In this document: piece by piece, positions 1 to 54,902 of the stretch
Position numbering within the stretch: the stretch's first letter is position 1
Layout of the letters: each line of letters opens with the position of its first letter
NCBI GenBank assembly: GCA_017619755.1
Contig: JAFZRU010000024.1
Span: 1 to 54,902, forward strand
DNA length: 54,902 bases
Direction of reading: 5' to 3'
DNA from: Prevotella sp.
GTDB taxonomy: Bacteria > Bacteroidota > Bacteroidia > Bacteroidales > Bacteroidaceae
The notes under the pieces: generated by a model
What the model saw: only the letters and a program-made list of their open reading frames with translations
Databases searched by the model: none
Told to the model about the DNA's origin: nothing
Made by a program: the position numbers and the translations under genes

Positions 1-152
1 CTTGGTCGCTAATAAAAAATTATAAAATATATAAAAATTTTTCATCAACAAACCTGAAACGCTGGACGCTTAGGAAAACGCCTGAAGGCGGGAACAAAAA
101 GGGGAAAAAACATTCTAACAACACGCGAGCCAAGAGGCCATCATTGCTGTAG

Positions 153-173
153 GGGTGGACTTTATGTCCATCC
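153..173. repeat. Short hairpin, 8-bp stem
   Basis: GGGTGGAC (153-160) pairs with GTCCATCC (166-173), with one G-T wobble and a TTTAT loop. It is followed by a run rich in CGCTCGC. It looks like a dispersed intergenic palindrome rather than a terminator because no T run follows. Confidence 0.5.
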
Positions 174-228
174 GCTCGCTCGGCAGGGCGAATGTTTGAC
201 TATATTTTCAACACTGAAAGATTTGGAT

Positions 229-275
229 AGATTTTGAATAGATTTGTGAGATTTGAATAGATTTGTAAGATTTGA
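229..275. repeat. AT-rich imperfect tandem repeat
   Basis: Repeats of GATTTGAATA and GATTTGTRA alternate, giving a period of about 19-20 bp. No coding function is apparent. Confidence 0.5.
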
Positions 276-279
276 CTTT

Positions 280-326
280 CGTCTATTAGTGGTTGCGTCT
301 GCTTTGCATCCGCGACCGTTGGTTCT
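280..326. repeat. 47-bp dispersed hairpin repeat, copy 1
   Basis: The core at 291-317 folds as GGTTGCG/CGCGACC with an inner TGC/GCA and a TTT loop. The same 47 bp recurs at 8908-8954 with one mismatch. The repeat lies outside genes, as is usual for REP-like elements. Confidence 0.75.
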
Positions 327-577
327 CGCCGGAGGCGACCACTTTTGCTATTCGCTGAGCCGAACATCGGCCTCTCGCTTTTCATTAAAACACCTCAACA
401 CCTCAAATAACGACCATTTCCAAATTAGGAAAGAACGATTCCACATAGGCCAAAATGTATTCATCAAAAACAAACCTATTGTTTACAATAATTTACGAAA
501 AATAACATTTCGCACCCAATGTTACAAAAAATAAAAAAAAAGAGATGAAATGTATCACGTAATCCATATATTTTATG

Positions 578-585
578 TACCTTTG
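578..585 (+). promoter_or_regulatory. Probable -7 box (TACCTTTG)
   Basis: Matches the Bacteroidota -7 consensus TAnnTTTG. It lies about 180 nt before the start of the 1645-residue protein, which would give an unusually long leader. No riboswitch was recognised in that leader. Confidence 0.5.
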
Positions 586-768
586 CAGCCGCAACGCGAA
601 AATATTCTCAGGATTTCACTGAAACGTCTGTGTAATCTACTTGATGAATCAAATTTTATGAACTTTGTGGTACTAAAAATCCACCCTCTCAACAAATGTC
701 TTCAACTGCGACATTCATAACGAGAATCAAAATCACTTAATCATAATTATTAACTAAAACTTAACAAC

Positions 769-3700
769 ATGAGAAAAAAATTATCTTTGTTTTTAACTCT
801 GTTCCTATTGTTGATGGGATCAGGGACCGCATGGGCTACATTCAGTTGGGATGGCACTCATGGCATTTGGAAATTTACTGAAAATGTAAACATCTCTAAT
901 TTCACTGGAGATGGATGGAGTGCAAATAATAATGGAGATGAAGCTTGGAAAACCTTTTCTAACGCTTCAACCGCATGCTCAAGTAACAACACATTAGTTC
1001 AAAATTGGGGTTTCGACCACATCGGGTTCAATGGAACACCCCATATTTATAGCTATAATTCTGATTATGCCAGAGGGTTGAAGCTTCCCGCAGGTCAAAC
1101 CATTGGTATCAATGTCTTTAAAGGATATGTGGTGACCATCACCGCAAGCACTAAAACAACGAAATGGAACGCTAATACCCAACAAAATGACCCTAGAGGA
1201 TCCAGTGTTAATTGCTCTTTCACAAATGTGAGAAGCACCCCTGAAACTACATCCAGTTCTCACTTTGGATATGAAGAAAAAACCATTACTGTCGTTGCTA
1301 AAGAGGATGGTTGGGTCACGATGACAAATACAGGTGCTGTTAACAGCTATAGAGACCTCTACATCACCCAAATAACGATGGAGTCGAAACCTACTATGTC
1401 TTGGACAAAGAATGAGCAACAACTCTCCTTTGACAAGGGAGACCTCGTAGCTTTCGATTATGTAGAGCCTACTCTCGAAGTAGCCTGCCTTCCCCAAGGA
1501 ACGAATGTATATGTTACAGTGGATAATGTGATTGACAATTGTGTTAAAGTCAAATCGCAATCTTGGGACTATAATGGCAACCTTAGTTGGGAACTCTATT
1601 TGCTTGACAAGGGTAATGCCACGGTGACGGCACACGCTGTGACCGACTATGGTAATGGCCAGGAAATATTGACCGCATCTTACTTTATTGTTGTTGACGT
1701 CGATGAATATACCTGGGAGATGGATGAGAATGACCCATACAAATATATACTCACGGGAGCGGGTGCCATTCTCGACCCATACATGAAAGCCGTTCCTTAT
1801 ATTACTATGACTTACGGCGACCCGGATGAAGTGGGTGTCGTTGTTGAGAGGAATGATCATTTCGTAGCAAACATTATAGATCCTGATGGCAACCGTGCAG
1901 TCATACTTGACAACAACAAATTGCCTATCCATGGTACATTCTACAAATTCGAGCCGCAAATCGATGGCAAATTTAATCTTTGGCTGAACATGTACAATGA
2001 TGGCTGTGCTGTTCTCATCGATGCCACAGACCCGACACATCCTGTAGATAATATGCCCTCTGGATTCTTTGAAGAAGGATATAATGATATAGCTGTTCAA
2101 GGCGGCCATACCTATTATCTCTTTGGAATCACTCCTGATATCGCATCTAATTATCCAGCGGCGTATTACGGAGACTGGCAATACTACAACCCTAATGGTT
2201 ACAATAAATGGACCATTGCCGAACTGTCAGCATTCAGATTCGAACCTAAAGGTGAATTGATTTACCATCACAAAGGCGTGGTGTATAAGGATGGAAAGTT
2301 CTACGACATCGATGGAACTACTGTGCTGTATGATACTCCCAAGCAGCCCCTTGGTGGTCATGTGGAATATGTTCTCGAATACTATCCTGATGACAGCAAC
2401 AAAGGAACAACTAAAATTAAGCCAGACGGCACATTGGAAGTCGACGAGAATTTCCATGGTGCCATTGCTGTGAAAGCCACCATTAAATCAGCTCCTGGTC
2501 CTAACGGCACTGTGCTCAACCGCGACTACTACATTGTCACCGTACCTTACAAGACCCACGACTGGTGGTTCACAGAGTCTGTCAACCCGAAAGAGTTGGT
2601 GGAAGACCGTCCCGCTGCACAAAAGCAAGACTTCACCACATGGGGTGTCACCTACAAGGTGCTTCGTCCAGAGTACAAGACAGTGACCATCAACGGACAA
2701 AGCCAGACATTGCGTCTCCGCAAGGAAGTGAAAGACCCCGTACTCTGCAGTTCCAAGTTCATCCATGGCAACAATGCAGGATATGTCATCCAGACCGCCG
2801 GTCTTCTCTTCGATGCCCAAGCCAAGCGTTTCGGTGTGAACACCGACATGAGTTATGTAGGACTGAAGCAAACGGATGAAAACGGTAATGTCATCACCGT
2901 CAATGATGCGAATGGCATCCCCATCGACCAATATCTCACCGACTGGAACATCGATGAAGAAGCTTTGGAAAGAGACGAGCAAATCTCCGATTACGCTTAT
3001 TTCAAGACCACAGCCGACACTTACGGATATCCCACCAACCTCGTGACCATGGCCACAGAGTCCTCGTTGATCATCCCCGACCTGGAGGAAGGCCAGCACA
3101 TCCGCATCTACTGGAAGCGTCACAACAAGTTCAAGGGTGACAAATATACCGCTACAGGTGTCACCGACCTCGAAGGCACTGACATCACTGGTAATTTCTG
3201 GATTGGCAACGGTAACGACTATACTGAGTTCATCGCCAAGGGCGGCAATGCCACCTTCACACTCAACGACAACGACGCCAACACCAGCTGGACCGACATC
3301 TACCGCATCACCGTGGGTGAAGTGGGCGAGTTCCTCGACACCCGTCTCAACGTTCGTGGTGCCAGCATCATTTACAACCCCAGAAATGCCATTCCTCTGG
3401 TTGTCACCAATCCACAAGGAGAGACTGAATACATCGACTACCATGGCCAAAATCTGGCAGAGGACTATCCTGGCTACACAGATAAAGGCCACTGGGGACC
3501 GATTGCCCAATACAACGAGCCTTACATGATTGTGACCAACGACAACAACAACGAGACAGAAATCACATTTAATACTATGGGCGGCGTTGGCGGCAACAAC
3601 ATGTCAACAACATTCAATATTGCTGGCAATGTAGGAACCCCACTTACCATGAATGGCAACAAGATCAAGTTCAAGGGCAACGGTTACGTAGCTGTCGTGG

Positions 3701-5706
3701 GCAACCAAAAGAGTGGGGACTACGTCATCAACACCGACACCGTGACCATCGCTTACGGCACCGTGGATTTCCAAACCTATCCTCATACTTGGGACTTCAG
3801 CAAAATCGGTGTCAACACCACTACGCCAGCCGTGCTGAATTCAGCATACACCAACGGCACCGGCATCAACTGGTACAAGAAGAACCAATGGGGCGACCCC
3901 AACACTAAGGACGAGAAGAACTTCAAGTTGTGGCAACCCGCCACCGACGTGGAAGGCGAATGGATCCTCAACGGCTACCAGAAGAGCATCAAGGCCTCCA
4001 TGTTCGCACAAGGCTCACAGCTCTCCGACGGCTTCAATGCCCTCGAAGAAACCAAGGGCTTGGGCATCTTCCTGAGAAAGGGTAAGTCAGGCAGCTATTT
4101 CGGCTATACCATGACAAAAGATACTGAAGACTATGGACCTTACGATGAATCCATCGGTCTCGATATGCTCCGCTACGGTACCATCAATGGCCAAGGCTAC
4201 TTGAAGTTCCCGAAAGCAAGAGCAGGCCATAGCTATATCATCCGCGTGCCAGCCGTGTCGAAGTCCAATGGTGAGCGAGTCTATATCTGCGCCGACGGCA
4301 CACCTACCGCATATCAAGAGCAATATGCCAATGGCGGCAACGGCTCTGCAGCCGACATCACCGAACTGGCAGCCAACGAAGATGGCAACAACAGGTACTT
4401 CGTGCCAGCAGAGGATGGTGACGTCTATATCGACGTAACCGACATGAAGGTCTTCAAGATCGGTGTCACCAGCACCTTCAAAAACCTGAAATCCTACGGA
4501 TCGAAGAGCTACGCTACCGAGAGCCGCCACCACAACGAGCGCTACGACCTCAGCGGCTACTTCACTGGCGACGAGGTGTTAGCTTACAAGGCTACTGCTT
4601 TCGCCGAGGCGGAAGGTCGTGAAATGATTGTAGACGACGACAACACCGACGGTGTGCGAACACTTAGTGCTGGCAAGCTGACACTCGAGCCTGTCGATGT
4701 AGCTGACGCCAACACAGGTGTGATCCTCATCGGCCAAGCAAAGGCTGAAAACGGACACTTCAACGAACTCCCACTCTTCGTAAAGGACGTGAACACTGAC
4801 CTCACCAGCAACAGTGGCAACTTGCTCAAACCGGTCTTCGTGAACGGCAACGGCGACTCCAACTGGGGAACAGGCACGAATTACATCCTCACCAGGTCAT
4901 ACACCACTCCTCAAGGCAAATCTGTCACCGGCCCACTCGCATTCTACAAGGCTTCCAACATTACTCCGTCTATGGACAAATACCAGAACCTGGCCTACCT
5001 CGACCTGACTGGCCTCATCTCTGAGAATGGTGGAAACCAGACCGTAACAAAAACGTACGCACTCGCTGCTGGTGATGCTTTCTCATCGGGAGAGACTGTG
5101 ACTGTTTGTGACGGTACAGCTACCATCACTTACGGTAAGACAGGTGGAAACCAATTCACCGCTGCAGTAGCAGATGATCATTTATCCGACTTTCCTGCTT
5201 ATACAGAAGGCAATGGTACGAATGGTAACAAAGAGTATGGCACATTCTACACGATTGTTCCCCAAAACGATGGCACCATTGAAGTGGCTGTGGTCTTGAA
5301 TGCTGATAAGAATTTCTATGTGTCAGAAGATGGCGAAACCTTGGTCGATTACTGCGGCATCACCAAGCCAGAAAAGTATTACGGCACCTTCACCTTTGAC
5401 GTGAAGGCCGGCAAGAGCTATATGATTTGGTGCAATGGTTCCAAGCTCGGTTTCTACGGCTTCAACTACAGCTACCAGCAGGCTGCCGGTTCGACCTCTG
5501 GTGCCAACTATGACATGTTCTGGTTCATCGACGAGGAAGAAGAGCTCGACGGCATCGAGAACATCTCTTTGGAGGAAATCCTTGCTGGCGGTCTCATCGA
5601 GACAGAGAATGCTGTCTATTACAACCTCAACGGCCAGAAGCTCAATGGCAAGCCGAGCCAGAAGGGTATCTACATCTGCAACGGCAAGAAAATCTATGTT
5701 AAATAA
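769..5706 (+). CDS. Very large exported protein with C-terminal sorting-type tail
   Basis: A 1645-residue protein. Residues 1-23 form a clear signal peptide (basic MRKK, hydrophobic core, cut near TAWA). The body is rich in Asn, Asp, Gly, Thr and aromatic residues, as in beta-sandwich surface proteins, and I recognise no catalytic motif. The last ~35 residues read YNLNGQKL...GIYICNGKKIYVK, the type of tail found on type IX-secreted proteins of Prevotella-like bacteria (family knowledge). Surface exposure or secretion is therefore inferred. It is followed after 19 nt by a small peptide gene and then by a strong hairpin, so these two genes probably form one transcript. Substrate and role are unknown; adhesin or carbohydrate-binding roles are possible. 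Confidence 0.85.
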   Translation: MRKKLSLFLTLFLLLMGSGTAWATFSWDGTHGIWKFTENVNISNFTGDGWSANNNGDEAWKTFSNASTACSSNNTLVQNWGFDHIGFNGTPHIYSYNSDYARGLKLPAGQTIGINVFKGYVVTITASTKTTKWNANTQQNDPRGSSVNCSFTNVRSTPETTSSSHFGYEEKTITVVAKEDGWVTMTNTGAVNSYRDLYITQITMESKPTMSWTKNEQQLSFDKGDLVAFDYVEPTLEVACLPQGTNVYVTVDNVIDNCVKVKSQSWDYNGNLSWELYLLDKGNATVTAHAVTDYGNGQEILTASYFIVVDVDEYTWEMDENDPYKYILTGAGAILDPYMKAVPYITMTYGDPDEVGVVVERNDHFVANIIDPDGNRAVILDNNKLPIHGTFYKFEPQIDGKFNLWLNMYNDGCAVLIDATDPTHPVDNMPSGFFEEGYNDIAVQGGHTYYLFGITPDIASNYPAAYYGDWQYYNPNGYNKWTIAELSAFRFEPKGELIYHHKGVVYKDGKFYDIDGTTVLYDTPKQPLGGHVEYVLEYYPDDSNKGTTKIKPDGTLEVDENFHGAIAVKATIKSAPGPNGTVLNRDYYIVTVPYKTHDWWFTESVNPKELVEDRPAAQKQDFTTWGVTYKVLRPEYKTVTINGQSQTLRLRKEVKDPVLCSSKFIHGNNAGYVIQTAGLLFDAQAKRFGVNTDMSYVGLKQTDENGNVITVNDANGIPIDQYLTDWNIDEEALERDEQISDYAYFKTTADTYGYPTNLVTMATESSLIIPDLEEGQHIRIYWKRHNKFKGDKYTATGVTDLEGTDITGNFWIGNGNDYTEFIAKGGNATFTLNDNDANTSWTDIYRITVGEVGEFLDTRLNVRGASIIYNPRNAIPLVVTNPQGETEYIDYHGQNLAEDYPGYTDKGHWGPIAQYNEPYMIVTNDNNNETEITFNTMGGVGGNNMSTTFNIAGNVGTPLTMNGNKIKFKGNGYVAVVGNQKSGDYVINTDTVTIAYGTVDFQTYPHTWDFSKIGVNTTTPAVLNSAYTNGTGINWYKKNQWGDPNTKDEKNFKLWQPATDVEGEWILNGYQKSIKASMFAQGSQLSDGFNALEETKGLGIFLRKGKSGSYFGYTMTKDTEDYGPYDESIGLDMLRYGTINGQGYLKFPKARAGHSYIIRVPAVSKSNGERVYICADGTPTAYQEQYANGGNGSAADITELAANEDGNNRYFVPAEDGDVYIDVTDMKVFKIGVTSTFKNLKSYGSKSYATESRHHNERYDLSGYFTGDEVLAYKATAFAEAEGREMIVDDDNTDGVRTLSAGKLTLEPVDVADANTGVILIGQAKAENGHFNELPLFVKDVNTDLTSNSGNLLKPVFVNGNGDSNWGTGTNYILTRSYTTPQGKSVTGPLAFYKASNITPSMDKYQNLAYLDLTGLISENGGNQTVTKTYALAAGDAFSSGETVTVCDGTATITYGKTGGNQFTAAVADDHLSDFPAYTEGNGTNGNKEYGTFYTIVPQNDGTIEVAVVLNADKNFYVSEDGETLVDYCGITKPEKYYGTFTFDVKAGKSYMIWCNGSKLGFYGFNYSYQQAAGSTSGANYDMFWFIDEEEELDGIENISLEEILAGGLIETENAVYYNLNGQKLNGKPSQKGIYICNGKKIYVK

Positions 5707-5725
5707 TTAGCAACGAGAAGATATC

Positions 5726-5911
5726 ATGTACAAGAAATATGTAGCACCTGAGACAGAAGTTGTCACTCTCAACCTATTTAACTCCGTGTTGGCCCCCGGC
5801 GATGTCGGCGGCTCAGGAGAAGCCAACGATGACCCTTGGGCAAACACCATGGATTTGGACTTGGAAGAGGACGACGATGCCCAGGTTACGAGCAAATCTC
5901 TTTGGGAATAA
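5726..5911 (+). CDS. Small acidic peptide, 61 residues
   Basis: Begins MYKKYVAPETEVVTLNL, a head that resembles many short Bacteroidota peptides of the form KK(Y)xxPxxEVVxL. It continues with a Gly-rich stretch (GDVGGSG) and an acidic tail (LDLEEDDD). There is no signal peptide and no known domain. The start is 20 nt after the stop of the large exported protein and the gene is followed by a 12-bp-stem hairpin, so it is probably co-transcribed with the upstream gene. Its position just before a C10-protease-like gene recalls the small protein inhibitors encoded beside C10 proteases, but no sequence match supports that. Function unknown. Confidence 0.6.
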   Translation: MYKKYVAPETEVVTLNLFNSVLAPGDVGGSGEANDDPWANTMDLDLEEDDDAQVTSKSLWE

Positions 5912-5959
5912 TCCCCTCTCTGACCGAAAGGCATGAATGATGCCATCTTCGGAACATGC

Positions 5960-5991
5960 AATCCCCCCTCGCCTTTTGACGAGGGGGGATT
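5960..5991 (+). terminator. Strong hairpin, probable terminator
   Basis: AATCCCCCCTCG and CGAGGGGGGATT form a perfect 12-bp stem with an 8-nt loop, followed by TTATAAAATT. It separates the small peptide gene from the C10-like gene. Confidence 0.7.
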
Positions 5992-6021
5992 TATAAAATT
6001 TAGATTAAAATCACTCTCTCC

Positions 6022-8802
6022 ATGATGAAGAAAAGAAGCATTGCCGTCGTCACCACACTCTTTGCAACTCTTGCACTGACGGCCTCGCCCATAGACTGTG
6101 ACATGGCTAAGAAGAAAGCCAAGACCTTCCTCCAAGAAAAGGGAAGGGGGGCGCTGCAACTCACACCTGTCACGATCCGGCAGTCAACAGCCGAACCCTA
6201 CCATGTGTTCAACACCGGCATGGGCGAAGGCTTCGTCATCATCGCCGGCGACAACCATTGTGGCGACATCCTGGCCTATACGACCAAGGGGAGTTTTGAC
6301 AATTCAGACCTCCCCGAAGGATTGGCGGCATTGCTCGACAGCTATGTTTCTGAGGTGGCAGCCGCTCCAGCACGGGAGCAAGCGACACCGACGGCATCCA
6401 CCACACGGCAGGTCATCACCCCCATGGTGGAGACCGCATGGGGGCAGGGTGCACCCTACAACGCGATGTGCCGCACGGCAGCAGACAAGCAGGCCGTCGC
6501 AGGATACGGTGCTGTGGCTATGGCGCAGGTGCTTCATTACCACCACGCATGGCTTGGTGCCACCACCACCATCCCCGGCTACACCACTTCCAACGGCGAC
6601 ACCTATGAGTCCCTCTCCGCCACCACCTTCGACTGGGAACATATCACCACCCACTATGCCGACCACTCCACAGAAACGGAAAAGACCGCCGTGGCACAAC
6701 TCATGCTCTACGCTGGAAGGGCAATGAAGACGGCCTACGGCACCACCTCCTCCCTCTCCGACATCGCGGCTTGTGCCAACGCCCTCAACAACTACTTCGG
6801 CTTCGAGAACGAAGCACGGCTGCTCTCCGCCGACCAGTGCGGTGTGGGGGAATGGGAGAACATCATCTACCACGAACTGCTCCATGGCCGCCCCGTCGTC
6901 TATGCCGCTAATAACGCGCTGAACAGCACACACCCCTTCATCGTGGATGGCTGTGACAGCCAAGGCTTCTATCACATCAACTGGGGACAGGAAGGGAAAT
7001 ACGACGGTTACTACCGCCTGCAAGCCGTCAACCTCGCCTCGCTCTCCAACGAAAAGAACGCCCCAAACTATGGCTACTCTCTCAACCACCGAGCCGTCGT
7101 GGGTATCTCACCCTTCGCCGTGGAAGATGACTACGGCACACCCATAGGTGACGCCCCCACCGCCACCGCCGACGACCTCGTGGTGACCAGTGTGGAACAA
7201 GTGGAAGGAAACACGCTGTGGAAAGTGGTGAGACTCACCGTGGAGAACCATGGCACCCGTGACTACCTTGGGACAATAAGCCTACAACTCGACGGTCTCT
7301 ACCTCAGTTCGGAAAATCTTAACGCTCCTGCGGGAGAAGAAGGATACGTGGATTTCTACTGCACGAAAGAGGCAGGCACCTACGTCCTCAAACTCGTGGA
7401 AAAGAGTTCCGAACGCATCATCTACCAAAACGAAGCCTTCACGCTACAAGACACGTCGGGAAACAGCACCGCACCATCTCTCTTGTCCTATCAGACATTG
7501 GAAATCGACGAACAAACCAAGACGATGGCTGGCACCACACTAAACACAACGGTGACATTGAACAACAGCAGCGGGAATGCCTACTACGGCTCCGTCTCAC
7601 TCACACTCAGCATCATCGAGGAGGGAGAGGAAGTGGCCTTCATCTTATCGAGAGAAAAAACAGTCACCATACCAGTCGCCATACCGGCAAGGACAGTAAA
7701 GACCTTCACCATCACCTCCCACGACCTCGCCATCGGCGACAAATTCTATTACACCCTTACCACGCCGAAGAAAACGGTAAGGAAAGGCGACGGCTTCAAC
7801 CCCTACACCACCGTGGAGGGATACCGCTACTGGACTGCCAGCGGGCGACAAAGGGCCAAGGCATGGGGAGAGGAGGTCGTCATCCCCGAAGCCGCTGCTG
7901 CCGTGAATTTTGAGGGATTAGACATCTCCAGCGTGACCATCATACCCAATAACAATCCTAACACACTCTACTATCTCAACGAGAACCAACCTATACCCTC
8001 CATCCTCGCCCAAGCCAACGTGGTGAAAGGAGGAAAGGCCACCAACATCACCTTCCACGACGGACACGACTTCTACGTGCCTGTAGCGTTCCGCGTAGCG
8101 GGGGAAGTGTCCTACTCACACACCACAATGTCTGCATGCGACGGAAAGAAAGGATGGGAGACCATCGTGCTTCCTTTTGGCGTGCAAAACGTCACGGCGG
8201 AAGGGAGGCAACTGGACTGGTTCCATCCTGGTAACCATAAAAATTGCGACTTCCTCTTGGGAGAACTCGCCTCGATGAGCAAAAGCACCGTCATCTTCAA
8301 CCCTGCCGAAGAATGGAGGCCCTGCACACCTTATATCATAGGGGTTCCCGGCAACCAATGGGGAAGCCAATATGACCTCACCAACAAGGAAATGACTTTC
8401 AGCGCACAGAACACCATGGTGATGAAAACAGACGAGTGCGCCATAGTGAGCGGAAAGGTGCGATTCCATGGGGTCACATACGCCGACACCTTCTCTGACC
8501 TCACCATCAACGATGAAGGCTCTGCATTCATTGTCGATGACGAGCAGGAGGTCTTGCCTTTCCACGCCTTGCTCCATACCGGTGACGATGATATGGAGGA
8601 GGCACCCTTGAATTTCGCATCAATCAAGGGTGATGTGAACAACGACGGGTATGTCAACGTCGTGGATGTCACCATGCTGGTGAACCTGGTGCTGGGCCAG
8701 GACACGTTCGTGTTCATCCACCACCAAGCCGACATGGATGGCGATGGTCTTTTCTCCATCGTCGATATTACCCTCATCGTCAACAAAATCCTCAATCCTT
8801 GA
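6022..8802 (+). CDS. C10 (streptopain) family protein with dockerin-like tail, catalytic Cys replaced
   Basis: 926 residues. A signal peptide (about 1-22) is followed by a Spi-type C10 propeptide (to about 110), the C10 papain-like domain (about 125-360), beta-rich regions, and two dockerin-like calcium loops at the end (GDVNNDGYVNVVDV and ADMDGDGLFSIVDI). In C10 proteases the nucleophile sits in a TGCVATAMAQ-like motif. Here the motif is AGYGAVAMAQ, with Tyr162 (TAC, 6505-6507) in place of Cys. The catalytic His is kept (His304 in THPFIVDG), as is the HINWG motif. The protein is therefore probably proteolytically inactive, perhaps a binding or regulatory pseudo-enzyme. A TGC to TAC change needs only one transition, so a recent mutation is also possible. 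Confidence 0.88.
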   Translation: MMKKRSIAVVTTLFATLALTASPIDCDMAKKKAKTFLQEKGRGALQLTPVTIRQSTAEPYHVFNTGMGEGFVIIAGDNHCGDILAYTTKGSFDNSDLPEGLAALLDSYVSEVAAAPAREQATPTASTTRQVITPMVETAWGQGAPYNAMCRTAADKQAVAGYGAVAMAQVLHYHHAWLGATTTIPGYTTSNGDTYESLSATTFDWEHITTHYADHSTETEKTAVAQLMLYAGRAMKTAYGTTSSLSDIAACANALNNYFGFENEARLLSADQCGVGEWENIIYHELLHGRPVVYAANNALNSTHPFIVDGCDSQGFYHINWGQEGKYDGYYRLQAVNLASLSNEKNAPNYGYSLNHRAVVGISPFAVEDDYGTPIGDAPTATADDLVVTSVEQVEGNTLWKVVRLTVENHGTRDYLGTISLQLDGLYLSSENLNAPAGEEGYVDFYCTKEAGTYVLKLVEKSSERIIYQNEAFTLQDTSGNSTAPSLLSYQTLEIDEQTKTMAGTTLNTTVTLNNSSGNAYYGSVSLTLSIIEEGEEVAFILSREKTVTIPVAIPARTVKTFTITSHDLAIGDKFYYTLTTPKKTVRKGDGFNPYTTVEGYRYWTASGRQRAKAWGEEVVIPEAAAAVNFEGLDISSVTIIPNNNPNTLYYLNENQPIPSILAQANVVKGGKATNITFHDGHDFYVPVAFRVAGEVSYSHTTMSACDGKKGWETIVLPFGVQNVTAEGRQLDWFHPGNHKNCDFLLGELASMSKSTVIFNPAEEWRPCTPYIIGVPGNQWGSQYDLTNKEMTFSAQNTMVMKTDECAIVSGKVRFHGVTYADTFSDLTINDEGSAFIVDDEQEVLPFHALLHTGDDDMEEAPLNFASIKGDVNNDGYVNVVDVTMLVNLVLGQDTFVFIHHQADMDGDGLFSIVDITLIVNKILNP

Positions 8803-8907
8803 AAATAGGGTGCCCAATATATGAATCAATTTATCAAGAATTAGAGAATTAAAGAATTATAGCATTACAATAGCTGTATTGTTGAAAAAATTGACTTCCA
8901 CTTCGTA

Positions 8908-8954
8908 CGTCTATTTGTGGTTGCGTCTGCTTTGCATCCGCGACCGTTGGTTCT
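8908..8954. repeat. 47-bp dispersed hairpin repeat, copy 2
   Basis: Identical to 280-326 except for one base (T for A). The hairpin core is at 8919-8945. Confidence 0.75.
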
Positions 8955-9004
8955 GAAATTCTGATATTCGTGATAGAAAACAACATATTGGACACCCTAA
9001 TTTG

Positions 9005-9042
9005 GAAATGCAAAAGAAAAGTGAACTTTTCTTTTGCATTTC
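9005..9042. promoter_or_regulatory. 17-bp perfect inverted repeat, possible operator or terminator
   Basis: GAAATGCAAAAGAAAAG and its exact complement are separated by TGAA. The right arm contains TTTG (9033-9036), which lies 19 nt before the -7 box at 9056 and would be the -33 element of the nuclease gene. A protein bound here, or a cruciform, could block that promoter. Confidence 0.6.
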
Positions 9043-9055
9043 ACTCGTTATTTCG

Positions 9056-9063
9056 TAACTTTG
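9056..9063 (+). promoter_or_regulatory. -7 box (TAACTTTG) of the Rpn-type gene
   Basis: TAnnTTTG match with TTTG 19 nt upstream. The start codon is 28 nt downstream. Confidence 0.6.
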
Positions 9064-9091
9064 CCGCTACTCAACCATAAAACGCAAGAAA

Positions 9092-9886
9092 ATGGACAAA
9101 TACGTAAGGTTTGACTGGGCAGCCAAACGCATGCTGCGTGACAAGGCCAATTTCGGCGTACTGGAGGGTCTGATGACCGTCCTGTTGGAGGAGGAGGTGA
9201 AAATCGTGGAAATCCTGGAAAGCGAGAGCAACCAGGATACAGAGGACGACAAGTTCAACCGCATAGACATCAAGGCGAAAAATTCCAAGGGCGAAATCAT
9301 CCTCGTGGAAATCAAGCAGATTCGCGAGTTCTACTTTCTGCATCACATCTTATCCGGCGTGGCCAAGACCATTACCGAGCACATCAATCTGGGCGAGAGA
9401 TACAAAGAGGTGAAGAAGGTGTATTCCATCAGCATCATCTATTTCGACCTTGGCAAGGGTGCCGACTACCTCTACCATGGACAGAACCAGTTCGTAGGCG
9501 TACACACCCACGACCTACTGCAAATCAACACCCGCGACAAGAACACCATCAAGATGGCGACACCAGATGACATCTTTCTAGAGTACTACATCATCCGTGT
9601 GAACGAATTTAACAAGGTGGCCCGCACACCGATTGAGGAATGGCTCGACTACCTGAAGGACGGACACATCAAGGACGACACCACCACTCCCGGCCTGGCG
9701 GAGGCCAAGGAAAAGCTGCAATATCTGCACATGAGCGAGAAGGACCGCAGAGCCTACGACCGTCACCTCGACAACATTATGATCCAAAATGATGTCTTGG
9801 AAACAAAGATGCTGGAAGGGCTTGAGCAAGGTTTCGAGAAAGGATTCGAGAAAGGTATTGAGCAAGGTATCAAAAAAAAGAATTGA
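9092..9886 (+). CDS. Rpn family PD-(D/E)XK nuclease / putative transposase, frame ends early
   Basis: 264 residues before the stop. The N-terminal domain fits the Rpn/PD-(D/E)XK family: Asp59 in RIDIKA, then Glu73 and Lys75 in LVEIKQ, the expected D...ExK metal-binding set. The family nicks DNA and promotes recombination (family knowledge). The C-terminus begins the usual array of EQGxEKG repeats but stops after GIKKKN. The stop follows directly from an A8 tract (9872-9879). Reading on in the +1 frame restores more than ten further EQG/EKG units up to 10124. Removing one A gives a single full-length frame. The gene is thus either a recent frameshift mutant, phase-variable, or expressed by slippage at the A tract. 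Confidence 0.85.
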   Translation: MDKYVRFDWAAKRMLRDKANFGVLEGLMTVLLEEEVKIVEILESESNQDTEDDKFNRIDIKAKNSKGEIILVEIKQIREFYFLHHILSGVAKTITEHINLGERYKEVKKVYSISIIYFDLGKGADYLYHGQNQFVGVHTHDLLQINTRDKNTIKMATPDDIFLEYYIIRVNEFNKVARTPIEEWLDYLKDGHIKDDTTTPGLAEAKEKLQYLHMSEKDRRAYDRHLDNIMIQNDVLETKMLEGLEQGFEKGFEKGIEQGIKKKN

Positions 9887-10124
9887 GCAAGGTATCGAGA
9901 AAGGAATTAAGCAAGGTATCGAGAAAGGACTTGAGCAAGGTATCGAGAAAGGACTTGAGCAAGGACTAGTACAAGGACGGGCTGAAGGACTTGAGAAAGG
10001 TCTAGAGAAAGGACGGGCTGAAGGACAGGCAAAAGTGGCCAAGACCCTTCTCTCCATGGGTATGGACATCACCCTTGTAAGCCAAGCGACGGGATTGAGC
10101 GAGGATGAAATCAGGAATCTTTGA
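9887..10124 (+). pseudogene. Out-of-frame 3' part of the Rpn family gene
   Basis: Continues the EQGIEKG repeat array and ends with a helix-turn-helix-like segment (MDITLVSQATGLSEDEIRNL), which is the usual tail of Rpn family proteins. It has no start codon of its own that makes sense: the ATG at 9789 in this frame translates shifted sequence of the upstream part. It is joined to the N-terminal part by a one-base change in the A8 tract. Confidence 0.75.
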
Positions 10125-10152
10125 TTCCCACACCTTGTTTTACATCACAGCT

Positions 10153-10188
10153 ATCAGCGGAGTCCATAAAGGATGGGGCTCCGCTGAT
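10153..10188 (+). terminator. Terminator of the Rpn-type gene
   Basis: ATCAGCGGAGTCC pairs with GGGCTCCGCTGAT (13 bp, one wobble), followed by TTCTTATG. It sits 28 nt after the restored stop codon. Confidence 0.65.
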
Positions 10189-10253
10189 TTCTTATGAACT
10201 GGCACTAAGTTAAATTTACAAATGAAGCCTGAAACTTAATATCAAGTTATCAA

Positions 10254-10282
10254 TTATCAAGAATAAGAGAATTAGAGAATTA
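10254..10282. repeat. Intergenic motif TTATCAAGAAT...AGAGAATTA
   Basis: The same motif, here with an extra AAGAGAAT-type insertion, occurs at 8831-8851 and, on the other strand, at 45062-45081. All three copies are between genes. Confidence 0.5.
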
Positions 10283-10394
10283 ACGGACAAGGATAGAATT
10301 ATCCGTCACAAGCGACGGGAATCCTTTTATATTTTCGAATTGCATTGCAAATATTTATATTCTACACCTAACGTCAAGAGATTGGTGCGACGCC

Positions 10395-11504
10395 CTACTT
10401 GTCAGGGGTTGTTTCTTCCGGTGGTGGGAGAGCCCTGTCATCCTCATTGGTGACATACCGCTTGTAGTAGGCGATGACGAGGGTGGTGAGCGGAAGGGCG
10501 ATGATCAACCCGATGAAGCCGAGGAGCGCACCCCAGACGGAGAGGGAGAGCAGCAGAACGGCAGGGTTGAGACCCATGGCCGACCCCATGATTTTCGGCG
10601 TGGTGAACATGTCGGTGATGACCTGCACGACGACGAAGCCCAGCATGGCCAGTCCGAAGATCACCCAGAAATTCTGACCCGTGTCCGCCGCCTTGAGCAA
10701 TGCGAGGAAGGCCGTCGGGATAATGGCAAAGGTGTGCAGATAAGGCACCATGTCCATGATGCCGATGAGTATTCCCATACCTATGGGCATAGGCAGTCCG
10801 ATGGCCCAGAACCAGCAAGCGAACATGACCCCCATCCAGAAAGCCACTTGTCCCTGACCACGGATGTAGTTGTTGAGCGCTCGCTCCACGTCGCGGCTGA
10901 GATCCTGCCAGAACGGCCTCGACTTCATCGGAAATATCCTCAGCCAGTTGTCGGTGAGGTATTCGTAGTCGAGGAGGATGAAGAAGGTGTATAGGAGGGT
11001 GATGAACGATGCGAAGACGCTTACGGCGATGCTTGCCGTCTGCCCTAAGACGGAGAACACCTTCGGCACGGCTGTCTTCAGCGCCTCGATGAAGTCGCGA
11101 CTGCCAAGGAACTCCAACACCTTCTCGCGGTGGTTGTTGAGCCACTCCTGCACCATGGCGGAGAAATCCCCAGAAGCCGACTGCTGGTTGAGGTATTTCA
11201 CCACGAGGGGGCCCAGCCGCTCAAACTGCTCGATCATGGGCGGTATGATGAAATAAAATACGCCGGCCACGATGATGGCGACGAAGAGGAAAGTGATGAA
11301 GATGGAGAGGATGCGGGAACGCACATGCATGCGGAACTGCACGAACTTCACCATCGGGTAGATGAGATAGGCGATGAACCACCCCACGAAGAACGGCAGC
11401 AACACACCACTGAGGCGGTTGATGAGCAGGATGGCCCCCACCACGGCGGCAGCCACGAGAATCCACCGCGCCAAACGGTCGAATGTAATTTTTCCCTCTA
11501 TCAT
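10395..11504 (-). CDS. AI-2E family transporter
   Basis: 369-residue polytopic inner-membrane protein of the AI-2E transporter/TqsA-YdiK family: hydrophobic segments near residues 10-50 and 60-85, a soluble region about 90-150, then five further membrane spans, with the family-typical run GMGILIGIMDMVPYLHT before the final helices. Members export small molecules or ions; the substrate cannot be read from sequence. It begins 16 nt after the tdk stop and probably shares its transcript. The final ~20 residues are polar and cytoplasmic. Confidence 0.88.
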   Translation of the reverse strand: MIEGKITFDRLARWILVAAAVVGAILLINRLSGVLLPFFVGWFIAYLIYPMVKFVQFRMHVRSRILSIFITFLFVAIIVAGVFYFIIPPMIEQFERLGPLVVKYLNQQSASGDFSAMVQEWLNNHREKVLEFLGSRDFIEALKTAVPKVFSVLGQTASIAVSVFASFITLLYTFFILLDYEYLTDNWLRIFPMKSRPFWQDLSRDVERALNNYIRGQGQVAFWMGVMFACWFWAIGLPMPIGMGILIGIMDMVPYLHTFAIIPTAFLALLKAADTGQNFWVIFGLAMLGFVVVQVITDMFTTPKIMGSAMGLNPAVLLLSLSVWGALLGFIGLIIALPLTTLVIAYYKRYVTNEDDRALPPPEETTPDK

Positions 11505-11520
11505 ATTGTCATTATTCCTT

Positions 11521-12114
11521 CTATCCTAAGGTTGTGTCATTGGCTTCCAATGCCTTGCGGTAACATTCCCGGCAAAGCGGCTCATACTGCGCCTTCTCGC
11601 CTAAAAGCACACGCTTGTCGTCGCTCACCAATCGATGGCTGACGTAGGCCAAAGCCCCGCAGCGCATACAGATGGCATGCACCTTCGTCACCTCGTCGGC
11701 GATGGCGCACAAGGCCGGCATGGGTCCGAAAGGCACACCCTTGAAATCCATGTCCAGTCCGGCGACAATGACGCGCACACCCCTGTTGGCCAACTCGTTG
11801 CACACCGCAGGAAGGCCGTCGTCGAGGAACTGAGCCTCGTCGATGCCCACCACGTCGCTGTCGGAAGCCAACAAGAGGATGGAAGCCGAGGTATCAACGA
11901 TGGTGCTGCGGATGGAGTTGCGGTCGTGACTCACCACCTCCACCTCGGAATACCTCGTGTCGATGGAGGGCTTGAAGATTTCCACCTTCTGCCTTGCATA
12001 GACCGCACGCTTCACACGGCGAATCAACTCCTCCGTCTTGCCGGAGAACATCGACCCGCACACCACTTCTATTCTGCCGGGGCGGTGCAACTCCCCCATG
12101 ATGTTTTCGCTCAT
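11521..12114 (-). CDS. tdk: Thymidine kinase
   Basis: 197 residues. Phosphorylates thymidine to dTMP in the salvage pathway. The Walker A loop is GSMFSGKT (residues 20-27), the Walker B-like segment is GIDEAQF, and the lasso zinc site is CMRCG with CREC near the C-terminus, all typical of type II thymidine kinases. The start at 12114 (MSENIMG) is chosen because homologues begin there, because the upstream in-frame extension is low-complexity, and because a -7 box (TACTTTTG) ends only 8 nt before this ATG. The longer frame starting at 12255 would lie upstream of the promoter. Followed closely by the AI-2E transporter gene. Confidence 0.93.
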
Positions 12115-12122
12115 GATGAATG

Positions 12123-12130
12123 CAAAAGTA
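12123..12130 (-). promoter_or_regulatory. -7 box of tdk (TACTTTTG)
   Basis: TAnnTTTG on the minus strand, with only 8 nt between its last G and the tdk ATG. The transcript would start at or within a few bases of the start codon. Confidence 0.6.
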
Positions 12131-12318
12131 CAAAGTTTTGGCGAAACCGCCAAAACTTGGAGAAAAAAATTACCATGGCAAGGATGGGAGAAAAAAAGAA
12201 AAGGGTGGCGGGATAATGAGGGCGGCGGAATAGCGTTATAACGGGATAACGTCATAACGAGGGGGCTTTATGAGGGAAAAGCAAGAAAACCCAAGAAAAC
12301 AAAAAAAAGGGAAATAAT

Positions 12319-12349
12319 TTTGCCGATTGTGGGATTTGGTGTAATTTTG
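12319..12349 (+). promoter_or_regulatory. rsmI promoter (-33 TTTG, -7 TAATTTTG)
   Basis: TTTG at 12319-12322 and TAATTTTG at 12342-12349 with 19 nt between them. The ATG follows 8 nt after the -7 box, so the leader is at most a few bases. Confidence 0.65.
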
Positions 12350-12357
12350 CACCGAAT

Positions 12358-13089
12358 ATGGGCATGCTATACGTCGTGCCGACTCCTGTCGGCAATATGG
12401 AAGACATCACCCTGAGGGCCTTGCGCGTGCTCAGGGAGGCAGATGTCATCCTTGCAGAGGACACGCGCACCACGGGCGTGCTGCTGAAACACTACGACAT
12501 TCACGGACGCCTGCTGTCGCACCACAAGTACAACGAACACGGCACGAGCGGAGCCGTGGTGGAGCGGCTGAAGGCCGGTCAGACCGTCGCCTTGGTGAGC
12601 GACGCCGGCACACCGGGCATCAGCGACCCCGGCTTCTTCCTCGTTCGCGAAGCCATCGCCGCCGGCCAAGAGGTGCAATGCCTCCCCGGAGCCACCGCCT
12701 TCGTTCCGGCGCTCGTCTCCTCCGGCCTCCCCGACGACCGCTTCTGCTTCGAGGGCTTCCTCCCCCAGAAGAAAGGCCGGCAGACACGCCTCACCGCCCT
12801 CGCCCATGAGGAGCGCACCATCGTGTGCTATGAGTCCCCCCACCGCTTGGTGAAGACGTTGCAGCAGATGGTGGAGGTGATGGGCCCCACGCGTCGAGCC
12901 TGTGTGGCACGAGAGATTTCAAAAGTCCACGAGGAGTGCGTGAGAGGTACTTTGGAGGAACTGTCGGCCCATTTCACCGCCACCCCGCCTCGTGGCGAAA
13001 TCGTGCTCATCGTGGAGGGGATGAACGCCAAGGCCGCCAAGGAAAAGGAAAAGGAAATCAACATCAATCAAAAAGATATTACGACATGA
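12358..13089 (+). CDS. rsmI: 16S rRNA (cytidine1402-2'-O)-methyltransferase
   Basis: 243 residues. Methylates the 2'-O of C1402 in 16S rRNA using SAM. Family signatures are visible in order: LYVVPTPVGNMEDITLRA at the start, AEDTRTT (about 35-41), SDAGTPGISDPG (about 81-92) and LPGATAFVPALVSSGLP (about 105-121). Tetrapyrrole-methylase fold. Length is normal or slightly long; the Lys/Glu-rich tail is an extension. The stop overlaps the start of the next gene (ATGA at 13086), so the two are translationally coupled. Confidence 0.95.
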   Translation: MGMLYVVPTPVGNMEDITLRALRVLREADVILAEDTRTTGVLLKHYDIHGRLLSHHKYNEHGTSGAVVERLKAGQTVALVSDAGTPGISDPGFFLVREAIAAGQEVQCLPGATAFVPALVSSGLPDDRFCFEGFLPQKKGRQTRLTALAHEERTIVCYESPHRLVKTLQQMVEVMGPTRRACVAREISKVHEECVRGTLEELSAHFTATPPRGEIVLIVEGMNAKAAKEKEKEININQKDITT

Positions 13090-13955
13090 AAAAAGTATTG
13101 TTTTACACCATCTGCCTGCTGGCCATTGCCGGCTGCAAGGAGGAACCAAAGGCCCCCGTGGTGCAGACGGTGGTGGTAGAGGGCAACGACTCTCTGCAAA
13201 GCATCATCGACCAAAGAGACAAGGAGCTCAACGACATGCTGTCGGTGTTCAACGAGATACAGGAGGGCTTCCGTGAAATCAACGAGGCCGAGAAGCGCGT
13301 CACCTTGGCCAAGGGCGGTGAGGGTACCGACCGCGCCTCCCGCATCAAATCCGACATGCTCTTCATCAAAGATACGATGAAGAAGAACAAGGAACTCATC
13401 AAAAAGTTGCAGGACCAACTCAGCGAGAGCGATTCTCGCGGCGAGGAACTCAAGCGCACCATGCAGTCCACCATCGACGCCCTTGTCAGCCAGATGGAGG
13501 CGAAAGACCTACAGCTGAACGAACTGCGTGGCGTCATCAACGAGAAAGAGGTGATAATCACACAGAAGGAAGAGGCCATCACCACCCTCAACAACGACGT
13601 GGCCGACCTGAAGAACGAGACGACACAGAAGCAGCAAACCATCAACGAGCAGGACAAGCAGCTGCACATGGCCTACTATGTCTATGGCACCAAGAGCGAG
13701 CTCAAGGGACAGAACATCCTCGACAAAAAGGGTAATGTGCTGAAGAACAACTTCAACAAAAACTACTTCATCAAAATCGACTACAGGCATCAGAAGGACA
13801 TCCAACTGCACTCGAAGGGCGTGAAAATCCTCACCCCGCACCCCATGTCGGCTTACCGCATCGACGAAACACCCGACAAGATGAAAACCCTGCACATCAT
13901 CGACCCCGACCTCTTCTGGAGCACCAGCAAATACCTCGTCATTCAAGTGAAATAA
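13086..13955 (+). CDS. Coiled-coil lipoprotein
   Basis: 289 residues. Lipobox LAIAGC puts the lipidated Cys at residue 17, followed by KEE. A long coiled coil spans roughly residues 30-190 (many heptads rich in Glu, Lys, Gln and Leu). A globular C-terminal domain of about 90 residues begins near LHMAYYVYGTKSELKGQ. I know similar lipoproteins beside rsmI in Bacteroidota, but their role is not established. Envelope location is inferred from the lipobox. The start overlaps the rsmI stop by 4 nt; the longer in-frame open region upstream lies inside rsmI. Confidence 0.85.
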   Translation: MKKVLFYTICLLAIAGCKEEPKAPVVQTVVVEGNDSLQSIIDQRDKELNDMLSVFNEIQEGFREINEAEKRVTLAKGGEGTDRASRIKSDMLFIKDTMKKNKELIKKLQDQLSESDSRGEELKRTMQSTIDALVSQMEAKDLQLNELRGVINEKEVIITQKEEAITTLNNDVADLKNETTQKQQTINEQDKQLHMAYYVYGTKSELKGQNILDKKGNVLKNNFNKNYFIKIDYRHQKDIQLHSKGVKILTPHPMSAYRIDETPDKMKTLHIIDPDLFWSTSKYLVIQVK

Positions 13956-13980
13956 AAAGTCACCTGGCTCTTTTTTCATA

Positions 13981-14062
13981 GCGCCTATAGTGCCTATAGT
14001 TTTCTATAGCACTATAGGCGCTATAGTTACTATAGCATCTATAGCTACTACAGTTTCTATAG
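13981..14062. repeat. CTATAG repeat array with large hairpin
   Basis: Eight copies of CTATAG start at 13985, 13994, 14004, 14012, 14021, 14030, 14039 and 14057. The first 41 bases fold into an 18-bp stem (GCGCCTATAGTGC against GCACTATAGGCGC, then TATAG/CTATA, loop TTTT) with one bulged base. It begins 26 nt after the lipoprotein stop. It could end the rsmI transcript or bind a protein. Confidence 0.7.
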
Positions 14063-14122
14063 CTTATTTCCTGCCTCAAAAGCCTTTAACACTTCTATTT
14101 TCACACCTTTTTTTTCATTATT

Positions 14123-14153
14123 TTTGCAATTTGCAAAAAAATGCTTAATTTTG
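14123..14153 (+). promoter_or_regulatory. Promoter of the SusC/SusD operon
   Basis: TTTG at 14123-14126 and TAATTTTG at 14146-14153, 19 nt apart, match the Bacteroidota -33/-7 pattern. The leader to the SusC start would be about 45 nt. Confidence 0.65.
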
Positions 14154-14204
14154 CAAGCTGTACCAATGTCAATAGCAAGAAAAAGGAATAAAAAGAGCAT
14201 ATTT

Positions 14205-17200
14205 ATGAGAAAAAGACTAAGCTTGATTTTGGGTCTGCTCACCCTCTTTGTAGGATTTGCTGCGGCTCAAAACACGGTATCGGGCGTTGTCGTCTCCGGG
14301 GATGACGGCGAGCCGATCATCGGGGCCACGGTGACGGAGAAAGGCACCAAGAAAGCCACCGTCACCGACATCGACGGCAAGTTCTCGCTCAGTACGAGCA
14401 GTGCCTCCCCCACCCTTGAGATCACCTACATCGGTATGAAGAAAGTGACGGTGAAAGGCAGCCGAAACATGAAAGTGACAATGCAGAGCGACGCCGACGT
14501 CCTCGACGAGGTCGTCGTCACCGGCATGCAGCAGATGGACAAGCGCCTCTTCACCGGCGCCACGGCGAAGGTGGATGCCGAAAAGGCACGCTTGGACGGC
14601 GTGGCCGACGTCACACGCGCCTTGGAGGGCCGCGTGGCTGGCGTCTCGGTGGAGAACGTCTCCGGCACCTTCGGAACAGCCCCGAAAATCCGCGTGCGCG
14701 GAGCCACCTCCATCTACGGAAACTCCTCACCCCTCTGGGTGGTGGACGGCGTCATCATGGAAGACGCTGTGAACGTCTCCGCCGACGACCTTTCCTCCGG
14801 CGACGCCGAAACCCTCATTTCCAACGCCATCGCCGGCCTCAACGCCGACGACATCGAGAGCTTCCAAGTGCTCAAGGATGGTAGCGCCACCTCTATATAT
14901 GGCGCGCGCGCGATGGCCGGCGTGGTGGTCATCACCACGAAGAAAGGCAGGGTGGGACACAGCAGCATCAACTACACCGGAGAGTTCACCTACCGCCTGA
15001 AACCCACCTACAACGAGTACAACATCAGCAACTCCCAAGAGCAGATGGGCATCTACCGCGAGATGGAGAAGAAGGGATGGCTCGAGTTCTCAGCCCTGGC
15101 CAACGGCTCCTCCTCCGGCCTCTACGGAAGGATGTACAGCCTCATGGACAAGTATGAGGACGGACAATTCGGTCTGCCCTTCACACAGGCGGCGATGAAC
15201 AAATACCTCTCACAGGCGGAGTTCAGAAACACCGACTGGTTTGACCTGCTCTTCGACGACAACATCATGCACAACCACTCGGTGAGCATCTCATCCGGCA
15301 CGGAACGCGCCAACCTCTACGCATCCCTCTCCGCCCTGCAAGACCCGGGATGGTACAAGGATAGCAAGGTGGAGCGCTACACGGCCAATGTCAACGCCTC
15401 CTACAACCTTTCGAAGAACGTCACCCTCACCATGCGCACCACCGGCTCCGTTCGCGACCAGAAGGCCCCCGGAACGCTCAGCCAGAACGTTGACGTGGTG
15501 AGCGGAGCAGTCAACCGCAACTTCGACATCAACCCCTTCAGCTTCTGTATGAACACGTCGAGAACCCTCGACCCATACGACACCTACACCAGAAACTACG
15601 CCCCCTTCAACATCTTCGACGAGTTGGACAACAACTACATCGACCTCAGCGTGATGGACATCAAGTTCCAAGGCGAACTTTCATGGAAACCCATCTTGGG
15701 ATTGGAACTCAAAGCTTTGGGAAGCTACCGCGTCAACAAGTCCACACAGGAGCACTATGTGCTCAACCACTCCAACCAGGCAGAGGCTTACCGCGCCGGC
15801 GTGGACAACCCCAACGTGATGTACAGCAACACCTACCTCTACCAAGACCCCGACAACCCCAACTCCCTCCCCGTGTCGGTGATGCCACAGGGCGGTATCT
15901 TCACCCTCAACCGCAACTCGGTGAAACAGCTCGACGTCCGCTTCACCGCCAACTACAACAAGGTGTGGAACGACACCCACATCTTCAACATACTTGCCGG
16001 CATGGAGGCCAACAAAGCCGACCGTGAAGCGTCCGAGAACACCACCATGGGAGTAGATTACGAACTGAGCCGCATTGTCATCAAAAACGCCCAGCGCGAA
16101 AAGCAAATGCTCGAGGAAGGCACCACCACCGACTACTTCAGCAAATACTGGAACCGCCGTCTGGCCTATTTCCTCAACGCCAACTACTCCTACGCCGGAC
16201 GCTACGTACTCAACCTCACCGGGCGTTACGACGGCTCCAACCAGTTGGGAAAGGCACGCAGTTCACGTTGGCTCCCCACATGGAACGTCTCCACCTCCTG
16301 GAACGCCCATGAGGAAACCTTCTTCAAGAAATGGATGGAGAAGACACGCTTCGCCGTCTCACACGCCACCCTGCGCCTCTCCTACTCCCTGAATGCCGAA
16401 TTCCCCGAAAACCTGGCTGCATACGCCGCCGCCACTCCCATTTACCAAGCCACCAACATTTGGCGGCCCTGGGGCGACCAACAAGAAACAGGCCTCAGCC
16501 AAAGACTGTTGGGCAACAAGGACCTCACCTACGAGAAGAAACATGAGTTCAACGTCGGTTTTGACCTGGGCTTCCTCAGCAACCGCATCAACCTCACCGC
16601 CGACCTCTACTGGCGCGACAACTTCGACCTCATGGGCTACCTCTACACCGAGGGCGCCGGAGGCGAAATCAGGAAATTCGCCAACGTGGCCAAGATGAAG
16701 TCCAACGGCGTGGAAGCCACTCTCTCCACCCTGAACATCAAAAGCACCGACTTCTCCTGGAACAGCGACCTCACCTTCTCCTACACCAACACCGAGATCA
16801 CCGACCTCCTTTCTGACACGCGCGTCATCGACTTGGTGAGGAGCGGAGGCTACACCCGCGTGGGCTACCCCCACCGCGCTCTCTTCTCCATCCCCTTCGT
16901 CGGCCTCAACGACGAGGGCATCCCCACCATCATCAACGAGGAGGGCAATGTCACCACCTCAGACATCAACTTCCAGGAGAACGAGAAGCTCGACTTCCTC
17001 AAGTATGAAGGCTCCGCAGAGCCCACCGTCACCGGCGGTCTCAACAATCAGTTCCGCTACAAGAACTGGCGCCTGAACGTCTTCATCACCTACTCCTTCG
17101 GCAACAAAATCCGCATGGAGAACGTCTTCTCCTACGCCTACTCCGACCAGGACGCCATGCCCAAGGAATTCAAGAACAGATGGGTCATCCCCGGCGACGA

Positions 17201-17537
17201 GAAAATCACCAACATACCGGCCATCGCCAGCGTGAGGCAGTACTACAACGACCGATACATCAGCTACGCCTACAACGCCTACAACTACTCCACAGCCCGC
17301 ACGGCGGACGGAGGCTTCATCCGCATGAAGGACATCTCGCTCACCTACGACTTCAACAACACCCTCGTGAGCAAAATCGGCCTTGGCTCCGCATCCCTCA
17401 AGCTCGACGCCACCAACCTCTTCCTTATCTACTCCGACAAGAAGCTCAACGGCCAAGACCCGGAGTTCGTCAACGCCGGAGGTGTGGCATCTCCTCTCTC
17501 CAAGCAGTTCACACTCACCGTCAGGCTGGGCATCTAA
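14205..17537 (+). CDS. SusC/RagA family TonB-linked outer-membrane transporter
   Basis: 1110 residues from the ATG at 14205, chosen because MRKRLSLILGLLTLFVGFAAAQ is a good signal peptide; the frame stays open further upstream without homology. Order: signal peptide, carboxypeptidase-like beta domain (about 25-100, SGVVVSGDDGEPIIGATV), TonB-box region (DEVVVTG), plug domain (about 115-230, with IRVRGATSIYGNSSPLWVVDG and VLKDGSATSIYGARAMAGVV), then a beta barrel to the C-terminus. It imports substrates across the outer membrane with SusD as lid. The partner genes are a zinc metallohydrolase and a DUF4302 lipoprotein rather than glycosidases, so a peptide- or cofactor-like substrate seems more likely than a glycan; this is inference. 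Confidence 0.95.
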   Translation: MRKRLSLILGLLTLFVGFAAAQNTVSGVVVSGDDGEPIIGATVTEKGTKKATVTDIDGKFSLSTSSASPTLEITYIGMKKVTVKGSRNMKVTMQSDADVLDEVVVTGMQQMDKRLFTGATAKVDAEKARLDGVADVTRALEGRVAGVSVENVSGTFGTAPKIRVRGATSIYGNSSPLWVVDGVIMEDAVNVSADDLSSGDAETLISNAIAGLNADDIESFQVLKDGSATSIYGARAMAGVVVITTKKGRVGHSSINYTGEFTYRLKPTYNEYNISNSQEQMGIYREMEKKGWLEFSALANGSSSGLYGRMYSLMDKYEDGQFGLPFTQAAMNKYLSQAEFRNTDWFDLLFDDNIMHNHSVSISSGTERANLYASLSALQDPGWYKDSKVERYTANVNASYNLSKNVTLTMRTTGSVRDQKAPGTLSQNVDVVSGAVNRNFDINPFSFCMNTSRTLDPYDTYTRNYAPFNIFDELDNNYIDLSVMDIKFQGELSWKPILGLELKALGSYRVNKSTQEHYVLNHSNQAEAYRAGVDNPNVMYSNTYLYQDPDNPNSLPVSVMPQGGIFTLNRNSVKQLDVRFTANYNKVWNDTHIFNILAGMEANKADREASENTTMGVDYELSRIVIKNAQREKQMLEEGTTTDYFSKYWNRRLAYFLNANYSYAGRYVLNLTGRYDGSNQLGKARSSRWLPTWNVSTSWNAHEETFFKKWMEKTRFAVSHATLRLSYSLNAEFPENLAAYAAATPIYQATNIWRPWGDQQETGLSQRLLGNKDLTYEKKHEFNVGFDLGFLSNRINLTADLYWRDNFDLMGYLYTEGAGGEIRKFANVAKMKSNGVEATLSTLNIKSTDFSWNSDLTFSYTNTEITDLLSDTRVIDLVRSGGYTRVGYPHRALFSIPFVGLNDEGIPTIINEEGNVTTSDINFQENEKLDFLKYEGSAEPTVTGGLNNQFRYKNWRLNVFITYSFGNKIRMENVFSYAYSDQDAMPKEFKNRWVIPGDEKITNIPAIASVRQYYNDRYISYAYNAYNYSTARTADGGFIRMKDISLTYDFNNTLVSKIGLGSASLKLDATNLFLIYSDKKLNGQDPEFVNAGGVASPLSKQFTLTVRLGI

Positions 17538-17564
17538 CACATCGTCACCAAATACGAACAAGAC

Positions 17565-19304
17565 ATGAAACCATATAGACACTTCCTTTTCTACGCCGCC
17601 TTGGGAGCCTTGGCCCTTACCTCATGCAGCGAGAGCTTCCTTGACAAGATTCCCGACGAGCGAACCGACATCGACACAGAGGACAAGGTCATCAACCTCC
17701 TCAAGAGCGCCTACCCTTCCGCCAACTACTTCTGGGAGGCGGAACTCATTAGCGACAACTTCATCGACAACTGGGCACCCCACATGCCCACCAAACCATG
17801 GGACCCGCAGGTGCTCTCCCATTACAACTACCCCTCCTACTCCCGTTTCGACGACCAACTCTACGCCTTCGAACCGGCTTCCTACGCCACCTACAGCGAC
17901 TGGGACTCCCCTGGTATGATGTGGGAAGGCTACTACGGCTCCATCTCCACCTGCAACGCTGCACTACAAGCCATTGAGGAAATCAGTGAGGGAAAGGCCC
18001 TCACCCCAAAACTGAAAGCCGCCAAGGCGGAGGCACTCCTCATCCGGGCCTACAGCCATTTCTGCCTCGTCAACATGTTCAGCGAGGCTTGGAAAAACCC
18101 CGAGAAGAGCAAGAACGACATCGGCATTCCCTACGTCAAGGAAGTAGAGGACAGGGTGACCAAGCACTACGACCGTGGCAACGTGGCAGAGGTATATGAC
18201 AACATCCAGGCTGACTTGGAGGAAGGACTGGCCAACCTCAGCGAGGAGTACTACACCGTGCCAAAATGGCATTTCAACGCCAACGCAGCACACGCCTTCG
18301 CCGCACGCTTCTACCTCTACAAGCGTGATTGGGCAAAAGTAGTGGAGCATGCCAACGCCGTCCTCGGCACCGACAACAGCACCCTGATGAACATGATGAT
18401 GGACTACTCCGTCTTCGAGAACTGCTCCACCGGCGACGACTACAGCAACGCCTGGCAGCACCCCAACCTCAACAACAACCTCATGCTCATCTCCACCTAC
18501 TCCGTCTTCCAACGCCGCTGCTTCGGAAACAGATACTCCATCGCCGGCCCCAAGGCAAGAGAGGTGTTCCTCATCAACACACGCCACCAACTGTGGTCGA
18601 GCTACTACGTCTGCCCCATCGCCAACGTGGGAGGCATGTGCTTCGGAAACAGCAGCCACGACTACGGCTTCATCAACAGCAAAATCTTCGAACAGTTTGA
18701 GTACAGCGACAAAATCGCACAAATCGGATACCCGCACATCATCGTGAGAGCCTTCACCGCCAACGAACTGCTCCTCAATAGGGCAGAAGCCAAAATCATG
18801 CTCGGACAAATCGACGCCGGCGTGGAAGACCTCTGCGCCTATTGGAACAACAGCATCGAACGCTTCTCGGAGGCCGACTACAAGGCATATTTCGAGGCTG
18901 GCTACATCAAGAAATGCACCAAGCAAATCATTGAGAAATACTATTCCAACGGCGACAACAACAACTGTTACCACAACTGGGACTTCACCCAGAACGTGAG
19001 CAGCGACTACGTGGTGCCGGCCAACTGCACCGCTTACATGAACTGCCTCAACGAGTTCCGCCGCTTCGAGACCATGTTCGAGGGCCTGCGCTTCTTCGAC
19101 CTCAAGAGGTGGGGCGTCAACTGGACGCACGAAATCGGCGTGGAGGCCACACCCTACCAACTCACCACCGACGACCCGAGGAAGGCCATCGAGGTACCTT
19201 GGGAGGTCATCTCCGCCGGCATGGCATCGTCGAGACCCGCCATGCAGGGCATCGGCTCCAGCAACCTGGTGAAACTCGACCCGGAGGAAAGCAGAATCAA
19301 ATAA
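17565..19304 (+). CDS. SusD/RagB family substrate-binding lipoprotein
   Basis: 579 residues. Lipobox ALTSC gives Cys21. The N-terminal SusD-like domain begins SESFLDKIPDERT, the family's usual opening, and the TPR-like core and C-terminal RagB/SusD region (FEGLRFFDLKRWG) follow. It forms the extracellular lid of the SusC channel. It starts 27 nt after the SusC stop in the same operon. Confidence 0.95.
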   Translation: MKPYRHFLFYAALGALALTSCSESFLDKIPDERTDIDTEDKVINLLKSAYPSANYFWEAELISDNFIDNWAPHMPTKPWDPQVLSHYNYPSYSRFDDQLYAFEPASYATYSDWDSPGMMWEGYYGSISTCNAALQAIEEISEGKALTPKLKAAKAEALLIRAYSHFCLVNMFSEAWKNPEKSKNDIGIPYVKEVEDRVTKHYDRGNVAEVYDNIQADLEEGLANLSEEYYTVPKWHFNANAAHAFAARFYLYKRDWAKVVEHANAVLGTDNSTLMNMMMDYSVFENCSTGDDYSNAWQHPNLNNNLMLISTYSVFQRRCFGNRYSIAGPKAREVFLINTRHQLWSSYYVCPIANVGGMCFGNSSHDYGFINSKIFEQFEYSDKIAQIGYPHIIVRAFTANELLLNRAEAKIMLGQIDAGVEDLCAYWNNSIERFSEADYKAYFEAGYIKKCTKQIIEKYYSNGDNNNCYHNWDFTQNVSSDYVVPANCTAYMNCLNEFRRFETMFEGLRFFDLKRWGVNWTHEIGVEATPYQLTTDDPRKAIEVPWEVISAGMASSRPAMQGIGSSNLVKLDPEESRIK

Positions 19305-19321
19305 ACTAAGGAGGAAACGAT

Positions 19322-20527
19322 ATGAAAGAAACAATGAAAACCCTGCTCCTTGGCGCCATCGCCCTCACCACGCTCTGCTTCATCAGCTGCGACGACGACG
19401 ACCTTGGCCCCACCATCTTCGACACCAACGAATATCCTCTCGACAGGAGCGCATACACCTTCCCATTGGACACCTTCCTCAAAGTCAACTACTTGGAGCC
19501 ATACAACATGCGGTTCATCTACCGCATGGAGGACATCGGCTCCGACATGACCAAGAACCTTACGCCCGCGAGCTACGAGAAGAGCGTGGAGCTCGCCGTG
19601 CTGCTCAAATACCTCTGGATCGGCGTGTATGAGAAATACTCCGCACCGGAGTTCCTCAAGGTCAACGCCCCACGTATCATTCACGTCATCGGCTCAAAGA
19701 ACCTCAACCCCAGCCAAGGCACCGAAGTCCTCGGAGAGGCGGGAGGTGGCCTGAAAATCTCGCTCTTCAACACCAACAACCTCAACGTGGCAGACGTGGG
19801 GATGCTCAACGAGTACTTCATCAAAACCATCCACCACGAGTTCGGGCACATCCTCGACCAGACGCACATTCGCCCCACGTCGTTCAACCTCATCTCAAGA
19901 AGCCAGTACGACGCCTCCACATGGACGCAGACACCCGACTCCATGGCAGCCGGCCGTGGTTTCGTCTCGCCATACGCCTCCAGCGCACCCGGCGAGGACT
20001 GGGTGGAGGTGCTCGCCATGTATATCACACAAGACTCCGTCAGTTGGAACCAACTCTTAGGGTCGGCTTCCTACGAATGGGAAGAGGTGGACATGGAAAG
20101 GTCTGACTACGAGAAACGCATGCGCAACGCCAACCTCGACACCGTGGGCTACTACCGCGAGAGCGACGGAGCCGGCAAGGTCTATCGCCGCGCCTGCAAG
20201 CGCAACGCCGACGACTACGTGGCACTCGACGAAAACGGCGAGGTGCAGTGGCTGCACACCACCGGCATCGAGGGTGACAAAATCATCATGCAGAAAGTGG
20301 GCCTGGTGCGTGACTGGCTGAAAGACAACTGGAACATTGACTTGGACAACCTTCGCAAAGAGGTGCAGCAACGCATGTACCTGACCAACGACGACGGCAC
20401 ATTCCAATTGGACCGCTACGGCAGGGTCATCAACCGTCTCACTTCCCCGTCACCGGAAGACCCCTCCATCAGGTTCATCGACCAACTCATGAACGAGGTA
20501 TATGCCTACAAGTTACTACAACAATAA
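19322..20527 (+). CDS. Substrate import-associated zinc metallohydrolase lipoprotein
   Basis: 401 residues. Lipobox CFISC gives Cys23, followed by an acidic DDDD. The zinc motif HEFGH is at residues 172-176, with Glu as general base. The family (putative zinc-binding peptidase, MEROPS Mx type) is known to be encoded beside SusC/SusD pairs, as here. Likely acts at the outer surface to process what the pair imports. The gene lies 17 nt after the SusD-like gene. Confidence 0.88.
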   Translation: MKETMKTLLLGAIALTTLCFISCDDDDLGPTIFDTNEYPLDRSAYTFPLDTFLKVNYLEPYNMRFIYRMEDIGSDMTKNLTPASYEKSVELAVLLKYLWIGVYEKYSAPEFLKVNAPRIIHVIGSKNLNPSQGTEVLGEAGGGLKISLFNTNNLNVADVGMLNEYFIKTIHHEFGHILDQTHIRPTSFNLISRSQYDASTWTQTPDSMAAGRGFVSPYASSAPGEDWVEVLAMYITQDSVSWNQLLGSASYEWEEVDMERSDYEKRMRNANLDTVGYYRESDGAGKVYRRACKRNADDYVALDENGEVQWLHTTGIEGDKIIMQKVGLVRDWLKDNWNIDLDNLRKEVQQRMYLTNDDGTFQLDRYGRVINRLTSPSPEDPSIRFIDQLMNEVYAYKLLQQ

Positions 20528-20546
20528 TCCACAAGCATACAACATC

Positions 20547-21974
20547 ATGAACAAGATACTCACCATCGCACTGCTCGCAGCAACAGCATTGGCATACACC
20601 TCATGCAGCCCGAGCGAGGAAGACGACATCTTCGACAAAAGCGCGGCAGAACGCCTCAACGAGATCAGCGACCTCTACTCATCACGACTGCTGGCAGCTC
20701 CCAACGGATGGGCCATGCAACTCTACCCCACCAACGACGACCAGTGGCCCTACGGCACTGGATACCTCTTGTTGTGCAAGTTCAACAAAGACCATTCCGT
20801 AAGCGTCTCGATGAACAACATGTTCAGCAGCAACAAATTCAAGGAGGACACCTCCCTGTGGGAGGTCATCACCGACAACGGGCCGGTGCTCTCGTTCAAC
20901 TCCCACAACAGCTGCCTACATACCTTCAGCGACCCCTACGACATCGACTTCACCGGATCGTCAAACATCCCCAACGACGAGACCGGAGAAGGTGTGGGAG
21001 GTGACTACGAGTTCATCATCGTCGATGCCCCGGAGGACGGCTCCTACATGATGCTCAAGGGAAAGAAGCGCGGCACCTACAACCTGCTCACGCCCATCAA
21101 GGAAGGAACGGAATACGAGACCTACCTGGCATTGACCACGGTCTTCCGTCTGCTGCATTTCCCCAATAACGCACCCACCTTCAACGTGCTGAACATCAGA
21201 GGAGAACGCTACAAGATGAAGATGAAATACCCCAGCACCGACGAATACAACACCTCTTACATCAGCAAGTCGTCATTCATGGGAATCCCCAACATCTACC
21301 CATACGAAGGGGATGAAATCATCGACGAGAACTTCAACCCCTTCATCATCACCGATCGTAACGACAAATTTTACCTTCGCTTCCGCGACAAAATTACCAT
21401 CAACGACGAGTTGACCGCACAGGATTTCGTTTACGACAGCGAACGACAAGTCTTCCAATCGGTAGATGACGAGGAAACCTTCATTGAAGGCGACAACCCG
21501 GGTAGATTCTTCAAGGAAACCATCATCGAAGACTCCTTGGAACACTACAACTGGCGTATTTCCACCACATACGGCTCCGAGCCAATCAGAAATATCATGA
21601 CAAGCGCCGCCAACGAGTTCAGTGCAAAGAAGATGACCCTCGGCAACTTCACCTTCCTCCGACGTGACAACCGCGTCACACTCAACGTGAGCTACCGCAC
21701 GAGCCGCAATGCACAGGCCAACCTCTATTTCTACTACAAGGTGGAGCCAACGGAAAACGGCGTGAAATTCATCTACGACGGTTATGCCTCGACGGAGGGC
21801 AACGTGCTTGCTCAGATGCCCACCCTGAAGCAAATCATCGAAGGTGTTATACCCCAGTCGTTCTACGTGAGATCAAGACTCTCACCGTTCGACTTGAACG
21901 AGATACGCCTCACATCCGAGTCAGCAGACCCCGAACAAACATTGATATTGGAATTATCCAAAAACACCAAATAA
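20547..21974 (+). CDS. DUF4302 family lipoprotein
   Basis: 475 residues from the ATG at 20547, which gives a lipoprotein signal (ALAYTSC, Cys20) followed by acidic SEEDD. The start region ERLNEISDLYSSRLLAAPNGW and the following beta-rich stretch fit DUF4302, a family that repeatedly accompanies SusC/SusD plus metallohydrolase genes. It may be an additional surface binding protein. Function not established. It lies 19 nt after the previous gene. Confidence 0.8.
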   Translation: MNKILTIALLAATALAYTSCSPSEEDDIFDKSAAERLNEISDLYSSRLLAAPNGWAMQLYPTNDDQWPYGTGYLLLCKFNKDHSVSVSMNNMFSSNKFKEDTSLWEVITDNGPVLSFNSHNSCLHTFSDPYDIDFTGSSNIPNDETGEGVGGDYEFIIVDAPEDGSYMMLKGKKRGTYNLLTPIKEGTEYETYLALTTVFRLLHFPNNAPTFNVLNIRGERYKMKMKYPSTDEYNTSYISKSSFMGIPNIYPYEGDEIIDENFNPFIITDRNDKFYLRFRDKITINDELTAQDFVYDSERQVFQSVDDEETFIEGDNPGRFFKETIIEDSLEHYNWRISTTYGSEPIRNIMTSAANEFSAKKMTLGNFTFLRRDNRVTLNVSYRTSRNAQANLYFYYKVEPTENGVKFIYDGYASTEGNVLAQMPTLKQIIEGVIPQSFYVRSRLSPFDLNEIRLTSESADPEQTLILELSKNTK

Positions 21975-21984
21975 TTTTTAGCTT

Positions 21985-23718
21985 ATGAAGAGAACTATTT
22001 TACTCACTGCGGCCTGCACCATGCTGGCCACCGCCGGGTTTGCCCAGGCACCCAAGGAGCGGGTTCAAATGGCCCCCTCCACCAAAAACACCACGACGCA
22101 AGTCTTCAAGAAAGGCGAGGCACAGCCCAAGGCTCGCCGCACAATGAACAACGGCGTCTATTACACCCGCGAGCGCGGCGTCATGTTCATGGGATATGAC
22201 AAGGAAGGAAGTGGCTACAGAGGCACCTTCCTCAACTACCCGCCCTTCCACGAGCCTATCTTCAAGAACCAAACCGGCTCCACTGACATACAGTGGTTCG
22301 TCAATGACCAAGACTACACTGAATATCTGATGGACCCGGAAACGGGAGACTGCTACTATTTCGACATGCCCAAGACCATGGCCACCAGTGAAGGACTGAG
22401 TGCATACCCCGCACCCGTGCTCACCAAGGGTAACATTTCCTATTTCATCAGCGAATATGACAAGGGTTCCGACGGTGCCAACGAAGACGGCAGCAAAATC
22501 ACCGTGACCAATTACCCGGGATGGGACTTGGCATACAACTTCAGCGACATGAACACCAACATCCTCTATGGCGGTGGCTCCATCGACCCGGGTACTGGCG
22601 GAAGAGTTCACAACACCTACATTTACGGTACCGGCAACATCACCTTCAAGGACGGCTCCACCTACCAGTCGATAGGCATCGCACAGGTGTTCCCGGCTCC
22701 CGTCAAACCCTTCATCTGCGAGGAGATTGCCCTTCGTACCATGTCCAACACCACTCCCATCGCAGAGGGGAAAACCCTCACCATGGAACTGCGCAACGTG
22801 GTGACTGACGAAGATGGCGACAAGTCCTTTGGTGATGAGATTTATGAGACCCTTGTCTCTTCTTCCGACGACGTGAGCCTTGCATGGACCTACAGCGACG
22901 GCGACAAGGTCTATAACGTGTGCTTCCACAAGAAAGAAATCGATGATTTCGGCATCGAGGCCAACGTACCCGTCATCCTTGACAAGGATTTCTGCATCCT
23001 CGTCTATGGCGTGAGCAACGAAGGCATCGACTGCGGCTTCATGGGTCTCACCATGGCCGACGAAGACGTGGAGGACATTCCCGTGGGCGAACCGCTGATC
23101 ACCGACGGCGAGGGCATCGGCTCTTTCACTTATGGAGTTGACATCTCCCTCCAGGCCGACTTCTACGGCTATTTCGACGCTGTGGAAATCCCCGGTGCTC
23201 TCTACAGCACGGACGAGGAAGGCAACACCACCACCTATGACGACTGCAACGTGCTGCGCGTGAGTGCTGACGGCCAAACCGTGGTCAACGAGAAATTCCC
23301 AGAGGAATTCGGAGAGTTTGTCTATTTCTCCATCGCTCGCGACTGGGAGGATGAAGACGGCAATGAGAACTACTATTTCGACGCACCCGAATGGATCACC
23401 GAAATCACTCCCTACTCCACCAGCTCCTCTGAGGAGTCAGGCATGTATCTGCTCTCTCTCAAGGCCGCACCACTCGCAGAGGGTGAAACGGGCCGCATCG
23501 GCTACATCAACCTCGTAGCCAACGGTGGCCTCACCTCCGAGAAGGCCGTCGTGGTGCTCCAGGGCGACGCCTCCTTCGACGAGGCCATGGGCATCACCAC
23601 CGCCACCACCGGCACGAAGAAGCTTTCCGGCAAGCGCTACAACCTCGCCGGCCAGCAGGTGAACGCCAACTTCAAGGGCGTCGTCATCGAGAATGGCGTG
23701 AAAGTGGTCAAGAAATAA
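21985..23718 (+). CDS. Exported protein with C-terminal sorting-type tail
   Basis: 577 residues. Signal peptide about 1-20 (cut near GFAQA). The remainder is beta-rich with repeated acidic Gly-containing turns; no catalytic motif was recognised. The end reads RYNLAGQQV...GVVIENGVKVVKK, similar to the tail of the 1645-residue protein, which suggests type IX secretion (inference). It is the last gene of the SusC/SusD operon, 10 nt after the DUF4302 gene, and is followed by a terminator. It may be an exported binding protein for the same substrate. Confidence 0.75.
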   Translation: MKRTILLTAACTMLATAGFAQAPKERVQMAPSTKNTTTQVFKKGEAQPKARRTMNNGVYYTRERGVMFMGYDKEGSGYRGTFLNYPPFHEPIFKNQTGSTDIQWFVNDQDYTEYLMDPETGDCYYFDMPKTMATSEGLSAYPAPVLTKGNISYFISEYDKGSDGANEDGSKITVTNYPGWDLAYNFSDMNTNILYGGGSIDPGTGGRVHNTYIYGTGNITFKDGSTYQSIGIAQVFPAPVKPFICEEIALRTMSNTTPIAEGKTLTMELRNVVTDEDGDKSFGDEIYETLVSSSDDVSLAWTYSDGDKVYNVCFHKKEIDDFGIEANVPVILDKDFCILVYGVSNEGIDCGFMGLTMADEDVEDIPVGEPLITDGEGIGSFTYGVDISLQADFYGYFDAVEIPGALYSTDEEGNTTTYDDCNVLRVSADGQTVVNEKFPEEFGEFVYFSIARDWEDEDGNENYYFDAPEWITEITPYSTSSSEESGMYLLSLKAAPLAEGETGRIGYINLVANGGLTSEKAVVVLQGDASFDEAMGITTATTGTKKLSGKRYNLAGQQVNANFKGVVIENGVKVVKK

Positions 23719-23742
23719 GCATCTCACATTTACCTATATGCA

Positions 23743-23779
23743 AATCGGGCCGTGCTGTTGCACGACCCGATTGCTTTTT
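23743..23779. terminator. Terminator between convergent genes
   Basis: AATCGGG-C-CGTGC pairs with GCACG-A-CCCGATT around a TGTT loop, then GCTTTTT on the plus strand. Ends the SusC/SusD operon. Confidence 0.75.
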
Positions 23780-23801
23780 CACATCCCCCAAACCATGGAG
23801 G

Positions 23802-25574
23802 TCACTTCACCAGAATCTTGTATGCCTCTCCATCTTTTGGCTTGACGATGTACAGGCCCTTGGGCAGCTGCTCTTGTTGTGGGTTGTCGGTGGTTTTCAC
23901 AAGGATGCCGTTGGCGGTGTAGATGCCAGCCGGTGTTTGGCGGTTCCCCCTGAAAATGTTGTCGATGCCATCCACACCATACTCCGTGGTGCCATCGTTG
24001 AAGGTGAAGGAGACGGACTTGGAACTATTCGTGTACTTGATGTTGGACAATTTGATGTGCAACAGTTTGGTGCCATCGGTGTTTTTGTTGTAGAGGATGT
24101 CCGCTGGTTCCGTATCGTCGGAAAGCATGTTGTAGGTTCTGATGGGCAAGGAAGAGGTGTATGGGTACAAATCGTTATCCTCGTCGTATATAGACAAAGT
24201 ATTGTCTGCCGGCACAACCACCATGCACTGGTTGTCATATCCCGTGGCGTTGACGGTGTTGTTGGTCCACCGTGACTTGAGATAGTTGACATGGTAGATG
24301 AGCAGCCCTCTTGACTGGAGCCCCCGGTCCCATCTCACGTTTTTGTTTCTTTGCTCAAGGATGTAGTATTCATCGGAGAAGCCCGGGTTGTAGATGATAT
24401 AAGCGTCTCCCCCGCTTTCAAGGGGCAGCATCTTGCTCACCTTGCACGGGTCGGTCAGCACCTTGTAGTCGAGCCATCCGCAGAAATTGCGCTCGTAGGC
24501 GGTGTATGCCGCCGGCAGCCAGCCATTGTTGTTGTAGCATCCGTTGCACATCACGTCAAACGACCCCATGCCATGCAGCTCGCTAGTGGCAGTGTCATAG
24601 AAGTCAGGCAGCCCCAAGCAATGTGAGAACTCGTGGCAGAAAGTGCCTAACCCCGAAAGTTTTCCGCTGTAGTCAAGTTCCTCACCGCAAGCGTAGGTGT
24701 TGAGAATGATTCCGTCGAGCCGATAGGAGAAGGGATAGGTTCCTATCTGCGACTCATGGGGCCAGATGGTCCAGGCTTCACCTCCGCCGGCTTCACCCTG
24801 TCCGGCATAGAGCATGTACACTTGGTCCACCTTCCCGTCTCCGTCCCAGTCGTAGTCACGATAGTCCACCTCCTCGTCGGCGGCTTCCAAGGCAAACTTG
24901 AGCAACTCCACCACCCGGGAGTGTTGGTCGTGCCCTTTACTGTCGTTCTCCCCATAATAGGTGCAGGACTTGGGGGCTTTATAGGGTCCCACGACGTCGA
25001 AGGTGAGGTCGAAGACCCCGTTGCTCATGTGGCTGAAATAGTCGTGCACGCTGCCCCGGGCGCCGAGGCTGTTGGTGTAGCCCTCCGTGTTGAGCATGTC
25101 GGTGATGGTGGCTTTCGGCTCGTCGATGGTGAAGTCGAGGTCGTCGAAGCAGACGAGCAGCACCAACCCTCTCTTGCTGCCGGTGTAGGTTTGGGGCGTT
25201 CCAAACCTTCTCTGCCCGCCCTGTGCCTGGCTGTTGGCCGCGATTCGACGGATGCTCGGCTGGTCGTCGCTTCCAAGCATCGACAATGCAGCTTTCTCCT
25301 CTGCCGTGCGCAGTTGCGGCTCATGGGCGAGGATGCCGGAACTTCTCATTTCCTGACCTTTGGTGGAGGCATAACAGTAGCCTGCCTCATCCCTCACCAC
25401 GGCGTGTCCATCCGTGGTGATGAAATAGTGGAAATTCTCGTCACCGCAGAGCATGAGCGTCAGTTGCGTTCCGTCACTCTGTGTGTGTGTGCGCCATGCC
25501 TTGAGCGCGGGTGTGGCCCATGCGGCGGCTGCAAGGACGGCAAAGAAGGCTATAAGAAAAGTTTTTCTCATCAT
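23802..25574 (-). CDS. M6 family secreted metalloprotease (immune inhibitor A-like)
   Basis: 590 residues. Signal peptide about 1-20 (AAAAWA). The zinc-binding motif HEFSHCLGLPD near residue 315 has the HExxHxxGxxD form of M6 proteases; Glu is the catalytic base. A calcium-loop-like YDWDGDGKVDQV lies about 65 residues before it. The C-terminus GIYTANG...GLYIVKPKDGEAYKILVK again resembles a sorting tail. A secreted peptidase is the likely role. Transcribed convergently to the SusC/SusD operon and divergently from the sugar transporter. Confidence 0.92.
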   Translation of the reverse strand: MMRKTFLIAFFAVLAAAAWATPALKAWRTHTQSDGTQLTLMLCGDENFHYFITTDGHAVVRDEAGYCYASTKGQEMRSSGILAHEPQLRTAEEKAALSMLGSDDQPSIRRIAANSQAQGGQRRFGTPQTYTGSKRGLVLLVCFDDLDFTIDEPKATITDMLNTEGYTNSLGARGSVHDYFSHMSNGVFDLTFDVVGPYKAPKSCTYYGENDSKGHDQHSRVVELLKFALEAADEEVDYRDYDWDGDGKVDQVYMLYAGQGEAGGGEAWTIWPHESQIGTYPFSYRLDGIILNTYACGEELDYSGKLSGLGTFCHEFSHCLGLPDFYDTATSELHGMGSFDVMCNGCYNNNGWLPAAYTAYERNFCGWLDYKVLTDPCKVSKMLPLESGGDAYIIYNPGFSDEYYILEQRNKNVRWDRGLQSRGLLIYHVNYLKSRWTNNTVNATGYDNQCMVVVPADNTLSIYDEDNDLYPYTSSLPIRTYNMLSDDTEPADILYNKNTDGTKLLHIKLSNIKYTNSSKSVSFTFNDGTTEYGVDGIDNIFRGNRQTPAGIYTANGILVKTTDNPQQEQLPKGLYIVKPKDGEAYKILVK

Positions 25575-25612
25575 AAAAAAAGTTAAGTTGTATGATCCTC
25601 CCTCTCATGGTG

Positions 25613-25620
25613 CAAAATTA
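25613..25620 (-). promoter_or_regulatory. -7 box of the M6 protease gene (TAATTTTG)
   Basis: TAnnTTTG on the minus strand, 38 nt before the start codon. Confidence 0.55.
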
Positions 25621-25704
25621 CAAAAACTTATCACATTATCAAAAAAAAACACCTCTATGTCACAACTTTTGATAAAAAAACACAGTTAGTTTCAAAAAAA
25701 AGTG

Positions 25705-25712
25705 TAACTTTG
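25705..25712 (+). promoter_or_regulatory. -7 box of the MFS transporter gene (TAACTTTG)
   Basis: TAnnTTTG 64 nt before the ATG. No clear -33 element. Confidence 0.55.
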
Positions 25713-25776
25713 CCACTTGAATCGAAGATAAAGGAAAACAAGTACAAATTGAGAACAAAATAACAATTTCAAAACT

Positions 25777-27249
25777 ATGAGCCAAAATCAAGAAGGTAGC
25801 AAGTCCTACCTGTTTTCCATTGTGTTAGTTGCCGTCCTTGGCGGTTTGTTGTTTGGTTACGACACTGCCGTCATCTCTGGTGCAGAAAAGGGTCTTCAAG
25901 CATTCTTCAGCAATGCGTCAGACTTCAGCTATACTGACAGTTGGCACGGCTTCACGTCGGCCTCCGCACTGATAGGCTGCATCATCGGCTCCGCCCTCTC
26001 CGGCTTTCTTGCCACCCGCCTGGGTCGCAAGCGCTCTCTCATCATCGCAGGCTTGCTCTTCTTTATCTCCGCATTAGGAAGCATGGAACCCGAATTCCTC
26101 TTCTTCAAGCATGGAGAGCCCAAATTCTCCCTCCTCATCATGTTCAACATCTACCGCGTGATAGGCGGCATGGGCGTGGGTCTGGCCTCCGCCATCTGCC
26201 CGATGTACATTGGCGAGGTGGCTCCCTCCAACATCCGAGGCATGCTGGTCTCTTGGAACCAGTTTGCCATCATCTTCGGCCAGTTGGTGGTGTATTTCGT
26301 CAATTTCTTCATCCTTGGCGAACATATCCAGCCGCTCGTGGAAGAGATGGGCAAGGGTCTGGCTGCCATCACCCCCGCTGCGCAGTGGACGGTGACCACA
26401 GGATGGCGTTATATGTTTGGTAGCGAGGCGGTGCCTGCAGGTCTCTTCGCCCTGCTCATCTGTTTCGTGCCGGAAACTCCTCGTTATTTGGTGAGCATCG
26501 GCCAGGACGAGCGTGCTTTGGGTGTGTTGTCCAAGATCAACGGCAGCAGCAAAGCCAAGCAAATCCTCCAGAACATCAAGGAAACGATGACGGAGAAGAC
26601 CGAGCGTCTGATGACCTACGGTGCACTGTGCATCTTCGTCGGCATCATGCTCTCCGTGTTCCAGCAGGCTGTTGGCATCAACGCCGTCCTCTACTACGCC
26701 CCGCGCATCTTCGGCGACATGGGCATGGAGAACCCGATGATGGTGACCGTCTTCATGGGTGTGATCAACATCCTCTTCACCTTGGTGGCCATCTTCACCG
26801 TGGAGAAATGGGGTCGCAAGCCGCTGCTCATCTGCGGTTCTTTAGGCATGGCTCTCGGAGCCTTCGGCGTTGCCATCACCTTCGGACACGCCGGCCTTGA
26901 AATGGTGACCGCCTTGAGCATCATGGTCTATTCCGCTTCCTTCATGTTCTCATGGGGTCCCATCACCTGGGTGCTCATTGCTGAAATCTTCCCCAACACC
27001 ATCCGTGGAGCCGCCGTGGCCATCGCCGTGGCTTTCCAGTGGATCTTCAACTTCATCGTCAGCAGCACCTTCGTGCCGATGTTCAATATGCACCTCAGCG
27101 AGGGCGACGATTTCGGCCACTGGTTCACCTACGGCCTCTACGGCATCATCTGCATCATCGCCGCCATCTTCGTCTGGCGCCTCGTGCCTGAGACCAAGGG
27201 CAAGACATTGGAGGACATGAGCAAACTCTGGAAAAGCAAACTGAAATAA
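25777..27249 (+). CDS. Sugar porter family MFS transporter (XylE-like)
   Basis: 490 residues with twelve membrane segments. Sugar-porter signatures are seen in order: GLLFGYDTAVISGA in helix 1, RLGRKRSL after helix 2, RVIGGMGVGLASAICPMYIGE in helices 4-5, PETPRYL before the central loop, QQAVGINAVLYYAPRIF in helix 7, EKWGRKPLL, and VPETKGKTLE near the end. It imports a sugar, probably a pentose or hexose, with protons. The closest relatives are XylE-type; a precise substrate cannot be given. Single gene with its own promoter and a downstream hairpin. Confidence 0.92.
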   Translation: MSQNQEGSKSYLFSIVLVAVLGGLLFGYDTAVISGAEKGLQAFFSNASDFSYTDSWHGFTSASALIGCIIGSALSGFLATRLGRKRSLIIAGLLFFISALGSMEPEFLFFKHGEPKFSLLIMFNIYRVIGGMGVGLASAICPMYIGEVAPSNIRGMLVSWNQFAIIFGQLVVYFVNFFILGEHIQPLVEEMGKGLAAITPAAQWTVTTGWRYMFGSEAVPAGLFALLICFVPETPRYLVSIGQDERALGVLSKINGSSKAKQILQNIKETMTEKTERLMTYGALCIFVGIMLSVFQQAVGINAVLYYAPRIFGDMGMENPMMVTVFMGVINILFTLVAIFTVEKWGRKPLLICGSLGMALGAFGVAITFGHAGLEMVTALSIMVYSASFMFSWGPITWVLIAEIFPNTIRGAAVAIAVAFQWIFNFIVSSTFVPMFNMHLSEGDDFGHWFTYGLYGIICIIAAIFVWRLVPETKGKTLEDMSKLWKSKLK

Positions 27250-27300
27250 GTCAAGACTGACAGCAAAGAATAATCGCAAGTCCACCTTGGCACTTCAAAT

Positions 27301-27337
27301 CGCCGCCCCCTCCACCCAAAAGGTGAAGGGGGCGGCG
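27301..27337 (+). terminator. GC-rich hairpin after the transporter gene
   Basis: CGCCGCCCCCT pairs with AGGGGGCGGCG, then CACC with GGTG after one mismatch. No T run follows, so it may be a factor-dependent end or mRNA-protecting hairpin. Confidence 0.5.
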
Positions 27338-27508
27338 AACGCTTTGATGCTTCTAACGAAACCACGACTTGTTGTAATGATAGAAGTGCAAAAAAAATCA
27401 TTGCTTATTTCAACACCGATACCCATTTGTACAGAACATTTCCCAGACCAAAACCGACGGATGATGAAATAAAGTGACGAAAGATGTGGCCAATCGGCAT
27501 TTTTTTCG

Positions 27509-27516
27509 TACTTTTG
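27509..27516 (+). promoter_or_regulatory. -7 box of metF (TACTTTTG)
   Basis: TAnnTTTG 7 nt before the ATG at 27524 and 22 nt before the ATG at 27539. Either the gene is leaderless from 27524 or it starts at 27539. Confidence 0.6.
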
Positions 27517-27538
27517 CATCCAAATGCACTCAAGCGAC

Positions 27539-28495
27539 ATGAGTTTCACAGAAACATCCGTTGACAAGCAAGGCACTCGCCGCCTCTCCTTCGAGGTGCT
27601 GCCCCCGTTGAAGGGCAACGGCACGTCGGCCCTCTTCGAGACCATCGAACAACTGCGCGAGTTCCAGCCCCGCTACATCAACATCACCACCCACCACAGC
27701 GAGTTTGTTTATAAGGAACTCGCCAACGGCCTCTTGGAGCGACGCCGCATCAGGCGACGCCCCGGCACCATCGCCATCGCCGCCGCCATCCAACAGAAAT
27801 TCGGCATCCCGGTGGTGCCGCACGTCATCTGCAGCGGAACGACCATCGAGAACATCGAATACGAACTGCTCGACCTGCAGTTCTTGGGCATCAGCAGTCT
27901 GCTGCTCCTCCGAGGCGACAAGGCCAAGGACGACAAGGTGTTCGCCCCCACCCCCGGCGGTCACGCCCACACCACCGACCTCATCCGCCAAGTGGTGCGC
28001 TTCAACGAGGGCTTTTTCGCCGACGGCACGCCCATGAAGCACCCCGGACAGCCGTTCCGCTTCGGCGTGGCCTGCTACCCGGAGAAGCATGAGGAGGCTC
28101 CCAATATGGAGCAGGATATGGCACACCTCCTGGAGAAGCAGCAACTCGGCGCCAGCTATGCCGTGACACAGATGTTCTTCGACAACCAACGATACTACGA
28201 CTTCGTGGCCAAGGCCCGCGCCATAGGCGTCACCATCCCCATCATCCCCGGCATCAAACCATTGGCGAAGCGCTCGCAGCTCACTATGGTACCCAAGACA
28301 TTCCATTGCGACCTGCCGCAGGCCCTGGCATCGGAGATGGTGAAATGCCGCGACGACGAGGATGTACGCCGCCTGGGTGTGGAGTGGGCTACGGAGCAGT
28401 GCCTCGACCTCTACCGCCACGGTGTGGAGAGCATCCATTTCTACACCGTCTCCGCCGTTCCCTCCGTCAGGGAGGTGGCCTCGCGACTGTTGTAA
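27539..28495 (+). CDS. metF: Methylenetetrahydrofolate reductase
   Basis: 318 residues from 27539 (323 from an ATG at 27524). Reduces 5,10-methylene-THF to 5-methyl-THF for methionine synthesis, with FAD. The TIM-barrel family start LSFEVLPPLKG is followed by YINITTHHSEF, LLLLRGD near residue 120, YPEKHEEAPN and TQMFFDNQRYYDF. The start at 27539 is preferred because the -7 box at 27509-27516 leaves almost no leader for 27524; both remain possible. It is the first gene of a cluster with holB, ricT and gldH. Confidence 0.93.
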   Translation: MSFTETSVDKQGTRRLSFEVLPPLKGNGTSALFETIEQLREFQPRYINITTHHSEFVYKELANGLLERRRIRRRPGTIAIAAAIQQKFGIPVVPHVICSGTTIENIEYELLDLQFLGISSLLLLRGDKAKDDKVFAPTPGGHAHTTDLIRQVVRFNEGFFADGTPMKHPGQPFRFGVACYPEKHEEAPNMEQDMAHLLEKQQLGASYAVTQMFFDNQRYYDFVAKARAIGVTIPIIPGIKPLAKRSQLTMVPKTFHCDLPQALASEMVKCRDDEDVRRLGVEWATEQCLDLYRHGVESIHFYTVSAVPSVREVASRLL

Positions 28496-28513
28496 ACCAT
28501 AACCCGAAGCGAC

Positions 28514-29647
28514 ATGAAATTTGAAGAGGTGATAGGACAACACGACGCGAAAGAGCGTCTGCGCACGCTACTGGCAGAGAACCGCCTGCCCCATGCGCTG
28601 CTCTTCTGCGGCCCCGAGGGCAACGGCAAGATGGCCCTTGCCTTGGCCTTCGCCTCCTACCTGCTGTGTAGCAACCGTCACGACGGCGACAGCTGCGGGA
28701 CGTGCCCGCAATGCACTATGCTGCGCAAATGGGCACACCCCGACCTCCACTTCACCTTCCCCGTCATCAAGCCCACTGGCTCGCCAGCCGACTACGTACC
28801 CATCAGCGACGACTTCATCCACGAATGGTACGACCTTCTCGCCGGCGGACCCTACTTCACCATCGAGCAGTGGCTCGACTCCATTGGCACCACCTCGCAG
28901 CAGGCCATCATGACGGTCAAGGAGGCCGACCTCGTGAGCCACAAACTCAGCCTGCGCTCCAGCCAAGGCGGCTACAAGGTGTCGCTCATCTGGCTGCCGG
29001 AGCGCATGAGGGAGGATGCCTCCAACAAGATGCTCAAGCTCATCGAGGAGCCCCCCTCGCAAACCGTCTTCCTCATAGTGAGCGAGAATCCATCGGCCCT
29101 CTTGGAGACCATCCGCAGCCGCACACAGCGGATGGACCTGCCACGCATCGAAAACGAGGAGATAGAGAAAGCCCTCGTGGCTAAAAGGGGCGTGGAGGCC
29201 ACGGCAGCCCACAAAATTGCGCGCTACGCCCAAGGCAGCTGGCTCGCTGCCCTCGACGCCCTCGACAACGAGAGCGAGAGCCGTGCCTTCCTCATCGACT
29301 TCATCAACCTCACCCGCCGCTCCTTCATGCGCGACGTGGGCGGGATGGCGCAATGGAGCAAGAACGTATCCACCTACGGGCGGGAGAAGGAGAAGCGCAT
29401 GCTCTCCTATTTCCTCCGCATGACACGAGAGAGCTTCATGTACAATTTCCATCACCCGGACCTGAGCTACATGACACAGGACGAGGAGAATTTCGTCAAA
29501 CGCTTCGCTCCCTACGTCAACGAGAAAAACGTGCTGCAGATTTCCGAACTGTTGTCGAAAGCCATCACCGACATCGGCCGCAACGCCAACGCCAAGATGG
29601 TGCTCTTCGACATCACCCTACAGCTCACTGCACTACTGAGACAATAA
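28514..29647 (+). CDS. holB: DNA polymerase III subunit delta'
   Basis: 377 residues. Clamp-loader subunit. AAA+ fold with the phosphate loop GPEGNGK (about 35-41) followed by Met where Ser/Thr is usual, consistent with a delta' that does not hydrolyse ATP. The zinc-type cysteines are seen in LLCSNRHDGDSCGTCPQC. The sensor 1 region NKMLKLIEEPPSQTVFLIVSE is clear. It begins 18 nt after metF and is followed by ricT after 35 nt. holB-ricT-gldH neighbours are common in Bacteroidota. Confidence 0.93.
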   Translation: MKFEEVIGQHDAKERLRTLLAENRLPHALLFCGPEGNGKMALALAFASYLLCSNRHDGDSCGTCPQCTMLRKWAHPDLHFTFPVIKPTGSPADYVPISDDFIHEWYDLLAGGPYFTIEQWLDSIGTTSQQAIMTVKEADLVSHKLSLRSSQGGYKVSLIWLPERMREDASNKMLKLIEEPPSQTVFLIVSENPSALLETIRSRTQRMDLPRIENEEIEKALVAKRGVEATAAHKIARYAQGSWLAALDALDNESESRAFLIDFINLTRRSFMRDVGGMAQWSKNVSTYGREKEKRMLSYFLRMTRESFMYNFHHPDLSYMTQDEENFVKRFAPYVNEKNVLQISELLSKAITDIGRNANAKMVLFDITLQLTALLRQ

Positions 29648-29682
29648 CCGGCTGTCTCCGAGCAGCCCCAAACCCCATCGCC

Positions 29683-30981
29683 ATGGACTACAAAAACATG
29701 ACCCTCATAACAAACGCCGGCTGCGACCGCGGCCTCTGCCGTCGCGGTGTTGGCAGGCAAGACAAACAGCTCAACACATACGACTGGCTGGCCGACATCC
29801 CAGGTAATGCCGACAGCACCGACCTCGTGGAGGTGCAGTTCAAAAACACCCGCAAGGGGTACTACCACAACGTCAACAACCTCGACCTGCGGAAGGGCGA
29901 CATCGTCGCCGTGGAGGCCAACCCGGGCCACGACATCGGCGTGGTGACACTCACCGGACAGTTGGTGAAGCTCCAACTGAAGAAGGCGAACCTGAAATCT
30001 GCCGACGACATCAAGCGCATCTACCGCATGGCCAAGCCCGTGGACATGGAAAAATACAAGGAGGCCAAAAGCCGCGAGCACGACACGATGATACAAAGCC
30101 GACAGATAGCCAAGGACTTGGGCCTTGACATGAAAATTGGCGACGTGGAATACCAAGGCGACGGCAACAAGGCCATCTTCTACTACATCGCCGACGAGCG
30201 CGTGGACTTCAGACAACTCATCAAGGTGCTGGCCGAAACCTTCCACGTAAGAATAGAAATGAAGCAGATTGGCGCCCGCCAGGAGGCAGGGCGCATCGGC
30301 GGTACCGGCCCCTGCGGCCGCGAACTGTGCTGCGCCACCTGGATGAAAAACTTCATCAGCGTGAGCACCAACGCCGCACGTTTCCAAGACATCTCGCTCA
30401 ACCCCCAGAAGCTCGCCGGCATGTGCGCCAAACTCAAGTGCTGTCTCAACTACGAGGTGGACAACTACATGGAGGCTTCCAAGCGGCTTCCTCCCAAAGA
30501 AGCGGTGCTTCAGACGACCGATGCCGACTACTTCCTCTTCAAGGCCGACATCCTCGCCGGACTGGTGTCATACTCCACCGACAAGCGCGCCGCTGTCAAC
30601 GTGGAGACCATCACCATGGAACGCGCCAAGGAAATCATCGAGATGAACAAGCATGGTGAGAAGCCTGAATCACTACAGGAGGACGGCTACGCTGTCGATG
30701 AACACCCCATTGACTTGTTGGAGGGTGAGAGCATCACCCGCTTCGACAAGAGCAAGAAGAAGAAAAAGCGCAAGGTGAAAGCTGAAAGGCAAGAAGCCAA
30801 GGAGAACATCGTCAAGGAGCCCAAGCAACCAAAGGCTCCCGCCGTTCCCAAAGTGGAGAAGGGCAAGGTTGTCGGTGGCGACAAACCACAGCAGGAGAAG
30901 GCTCTGCAAGGCCAGCGCTACAAGCGCTACAACCAGCGCAAGGGTCATCAAGGCAAGGGACCGGAGGATGCCATGCCATGA
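29683..30981 (+). CDS. ricT: PSP1 domain protein (RicT-like)
   Basis: 432 residues from the ATG at 29683; the open frame upstream is inside holB. The PSP1 C-terminal domain shows RIGGTGPCGRELCCATW (about 206-222) and MCAKLKCCLNYE (about 247-258), the cysteine clusters that in RicT bind iron-sulfur in the RicAFT complex. In Bacillus the complex affects RNase Y processing; its job in Bacteroidota is not settled. A Lys/Glu-rich tail of about 90 residues follows and is probably disordered. The stop overlaps the gldH start. Confidence 0.88.
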   Translation: MDYKNMTLITNAGCDRGLCRRGVGRQDKQLNTYDWLADIPGNADSTDLVEVQFKNTRKGYYHNVNNLDLRKGDIVAVEANPGHDIGVVTLTGQLVKLQLKKANLKSADDIKRIYRMAKPVDMEKYKEAKSREHDTMIQSRQIAKDLGLDMKIGDVEYQGDGNKAIFYYIADERVDFRQLIKVLAETFHVRIEMKQIGARQEAGRIGGTGPCGRELCCATWMKNFISVSTNAARFQDISLNPQKLAGMCAKLKCCLNYEVDNYMEASKRLPPKEAVLQTTDADYFLFKADILAGLVSYSTDKRAAVNVETITMERAKEIIEMNKHGEKPESLQEDGYAVDEHPIDLLEGESITRFDKSKKKKKRKVKAERQEAKENIVKEPKQPKAPAVPKVEKGKVVGGDKPQQEKALQGQRYKRYNQRKGHQGKGPEDAMP

Positions 30982-31466
30982 ACGGGAAAGCATTTGCCGC
31001 CGCCCTGACGGTCGTGATGGCCACCTTGTCGGCTTGCTACCAAAGCACGGCTTATTTCAGATATTTCTCCACCCCCATCGAGGGATGGGAGCGCGACAGC
31101 GTGCTCCACTACCACGTACCGGCGGTGAGAGCGGCGGGATTATACGTGGAGGAAATCGGCGTAAGACCCTCTGCCACCTATCCCTTCAAGCAACTGTCGT
31201 TGGTGGTGGACCAGAAAATCATCTCCACCAACGACAGCCACTCCAACATTTTCAAAAGCGACACCATCATCATCGACGTGTATGACGACGAGGGACACCT
31301 GCGAGGCAAGGGCATCGACTTGCGGCAGTTGGTCACGCCGGTGAAAGGGCTTCGCCTGCAGGCTGGCGACTCCATCGCCATGGCCATCCGTCACAACATG
31401 CGTCGTTATGCCATCGAGGGCATCAGCGACGTAGGCCTGAAAGTCACCAGGGCCTACGGCGACTGA
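30978..31466 (+). CDS. gldH: GldH family lipoprotein
   Basis: 162 residues. Lipobox TLSAC gives Cys20, then the family opening YQSTAYFRYFSTPIEGWERDS. GldH is needed for gliding in Flavobacterium but is conserved in non-gliding Bacteroidota, where it is an envelope lipoprotein of uncertain role. The start overlaps the ricT stop by 4 nt (ATGA), so the two are coupled. Convergent with the SDR gene. Confidence 0.9.
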   Translation: MNGKAFAAALTVVMATLSACYQSTAYFRYFSTPIEGWERDSVLHYHVPAVRAAGLYVEEIGVRPSATYPFKQLSLVVDQKIISTNDSHSNIFKSDTIIIDVYDDEGHLRGKGIDLRQLVTPVKGLRLQAGDSIAMAIRHNMRRYAIEGISDVGLKVTRAYGD

Positions 31467-31474
31467 CATTAATT

Positions 31475-32230
31475 TCATTTGCGCATGATGACACTTCCGC
31501 TTGCCTGATGGGTGGCAAGCACAAGCACCTCGGCTATTTGCACATGCTCCGGAGCGTTGGCGGCGAAGACTGCCACGTCGGCGATGTCGTCGCCGGTGAG
31601 CGGCTTGATGCCCTGATAGACCTTGGCCGCCCGTTCATAGTCGCCAAGGAAGCGCACATTGCTGAAATTGGTCTCCACCAATCCCGGCTTCAGGTTGGTC
31701 ACCCTCACAGCCGTGTTGGCCACGTCAATGCGCAGACCGTCGCTCAGAGCCTTGACAGCCGCCTTCGTGGCGCAATAGACGTTGCCTCCTGCGTAGGCGG
31801 CATCGCCGGCCACCGACCCGATGTTGATGACATGCCCTCGGTTGCGGGCCACCATTCCAGGCACCACCAAGCGGGTCATGGTGAGCAACCCCTTGATGTT
31901 GGTGTCGATCATCGTCTCCCAGTCCACAGGGTTTCCCTCATATTCCGGCTCCAAACCTAATGCCAGGCCGGCATTGTTGACCAGCACGTCGATGTCGCAC
32001 CACTGCTCCGGCAGGCTCTCAACAGCTTCTGCGGCAGCAGCTCGGTCGCGCACGTCGAACACCAATGTAAACACCTGGCATCCCTTTTCTTCCAGTTCAG
32101 ACTTTATTTTTTCCAACTTTTCGCCAATCCTCCCCGTAAGGATGAGGCGGTCGCCATTTTCGGCGAATTTCTTAGCGCACCCGAGGCCAATGCCGCTCGT
32201 CGCACCCGTAATCAATACCGTTTTGTTCAT
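31475..32230 (-). CDS. SDR family NAD(P)-dependent oxidoreductase
   Basis: 251 residues from the ATG at 32230; the upstream extension overlaps rodA and lacks homology. Classical short-chain dehydrogenase: cofactor loop TGATSGIG (8-15), NNAGLALG, catalytic Ser in INIGSVAGDAAYAGG, Tyr-Lys pair in YCATK (about 151-155). Resembles YdfG-type 3-hydroxy acid dehydrogenases. Substrate unknown. It lies 52 nt after rodA and might share its transcript. Confidence 0.9.
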   Translation of the reverse strand: MNKTVLITGATSGIGLGCAKKFAENGDRLILTGRIGEKLEKIKSELEEKGCQVFTLVFDVRDRAAAAEAVESLPEQWCDIDVLVNNAGLALGLEPEYEGNPVDWETMIDTNIKGLLTMTRLVVPGMVARNRGHVINIGSVAGDAAYAGGNVYCATKAAVKALSDGLRIDVANTAVRVTNLKPGLVETNFSNVRFLGDYERAAKVYQGIKPLTGDDIADVAVFAANAPEHVQIAEVLVLATHQASGSVIMRK

Positions 32231-32282
32231 ATATTCTCCTGTTTTTGGTAAAATGTGTGTTTTTCCTTCATCTTTCTTCCCA

Positions 32283-33752
32283 TCACGTCCTCGCCATATT
32301 TCTCCCGGCGTCGATGCGCAGGAAGATGAAGAGGAGGATGGTGAAGCCCCACAGCGAACTGCCTCCATAACTGAAGAAGGGCAGCGGGATGCCAATCACC
32401 GGCGTCAGGCCAAGTACCATGCCCACGTTGATGAACACGTGGAAGAGGAAGATGCTCAACACGCAGTATCCATAGACCCTTCCAAACTTGAACGGCTGTC
32501 TCTCCGACAAGACGATGAGACGCAAGATAAGCGCCAAGAAAAGGAGCAACACGCCGGCAGAACCAAGGAAGCCCTCCTCCTCACCCACGGTGCAGAAGAT
32601 GAAGTCGGTGTCCTGCTCTGGCACAAACTTCAACTTCGTCTGCGTGCCGTTGAGGAATCCCTTGCCCTTCAGCCCACCGGAGCCGATGGCAATCTGACTT
32701 TGGTGCACGTTGTAGCCCAAGTCGCTCGTATCCTCCGTCATACCCAACGTTACCTTGATGCGGTTCTGCTGGTATTCCTCCATCACGTCGTTGAGCACGA
32801 TGCTGGCGGAATAGAAGAAGATGATGGAGCCGAGGGTGAACATGGCCACATAAAGAAAGTTTCCCACACGGGTGCTGAGTCCTTGATAGAGGTAGTACCC
32901 TATGAGCGTGGCACAAAGAATGAGCTGCACCCACACGATGTCGAAGGGTATGACATATTCAGAGAAGAGGAGGAACACCATGGTGACACTCAAAATGATG
33001 CCGGTGAGCCGAGTAGCCTTTGGCTTGTCGTCACAATAGACATACACCATCCCCGAGGAGAAGAGCTGAATGAGAAGGAGGACGACAAACTTTCCCACTG
33101 AGGTGGGCGTGTCCCAAAGCGTGGCTTGCTCATACCTGATGCCCACGACGAAATAAAGCACCATGGCCACTCCCGTGAAGAGGATGCTCCCCGTCATCCC
33201 CTCCCGGTAGAACATGAGGAAGAAAGCGAGATAGACAAGCGCCGAACCTGTCTCGTGCTGCAAGACGATACATGCCATGGGGACGAGAACGATGGCGCAC
33301 GAGAGGGCGAAGTCTCTCAGGCGGTGGATGTTGTAGCCGTAAGAGCTCATGAACTTGCTGATGGCGAGTGCCGTAGCGAACTTGGCGAACTCCGCCGGCT
33401 GCACCCTCACCGGGCCTAAGACAAGCCAAGACCGTGAGCCTTTGATGGTGACGGGGTTGAAGATGGTGGCGAAGAGGAGAAGCACGAAAAAAGCATACAA
33501 CACGTAGGCGAAGGTGTCGTAATACTTGTTGTCGAGCAAAAGCAGAACGAAACCGAGGCAGATGGAGGTGCCTATCCACACCAACTGCATGCCCGAGCGT
33601 GTGGAGACGCTCAGGATGTCTGGCTCGCTGAAGGAGTAGCTGGCTCCGCAGACGCTCATCCATCCGAAGACGAGGAGCGCCACGTAGATGGCGATGGTCC
33701 AATAGTCGAGCGACGCCAGCACGCCGGTCTGGTTATCTGTCTTTGCTTCCAT
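32283..33752 (-). CDS. rodA: Rod shape-determining protein, SEDS glycosyltransferase
   Basis: 489 residues, polytopic. SEDS family: PAEFAKFATALAISKFM and the final block GIPLPFFSYGGSSLWGF are the signature regions. RodA polymerises lipid II during cell elongation together with its class B penicillin-binding protein, whose gene overlaps it by 20 nt upstream. Last gene of the elongation operon. Confidence 0.95.
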   Translation of the reverse strand: MEAKTDNQTGVLASLDYWTIAIYVALLVFGWMSVCGASYSFSEPDILSVSTRSGMQLVWIGTSICLGFVLLLLDNKYYDTFAYVLYAFFVLLLFATIFNPVTIKGSRSWLVLGPVRVQPAEFAKFATALAISKFMSSYGYNIHRLRDFALSCAIVLVPMACIVLQHETGSALVYLAFFLMFYREGMTGSILFTGVAMVLYFVVGIRYEQATLWDTPTSVGKFVVLLLIQLFSSGMVYVYCDDKPKATRLTGIILSVTMVFLLFSEYVIPFDIVWVQLILCATLIGYYLYQGLSTRVGNFLYVAMFTLGSIIFFYSASIVLNDVMEEYQQNRIKVTLGMTEDTSDLGYNVHQSQIAIGSGGLKGKGFLNGTQTKLKFVPEQDTDFIFCTVGEEEGFLGSAGVLLLFLALILRLIVLSERQPFKFGRVYGYCVLSIFLFHVFINVGMVLGLTPVIGIPLPFFSYGGSSLWGFTILLFIFLRIDAGRNMART

Positions 33753-35598
33753 ATTTCAAATGTTGGCTTTGTATTCTTGCCGCCTGGCGCTTGGAACTCT
33801 CGGAAAGTTCTCCCTTGATGTACTGCTCCATCATGAGCGAGCCTATCGGCACGCCGTAAGTGGCCCCGAAGCCACCGTTCTCCACATAGACGCTGATGGC
33901 AATCTTGGGGTTTTGCATGGGGGCGAAGCCCATGAAGACGGAGTGGTCGCGACCCTTGTTCTGGGCCGTGCCCGTCTTTCCACACACCTCGTAGTCGCGA
34001 CGGTTGGCATGTCGGCAGGTGCCGGCGGTGACGGCGCGGCGCATGCCGCGTGCCACCAAGTCGTAGTATTGTGAGCCGCCTCCCTTGGTGTATGCCATGG
34101 TGTATTTCTTCACGGTGTAGATGCTGTCGATGGCCTCCCCCTTGATGCTCTTCACCACATGAGGCGTGATGTACCATCCCCTGTTGGCGATGGTGGCGCA
34201 GAGGTTGGCTATTTGCAGCGGTGTGAGCGTCACCTCCCCTTGACCGATGGAGATGCTGATGACGCCCAAGGCGTTCCAATTGTGCTTGAAAGCCTTGTCA
34301 TAGTAGGTGGCGTTGGGAATCATGCCTCTCTTCTCTCCGGGGAGGTCGATGCCGAGGGGGTATCCGAACCCCATGCTCACCATGTAGTCCCTCCATGTGT
34401 CCATAGCGTTCTGGAGCGTACCATATTTCTTGGTGTTGGTCAGCATGTAGTAGAGTCCCCAACAGAAATAGCCGTTGCAGGAGGTGCCGATGGCGGGTAT
34501 GAGGTTGAGCGGGGAGGGATGTCCGTGGCAGCCTACTCGCATGCCCCTGGTGACAAATCCCCTGTGGCATGAATATTTCGTGGTGGAGTCAATGATGCCC
34601 TCGGAGAGGAAAGTGAGTGCCTGACTGGGTTTGAACGTGGAGCCGGGAGGGTATTGGCCCATGATGGAGCGGTTGAGCAGCGGTGTAGAGGGGTCTTTCG
34701 CCAACAACCGCTGGTTCTTGCCCCTTTGTCTGCCAATCATTATTCGAGGGTCGAAAGACGGCGACGACACCAGGCAAAGCACTTCGCCGGTGGAAGGCTC
34801 GATGGCCACGATGCTCCCTCGCTTTCCTTCGAGGAGGCGCTCGCCAAGCTGCTGCAGCTTGATGTCTATGCCTAAGACGAGGTCTTTGCCAGGGGTGGGC
34901 TGTGTGTCAAACTGACCATCCTTGTAGTTGCCCTGGATGCGTCCGCGGACGTCGCGCAGCAGGATTTGCACACCCTTCTTCCCCCGAAGCACCTTCTCGT
35001 AGGAACGCTCCACACCGATTTTCCCGATGTAGTCACCCGGCTGGTAGTAGTCGTCGTCCTTTACGTCTTCGGGAGAGACCTCCGCCACGTCGCCAAGCAA
35101 GAGTGCGGCATTGGGATATTGGTACTGCCTGATGCTTCTGCGCTGGATGTAGAAGCCGGGGAACTTGTAAGCCATCTCCTGGAAGACGCTGAATTCCTTG
35201 TCAGAGAGCTGTGACATGAAGACCTGCTGCGTATAGGATGAATATCCCCGGTTTTTGGTCTTGTCCTGTATGTCGCTCATGCGCTTGACGAAATACTCTC
35301 GTGTGATGTTGAGGGCCTTGCAGAGTTCCAAGGTGTCTATTCTCGACTGCATCTCGTTGACGATGACCATGATGTCGTATGATGGTTGGTTGAAGACGAG
35401 GAGGTCGTCGTTGCGGTCGAAGATGACCCCCCGGGAGGGGAACTCCACCTTTTTGAGGAAAGCGTTGCTGTCGGCGTTCTGCTTGTAGTCGTCGCTCATG
35501 ATTTGCAAGGTGAAAAGACGCACGATGTACAGGGCCACGATGGCTGTTGCCACCCCGGCAATGACATATTTCCTCTTTTCCAGGTCGTAATCTTTCAT
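33733..35598 (-). CDS. mrdA: Penicillin-binding protein 2 (transpeptidase)
   Basis: 621 residues. One N-terminal membrane anchor (about 11-31), a dimerisation domain, and a transpeptidase domain with the nucleophile Ser320 in STFK, SCN in GTSCNGYF near 380, and KTGTAQN near 540. Crosslinks peptidoglycan in the elongasome with RodA. Its 3' end overlaps rodA. Confidence 0.95.
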   Translation of the reverse strand: MKDYDLEKRKYVIAGVATAIVALYIVRLFTLQIMSDDYKQNADSNAFLKKVEFPSRGVIFDRNDDLLVFNQPSYDIMVIVNEMQSRIDTLELCKALNITREYFVKRMSDIQDKTKNRGYSSYTQQVFMSQLSDKEFSVFQEMAYKFPGFYIQRRSIRQYQYPNAALLLGDVAEVSPEDVKDDDYYQPGDYIGKIGVERSYEKVLRGKKGVQILLRDVRGRIQGNYKDGQFDTQPTPGKDLVLGIDIKLQQLGERLLEGKRGSIVAIEPSTGEVLCLVSSPSFDPRIMIGRQRGKNQRLLAKDPSTPLLNRSIMGQYPPGSTFKPSQALTFLSEGIIDSTTKYSCHRGFVTRGMRVGCHGHPSPLNLIPAIGTSCNGYFCWGLYYMLTNTKKYGTLQNAMDTWRDYMVSMGFGYPLGIDLPGEKRGMIPNATYYDKAFKHNWNALGVISISIGQGEVTLTPLQIANLCATIANRGWYITPHVVKSIKGEAIDSIYTVKKYTMAYTKGGGSQYYDLVARGMRRAVTAGTCRHANRRDYEVCGKTGTAQNKGRDHSVFMGFAPMQNPKIAISVYVENGGFGATYGVPIGSLMMEQYIKGELSESSKRQAARIQSQHLKYGSKDR

Positions 35599-35641
35599 CT
35601 ATGTCCAATCAATCACGACGCCAGCCCCTTGGGGGCGTCAT

Positions 35642-36148
35642 TCAGTCTTTCTTTCTTTTCAAACTATCGATAGCAACGACAAGAGCCACGGTGAGCAACG
35701 TACTTGCCACGACACATTCCAACCATCTCAGGTAGTTGAGGAAGCTGAACATCTCGAGGGTGAAATAGGCGATGCAGAAGCCGCCTGTCAGCACGGTGGC
35801 ATAGTTGACAAAAGGCTTGGCACCGATGGTGGACACCGATGGTACCAAGTCGCCATCTCCCTCCCTCGTCATGAAGAGGTCGAGTACGTATGGTTGTGCC
35901 ATGGCAGCCATGGTGAGCGATGCCGCCGTCACCCCCGGCGTGTTGGCAAACGTGTCAAGTACGATGCCCATGGCGAAAGCCCATGTGATCATGGCCCATT
36001 TGGCCATTCCCTTCTTCATGGTGATGACGAAGAAGATGTAGGGCATGGGGATGGCGATGCCGAAGAGCTGCACATGGTTGAGGATGAACACTTGTGCCAG
36101 TGTCAGCAGGATGAAGAGCAGCGAAAGCCTAAGGAAATCGTGGTTCAT
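35642..36148 (-). CDS. mreD: Rod shape-determining protein MreD
   Basis: 168 residues from the ATG at 36148, 7 nt after the mreC stop; the longer frame would overlap mreC. Five or six membrane segments, small polytopic protein with the family position between mreC and pbp2. Part of the elongation complex; sequence conservation in MreD is weak, so the call rests partly on position. Confidence 0.88.
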   Translation of the reverse strand: MNHDFLRLSLLFILLTLAQVFILNHVQLFGIAIPMPYIFFVITMKKGMAKWAMITWAFAMGIVLDTFANTPGVTAASLTMAAMAQPYVLDLFMTREGDGDLVPSVSTIGAKPFVNYATVLTGGFCIAYFTLEMFSFLNYLRWLECVVASTLLTVALVVAIDSLKRKKD

Positions 36149-36155
36149 GGCGTGC

Positions 36156-37031
36156 TTAGTTACTCTGTGGTTTGAGAGAATCGACAGCCTGCCTGAGTAG
36201 TTCAAGCTGCTCCTTCACCGCCGCGTCATCGATGACACACACGTCGCGCAGGTTGCCGAAATTGGTTGTCAACTTCACCTTCAGCCTGAAGGACAGTCCG
36301 TCGCGGGAGTCCTCCTTGGAGAGGATGGTGCCCACCATGACTCCCGGTGGGAACATGGCGGAATATCCGCTGGTGGTGACGGTGTCTCCGTTCTCGAAGA
36401 GAGCGTGCCTTGGTATGTCGTCAACGTATGCGATGTCGGAAGGCCCGCCGCTCCAATGCAAGTATCCGAAATATCCCTTTCTCTGAATGGTGCAGCTGAT
36501 GTTCGACTTGTAATTGAGCACGGGGATGACGACGGCATAGTGCCTCGACGCCATATAGACCACCCCCACCACGCCATTGCCGCACACCACGCCCATGTCG
36601 GCGTGCACGCCATCACGAAGCCCCTTGTCGATGGTCATCATGTTGTCGGCCTTGGAGATGGAGTTGCCGATGACCTTGGCGGGGATGAGCTTGTAGGACT
36701 CGAGCCCCTGCACCCGCACGAGCCCGCTGTCCACGTAGGTGCTGTCATACTTCACGCGCACCTCGGTGAGTTGCTCTCTGAGCAAGGTCACCTCCCTTTC
36801 GAGCAAGAGGTTTCTCTCGGTGAGCTGTCGGTTGGCATTGCCCCGTCCCACGAAAGAGTGAAGCCATGCATCTCCCTCAAGGGTGAGGCCGGTGAGATAG
36901 TTGGCCGAAGTGAACCATACGCTTCCCTGATAGTTGTTATACTGGAAAACCAGTATGAGACTGATTACCTCAAGCAACACGAAGAGGAACCAGTAGTTGT
37001 ATTTCTTGAGAAACTCTATGAGATTGCGCAT
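36156..37031 (-). CDS. mreC: Rod shape-determining protein MreC
   Basis: 291 residues. One membrane segment (about 12-32), a coiled coil (about 65-100, LTERNLLLEREVTLLREQL) and two beta domains with the family segment DKGLRDGVHADMGVVCGNGVVG. A periplasmic scaffold that activates PBP2-RodA. Between mreB and mreD in the operon. Confidence 0.93.
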   Translation of the reverse strand: MRNLIEFLKKYNYWFLFVLLEVISLILVFQYNNYQGSVWFTSANYLTGLTLEGDAWLHSFVGRGNANRQLTERNLLLEREVTLLREQLTEVRVKYDSTYVDSGLVRVQGLESYKLIPAKVIGNSISKADNMMTIDKGLRDGVHADMGVVCGNGVVGVVYMASRHYAVVIPVLNYKSNISCTIQRKGYFGYLHWSGGPSDIAYVDDIPRHALFENGDTVTTSGYSAMFPPGVMVGTILSKEDSRDGLSFRLKVKLTTNFGNLRDVCVIDDAAVKEQLELLRQAVDSLKPQSN

Positions 37032-37041
37032 GGCATGGTTG

Positions 37042-38064
37042 TTATCTCATGAGGAAGGAGTACCTGTCAACGTTCTTGAGGGCTTTTCCGGCTCCCTTTG
37101 CCACGCTGTGGAGTGGGTCGTCGGCGATGTGGAATGGTATCTGTATCTTGTCGTGCAGGCGCTTGTCGAGACCTCTGAGCAAGGCTCCTCCTCCTGTGAG
37201 GTAGATGCCGTTGTGTACGATGTCGGCATACAACTCCGGCGGGGTCTTCTCCAATGCCGAAAGCACGGCGTTCTCTATCTTCGCCACCGTCTTGTCCAAG
37301 CAGTGCGCGATTTCCTGGTAGCACACGGGCACTTCCATGGGCAGGGCCGTGATACGGTTGGGGCCATGCACGATGTAGTCCTCCGGAGCCTCGTCGCCAA
37401 GGTCGGTGAGTGCGGAGCCCACGTGTATCTTGATGCGCTCTGCCATTCGCTCTCCCACCTTGAGGTTGTGCTGGCGGCTCATATAGTCCTGGATGTCGGC
37501 GGTGAGGTCGTCGCCGGCGATGCGGATGGAGTTGTTGGAGACGATGCCGCCGAGGGAGATGACGGCAATCTCGGTGCTTCCGCCGCCGATATCTACGATC
37601 ATGTTGCCCTCCGGGGCCTCCACGTCGATGCCGATGCCGATGGCGGCGGCCATGGGCTCGAAGATGAGATAGACGTCGCGCCCGTCGGCATGCTCTGCTG
37701 AGTCTCTCACGGCCCTGAGTTCCACCTCCGTGGAGCCTGACGGCACGCCGATGACCATTCTCAGCGACGGTGTGAAGAAGCGGCTTCCCGTGTGCACCAT
37801 CTTGATGAGGCCTCGCATCATCTGCTCGCAAGCGGAGAAATCGGCTATCACGCCGTCGCGCAGGGGACGCACGGTGCGTATGTTGTCGTGTGTCTTCTCA
37901 TACATCAGTTTGGCCTTCGCTCCCACAGCCAGCATCTTGTCCGTGCGGCGGTCGAGGGCCACGACGGAAGGCTCGTCCACCACGATCTTACCATCGCTGA
38001 TGATGATGGTGTTGGCCGTGCCAAGGTCCATGGCAATGTCGCGTATGAAAGAAAAAAATCCCAT
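37042..38064 (-). CDS. mreB: Rod shape-determining protein MreB
   Basis: 340 residues. Actin-like ATPase: DLGTANTIII phosphate-1 loop, IVDIGGGSTEIAVISLGGI phosphate-2 loop, and the conserved ends IYLTGGGALLRGLD. Polymerises under the membrane and guides the elongation machinery. It follows the purH-like gene after 23 nt, an arrangement familiar in Bacteroidales. Confidence 0.96.
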   Translation of the reverse strand: MGFFSFIRDIAMDLGTANTIIISDGKIVVDEPSVVALDRRTDKMLAVGAKAKLMYEKTHDNIRTVRPLRDGVIADFSACEQMMRGLIKMVHTGSRFFTPSLRMVIGVPSGSTEVELRAVRDSAEHADGRDVYLIFEPMAAAIGIGIDVEAPEGNMIVDIGGGSTEIAVISLGGIVSNNSIRIAGDDLTADIQDYMSRQHNLKVGERMAERIKIHVGSALTDLGDEAPEDYIVHGPNRITALPMEVPVCYQEIAHCLDKTVAKIENAVLSALEKTPPELYADIVHNGIYLTGGGALLRGLDKRLHDKIQIPFHIADDPLHSVAKGAGKALKNVDRYSFLMR

Positions 38065-38087
38065 TTTCTAAGTTTTTGAACGAATTG

Positions 38088-38711
38088 TTAAAGTGTTGAT
38101 TGTGTGGAGATGTCGGCGGTTTTGTCAAACCAGTCGTGAATGGCTGTGTCGTAATGGCTCGTCACTGCGAAAGCCTTGGTGGCGAGCATGCGCCGCTCCT
38201 CAAGGCTGGTTGTCGCCCCTTTCTCCTTGACGATGCTGGTGAGGATGGCATATTCGGCCTTGCTCGGCACGATGACCACGTCGTTGAAATTCTTTGCGGC
38301 GGCCCTGATGAGGGATATTCCGCCGATGTCGATCTTTTCTATGATGTCCTGCTCGCCGGCTCCAGCTGCCACGGTGTCCTCGAAGGGATAGAGGTCCACC
38401 ACGACAAGGTCGATTTCAGGAATGTCGTACTCTTCCACCTGTTTGCGGTCTCCCTCGTTGTCGCGACGTGCGAGAATTCCTCCGAACACCTTCGGATGGA
38501 GGGTCTTCACCCTGCCGCCGAGGATGGAGGGATAGGTGGTGACACTCTCCACCTTTTGGCACTCATAGCCGAGTGTCTCAATGAACTGCTGCGTTCCCCC
38601 GGTCGAGAGGAATTTCACCCCGTTGGCATTCAAGGCCTCAAGCATCTCCTCCAATCCGTCTTTGTGGAAGACTGATATGAGAGCGGTTTTTATCTTCTTT
38701 TCGTTTGTCAT
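38088..38711 (-). CDS. purH: IMP cyclohydrolase domain protein (PurH lacking the transformylase domain)
   Basis: 207 residues from the ATG at 38711. The whole protein is the N-terminal IMP cyclohydrolase (MGS-like) domain of PurH: STGGTQQFIE, ILGGRVKTLHPKVFGGIL, VVVDLYPFEDTV, IDIGGISLIRAAAKN. Usual PurH has about 500 residues, the rest being AICAR transformylase. Here the frame ends cleanly and mreB begins 23 nt later, with no remnant of the second domain. It should catalyse ring closure of FAICAR to IMP; formylation of AICAR must be done by another protein. Its promoter is at 38739-38746. Confidence 0.9.
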   Translation of the reverse strand: MTNEKKIKTALISVFHKDGLEEMLEALNANGVKFLSTGGTQQFIETLGYECQKVESVTTYPSILGGRVKTLHPKVFGGILARRDNEGDRKQVEEYDIPEIDLVVVDLYPFEDTVAAGAGEQDIIEKIDIGGISLIRAAAKNFNDVVIVPSKAEYAILTSIVKEKGATTSLEERRMLATKAFAVTSHYDTAIHDWFDKTADISTQSTL

Positions 38712-38738
38712 TTCCAATGATTTTTTCAAATGAGGATG

Positions 38739-38746
38739 CAAAGTTA
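38739..38746 (-). promoter_or_regulatory. -7 box of the purH-mreBCD-pbp2-rodA operon (TAACTTTG)
   Basis: TAnnTTTG on the minus strand, 27 nt before the purH ATG. Confidence 0.6.
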
Positions 38747-38806
38747 CTAAAAAAACAATGTATGAATGGCATGTTTATCCCTATTTTTTAAAAATTTCCA
38801 CTTTAT

Positions 38807-38839
38807 TTTGATTTATGTTATTTTAAAATGTTAATTTTG
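38807..38839 (+). promoter_or_regulatory. Promoter of the purN-kinase gene
   Basis: TTTG at 38807-38810 and TAATTTTG at 38832-38839, 21 nt apart. The leader to the ATG at 39001 would be about 155 nt. Confidence 0.6.
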
Positions 38840-38849
38840 CAGATTGGCA

Positions 38850-38887
38850 GCAAACGGTTGCCAAGGGCTTCCATGGCGGCCTTTTTT
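38850..38887 (+). promoter_or_regulatory. Possible transcription attenuator in the purN-kinase leader
   Basis: GGTTGCCA (38856-38863) pairs with TGGCGGCC (38874-38881) over 8 bp and is followed by six T, an intrinsic-terminator form only about 15 nt after the -7 box. An alternative hairpin GCAA-ACGG-TTGC (38850-38861) uses part of the same left arm, so the two folds exclude each other. Confidence 0.45.
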
Positions 38888-39000
38888 AATAAATAGGAGA
38901 ACGACGGTCTTTCTATCACTCACAAGGCGATTTTTTATGGCAAATTTCCACCGTGAGGGTTCCGGGCCGTAACTTGTACTCATATACACATAACAACGAG

Positions 39001-40416
39001 ATGACAAAAATCAACATGGCTGTCTTCGTGTCGGGCAGCGGCAGCAATTTCGAGAACTTAGTGCATCACTTCCAATCGTCACCCATCGCCGACATCGTGC
39101 TGATGGTGAGCAACAAGTCCGACGCATACGCCATGACGCGCGCACGGAGGCTGGGCATCCCTTCCGTGGTGATGGGCAAGGCGGCACTGAACGACCCGGG
39201 CCAGATGGTGCCGTTGCTGCGCCGCTACGGCGTTGGGATGATTGTCCTGGCGGGCTTCCTGCCCATGGTTCCCGATTACCTCATCAACATGTTCCCGCAG
39301 CGCATCATCAACATCCACCCCGCCCTGCTTCCCAAATTCGGAGGGAAGGGCATGTGGGGGCACCACGTGCACGAGGCCGTGAAGGCGGCTGGCGAGACAC
39401 AGACGGGCATCACCGTGCATTATGTCACGCCGGTGTGCGACGGCGGAGAAATCATCGCGCAGTTTGCCGTGGAACTCTCGCCCGATGACACAGTAGATGA
39501 CATCGCCGCCAAAGGGCATGCCTTGGAGATGGCTCACTTCCCCGAAGTGGTGGAGCAAGTGGCCCGCGGACTGTCCGAGCAGCCGGCTTGGGAGTGTGGG
39601 GTGCAGAAACAAATCCTCTTGATCAACGACATGGCGGGCTATGGCAAGGTGGCCACGGCGGCCATGCTGCCCATACTCTCATACATGGGACTGCCCGTGT
39701 ATAATCTTCCCACCGCATTGGTTTCCAACACGTTGGACTATGGAAAATTCAACATCCTCGACACAACGGACTACATCACCGGGGTGTTCCCCGTGTGGAA
39801 AGAACTTGGCTTCCGCTTCGATGCCATCGCCACGGGCTTCATCGCCTCCGAACGCCAAGCCCGCATCGTGTCGAAATACTGCTTGGAGCAGGCTGCCAAC
39901 GGCACGGTGATTTTCGTGGACCCCATCATGGGCGACGAGGGCAAGCTATACAACGGCGTCACGCCGGCAGCCATCCGCAGCATGCGCGAAATGCTCACCG
40001 TGGCGCACCTCTGCTACCCCAACTACACGGAGGCTTGCTATCTCACTGGCATGCCCTACCACGTGGAGGGCGTGACCGCTGCCGATGCCCGCCGCTTGGT
40101 GGATGCACTGCGCGAGGTGGGAGCCAAGTCGGTGTTGATAACGAGCATTCTGGTTGACGGTGTGCATTGCGTGACGGGCTACAACCATTTCACCGACGAG
40201 TATTTCAACTTGGAATACACCGAAATTCCCGTCCATTTCCCCGGCACGGGCGACATCTTCTCCGCCGTGCTGATAGGCCATCTGCTCAAGGAGGAGACAC
40301 TCATTTCCAGCACCCGCAAGGCGATGGACGTGGTGGCGAAACTGATAGAACTCAACAAGGACAACGCCGACAAAAACCGCGGCATCCCCTTGGAAAATTT
40401 CCTCTACTTGGTGTAG
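39001..40416 (+). CDS. Fusion of phosphoribosylglycinamide formyltransferase (PurN) and pyridoxamine kinase
   Basis: 471 residues. Residues 1 to about 190 are PurN: FVSGSGSNFENL at the phosphate site, NIHPALLPKFGG with the catalytic His, and VTPVCDGGEIIAQ with the catalytic Asp; it formylates GAR in purine synthesis. Residues 201-471 are a PfkB/ribokinase-type pyridoxamine/pyridoxal kinase: QILLINDMAGYGKVA, NLPTALVSNTLDYGKF, DPIMGDEGKLYNG, PNYTEACYLTG, and GTGDIFSAV with the catalytic Asp. The kinase half starts exactly where a separate kinase usually starts, with a GTG codon (39601) where Met would be, so the genes probably fused by loss of the purN stop. No frameshift is needed. Start at 39001 matches PurN homologues. 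Confidence 0.9.
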   Translation: MTKINMAVFVSGSGSNFENLVHHFQSSPIADIVLMVSNKSDAYAMTRARRLGIPSVVMGKAALNDPGQMVPLLRRYGVGMIVLAGFLPMVPDYLINMFPQRIINIHPALLPKFGGKGMWGHHVHEAVKAAGETQTGITVHYVTPVCDGGEIIAQFAVELSPDDTVDDIAAKGHALEMAHFPEVVEQVARGLSEQPAWECGVQKQILLINDMAGYGKVATAAMLPILSYMGLPVYNLPTALVSNTLDYGKFNILDTTDYITGVFPVWKELGFRFDAIATGFIASERQARIVSKYCLEQAANGTVIFVDPIMGDEGKLYNGVTPAAIRSMREMLTVAHLCYPNYTEACYLTGMPYHVEGVTAADARRLVDALREVGAKSVLITSILVDGVHCVTGYNHFTDEYFNLEYTEIPVHFPGTGDIFSAVLIGHLLKEETLISSTRKAMDVVAKLIELNKDNADKNRGIPLENFLYLV

Positions 40417-40538
40417 GAAGACGGCGGCAATCCTCCCTGTTGTCGTAGGGAATTACTTCTATGCATTCCTAACTCCAAAAGACAAACGTCTAAGATTGAA
40501 TGATTTATGTCAAATTAACTAAAAGAAAACAAACAAGT

Positions 40539-40973
40539 ATGCAGAAAAAATTATGTTGGATATTCTTATCCATCTTTCTATGTGGCGCAACGTTGTCTTT
40601 CACCTCTTGCGGCGATGACGACGATGAAGATTCCCTTAATGCAAGCAATCTTGTAGGTACCTGGAAAATGGTGGAGTGGAACATCACACCTGAATTGGAA
40701 GATCCTGACTATGTGGAATTTCTGGGATTTATTACCGTAACGCTTAAATCCGACATGACTTACAGCTCGGATAACGGAGAAACTGGCACATGGCAGCTAA
40801 AAGGCAATACGTTTTATTCCAAATGGGAATATAGAGGTGAGACTGGTGAAGAATCTTGTCAATTCGAGTCATTCAACCACAACCAATTTGTGGTTTCCAC
40901 AACATCGCGAATACCAGATGGTCCCAATGGAAAAATCTATAAGAAAACCATTAGGTACATTCGTGTGAAGTAA
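40539..40973 (+). CDS. Lipocalin-like lipoprotein
   Basis: 144 residues from the ATG at 40539. Lipobox SFTSC gives Cys24, followed by GDDDDED, a typical Bacteroidota surface-lipoprotein signal. Then LVGTWKMVEWNI, the opening of lipocalin-like domains, and beta strands to the end. Such proteins may bind small hydrophobic molecules; no ligand is known. Monocistronic, 123 nt after the fusion gene. Confidence 0.75.
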   Translation: MQKKLCWIFLSIFLCGATLSFTSCGDDDDEDSLNASNLVGTWKMVEWNITPELEDPDYVEFLGFITVTLKSDMTYSSDNGETGTWQLKGNTFYSKWEYRGETGEESCQFESFNHNQFVVSTTSRIPDGPNGKIYKKTIRYIRVK

Positions 40974-40978
40974 GAGAC

Positions 40979-41196
40979 TTTGTGCAAAGACGGCCTGAAA
41001 GGCCAACGAGATACCAGCCCAGGGCAACGCCCTGGGTAAATAACGGAGAGTAGATTGCGCCCTGCAGGGGCAAAAGCATTAATGACATCTATAAGGCTTT
41101 TGCCCTTGCAGGGGCGATATTTGGCTCACTATATTCCCCAGGGCGTTGCCCTGGGCTGATTGCTTTTGGCCTTTCAGGCCGTTTTCAACCACACAG
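40979..41196. repeat. ~218-bp nested palindromic element, copy 1
   Basis: Three nested inverted arms: CGGCCTGAAAGGCC (40991) with GGCCTTTCAGGCCG (41168); CAGCCCAGGGCAACGCC (41015) with GGCGTTGCCCTGGGCTG (41142); GCGCCCTGCAGGGGCAAAAG (41057) with the complement near 41096; central loop 41078-41095. A second copy lies at 44834-45054. MITE- or REP-like; non-coding. Confidence 0.8.
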
Positions 41197-41259
41197 TCTG
41201 CTATTGCAACTGAAATTCCGAAAATTTACACTGAATCGGGCTGCTGCAAATTTCGGCCG

Positions 41260-41368
41260 AAAATGTGATTTTAACCCATTTTTTATGCCCGAAAATGTGA
41301 TTTTATAATTAAATTTGCAGCTGAAAATGTGATTTTAACCCAATCTTTATGCCAGAAAATGTGATTCA
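41260..41368 (+). repeat. Four-copy 32-bp tandem repeat upstream of the ATPase gene
   Basis: GAAAATGTGATTTTA-type cores start at 41260, 41292, 41324 and 41356, an exact 32-bp period. Units 1 and 3 also share AACCCA and TTATGCC. The last unit ends 6 nt before the ATPase start codon. Possibly a multi-copy operator. Confidence 0.75.
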
Positions 41369-41373
41369 ACAAT

Positions 41374-42714
41374 ATGGAACTACTTAAAAGAAAGATAGAT
41401 AAGTATCTTTTGGATTGGAAAAGCAATCCAAATAGAAAGCCTCTGATTGTGAAAGGTGCTCGTCAAGTAGGGAAGACCGTCTCCATTCGTACATTTGGCA
41501 AGGCCAACTATGAGTCGGTAATTGAAATCAACTTTGTGCTTCAGAAGAAATTCAGGGGCATTTTTGATAATGGCTATGAAGTAGAGTCGATTATCAAGAA
41601 CATCTCCCTATTGGAGCCGTCCTGGAGATTCATCCCCCATAAGACGCTTTTCTTTTTTGACGAGTTGCAGAAATGTCCCGATTGTGCCACGTCACTCAAG
41701 TCGTTTTGCGAAGATGGCAGATACGATGTCATTTGTTCCGGTTCTTTGATGGGCATTTATTATGAGGAAATCGAAAGTAATTCCGTTGGTTTCAAGGAAG
41801 ACTTCGAGATGCATTCCTTGGACTTTGAGGAGTTTCTTTGGGCAAAGGGCTATTCGCCAGAACAAGTTGAAGATTTGTATCGCCACATGGCCTCCCTGCT
41901 GCCATTCACACAGCTTGAAATGGATACGATGACCGACATATTCCGCGACTATATGAGTCTCGGAGGAATGCCAGAGGTTGTAAAGATATATATCGACAAC
42001 GGCCATTTTGGAGAGACTTTGAAACTACAACGCCAGCTGCTGAAAGACTACGAGGAGGATATCACGAAATATGCGAAGGAGAGCGACAAGGCGAAGGTTC
42101 TTGCTGTTTACAGTCATATTTCCACCTTCTTGGCGAAGGAAAACAAGAAATACCGCATTACAAAAATAGCCAAAGGAGCCAGAAACAGGGAGTACGTGGG
42201 TGCTGTGGAGTGGTTGAAGGAGGCAGGGGTCATCAATGTATGTTATTGTCTGAACAACGTGGAACTGCCATTGAAGGGAAATTACGATGTTGACAATTAC
42301 AAGATTTATTATCATGACACTGGCCTTCTCATTGCTTCCTTGGATGAAGAGGCGCAGGAGGATTTGCGTGCAAACAAGAATTTTGGTACCTACAAGGGTG
42401 CCATCTACGAAAATGTGGTAGGTGAGATGCTCCGGAAGTCGGGGTATGAACAACTCTACTTTTACAAGCACGACAATCCTGCTTTGGAGATGGACTTCTT
42501 CGTTCGAGATGCCAATTCGTTGATTCCTGTGGAAGTGAAGGCAAAGGACGGAGCTACCGTCTCGCTCAACAATCTCATCAAGGGGGATTCATTTCCTGAT
42601 GTGAAATACGGCGTGAAATTTGGACACAAGAACATCGGTTGGAACGGGCTGTTCTATACCTTCCCGTATTTCCTTGCCTTCATGTTGAAGCGCTTTCTAA
42701 AGGAACGGTCTTAA
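41374..42714 (+). CDS. ATP-binding protein, AAA_14/DUF4143 family
   Basis: 446 residues. Walker A GARQVGKT (28-35), Walker B-like LFFFDELQKCP (about 95), and a DUF4143-type C-terminal region including a PD-(D/E)XK-like segment EMDFFVRDANSLIPVEVKAKD (about 370-390). Members are widespread in Bacteroidota accessory regions; their cellular role is not established. Base composition is visibly more AT-rich than the neighbouring housekeeping genes, suggesting transfer. It lies between the two palindromic elements and converges with the TROVE gene on a shared terminator. Preceded by a 32-bp repeat array. Confidence 0.88.
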   Translation: MELLKRKIDKYLLDWKSNPNRKPLIVKGARQVGKTVSIRTFGKANYESVIEINFVLQKKFRGIFDNGYEVESIIKNISLLEPSWRFIPHKTLFFFDELQKCPDCATSLKSFCEDGRYDVICSGSLMGIYYEEIESNSVGFKEDFEMHSLDFEEFLWAKGYSPEQVEDLYRHMASLLPFTQLEMDTMTDIFRDYMSLGGMPEVVKIYIDNGHFGETLKLQRQLLKDYEEDITKYAKESDKAKVLAVYSHISTFLAKENKKYRITKIAKGARNREYVGAVEWLKEAGVINVCYCLNNVELPLKGNYDVDNYKIYYHDTGLLIASLDEEAQEDLRANKNFGTYKGAIYENVVGEMLRKSGYEQLYFYKHDNPALEMDFFVRDANSLIPVEVKAKDGATVSLNNLIKGDSFPDVKYGVKFGHKNIGWNGLFYTFPYFLAFMLKRFLKERS

Positions 42715-42769
42715 CCCCTATTCTCAAGACCCTGAACTTGAGGAGTTCACTCACATGTCTTTTTGAAAT

Positions 42770-42811
42770 AAAGGCAGGGAAACAAGACATAACGTCTGCT
42801 TCCCTGCCTTT
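42770..42811. terminator. Bidirectional terminator
   Basis: AAAGGCAGGGAA (42770-42781) pairs with TTCCCTGCCTTT (42800-42811), with an inner AGAC/GTCT. A tract on one side and T tract on the other suit both converging genes. Confidence 0.75.
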
Positions 42812-42847
42812 CTTACGGGGTAGTGCATACTACCGCTTATACAATCT

Positions 42848-44371
42848 TCATACCTCAGTTTTGTTGATGACGTCGAGGGCATCGGCACCCTTATCAATGG
42901 CTGAAAGGACATCGAACACGCGGTCGCTCCAACCGGCAATCAAATAGACGTCAGGCTCGACGAGACGCAAGGGCAGTTGACCATAGCCAGCGAGGTCGAA
43001 CAAGTAGAGCTTTGCATGGGGTGCAAGCTGCTTGTAACACCTCCAAGACTTCTCGAAAGTGGAGCTGCTCCCTGTGCTGTTCCACATCTGCATGTCGGTG
43101 AACATCATCACCTTGTCCATCACCTGGTTCTGCTCGATGAGCCAGTCAACGACCTTGTAACCATTGGTGCTGTAGCCGACAGAACCCTCAAGCTTCTCCA
43201 ACTGACGTGTAGCCATCAGGATGTTGTCGGAAGGCATGTTGACCACCTTCCACAAATCACCGAAGATACCGGCGATGACCTGCTTGCAGCGGCTCTTGAG
43301 CAACATCGACAGCAACAGGCCGATGTCGAAAAGACGCACGGTGCTCTTGGCACTGACTGTTGTATACATGGAACCACTGACATCCGAAGCGATGAGCACA
43401 CGGGTGCTCTCATCAAAGCCCTCGATGTTGGCGGCGGAGTGACGGACGGCTGTCTCCAAAGCCGACATCAGTGCCGAAGTCCCAGTGTTGTTGACCTTCT
43501 CAATCTCACGGTAGGCCGAGAGATAACGGAAGGGCAACTGCTTCGACTTGGCCACCTGGGCGGCATCAGAGAGGCGGTCGGCGACAAGTTGCAAGTCGGC
43601 GAACGACACGTCAGCCTGAAGCAGGTTGCGCAGGTTGCGCATCAAAGCCATATAGCCGAGTTTGCCACTACGCACCAATTCCTCCCACTTCTGACGGAAG
43701 GCGGCAGCCTTCTCCTCGTTGGAGGCGAACTGCTGCTGGCCAAGGGCCGACAACTCCGTCTCCCAGGTATAGGGCGTCTCCAACTGGCGGTTGACAATCT
43801 TGTCGAACAATGCCTGCTGTTGCCCATCCTTTGCCTTGGGGTGGACGAGGAAGAGTGCGTCACAGAGCTTCACCTCGAGGTTGTCACGGTTATACTTGGC
43901 GAACTGGTACTCGTCGAAGCGGTTGAACGCACGCTGCAAACCATTCTGGATCTGGCGTGAGAGCTTGCCGAGTTTCTTGCGCGGGTCAGCAGAAGGATTG
44001 CGCCACTGATAGCACATCAGCAACTCCATGATCTCATCGGCTCGTAGCACGGTCTTCTCCACGGCACGGGCCACGAGGTCATCGCCATTATGCACCTTGG
44101 CCAACTCCACAAGCAACAGCATGGGAATGCTGCGGAGATGCATCTCCGTGCGGGCATAGACGGCGAGGCGGGCGACGAACTCCGGCGACACCTTGCGCAC
44201 CAGGGCAGCGATGCGTTTGACACGCTCGTCCTCCTTCTCGTAGAACAAGTCGCTCAGCGACGCGGTCACAACGGCGGTGTAAAGTTCCAATTCGGGGGTC
44301 ATGGCGTATGCCTTGGCTCCCTCATAGTTCATCACAGTCATTTGCTCTTTCAACTTCGAATTCCAGTTCAT
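42848..44371 (-). CDS. TROVE domain protein, Ro60/Rsr homologue
   Basis: 507 residues from the ATG at 44371. Residues 1 to about 310 are the TROVE HEAT-repeat ring (e.g. FVARLAVYARTEMHLRSIPM, AFNRFDEYQFAKYNR); a von Willebrand A domain follows with an intact MIDAS motif DVSGSM (Asp330, Ser332, Ser334). Ro60 proteins bind the ends of misfolded RNAs in the ring and Y RNAs on the outer face; in bacteria the Y RNA tethers Ro to a nuclease such as PNPase (family knowledge). Two Y-RNA-like genes lie directly upstream on the same strand and probably share its promoter. No rtcB or nuclease gene is adjacent. The start agrees with homologues, and the longer frame would enter the RNA region. Confidence 0.93.
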   Translation of the reverse strand: MNWNSKLKEQMTVMNYEGAKAYAMTPELELYTAVVTASLSDLFYEKEDERVKRIAALVRKVSPEFVARLAVYARTEMHLRSIPMLLLVELAKVHNGDDLVARAVEKTVLRADEIMELLMCYQWRNPSADPRKKLGKLSRQIQNGLQRAFNRFDEYQFAKYNRDNLEVKLCDALFLVHPKAKDGQQQALFDKIVNRQLETPYTWETELSALGQQQFASNEEKAAAFRQKWEELVRSGKLGYMALMRNLRNLLQADVSFADLQLVADRLSDAAQVAKSKQLPFRYLSAYREIEKVNNTGTSALMSALETAVRHSAANIEGFDESTRVLIASDVSGSMYTTVSAKSTVRLFDIGLLLSMLLKSRCKQVIAGIFGDLWKVVNMPSDNILMATRQLEKLEGSVGYSTNGYKVVDWLIEQNQVMDKVMMFTDMQMWNSTGSSSTFEKSWRCYKQLAPHAKLYLFDLAGYGQLPLRLVEPDVYLIAGWSDRVFDVLSAIDKGADALDVINKTEV

Positions 44372-44415
44372 CTTCTTTACATCTTTAATTTTATAACATC
44401 TTTCAGCTATGAAAA

Positions 44416-44560
44416 GCAAGGCGACAGGCGAAAAGACTCTTTTACGTTGCTCTTACCAACTGAGCTACCGGACTATTAGTTAGTACAGTTAGTCCAGGCC
44501 GGACTTGAACCGGCGACCTCCGGCTTGCGATGCGAAGTATGTCTCATCTACGGCACTTGC
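44416..44560 (-). ncRNA. Y RNA-like RNA 2: tRNA mimic opened in the anticodon arm
   Basis: Outer helix GCAAG (44560-44556) with CTTGC (44420-44416), then the motif AGTGCCGTAG and its partner TTCGCCTGTCGCCT shared with RNA 1. Inside is a rearranged tRNA: T arm GCCGG-TTCAAGT-CCGGC (44514-44498), 3' acceptor strand CTGGACT, a 16-nt closing loop, 5' acceptor strand AGTCCGG (44474-44468), TA, then a full D arm GCTC-AGTTGGTAA-GAGC (44465-44449). The acceptor ends are joined, so it cannot be aminoacylated; the break lies where the anticodon arm would be. Position beside a Ro gene and this form match bacterial Y RNAs (YrlA type). Confidence 0.8.
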
Positions 44561-44565
44561 TTATA

Positions 44566-44700
44566 TGGTGTGAGGCGACAGGCGAAGAGGTTTTCTGAAC
44601 TACACCAGCGAACTGGCGGCGGGAATCGGACCCGCGACTTCGAAACCTGAATTCGACGTTCTAACCACTGCGAAGCAATCCTCTCCTACGGCACTCACCA
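44566..44700 (-). ncRNA. Y RNA-like RNA 1: tRNA mimic opened in the D loop
   Basis: Outer helix with AGTGCCGTAG (44695-44686) and TTCGCCTGTCGCCT (44586-44573), closed inside by AGAGG/CCTCT. The enclosed sequence is a tRNA in circular permutation: 3' part of the D loop GTGGTTA and D strand GAAC (44661-44658), one base, a 5-bp anticodon stem TCGAA/TTCGA with 7-nt loop TTCAGGT, AGTC, T arm GCGGG-TCCGATT-CCCGC (44635-44619), 3' acceptor CGCCAG, UUCG tetraloop, 5' acceptor CTGGTG, TA, D strand GTTC (44600-44597). The D-loop GG is kept, but T-loop position 55 is C. Not a functional tRNA; 5 nt separate it from RNA 2. Confidence 0.8.
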
Positions 44701-44746
44701 CTCTATTTTCACACTCTCAAAGAACAATTATTTTCGTTTTGCGCTG

Positions 44747-44754
44747 CAAAGTTA
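44747..44754 (-). promoter_or_regulatory. -7 box for the Y RNA-TROVE transcript (TAACTTTG)
   Basis: TAnnTTTG on the minus strand about 46 nt before the 5' helix of RNA 1. No other -7-like element was seen between the RNAs and the TROVE ATG, so one transcript may carry all three. Confidence 0.6.
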
Positions 44755-44833
44755 TGATACAGCTACGCAATGTTTCTGCGTAATAGAATTTTTTTTGAGA
44801 TTTCGCGAAAAATTGTGTCCTGTACAGAAGGAT

Positions 44834-45054
44834 TTTGTGCAAAGACAGCCTGAAAGGCCAACGAGATACCAGCTCAGGGCAACGCCCTGGGTTAATGGTA
44901 AATAACGGAGTAGATTGCGCCCTGCAAGGGCAAAAGCACTATGACAGCTATAAGGCTTTTGCCCTTGCAGGGCGATAATTGGCTCACCCTCTTCCCCGGG
45001 GCGTTGCCCTGGGCTGATTGCTTTTGGCCTTTCAGGCCGTTTTCAACCGCACAG
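44834..45054. repeat. ~221-bp nested palindromic element, copy 2
   Basis: Same three nested arms as 40979-41196 with scattered substitutions and small indels. It lies outside the Y RNA promoter. The two copies bracket the ATPase, TROVE and Y RNA genes. Confidence 0.8.
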
Positions 45055-45061
45055 GATGAAA

Positions 45062-45081
45062 AATTCTCTAATTCTTGATAA
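45062..45081 (-). repeat. Intergenic motif TTATCAAGAATTAGAGAATT
   Basis: Minus-strand copy of the motif at 8831-8850, just beyond the nested palindrome. Confidence 0.45.
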
Positions 45082-45104
45082 AAAACTTGAACAAATAAAA
45101 ATGA

Positions 45105-46715
45105 TTACCACTCAGGCGATTGCTGGAAAGTGAGGCGCTCCCCTGTTGAGGGATGTGTGAAGGAAATTTTGGCGGCATGCAGGAAGAGCCTTTTGTCGGC
45201 GGTGCCGTAAAGCGGGTCGCCCTTGATGGGAATGGACAGCCCTTCCTGATGTGCGCAATGCACACGAAGCTGGTGGGTGCGCCCTGTGTGGGGATGGAGC
45301 ATCACGGTCTGCTCGTCAAGCATCTCATAATGCGTGACGGCAGCTTTACCATACATACGATCCACCACCTGACGAGGCCGGTCGAGCGGGTCGGGACGTA
45401 ATGGCAGGTTGATGATGCCGTTACGCGGCTTGTCCTTGGGCAAAGGTCTCTCCAACACCGCCACGTAGGTCTTTTCCACGGAGCGGTTGTTGAACTGCGC
45501 CTGCAGTCTCTGATGCACCCATTTTGTCTTCGCCACGACCATCAACCCCGAGGTGTCCATATCGAGGCGGTGCACAATGAGCGGGCCGTCGGCTCCGGGG
45601 CAGTGCTCACTAACGAAGTCATACACGGAATGCGCCCCACCCTTCCCCGGTACGGCGAGCATACCGTGTGGCTTGCACACCACCATAAGCCATTGGTCCT
45701 CGAAGACGATGGACGGCTCCGCCTCCACCGGCACCCCCACGGAGGTTTCCTCCACGTCGAGCCCTTGCAGCATGTGCTGCAAGATGAGCAGGCACTTCCC
45801 CCGACACGCAGGATAGAAAGCCCCATGCCGCCTCACCTCGCCAGTTGGCGACGACCCCCACCAGAACTCCGCCATGCACTTGGGTTTGAGGTGATGCTTG
45901 TAGGCATATTGCAGCAGCTTGGGGGCGCAGCACTCACCGGCGCCGGCCGGTGGCACTTTCTCCGCCGTCTGTGCGAAGATGTCGGTGAGCGAGCGCTCCT
46001 CCCCTCTTTCATTCAGCATGCGGAACTGGTCGAAAAGCCACTGTTGGAGAGCCTCGGACCTCTCTTTTCTCATGGCCTTCAGCCGTGCGATGGCATCGTC
46101 CATCACCTTCAAGGTCTCCTCCTGTTGTGCGATGTCGCTGTCATGCCGCTTTCTCAACCGTTTCAACTCGGCCTTCATCCACTGGCTCTCCCGCAGCATT
46201 TCCTCTTTGGTCATGGTGGAGGCAACGACCCCATCCCTCATGGCATCGCGCCTTTGCTTGGCCACCTCCATCTGCACCTTCCAAGCCTCCATTTCAGTAT
46301 CCTTGGTGGCCTTCATCTCCTTGATGCGGCACAACAATTCCTCCCTCTCCGGACTTTGCTCGATGAGGGTCACTTGATGGTTGAGTTGGGTGATTTCCGC
46401 CTCTTCGCGTTTGAAATAGCCGTCGGGTTGCTGGAAGTCAAAGACGGGCGGCACGAAATAGTTCCAGTCGTTGCGGTTGGCCAACAGCCCAGAGAAAGCG
46501 GCGAGGTATGCGGGAGCACCCCGGCCATCCTCCACGACAAGGACGCCGAACATCTTCCCATGGTCGGCGTCCTCCCTCCACTCCTTGCACTCCCCGATGT
46601 GCCTCATCACCTCCTCTGCGGCGGAGATGCACAACGGGTGCGGCTCATACCCCATAGGATTGTTCATCCTCGTGGGGAAGGGTGTTGGGCATGCAAGCGG
46701 ATGGAGGCGGTCCAT
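45105..46715 (-). CDS. RluA family pseudouridine synthase with long N-terminal extension
   Basis: 536 residues. The C-terminal ~200 residues are the RluA catalytic domain: FEDQWLMVVCKPHGMLAVPG, then HRLDMDTSGLMVVAKT near residue 385 with the catalytic Asp, and HPHTGRTHQLRVHCAH. It isomerises uridine in rRNA or tRNA. The first ~320 residues contain a coiled coil (about 100-210) and a Cys/Trp-containing segment; long versions of this kind occur in Bacteroidales. The start is 7 nt after the glycosidase stop, so it appears to end a carbohydrate-related operon, which is odd for an RNA enzyme. Confidence 0.9.
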   Translation of the reverse strand: MDRLHPLACPTPFPTRMNNPMGYEPHPLCISAAEEVMRHIGECKEWREDADHGKMFGVLVVEDGRGAPAYLAAFSGLLANRNDWNYFVPPVFDFQQPDGYFKREEAEITQLNHQVTLIEQSPEREELLCRIKEMKATKDTEMEAWKVQMEVAKQRRDAMRDGVVASTMTKEEMLRESQWMKAELKRLRKRHDSDIAQQEETLKVMDDAIARLKAMRKERSEALQQWLFDQFRMLNERGEERSLTDIFAQTAEKVPPAGAGECCAPKLLQYAYKHHLKPKCMAEFWWGSSPTGEVRRHGAFYPACRGKCLLILQHMLQGLDVEETSVGVPVEAEPSIVFEDQWLMVVCKPHGMLAVPGKGGAHSVYDFVSEHCPGADGPLIVHRLDMDTSGLMVVAKTKWVHQRLQAQFNNRSVEKTYVAVLERPLPKDKPRNGIINLPLRPDPLDRPRQVVDRMYGKAAVTHYEMLDEQTVMLHPHTGRTHQLRVHCAHQEGLSIPIKGDPLYGTADKRLFLHAAKISFTHPSTGERLTFQQSPEW

Positions 46716-46722
46716 GGCAGCG

Positions 46723-49701
46723 TCAGTTGGTGAGCGTCACCGCCATCAACCCTATCACCACGTCGTTGGAGAGCGTTCGCAAAGTAAGTCTTTTGAGGCG
46801 CTTTCTCGGATTGAGCGGCATTTTGAGAATTTCAGCCGCCCCACAGTCGATGACCCTTGGCTCCGCACTGTCGGGGTTTCCCGGCACGGAGTTGTTGAAA
46901 CTCCCCACCTTGACCACCTCGCTGATGTTTCTCGACACCTTTCCGCTTCCCAAATGCACGCGGTAAGGTCTCAGCGGTGCAGCAGAGAAAGCCAGTCCGT
47001 CGAGGTAGTAGTCCTGCTCGATGGGACACCAGTTGATGGGGTTGACCAAATGGAGGGTGTCGGCGGTGTGGTCGCTGTATTCCACGACGACGATGCCGTT
47101 GTCGATGCGGCTCTGCATATTGTTGGTGCTACCGGCGAGCAGGAGGCATGCATACGACGCCTTCCCCTTGAGTTTGATGGTGACGCTCTCCGGGTAGTTG
47201 TCCCACAGCGAGGTGTAGATGATGTTGGGGCCTTCAGCCGGTGAGCGGAACGAGACGCCCAGTCCGGTGTCAAACATCCCCTCAACGATTTTCTCCCTAA
47301 AGCCGTCGTCCTCGATGTGTGCGGTGCGGTCGGGCAGGCACCATTGCCCTATGCCCTGCTTGGGCAGTTGCAGCGTGGTGTATGGGGGTCTTGGCGAGAG
47401 GTATTCGTTGCGGAAGATGTCGTCCACGTTGGCGTTGAAGAGCTTGCTCAGGTCGATGGATGTCTGTAGGGTTCCTTCGATGAATTCTGCCAACCCCGCG
47501 AGGTCGATGTCCGTGTCGTCGTTGTTGACCCCGATGTACTCCACCGCCGACGGCTCCTCCTTCATCTCCCACTGGGCGAGGTCGGCGGTGATGGTCTGCT
47601 CGGTGGCGTTGGTGCCTTTGAAATCGACGAACTTCCCCTCTCCCAACCCCACTCTGACGATGATGTCGAGCGGTTGTGGGAAATGTTGGCTCACCTCGTA
47701 TATGAGGCGGTTTCCCTCTTTGCGGAAATGGTATTTGAGATAGGGCGTCTCGATTTCGGCATCGCTCCACTCGTCGGGCAACGAGTACTGTATGTAGCAC
47801 CTGTCATTGAGGGCGTCGGGCCTGATGCCGAAAAGTCCGTTGACGATGGCCCTGGCGGAGATGCCGATGTTGTCGCCAAAGTCGCGGTAAGCCTCGCTCC
47901 GTGCCTTGTCGTAATAACTGATTTGTCCGAAATTACCCGGACAAGCACCGAGAAACATGCCGTCGAGGATGTCGCTCTTGAGCAGTCGGAAGCCCTCGTT
48001 GCGCCTCCCGGCGATGAAATAGGCCAGGGCCATGTTCATCACCTCCTCATGTGCCACGTTGTTGGTGCTCCAATCGTAGGGAAGCCAGTCGGTGGTGCTG
48101 AGCGTATAAAGATGCGCCCCCTCCTCTGCCACGAGTTGTCCGTTTCCGTCCCATTCCACGGGGATGTGCGGGAAATGGCTGTCGGCGTATCTTGTGGCCT
48201 CCCAGGCCTGGCGGTGGGAGCATGCGCCGCAGTCGATGGGGGTGTAGATGGTCCACAGGGCCGCACTGGTGTGCAGCCTCTTCAGCCCCATGAGGTCCTG
48301 GTACTCCGCCCAGTGTCCTTCGTCACCCATCCACAGCCTTTGGTTCATCGCCGACAAGATGGCCTCCGCCTCCTTGCGGTAAGGCTCGGGGTTCTCTCCA
48401 ATGAGTTCTGCTATCCTGGCAGCGAGGAGGTTGCCCCTGTAGTTGTAGGCCGACGAATGTGTCACCGCCCCGCCATTGTAATAGAGTGCGTCGCTGGCCC
48501 AGATGCAGCAATATGCGTCATAGAGGTGGTCGCCGTCGGGGTCGAAATTGCGCTTCTCCCATTCCAAGTGAAGTTTGATGACAGGCCACATCTTTCGCAT
48601 ATAGGCAGGGTCGGCGTCGTAACAGAAATGCCACAGCAGTTCGTCGATGTAGTTGAGGTTCATGTCATAGTGGCTCATCTTCTTGCTGTCGTTCGGCAAC
48701 CTGCAGATGTATCCGTTGCTGTACATTTGCGTACCCCATTTCTCTTCCGCCCGCGCCAGGTTGCGGACGCTGTCCTGCGAGGGGTGCGGTATGACAGGCG
48801 GCACGTCGGTGACCATGCTCTTGGCGTAAGCGTCGAAATGCGAGCGTGCGCGGTCGCCCCATCCCAAGACATCAGCCACGTAGGCCGCCCGCCATCCGGC
48901 GAGTGGCGTTCGCCATCCACAACATCCGTGAAGCCAGGTCTGTCCGTCCCACAATCCGTCGGCGGCGGCAGCAAGACTGGCGCCGAGGGTGTTGATGTAG
49001 GGATCGGGGGTGCTGATTTTGAGGTGTGACACAAGTTCCTGCCTGTACGCCTCCTCCTGAGCGAAACGTTGCTCGCCGAGGGTATCCACGACGAGCTGCC
49101 TCTCTGGCGTGAGCAGGATGTAGGTGTCGCTGTCGTTGACCCACGTGAGGGTTTGCAGAGGCAGTCCGGCGGCCTCGAAGCTGCTTCGTGGCTCCAAGCC
49201 GTAGTCACCCTCGCGTGTCATCTTGGTCTTTTTCAACTTCTTCGCCACGACGTGCATGGCGGGCGGGTCGAGGAAGCCCTCGGTGTGCAATTTCCAAATC
49301 GCCCCCTCCTCCTTGAAAGTGGCCATGGCGGTGATGGTCACCTGACCTCCGAGCCACCCGTCGTCGCCCAAGGTGTAGGTGCGCTGCCCTCCCTCGTATC
49401 GTGCCTCGCAGAAGGTGGTGGAGTCGAGCGGCTGCAACTGCCCATTGCTTTCCATGAGGAAGCAGATGTTGAGGCTGTTGTCCCTGTCGTAGGAGGCGAA
49501 GACGGGTCGGTCGCTGGTCTCCAGCCTCTGCCGGGTGTAGGCCCCATAGAGCGCCCGTGTATATCTGTTGTTGCCGTTGACACATACGATTTGCCCTTGG
49601 TCGGGGTAGTAGTTCATTGTCCGGGAGGCTTTTTTCCCGTTGTCTCCGGCCATGCATGGCGTGGCGAGTGCCAAGGCCACGGTGATGAGAAGGAAGGTCA
49701 T
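46723..49701 (-). CDS. Exported DUF4450-type, six-hairpin glycosidase-like protein
   Basis: 992 residues with a signal peptide (about 1-18, TPCMA). The N-terminal beta region is followed by an alpha/alpha barrel with the many Trp, Tyr and acidic residues usual in six-hairpin glycosidases (e.g. YDMNLNYIDELLWHFCYD, EWEKRNFDPDGDHLYDAYC, WASDALYYNGG). I assign it to the DUF4450 type with moderate confidence; substrate unknown. The neighbouring CE2-like esterase, 31 nt upstream, suggests joint attack on an acetylated polysaccharide. Confidence 0.75.
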   Translation of the reverse strand: MTFLLITVALALATPCMAGDNGKKASRTMNYYPDQGQIVCVNGNNRYTRALYGAYTRQRLETSDRPVFASYDRDNSLNICFLMESNGQLQPLDSTTFCEARYEGGQRTYTLGDDGWLGGQVTITAMATFKEEGAIWKLHTEGFLDPPAMHVVAKKLKKTKMTREGDYGLEPRSSFEAAGLPLQTLTWVNDSDTYILLTPERQLVVDTLGEQRFAQEEAYRQELVSHLKISTPDPYINTLGASLAAAADGLWDGQTWLHGCCGWRTPLAGWRAAYVADVLGWGDRARSHFDAYAKSMVTDVPPVIPHPSQDSVRNLARAEEKWGTQMYSNGYICRLPNDSKKMSHYDMNLNYIDELLWHFCYDADPAYMRKMWPVIKLHLEWEKRNFDPDGDHLYDAYCCIWASDALYYNGGAVTHSSAYNYRGNLLAARIAELIGENPEPYRKEAEAILSAMNQRLWMGDEGHWAEYQDLMGLKRLHTSAALWTIYTPIDCGACSHRQAWEATRYADSHFPHIPVEWDGNGQLVAEEGAHLYTLSTTDWLPYDWSTNNVAHEEVMNMALAYFIAGRRNEGFRLLKSDILDGMFLGACPGNFGQISYYDKARSEAYRDFGDNIGISARAIVNGLFGIRPDALNDRCYIQYSLPDEWSDAEIETPYLKYHFRKEGNRLIYEVSQHFPQPLDIIVRVGLGEGKFVDFKGTNATEQTITADLAQWEMKEEPSAVEYIGVNNDDTDIDLAGLAEFIEGTLQTSIDLSKLFNANVDDIFRNEYLSPRPPYTTLQLPKQGIGQWCLPDRTAHIEDDGFREKIVEGMFDTGLGVSFRSPAEGPNIIYTSLWDNYPESVTIKLKGKASYACLLLAGSTNNMQSRIDNGIVVVEYSDHTADTLHLVNPINWCPIEQDYYLDGLAFSAAPLRPYRVHLGSGKVSRNISEVVKVGSFNNSVPGNPDSAEPRVIDCGAAEILKMPLNPRKRLKRLTLRTLSNDVVIGLMAVTLTN

Positions 49702-49732
49702 GTCGTTGGTGTGGAAAGTTGATATGTGGCGG

Positions 49733-50833
49733 TCACTCCACCACCTTGTCGGTGAGTTCCCAGCCCATGATGGCCGAGATTTGTGGTATGAGGGCCATGG
49801 CTATCTTGCGCTGCCCTTGGTAGTTGGGATGCCAGTCGGCGCCCATGTCACGCTCCACGGTGACCATGTCGTCGAGGGGGTTGGCCATATACACGCCGGG
49901 CATGCCAGCCACGCGCTCCCGCAGGAGTTGGAGGGCTGCCTTGAGATATCGACTGGTCGAGTGTGGTGTGATGCAAAGCACCTTTGCCGCTGGATAGTGG
50001 CTCTTGATGGTCTCAATCATCTTCACGTAGGCGCCCACGTATTGCTCGTCGGTGGGAATGGCCACGGGGGAGAAATCGTTGGTACCAAGGTTGATGAAGA
50101 CGAGCTGCGGGGTGTAAAAGCTGAAATCGTAGGGTTGCGTGCCATGGTCGTCGAAAATCTGCGTGAAGCGTGAGGACATGTTGACATCGGAGAGTTGCTT
50201 GACGTCGCCCCAGTTGCGCACCATTCCCTGGCCGGAATGGGCGGTGAGGGCGTAGTCGGCGTCGAAATAACGTGCCAGGATGCAACCGTATGCCTTGTCG
50301 CAATTCTCTGTCTCCAACTTGAAGGGGTCGTTGGCCTTGTCGCTTTCCGTTCCGTATCCGCAGGTGTATGAGTCGCCATAGACCTCTATCATGCGTTGCT
50401 TGCGCTCCACGGCTTTCAAAGTGCCGTTGGTCGCCAGTTCCACGCGGTGGATGGTGGTGCACCCGTACTGTCCCTCGGTGCATTTTTGCAGCTTCAGCCG
50501 GTGTGTGCCTTTTGCAAGTTTCTCCGCCAGGATGATGCGTTGGGGGGTGCCGCCCTCGATGAGTAGTTTTCGCACCCATTTCCCGTCGATGAACAGGTTG
50601 TGCCATGATGCGCCGGCGTCGGAGGCGAAGATGGCGAAGGTTCCTCCGGTGAAGTCGGTCTGCAGATAGACGCCGGTCCAGTCGTAGCTCACCGAACCGT
50701 CGGCACCGGTGCTCACCCTTCCGGTGTACGTGATGCCGGGGTCGTTGGCGGGCAGTGTCTTCACATTGGCTGCTTGCACGGGGTGGGTGAACAGCAAGAG
50801 CAGCGCGAAGGTGATGGTGTGAATGGTTTTCAT
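49733..50833 (-). CDS. SGNH carbohydrate esterase, CE2-like
   Basis: 366 residues. Signal peptide about 1-21. An N-terminal jelly-roll domain (about 30-140) precedes an SGNH hydrolase domain with GDSYTCG (nucleophile Ser near 154), Asn of the GTND block and DWHPN near 332 (Asp and His of the triad). This two-domain order is that of CE2 acetyl esterases, which deacetylate plant polysaccharides. The start overlaps the stop of the upstream gene by 4 nt. Confidence 0.85.
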   Translation of the reverse strand: MKTIHTITFALLLLFTHPVQAANVKTLPANDPGITYTGRVSTGADGSVSYDWTGVYLQTDFTGGTFAIFASDAGASWHNLFIDGKWVRKLLIEGGTPQRIILAEKLAKGTHRLKLQKCTEGQYGCTTIHRVELATNGTLKAVERKQRMIEVYGDSYTCGYGTESDKANDPFKLETENCDKAYGCILARYFDADYALTAHSGQGMVRNWGDVKQLSDVNMSSRFTQIFDDHGTQPYDFSFYTPQLVFINLGTNDFSPVAIPTDEQYVGAYVKMIETIKSHYPAAKVLCITPHSTSRYLKAALQLLRERVAGMPGVYMANPLDDMVTVERDMGADWHPNYQGQRKIAMALIPQISAIMGWELTDKVVE

Positions 50834-52518
50834 AACAATGTATTCTCGTAATCGCTTATTTCTTCATTGATTTCCTCGATGTCGGGCTCATCGAGCCTTC
50901 CCGCTTTGAGACAGCGCTCGTAGTCGCCCATCTCCAGCATGGTATAGACGGGGAAGGGGCCTTTCGCTTTCAGCAGTTTGACGTATGGTTCCTCGCCGTC
51001 TTCGTCGTACATGCCGGTTTCCTCCAATCTCACCTTGCATCTCCAAATGGTACTTCCCACCTGCATGCAGAAACCAACAGAGGGGGAACGCCGCGAGATG
51101 ACTTCGGAGACGACATAATCTGCTGCGCGAAATACTTTGACACCATCGGGTTCCTGGTCTGATGGATCGTTTTCAATGTATTTTCTCCTCCCGCTTTCAA
51201 ACCAGGACATGGTGCTTGAGATTTTTATCCAGTCAAATGTGATGAAGAGAAAATCTACAAGACTGTCCAGATACATGTTGGAAGGCACTTGCAACAAGCG
51301 TTCCACCTTGTTCTTGGTTCCTTCCAGGTTGACCTTGAGGATGTATTTCTTCTGCTCCATGTCTTCGTTGAAGAGGTAGCATTCATCATCCTCGTCTTCC
51401 CAATCCTCATCGTCCTCGTCATTCTCATCATCCCAATCGTCATCGTCCTCGTCAACCTCGTCGTCATCAAGTTCTTCCCAGTCCTCGTCGAGATCGTCAT
51501 CATCATCCCAATCGTCATCATCCCAGTCATCCTCCTGGTCGTCCTTTTCGTCAAGTTCTTCTTTTTTGGCAAATTTCTCGAGATCGTTGATGAAGTCATC
51601 CATATTTTTCGGTAAGATTTCATTCAAGGTTTTCTTAGGGTCGCCCATGATTTTCTCCACCTCCTTGAGGTCTCTCACTTCGATGGCCGGTATGTCAACA
51701 TTCTTGTAGATGCGCCTGAGCATGGGCAGTGTCTCCTTGGCATGCACACATGCAAGGGTGTGCGCATAATGGGAAATGTTGGCCACATGCCCTCCCTCAA
51801 GGCCGATGTCGAGGCATCTTTGCAAGTAGTTGTTGATATGGTGCAACGCCTTGAGGCGCAAATCGGGTTCAAACTTATAGATGTATGCCAGAGCATCGAA
51901 AACGATGGGCTTGGCCATGGGGATGTATCCCGAGGAGTTGAGAAATTCCACCAGTTTTTCCATCTGGTTTTTTCCTATCTCGTAGATAATGGCAGTTCCC
52001 ACAAACTCGGTGCCTGTCAGATAAATGTAATTCAACACATCATATTTTTGCTTAAGCGTCTCCAACACGTCGTCGAGCATCTCGGTGAGATTGAAACGGG
52101 CGATGAGCCAGAATGCAGCAAAAAGGTGCTTGTTGTTTCTCTTCACACGGAAGACCTTGTTCTCGCCGAGCATGAAGGCCAAGTAGGTGTAGATGAAATT
52201 GTGGAGGTCGGCGACAAGCTGCCCACGCTCCAGTTTCTCCGCTTCACGGGCGGCCTGCTCGCACAGTTCCTTGATTTCAGAAAGGCGACTGAACGTGGCC
52301 AAGGGCTGCAGCCATTCGGCTATGGGATGGATCATGGAGGAGTAGTCTGGCAACTCGCAGGTGTGCCAATTTTCGTCAATGGCGCCTCCTATGTTCAAAT
52401 CGCCTTTAGCAATTCTCTCGAACACTTCCCGTTCTTCCTCGCTCATATCTTCAAATGTATCCTTTAGGTGCTGGAGCAAATCAAAGAACTCGTCCTCGTC
52501 CTTTTTCTTTTTTGACAT
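50830..52518 (-). CDS. Helical-repeat protein with acidic linker and PRiA4_ORF3-like domain
   Basis: 562 residues, no signal peptide. Residues 1 to about 300 are alpha-helical and TPR/HEAT-like. About 57 residues (near 320-378) consist almost only of Asp, Glu and Trp. The rest begins YILKVNLEGTKNKVERLLQV and resembles the plasmid pRiA4b ORF-3 domain, often seen in mobile-element passenger proteins. Function unknown; probably cytoplasmic. Its stop overlaps the esterase start (ATGA), so it is coupled to a secreted enzyme. Confidence 0.75.
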   Translation of the reverse strand: MSKKKKDEDEFFDLLQHLKDTFEDMSEEEREVFERIAKGDLNIGGAIDENWHTCELPDYSSMIHPIAEWLQPLATFSRLSEIKELCEQAAREAEKLERGQLVADLHNFIYTYLAFMLGENKVFRVKRNNKHLFAAFWLIARFNLTEMLDDVLETLKQKYDVLNYIYLTGTEFVGTAIIYEIGKNQMEKLVEFLNSSGYIPMAKPIVFDALAYIYKFEPDLRLKALHHINNYLQRCLDIGLEGGHVANISHYAHTLACVHAKETLPMLRRIYKNVDIPAIEVRDLKEVEKIMGDPKKTLNEILPKNMDDFINDLEKFAKKEELDEKDDQEDDWDDDDWDDDDDLDEDWEELDDDEVDEDDDDWDDENDEDDEDWEDEDDECYLFNEDMEQKKYILKVNLEGTKNKVERLLQVPSNMYLDSLVDFLFITFDWIKISSTMSWFESGRRKYIENDPSDQEPDGVKVFRAADYVVSEVISRRSPSVGFCMQVGSTIWRCKVRLEETGMYDEDGEEPYVKLLKAKGPFPVYTMLEMGDYERCLKAGRLDEPDIEEINEEISDYENTLL

Positions 52519-52549
52519 AATTAGGTGGTATTAATGAGTTTTTTCCTTG

Positions 52550-52557
52550 CAAAGATA
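52550..52557 (-). promoter_or_regulatory. -7 box (TATCTTTG) of the minus-strand operon 52518-45105
   Basis: TAnnTTTG, 31 nt before the ATG at 52518. Confidence 0.55.
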
Positions 52558-52749
52558 ATGTAAAAATTTGAGTTATCGAGACAAAAGGAAAGTTTTTCGT
52601 GATATACGTGTGAAAAAGTCAAATATGGTTGTCCACCTAAAGTTAAATCAGCAAAATCAGTTGTCCTTTTTCAGTCCAATCAGTTGTTAAAATAGGGTGT
52701 GAAAACGAAAAAAAACTTACTGATGTGTACTGCATATCATATTTTTTCC

Positions 52750-52757
52750 TAACTTTG
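52750..52757 (+). promoter_or_regulatory. -7 box (TAACTTTG) of the aspartyl protease gene
   Basis: TAnnTTTG ending only 5 nt before the ATG at 52763, implying a leaderless transcript. Confidence 0.55.
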
Positions 52758-52762
52758 TGCTT

Positions 52763-53947
52763 ATGAATCCGTTGACCCTCTTCAAGCAACTGCTGTGTTG
52801 CGCCACCATGGCGGCTTCCCTGAGCTGCGAGGCACAGACCTACCGCTACAACACGAAGTTCCAGGTCCTTGCCAGCAACTTCGTGGAGACCATCCCCATT
52901 GAGATGCGTGACCACCAAATTTTCGTCACGGTCCAAGTGAATGGGCGGCCCTTCCGCATGCTCCTCGACACCGGTTCCGGACAAGGCATCACCTACACCA
53001 ACAGCGCGTTCCCCTACAGGCGCGTGCTGGGCAAGATTGACTCCTACGACGCCAATGGGAACATGCGCAAGACCGATGTGGTGGAGCTCCCCGAATTCCG
53101 CCTCGGCGGTATCGCCATCCGCAACTACCCCGCCACACTCCTCGACTCCCATGTGTCCCACAAGGACTACGACGCCGTGCTGGGCTTCGACTTGTTCAAC
53201 AAGGGTCTTTCGTGCAAGATTGACACCCAGGAGGGCGTGATGATTCTCACCGACAAACCCAACTATTTCGAGAACGAACTGGGCTTCCCTGTGAAATACC
53301 GGTTGGAACGTTGGTCGCCCCACATCAAGGTGACGCCATTCCCCGGCTGCACCGACGAGGCCCGCTTTGACACAGGCAGCCGACGCCTCTATGTGATGTC
53401 GATGAAGAGCGAGCGACAGTTTTCCATCCAACGAGCCGACTTCGCCTCCCAGGTGGAGGGACGATCCTTCGGCCAACGTGCCATCGGCAGCTTCGGGGTG
53501 GAACGTGCCAACGAGGTGGCCTTCCTGTGGTTGGATGCCCTCGAATGGGGCGGCTTCTCGTTCCAGGACTACCACACGATGACCACCCAGGGTATTTCGC
53601 GAGTGGGTGCCGAAGTCTTCGACTACGGTGCCGTCATCATCCGCCCCAAGCAGAAACTACTCGTATTCCAACCCTTCTCCTGTAGCATCTCGTCCATGGT
53701 GAGCAACGAGCAGATGAGCATCGCCTTCGTACCAAAGGATGGTCGCCCGTCAGTAGGTCTTATATGGGAGGGAGGTCGCCATTACCGTTGCGGCTTCCGG
53801 CAGGGCGACATCATCACCGGTGTTGACGAGCAGGTCATCTTCTCCTTCGCACAGTTCCTCTCCTACCCCTTCATCAAAGGCCAGGAATACCGCTTCCGTC
53901 TGAAGGGAGTCGATGGCATGGAAAGGATTGTAGTGAGCGAGCGGTGA
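52763..53947 (+). CDS. Two-lobed aspartyl protease with C-terminal PDZ-like domain
   Basis: 394 residues from the ATG at 52763; a GTG two codons earlier overlaps the -7 box. An N-terminal signal, possibly lipoprotein (SLSC), precedes two aspartyl-protease lobes: LLDTGSG with Asp69 and RFDTGSR with Asp203, each followed by beta-rich sequence (AVLGFDLF after the first, VGAEVF after the second). The last ~90 residues (YRCGFRQGDIITGVDEQVI) resemble a PDZ domain. Retropepsin-like families usually dimerise; the two DTG motifs suggest both catalytic Asp come from one chain. Likely a periplasmic or surface protease; substrate unknown. Confidence 0.82.
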   Translation: MNPLTLFKQLLCCATMAASLSCEAQTYRYNTKFQVLASNFVETIPIEMRDHQIFVTVQVNGRPFRMLLDTGSGQGITYTNSAFPYRRVLGKIDSYDANGNMRKTDVVELPEFRLGGIAIRNYPATLLDSHVSHKDYDAVLGFDLFNKGLSCKIDTQEGVMILTDKPNYFENELGFPVKYRLERWSPHIKVTPFPGCTDEARFDTGSRRLYVMSMKSERQFSIQRADFASQVEGRSFGQRAIGSFGVERANEVAFLWLDALEWGGFSFQDYHTMTTQGISRVGAEVFDYGAVIIRPKQKLLVFQPFSCSISSMVSNEQMSIAFVPKDGRPSVGLIWEGGRHYRCGFRQGDIITGVDEQVIFSFAQFLSYPFIKGQEYRFRLKGVDGMERIVVSER

Positions 53948-53971
53948 CTAATTGAATGTGACTTAGATGAG

Positions 53972-53990
53972 GTTGCAATGATATTGCAAC
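53972..53990 (+). terminator. Hairpin after the aspartyl protease gene
   Basis: GTTGCAAT and ATTGCAAC form a perfect 8-bp stem with a GAT loop, 24 nt after the stop. No T run follows directly, so terminator function is uncertain. Confidence 0.4.
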
Positions 53991-54122
53991 AAACTGAACA
54001 GCCTCTTCTATCATTTTCCATTTTTCTTCTTTCTTCTTTTCCGCCCTTTCTTTATTCCTTGTTACTGTTTTTTAAAAAGAGAGGCGCTTTTTTCTATTTC
54101 TTTCTTTTTCACCATTTCGAAT

Positions 54123-54141
54123 AACAGGATTGAAACCTGTT
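54123..54141. promoter_or_regulatory. Inverted repeat AACAGG/CCTGTT, possible operator
   Basis: Six-bp arms separated by 7 nt, about 40 nt before the -7 box of the phage-like gene. The preceding 120 bp are pyrimidine-rich and hold no gene. Confidence 0.35.
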
Positions 54142-54178
54142 TATATCATTATGACACGTTTTTTGAGGGCGGAGAGAT

Positions 54179-54186
54179 TAATTTTG
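54179..54186 (+). promoter_or_regulatory. -7 box (TAATTTTG) of the phage-like gene
   Basis: TAnnTTTG, 28 nt before the ATG at 54215. Confidence 0.55.
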
Positions 54187-54214
54187 CGTCCAATCACATC
54201 AAAAAACCATAACC

Positions 54215-54902
54215 ATGCGAAAACAAGACACCAAGAGAAACCGAGGAACACTTCGTTTCAGCATCCACGACTGCACCTTCAAAATGATGAAACAAATGAG
54301 CCGTGAGGAAAAAGGACGCTTGCTCGAACATATCTGCCGCTATGTGGAAGAGGACGCTCAACGCGGCAAGTCGTGCCAATCCGCCCCGGAAGGCCTCACT
54401 TGCGAAGAGGAGGAAAACTTGGGCATCAGACTCGTCTTCAACGAGTGGAAAGGCAGTTACGACCACGACAAGGAAGAAAACGACCGCGTATGCCGAAACA
54501 GGAGCGTTGCCGGCCGCAAGGGGATGCAAAGGCGCTGGCATGCTACCCAACCCTCATCGCAAGAGGCCGAATGTCCGCCTGTCCCCACCATTTCGGCGGC
54601 AATAACAGAAGATAACAGCGTTATCACAAACACCCACGGAGACAACAGCGTTATCAAAAGGACGAAAAAGGATAACAACGATACAGAAAGTACCAAGGAC
54701 GATAACAACGTTAACGCAGAAGATAACGGTGTTATGGAAAACATAACAGATGATAACACGGAAAAAATAGAAAAAATCAAAAAACAAATAGAAAATCTAA
54801 ATAATAATATAAATAATATAAAAATAAAAAAAGAAAATTCTCCTAAGGGAGAATTAAAGAAAAAAAGTTCTTCCACCCCCTCCCCCACCCCCGAAGATAG
54901 GA
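54215..54902 (+). CDS. DUF6291-like, phage replication-type protein (partial)
   Basis: 229 codons, open to the window end. The N-terminal ~100 residues (TLRFSIHDCTFKMMKQMSRE, GRLLEHICRYVEED, FNEWKGSYDHDKEEND) resemble DUF6291-type domains of phage and conjugative-element proteins that stand before replication domains. After about residue 130 the protein becomes a low-complexity linker with DNSVI/DNN repeats every ten residues, then Lys/Asn/Ile-rich sequence, then Ser/Pro/Thr-rich sequence. The DNA of the linker is itself a 30-bp-period repeat. The downstream domain is outside the window. Probably the edge of a prophage or mobile element. Confidence 0.6.
   Translation, partial: MRKQDTKRNRGTLRFSIHDCTFKMMKQMSREEKGRLLEHICRYVEEDAQRGKSCQSAPEGLTCEEEENLGIRLVFNEWKGSYDHDKEENDRVCRNRSVAGRKGMQRRWHATQPSSQEAECPPVPTISAAITEDNSVITNTHGDNSVIKRTKKDNNDTESTKDDNNVNAEDNGVMENITDDNTEKIEKIKKQIENLNNNINNIKIKKENSPKGELKKKSSSTPSPTPEDR
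54611..54767 (+). repeat. Iteron-like array, consensus GATAACARCGTTATC
   Basis: Copies begin at 54611, 54641, 54671, 54701, 54722 and 54752: spacings 30, 30, 30, 21 and 30 bp. The first two are near-perfect palindromes. They lie inside the coding frame. Confidence 0.75.
54768..54838. other. Extreme AT-rich tract, possible unwinding element
   Basis: Almost only A and T with few G or C over about 70 bp, directly after the iteron-like array and still in the coding frame. Confidence 0.5.

Follow-up and report, generated by a model that had tools for sequence, protein, structure and literature searches.

The window analysed here, a 54,902-nucleotide stretch of a Prevotella sp. contig, carries a gene for a Ro60/Rsr-type TROVE protein and, ahead of it in tandem, two small RNAs, all on the minus strand (Table 1); the strand was absent from the original prediction. 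That prediction had described a TROVE/Ro60 homologue with an intact MIDAS, and the protein bears this out, scoring 92.2 bits against the Pfam TROVE profile (cut-off 23) and 29.3 bits against vWA_Ro60 (cut-off 27.7), with the MIDAS residues D330, S332, S334, T402 and D426 invariant among 45 aligned Ro proteins. An AlphaFold model built with the same 45-protein alignment has a mean pLDDT of 91.4, and the 13 top-ranked Foldseek matches in the PDB are all Ro60/TROVE chains (best E 1.2e-17). As modelled, the protein has the Ro60 fold, a predicted ring of helical repeats together with a vWA domain. The closest named Ro loci among the matches listed are Prevotella and Prevotellaceae records at 91% identity. 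The reading frame could also be extended to a TTG at 44419, a start that would overlap RNA2.

Table 1. Features of the ro locus, in coordinates of the window.
Feature	Position	Strand	Basis
Ro60/Rsr-type TROVE protein gene	42848..44371	-	507 aa, ATG at 44371, end at 42848; vWA domain, intact MIDAS; Pfam, alignments, AlphaFold model, Foldseek
Y RNA 2 (RNA2), class I, YrlA type	44416..44560	-	Rfam YrlA 35.1 bits; R2 132.8 bits; covariation
Y RNA 1 (RNA1), class II	44570..44698	-	R1 150.7 bits; covariation; de-permuted form called tRNA-Leu(cag)
RNA1 D-stem 5' half GUUC, last in order	44597..44600	-	A2 columns 111-114
RNA1 acceptor stem with UUCG loop; discriminator and CCA absent	44603..44618	-	A2 columns 89-108
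RNA1 T arm	44619..44635	-	A2 columns 72-88
RNA1 anticodon triplet CAG	44647..44649	-	7-nt loop UUCAGGU on 5-bp stem UCGAA/UUCGA
RNA1 D-stem 3' half GAAC, first in order	44658..44661	-	A2 columns 43-46
Putative Bacteroidota -7 promoter box TAACTTTG	44747..44754	-	TAnnTTTG match
Palindrome TACGCA-N7-TGCGTA, putative operator	44764..44782	.	Palindrome scans of relatives and own genome

The two tandem RNAs share a helix, as had been proposed, with TTCGCCTGTCGCCT and AGTGCCGTAG found in each. The first of these sequences occurs exactly twice in the window, at 44419-44432 and 44573-44586 of the minus strand (shuffle mean 0.00, n = 100). The second lies at 44548-44557 and 44686-44695, again on the minus strand, and also at 20750-20759 and 33367-33376, inside protein reading frames and without the 3' partner, giving four places in the window against an expected count of 0.07 in all. 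Each RNA comprises an outer stem P1, a conserved internal loop (UGCCGUA against CG-CCUGUCGC), a stem P2, the sequence CUUCG and then a head. The P1 pairs differ, being GUGAG/CUCAC in RNA1 and GCAAG/CUUGC in RNA2. The original prediction had also placed a tRNA core in each RNA and noted that the interiors differ; both statements are correct, and what had been missed is that the cores are permuted at different points, so that the interiors are two different circular permutations of tRNA. That arrays of this kind are widespread had likewise been overlooked.

The common stem recurs beside ro in relatives. Of 494 ro relatives confirmed in a scan of genome contigs, the best 80 were retained. This sample is therefore weighted to near relatives, and it includes several loci from one genome (L019, L020 and L036) and one locus titled Thalassovita (L082); adding the window gives 81 sources. 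The 5' side of the stem, searched for as GYCGTA...CTTCK, turned up 228 times in ro orientation at up to 2 kb from ro (5.5 per 10 kb), in 76/81 sources, compared with three times beyond 2 kb (0.06 per 10 kb); opposite-strand matches numbered 13 within 2 kb and two beyond. With the motif in 76 of the 81 sources, the shared helix is conserved near other TROVE genes, which supports the Ro60-Y RNA reading first put forward. Of the five sources free of the motif, four (L044, L047, L077 and L084) have a contig end near ro on one side, and the fifth, L048, is fully flanked; against R2, our covariance model for class I RNAs, the scores are 95.7 bits for L077, from a truncated match, and 37 bits for L048. 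Judged from their sequences, the Ro gene and the adjacent common-stem RNAs, with their two kinds of permuted tRNA head, are a conserved unit, found together in relatives.

We then delimited individual RNAs in 87 sources (the window, the 80 ro loci and six further genome stretches), demanding a P1 partner for each. This yielded 238 RNAs in 81 of the 87 sources, whose heads carry a T arm and a D-arm motif (91), a T arm only (37), a D-arm motif only (8) or neither (102), with 107 different P1 hexamers and up to six RNAs in an array (six sources); the demand for a P1 partner makes these counts circular as evidence for P1, though not for the variety of heads. The original suggestion that the common helix is the Ro-binding part fits these data, since the helix occurs whether or not an RNA has a tRNA-like head, and the tRNA-like parts may, as also suggested, recruit different partners. 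The position of the RNAs, upstream of ro in the window and upstream only in 46/81 sources, would be expected of a structured 5' leader regulating the ro mRNA in cis, but in 23 sources all of them are downstream and in seven they flank ro on both sides, and G343 has an orphan array (L126) on a contig other than that of ro. We therefore consider a leader function very unlikely.

RNA2 has a familiar layout, in which P1, the internal loop and P2 lead into a T arm, an acceptor hairpin and a D arm, and the head ends with a short anticodon-stem remnant. With the enclosing stem in the anticodon position of a permuted head, and ro as neighbour at a distance of 44 nt from the Ro ATG to the P1 stem (44416), the same spacing as first reported, RNA2 reads as a circularly permuted tRNA of the YrlA type. 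YrlA itself (RF02553; Salmonella 6CU1) is likewise adjacent to ro and built of a stem and a permuted head with T arm, acceptor hairpin and D arm, and the 6CU1 crystal structure is described as superposing on tRNA via circular permutation (PMC11472068). Unlike established YrlA RNAs, RNA2 scores below the Rfam gathering threshold (35.1 bits against 69). At that threshold neither the window nor any of 12 array-bearing loci gave a YrlA match, the 41 Rfam matches there all being to the tRNA family. The score of 132.8 bits against R2 is not independent, because RNA2 sits in that model's own alignment.

RNA1 is organised differently. Its parts follow in the order D-stem 3' half, anticodon arm, T arm, UUCG acceptor hairpin and D-stem 5' half; it is a whole tRNA opened in the D-loop, with the enclosing stem sitting there and the anticodon arm kept. 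It thus departs from YrlA, whose stem takes the anticodon position, both in its permutation point and in retaining this arm, and it scores 24.7 bits against the Rfam YrlA model (gathering 69). Its 150.7 bits against R1, the covariance model for class II, are again not independent, as RNA1 is part of the R1 alignment. Read in linear order, RNA1 is called by ARAGORN as a tRNA-Leu (tag) at 44610-44695, a result of that order, and we rejected this reading. For a test of the permutation, 36 matches of the R1 model were divided by visual inspection into class II (25) and class I (11) RNAs, and their pieces were rearranged into the order of a tRNA. In de-permuted form, 22/25 class II RNAs were called as tRNAs by ARAGORN and 0/11 class I RNAs, compared with 0/720 Markov shuffles of all 36 RNAs and 6/36 in native order. 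The class II misses were L049, L031 and L008, while L054 and one L088 RNA were called without a clear isotype.

Circularly permuted tRNA genes yield mature tRNA, and RNA1 could in principle be one, its transcript being circularised and trimmed to a working tRNA; the de-permuted call as tRNA-Leu(cag) and the presence near ro of RtcB, a ligase, in 29/81 sources would suit such a gene. A functional tRNA calls for an acceptor with a discriminator and CCA, or room for them, but in RNA1 a 4-nt UUCG loop joins the acceptor strands and neither is present. The stem around the tRNA body is conserved, no column varies more among nine close relatives than the wobble position, and RtcB has no match in the window's own genome (86% complete), all of which makes this explanation barely credible. 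A host tRNA parent of RNA1 was considered and rejected: besides RNA1 itself, the best match in the same genome is 19 nt long.

Both folds are supported by covariation. In the class II alignment (A2; 14 sequences, with a structure that we supplied), 97.7% of cells pair and changes on both sides are seen in 19/31 pairs, compared with 5.9 (sd 1.7) in shuffled alignments, and in 5/5 anticodon-stem pairs; sliding the partner by 1-3 columns reduces pairing to 36-47%. The class I alignment (A3; 27 sequences) shows 94.6% pairing, both-side changes in 25/32 pairs against 11.4 when shuffled, and 35-47% pairing in slid versions. Among the 87 sources, R1 gave 18 matches of at least 99 bits, of which 13 are rows of A2 by their coordinates (L055 being the fourteenth row), and R2 gave 78 matches at 79 bits or more, spread over 57 sources and including 27 rows of A3. 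All A3 helices show compensatory changes, as do those of A2 apart from the D-stem, where both-side changes are seen in 0/4 pairs. Unconstrained RNAalifold found all the other class II helices in A2 but not the D-stem, for which it preferred a 2-bp alternative. Single-sequence folds of some class II members, including that of the window, contain the D-stem, and its forms in a wider set, aligned by fitting to the model, are GAAC/GUUC, GAGC/GCUC and AAGC/GCUU. It is the least secure of the class II helices. The RNAalifold prediction contains a further small hairpin, UGC-UUC-GCA, in which one pair covaries.

TROVE is sparsely distributed, being confined to the window's own genome among 60 relatives and found in 6/393 genomes in a draw of the order. 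A search with R2 gave full-length matches of at least 52 bits in 5/393 order genomes, all of them within the six with TROVE, among the matches listed. The sixth TROVE genome, G422, reached 42 bits at best in the order-wide search, and beside its ro (L014) stand two RNAs that lack a tRNA head and score 48.5 and 46.6 bits. Among the matches listed, the best without TROVE scores 51.0 bits and is partial, and some full-length ones score 44-46 bits; because of these, and of a bare R2 tally of 259/393 order genomes at E 0.001, it is the score gap alone that divides true matches from tandem-tRNA ones. For R1 the bare tally at E 0.001 is 54/60 genomes, with at most 43.4 bits outside the window's own genome among the matches listed. 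Matches to either model in genomes lacking TROVE were considered as Y RNAs and rejected, since they are partial (31-110 or similar) or weak and have the look of tandem tRNAs; judged by listed position and score, they make the tallies of 259/393 and 54/60 uninformative on Y RNAs. Decay of tandem tRNA genes to RNAs without function would be in keeping with the tandem tRNA-like stretches that give partial R2 matches (31-110) in many TROVE-less genomes, and these stretches suggest how such permutations could arise. However, the compensatory changes in every A3 helix and in all A2 helices but the D-stem, and the limitation of high-scoring full-length matches to TROVE genomes (among the matches listed), make decay the least probable of the explanations considered.

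Of 398 genomes drawn from the genus, 22 have TROVE and six have class II (R1, E <=1e-12), all six being within the 22; class II is therefore accessory. Three order genomes have R2 matches on contigs other than that of ro (G343 C1, with five, G372 C37 and G092 C16). Alongside the matches on G372 C37 lies a frame which, by eye, we named RtcB-like. A phage origin was considered and rejected: 38/80 ro loci on viral contigs have R2 matches of at least 70 bits, but only L134 and L135 exceed 100 bits with R1. In these two loci the R1 match scores 108.4 bits with the P1 stem partly unpaired, the Ro protein is 81% identical to that of the window, and the DNA may be prophage or host.

Both RNAs would be transcribed from the putative promoter at about 44750. 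Its sequence matches TAnnTTTG, which we take to be the Bacteroidota -7 consensus and which stands ahead of 30/49 upstream arrays, compared with 2.7 expected from random windows of the same loci. Scanning the 81 sources and L005 up to 200 nt upstream (800 nt allowed for L005), we found palindromes near YRCGCA-N7/8-TGCGYR in 45/82, ahead of the first upstream Y RNA or else of ro. Overlapping matches number 94 in these 16.9 kb; the other 936 kb hold 91, some of which precede neighbouring genes. In the window's own genome the palindrome precedes both ro genes. A wide regulon there was rejected, the five symmetric sites being the two before the ro genes and three in reading frames; four asymmetric sites are also present. 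The ro neighbour in G228 is a protein with WYL and WCX domains, homologues of which occur in 40/81 ro sources (34 of them at 47-78% identity over 329-347 residues); in the window's own genome the match covers residues 1-113 only. The unit is probably stress-induced via the palindrome, and in many relatives perhaps by this neighbouring WYL-domain regulator. An ARAGORN tRNA-Met(cat) gene lies inside or beside the Y RNA array in 13/52 sources scanned.

The anticodon arm of the class II RNAs is variable. Loops of 7 nt with U33 display the triplets CAG (window), GGG, GAG, ACG, GCG, CCG, UCG, UUU, CUU and CAU, and AAU in L089; L068 and L030 have 7-nt loops without U33, and the loops of L053, L054, L049, L031, L088 and L008 are of other sizes. 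The combination of a 7-nt loop with U33, G36 and G37 is kept in only 11/25 class II RNAs, and the arm is a short hairpin in L049 and L088, so some class II RNAs do without a loop like that of a tRNA anticodon. Of the 151 columns in the alignment of nine close relatives, the wobble column (34) varies most (1.97 bits, followed by a T-loop column at 1.89); positions 35 and 38 also vary, and 36 and 37 are constant. The variability of the wobble column could reflect either diversification or lack of constraint, and we prefer neither.

We take the class II RNA to be a probable bait or decoy for proteins that read tRNA by its anticodon arm, such as anticodon nucleases and modification or repair enzymes. 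About as likely, and in our estimate only a little short of an even chance, is that the arm is a mere structural strut which completes the tRNA fold, the anticodon itself having no role. The nearly random position 34 in the close relatives and the loops of other sizes point to a strut, but U33, G36 and G37 in a 7-nt loop, as seen in 11/25, would be superfluous for one. The strut concerns function only and is compatible with the anatomy proposed here.

Taken together, we interpret the locus, with a probability of roughly 0.8, as a Ro60 (Rsr) ribonucleoprotein unit with two kinds of permuted-tRNA Y RNA on a common stem. Ro would bind each RNA via P1 and the conserved internal loop, and the head would jut from the Ro ring as a tRNA mimic, bringing tRNA-handling factors or gating the cavity, in the manner of the Ro-Y RNA-PNPase machine of Deinococcus. 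Class I would display only the tRNA elbow and acceptor side, and class II the whole tRNA body with its anticodon arm; class II should not be charged, as it has no CCA end. On a bolder and rather doubtful view, Bacteroidota Ro loci would be modular display arrays, in which one Ro-binding stem presents many heads (acceptor-elbow, whole D-loop-permuted tRNAs with changing anticodons, half-tRNAs and non-tRNA) as baits or decoys that counter the anticodon nucleases of phages, rivals or toxin systems, with induction by a WYL-domain damage sensor and coupling to RtcB repair where RtcB is present.

The Ro gene and RNA2 are new members of kinds already known. In Salmonella, rsr-yrlBA-rtcBA is described as a single operon of Ro, Y RNAs and RtcB activated by tRNA fragments (PMC7790460); the proximity of RtcB to ro in 29/81 of our sources resembles this, whereas the regulator there is RtcR, compared here with the WYL-domain neighbour and the palindrome before many arrays, and the arrays here hold up to six RNAs. 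In Deinococcus, a Y RNA tethers Ro60 to PNPase in RYPER, and passages of the same source liken a Y RNA domain to D, T and acceptor arms (PMC8394870). Class II RNAs, whose anticodon arm is retained, would be better suited to the role of such a domain. Our locus shares the Ro fold, as predicted from its model. RNA1 resembles circularly permuted tRNA genes in the permuted order of tRNA parts, as such genes are described in PMC3978253, but differs in having no CCA end and in being enclosed in a Y RNA stem. The literature searched contained no account of a D-loop permutation with a retained anticodon and no paper on Y RNAs of Bacteroidota, the search not having taken in the main survey, Chen et al. 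2014. RNA1, as a D-loop-permuted, anticodon-bearing Y RNA, looks new among bacterial Y RNAs, and the arrays with exchangeable heads exceed what the literature search turned up.

According to a passage in PMC7790460, the function of bacterial Ro and Y RNAs had, as of 2020, been studied only in Deinococcus. Gut-commensal Ro60 is discussed in lupus in PMC8319742, which lends interest to any RNAs that these proteins may carry. A widespread set of RNAs with one stem and exchangeable heads makes the partners of Y RNA heads testable by comparison, and the D-loop permutation that keeps the anticodon points to partners that read anticodons.

The genome to which the window belongs carries a second ro gene, whose product aligns with the window Ro at 55% identity and has an inserted charged segment, roughly 120 residues long, N-terminal to the vWA domain; other genomes of the genus also contain TROVE frames of 625–631 aa. 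Approximately 8 kb away from this second gene lies a pair of Y RNA-like RNAs, the second of which takes the class I (YrlA-type) form (52.8 bits) and is followed by a terminator-like hairpin and a T run.

Further head types were seen among the Y RNAs of the compared stretches. One, recurrent in arrays, shows in order GGGGAGGAAUAGYGARGUYGUA, a T-arm-like hairpin and GCCCC; no tRNA permutation was recognised in this head at L008, L087 or L091. Others resemble tRNA 5′ halves, comprising a D arm and an anticodon arm in which the triplet is CAU or CUU. One array of stem motifs stands on a different contig from ro, and clustered ordinary tRNA genes lie within or beside the Y RNA arrays of four stretches (L055, L062, L066 and L078).

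Elsewhere in the window, a single frame joins a formyltransferase domain to a phosphomethylpyrimidine kinase domain.

Upstream of both ro genes of the genome is a palindrome, a candidate operator of a WYL-domain regulator. Such a regulator is encoded near ro in 40 of 81 sources (the window and the best 80 of 494 ro relatives).

Locations of the features (L numbers, compared DNA stretches; L005, second ro locus)
Feature	Location	Remark
Second ro gene	L005:4714-6597 (G000 contig C7)	627 aa
Two further Y RNA-like RNAs	L005:14326-14568	minus strand
Palindrome	window 44764-44782; L005:7229-7247	
Recurrent array head	L008:2757-2895; L087:3351-3486; L091:7887-8023	
tRNA 5′-half-like heads	L058:7520-7629; L061:7520-7629; L069:7648-7745	
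Orphan array	L126:6058-8270 (G343 contig C1)	six stem motifs
Two-domain frame	window 38953-40416
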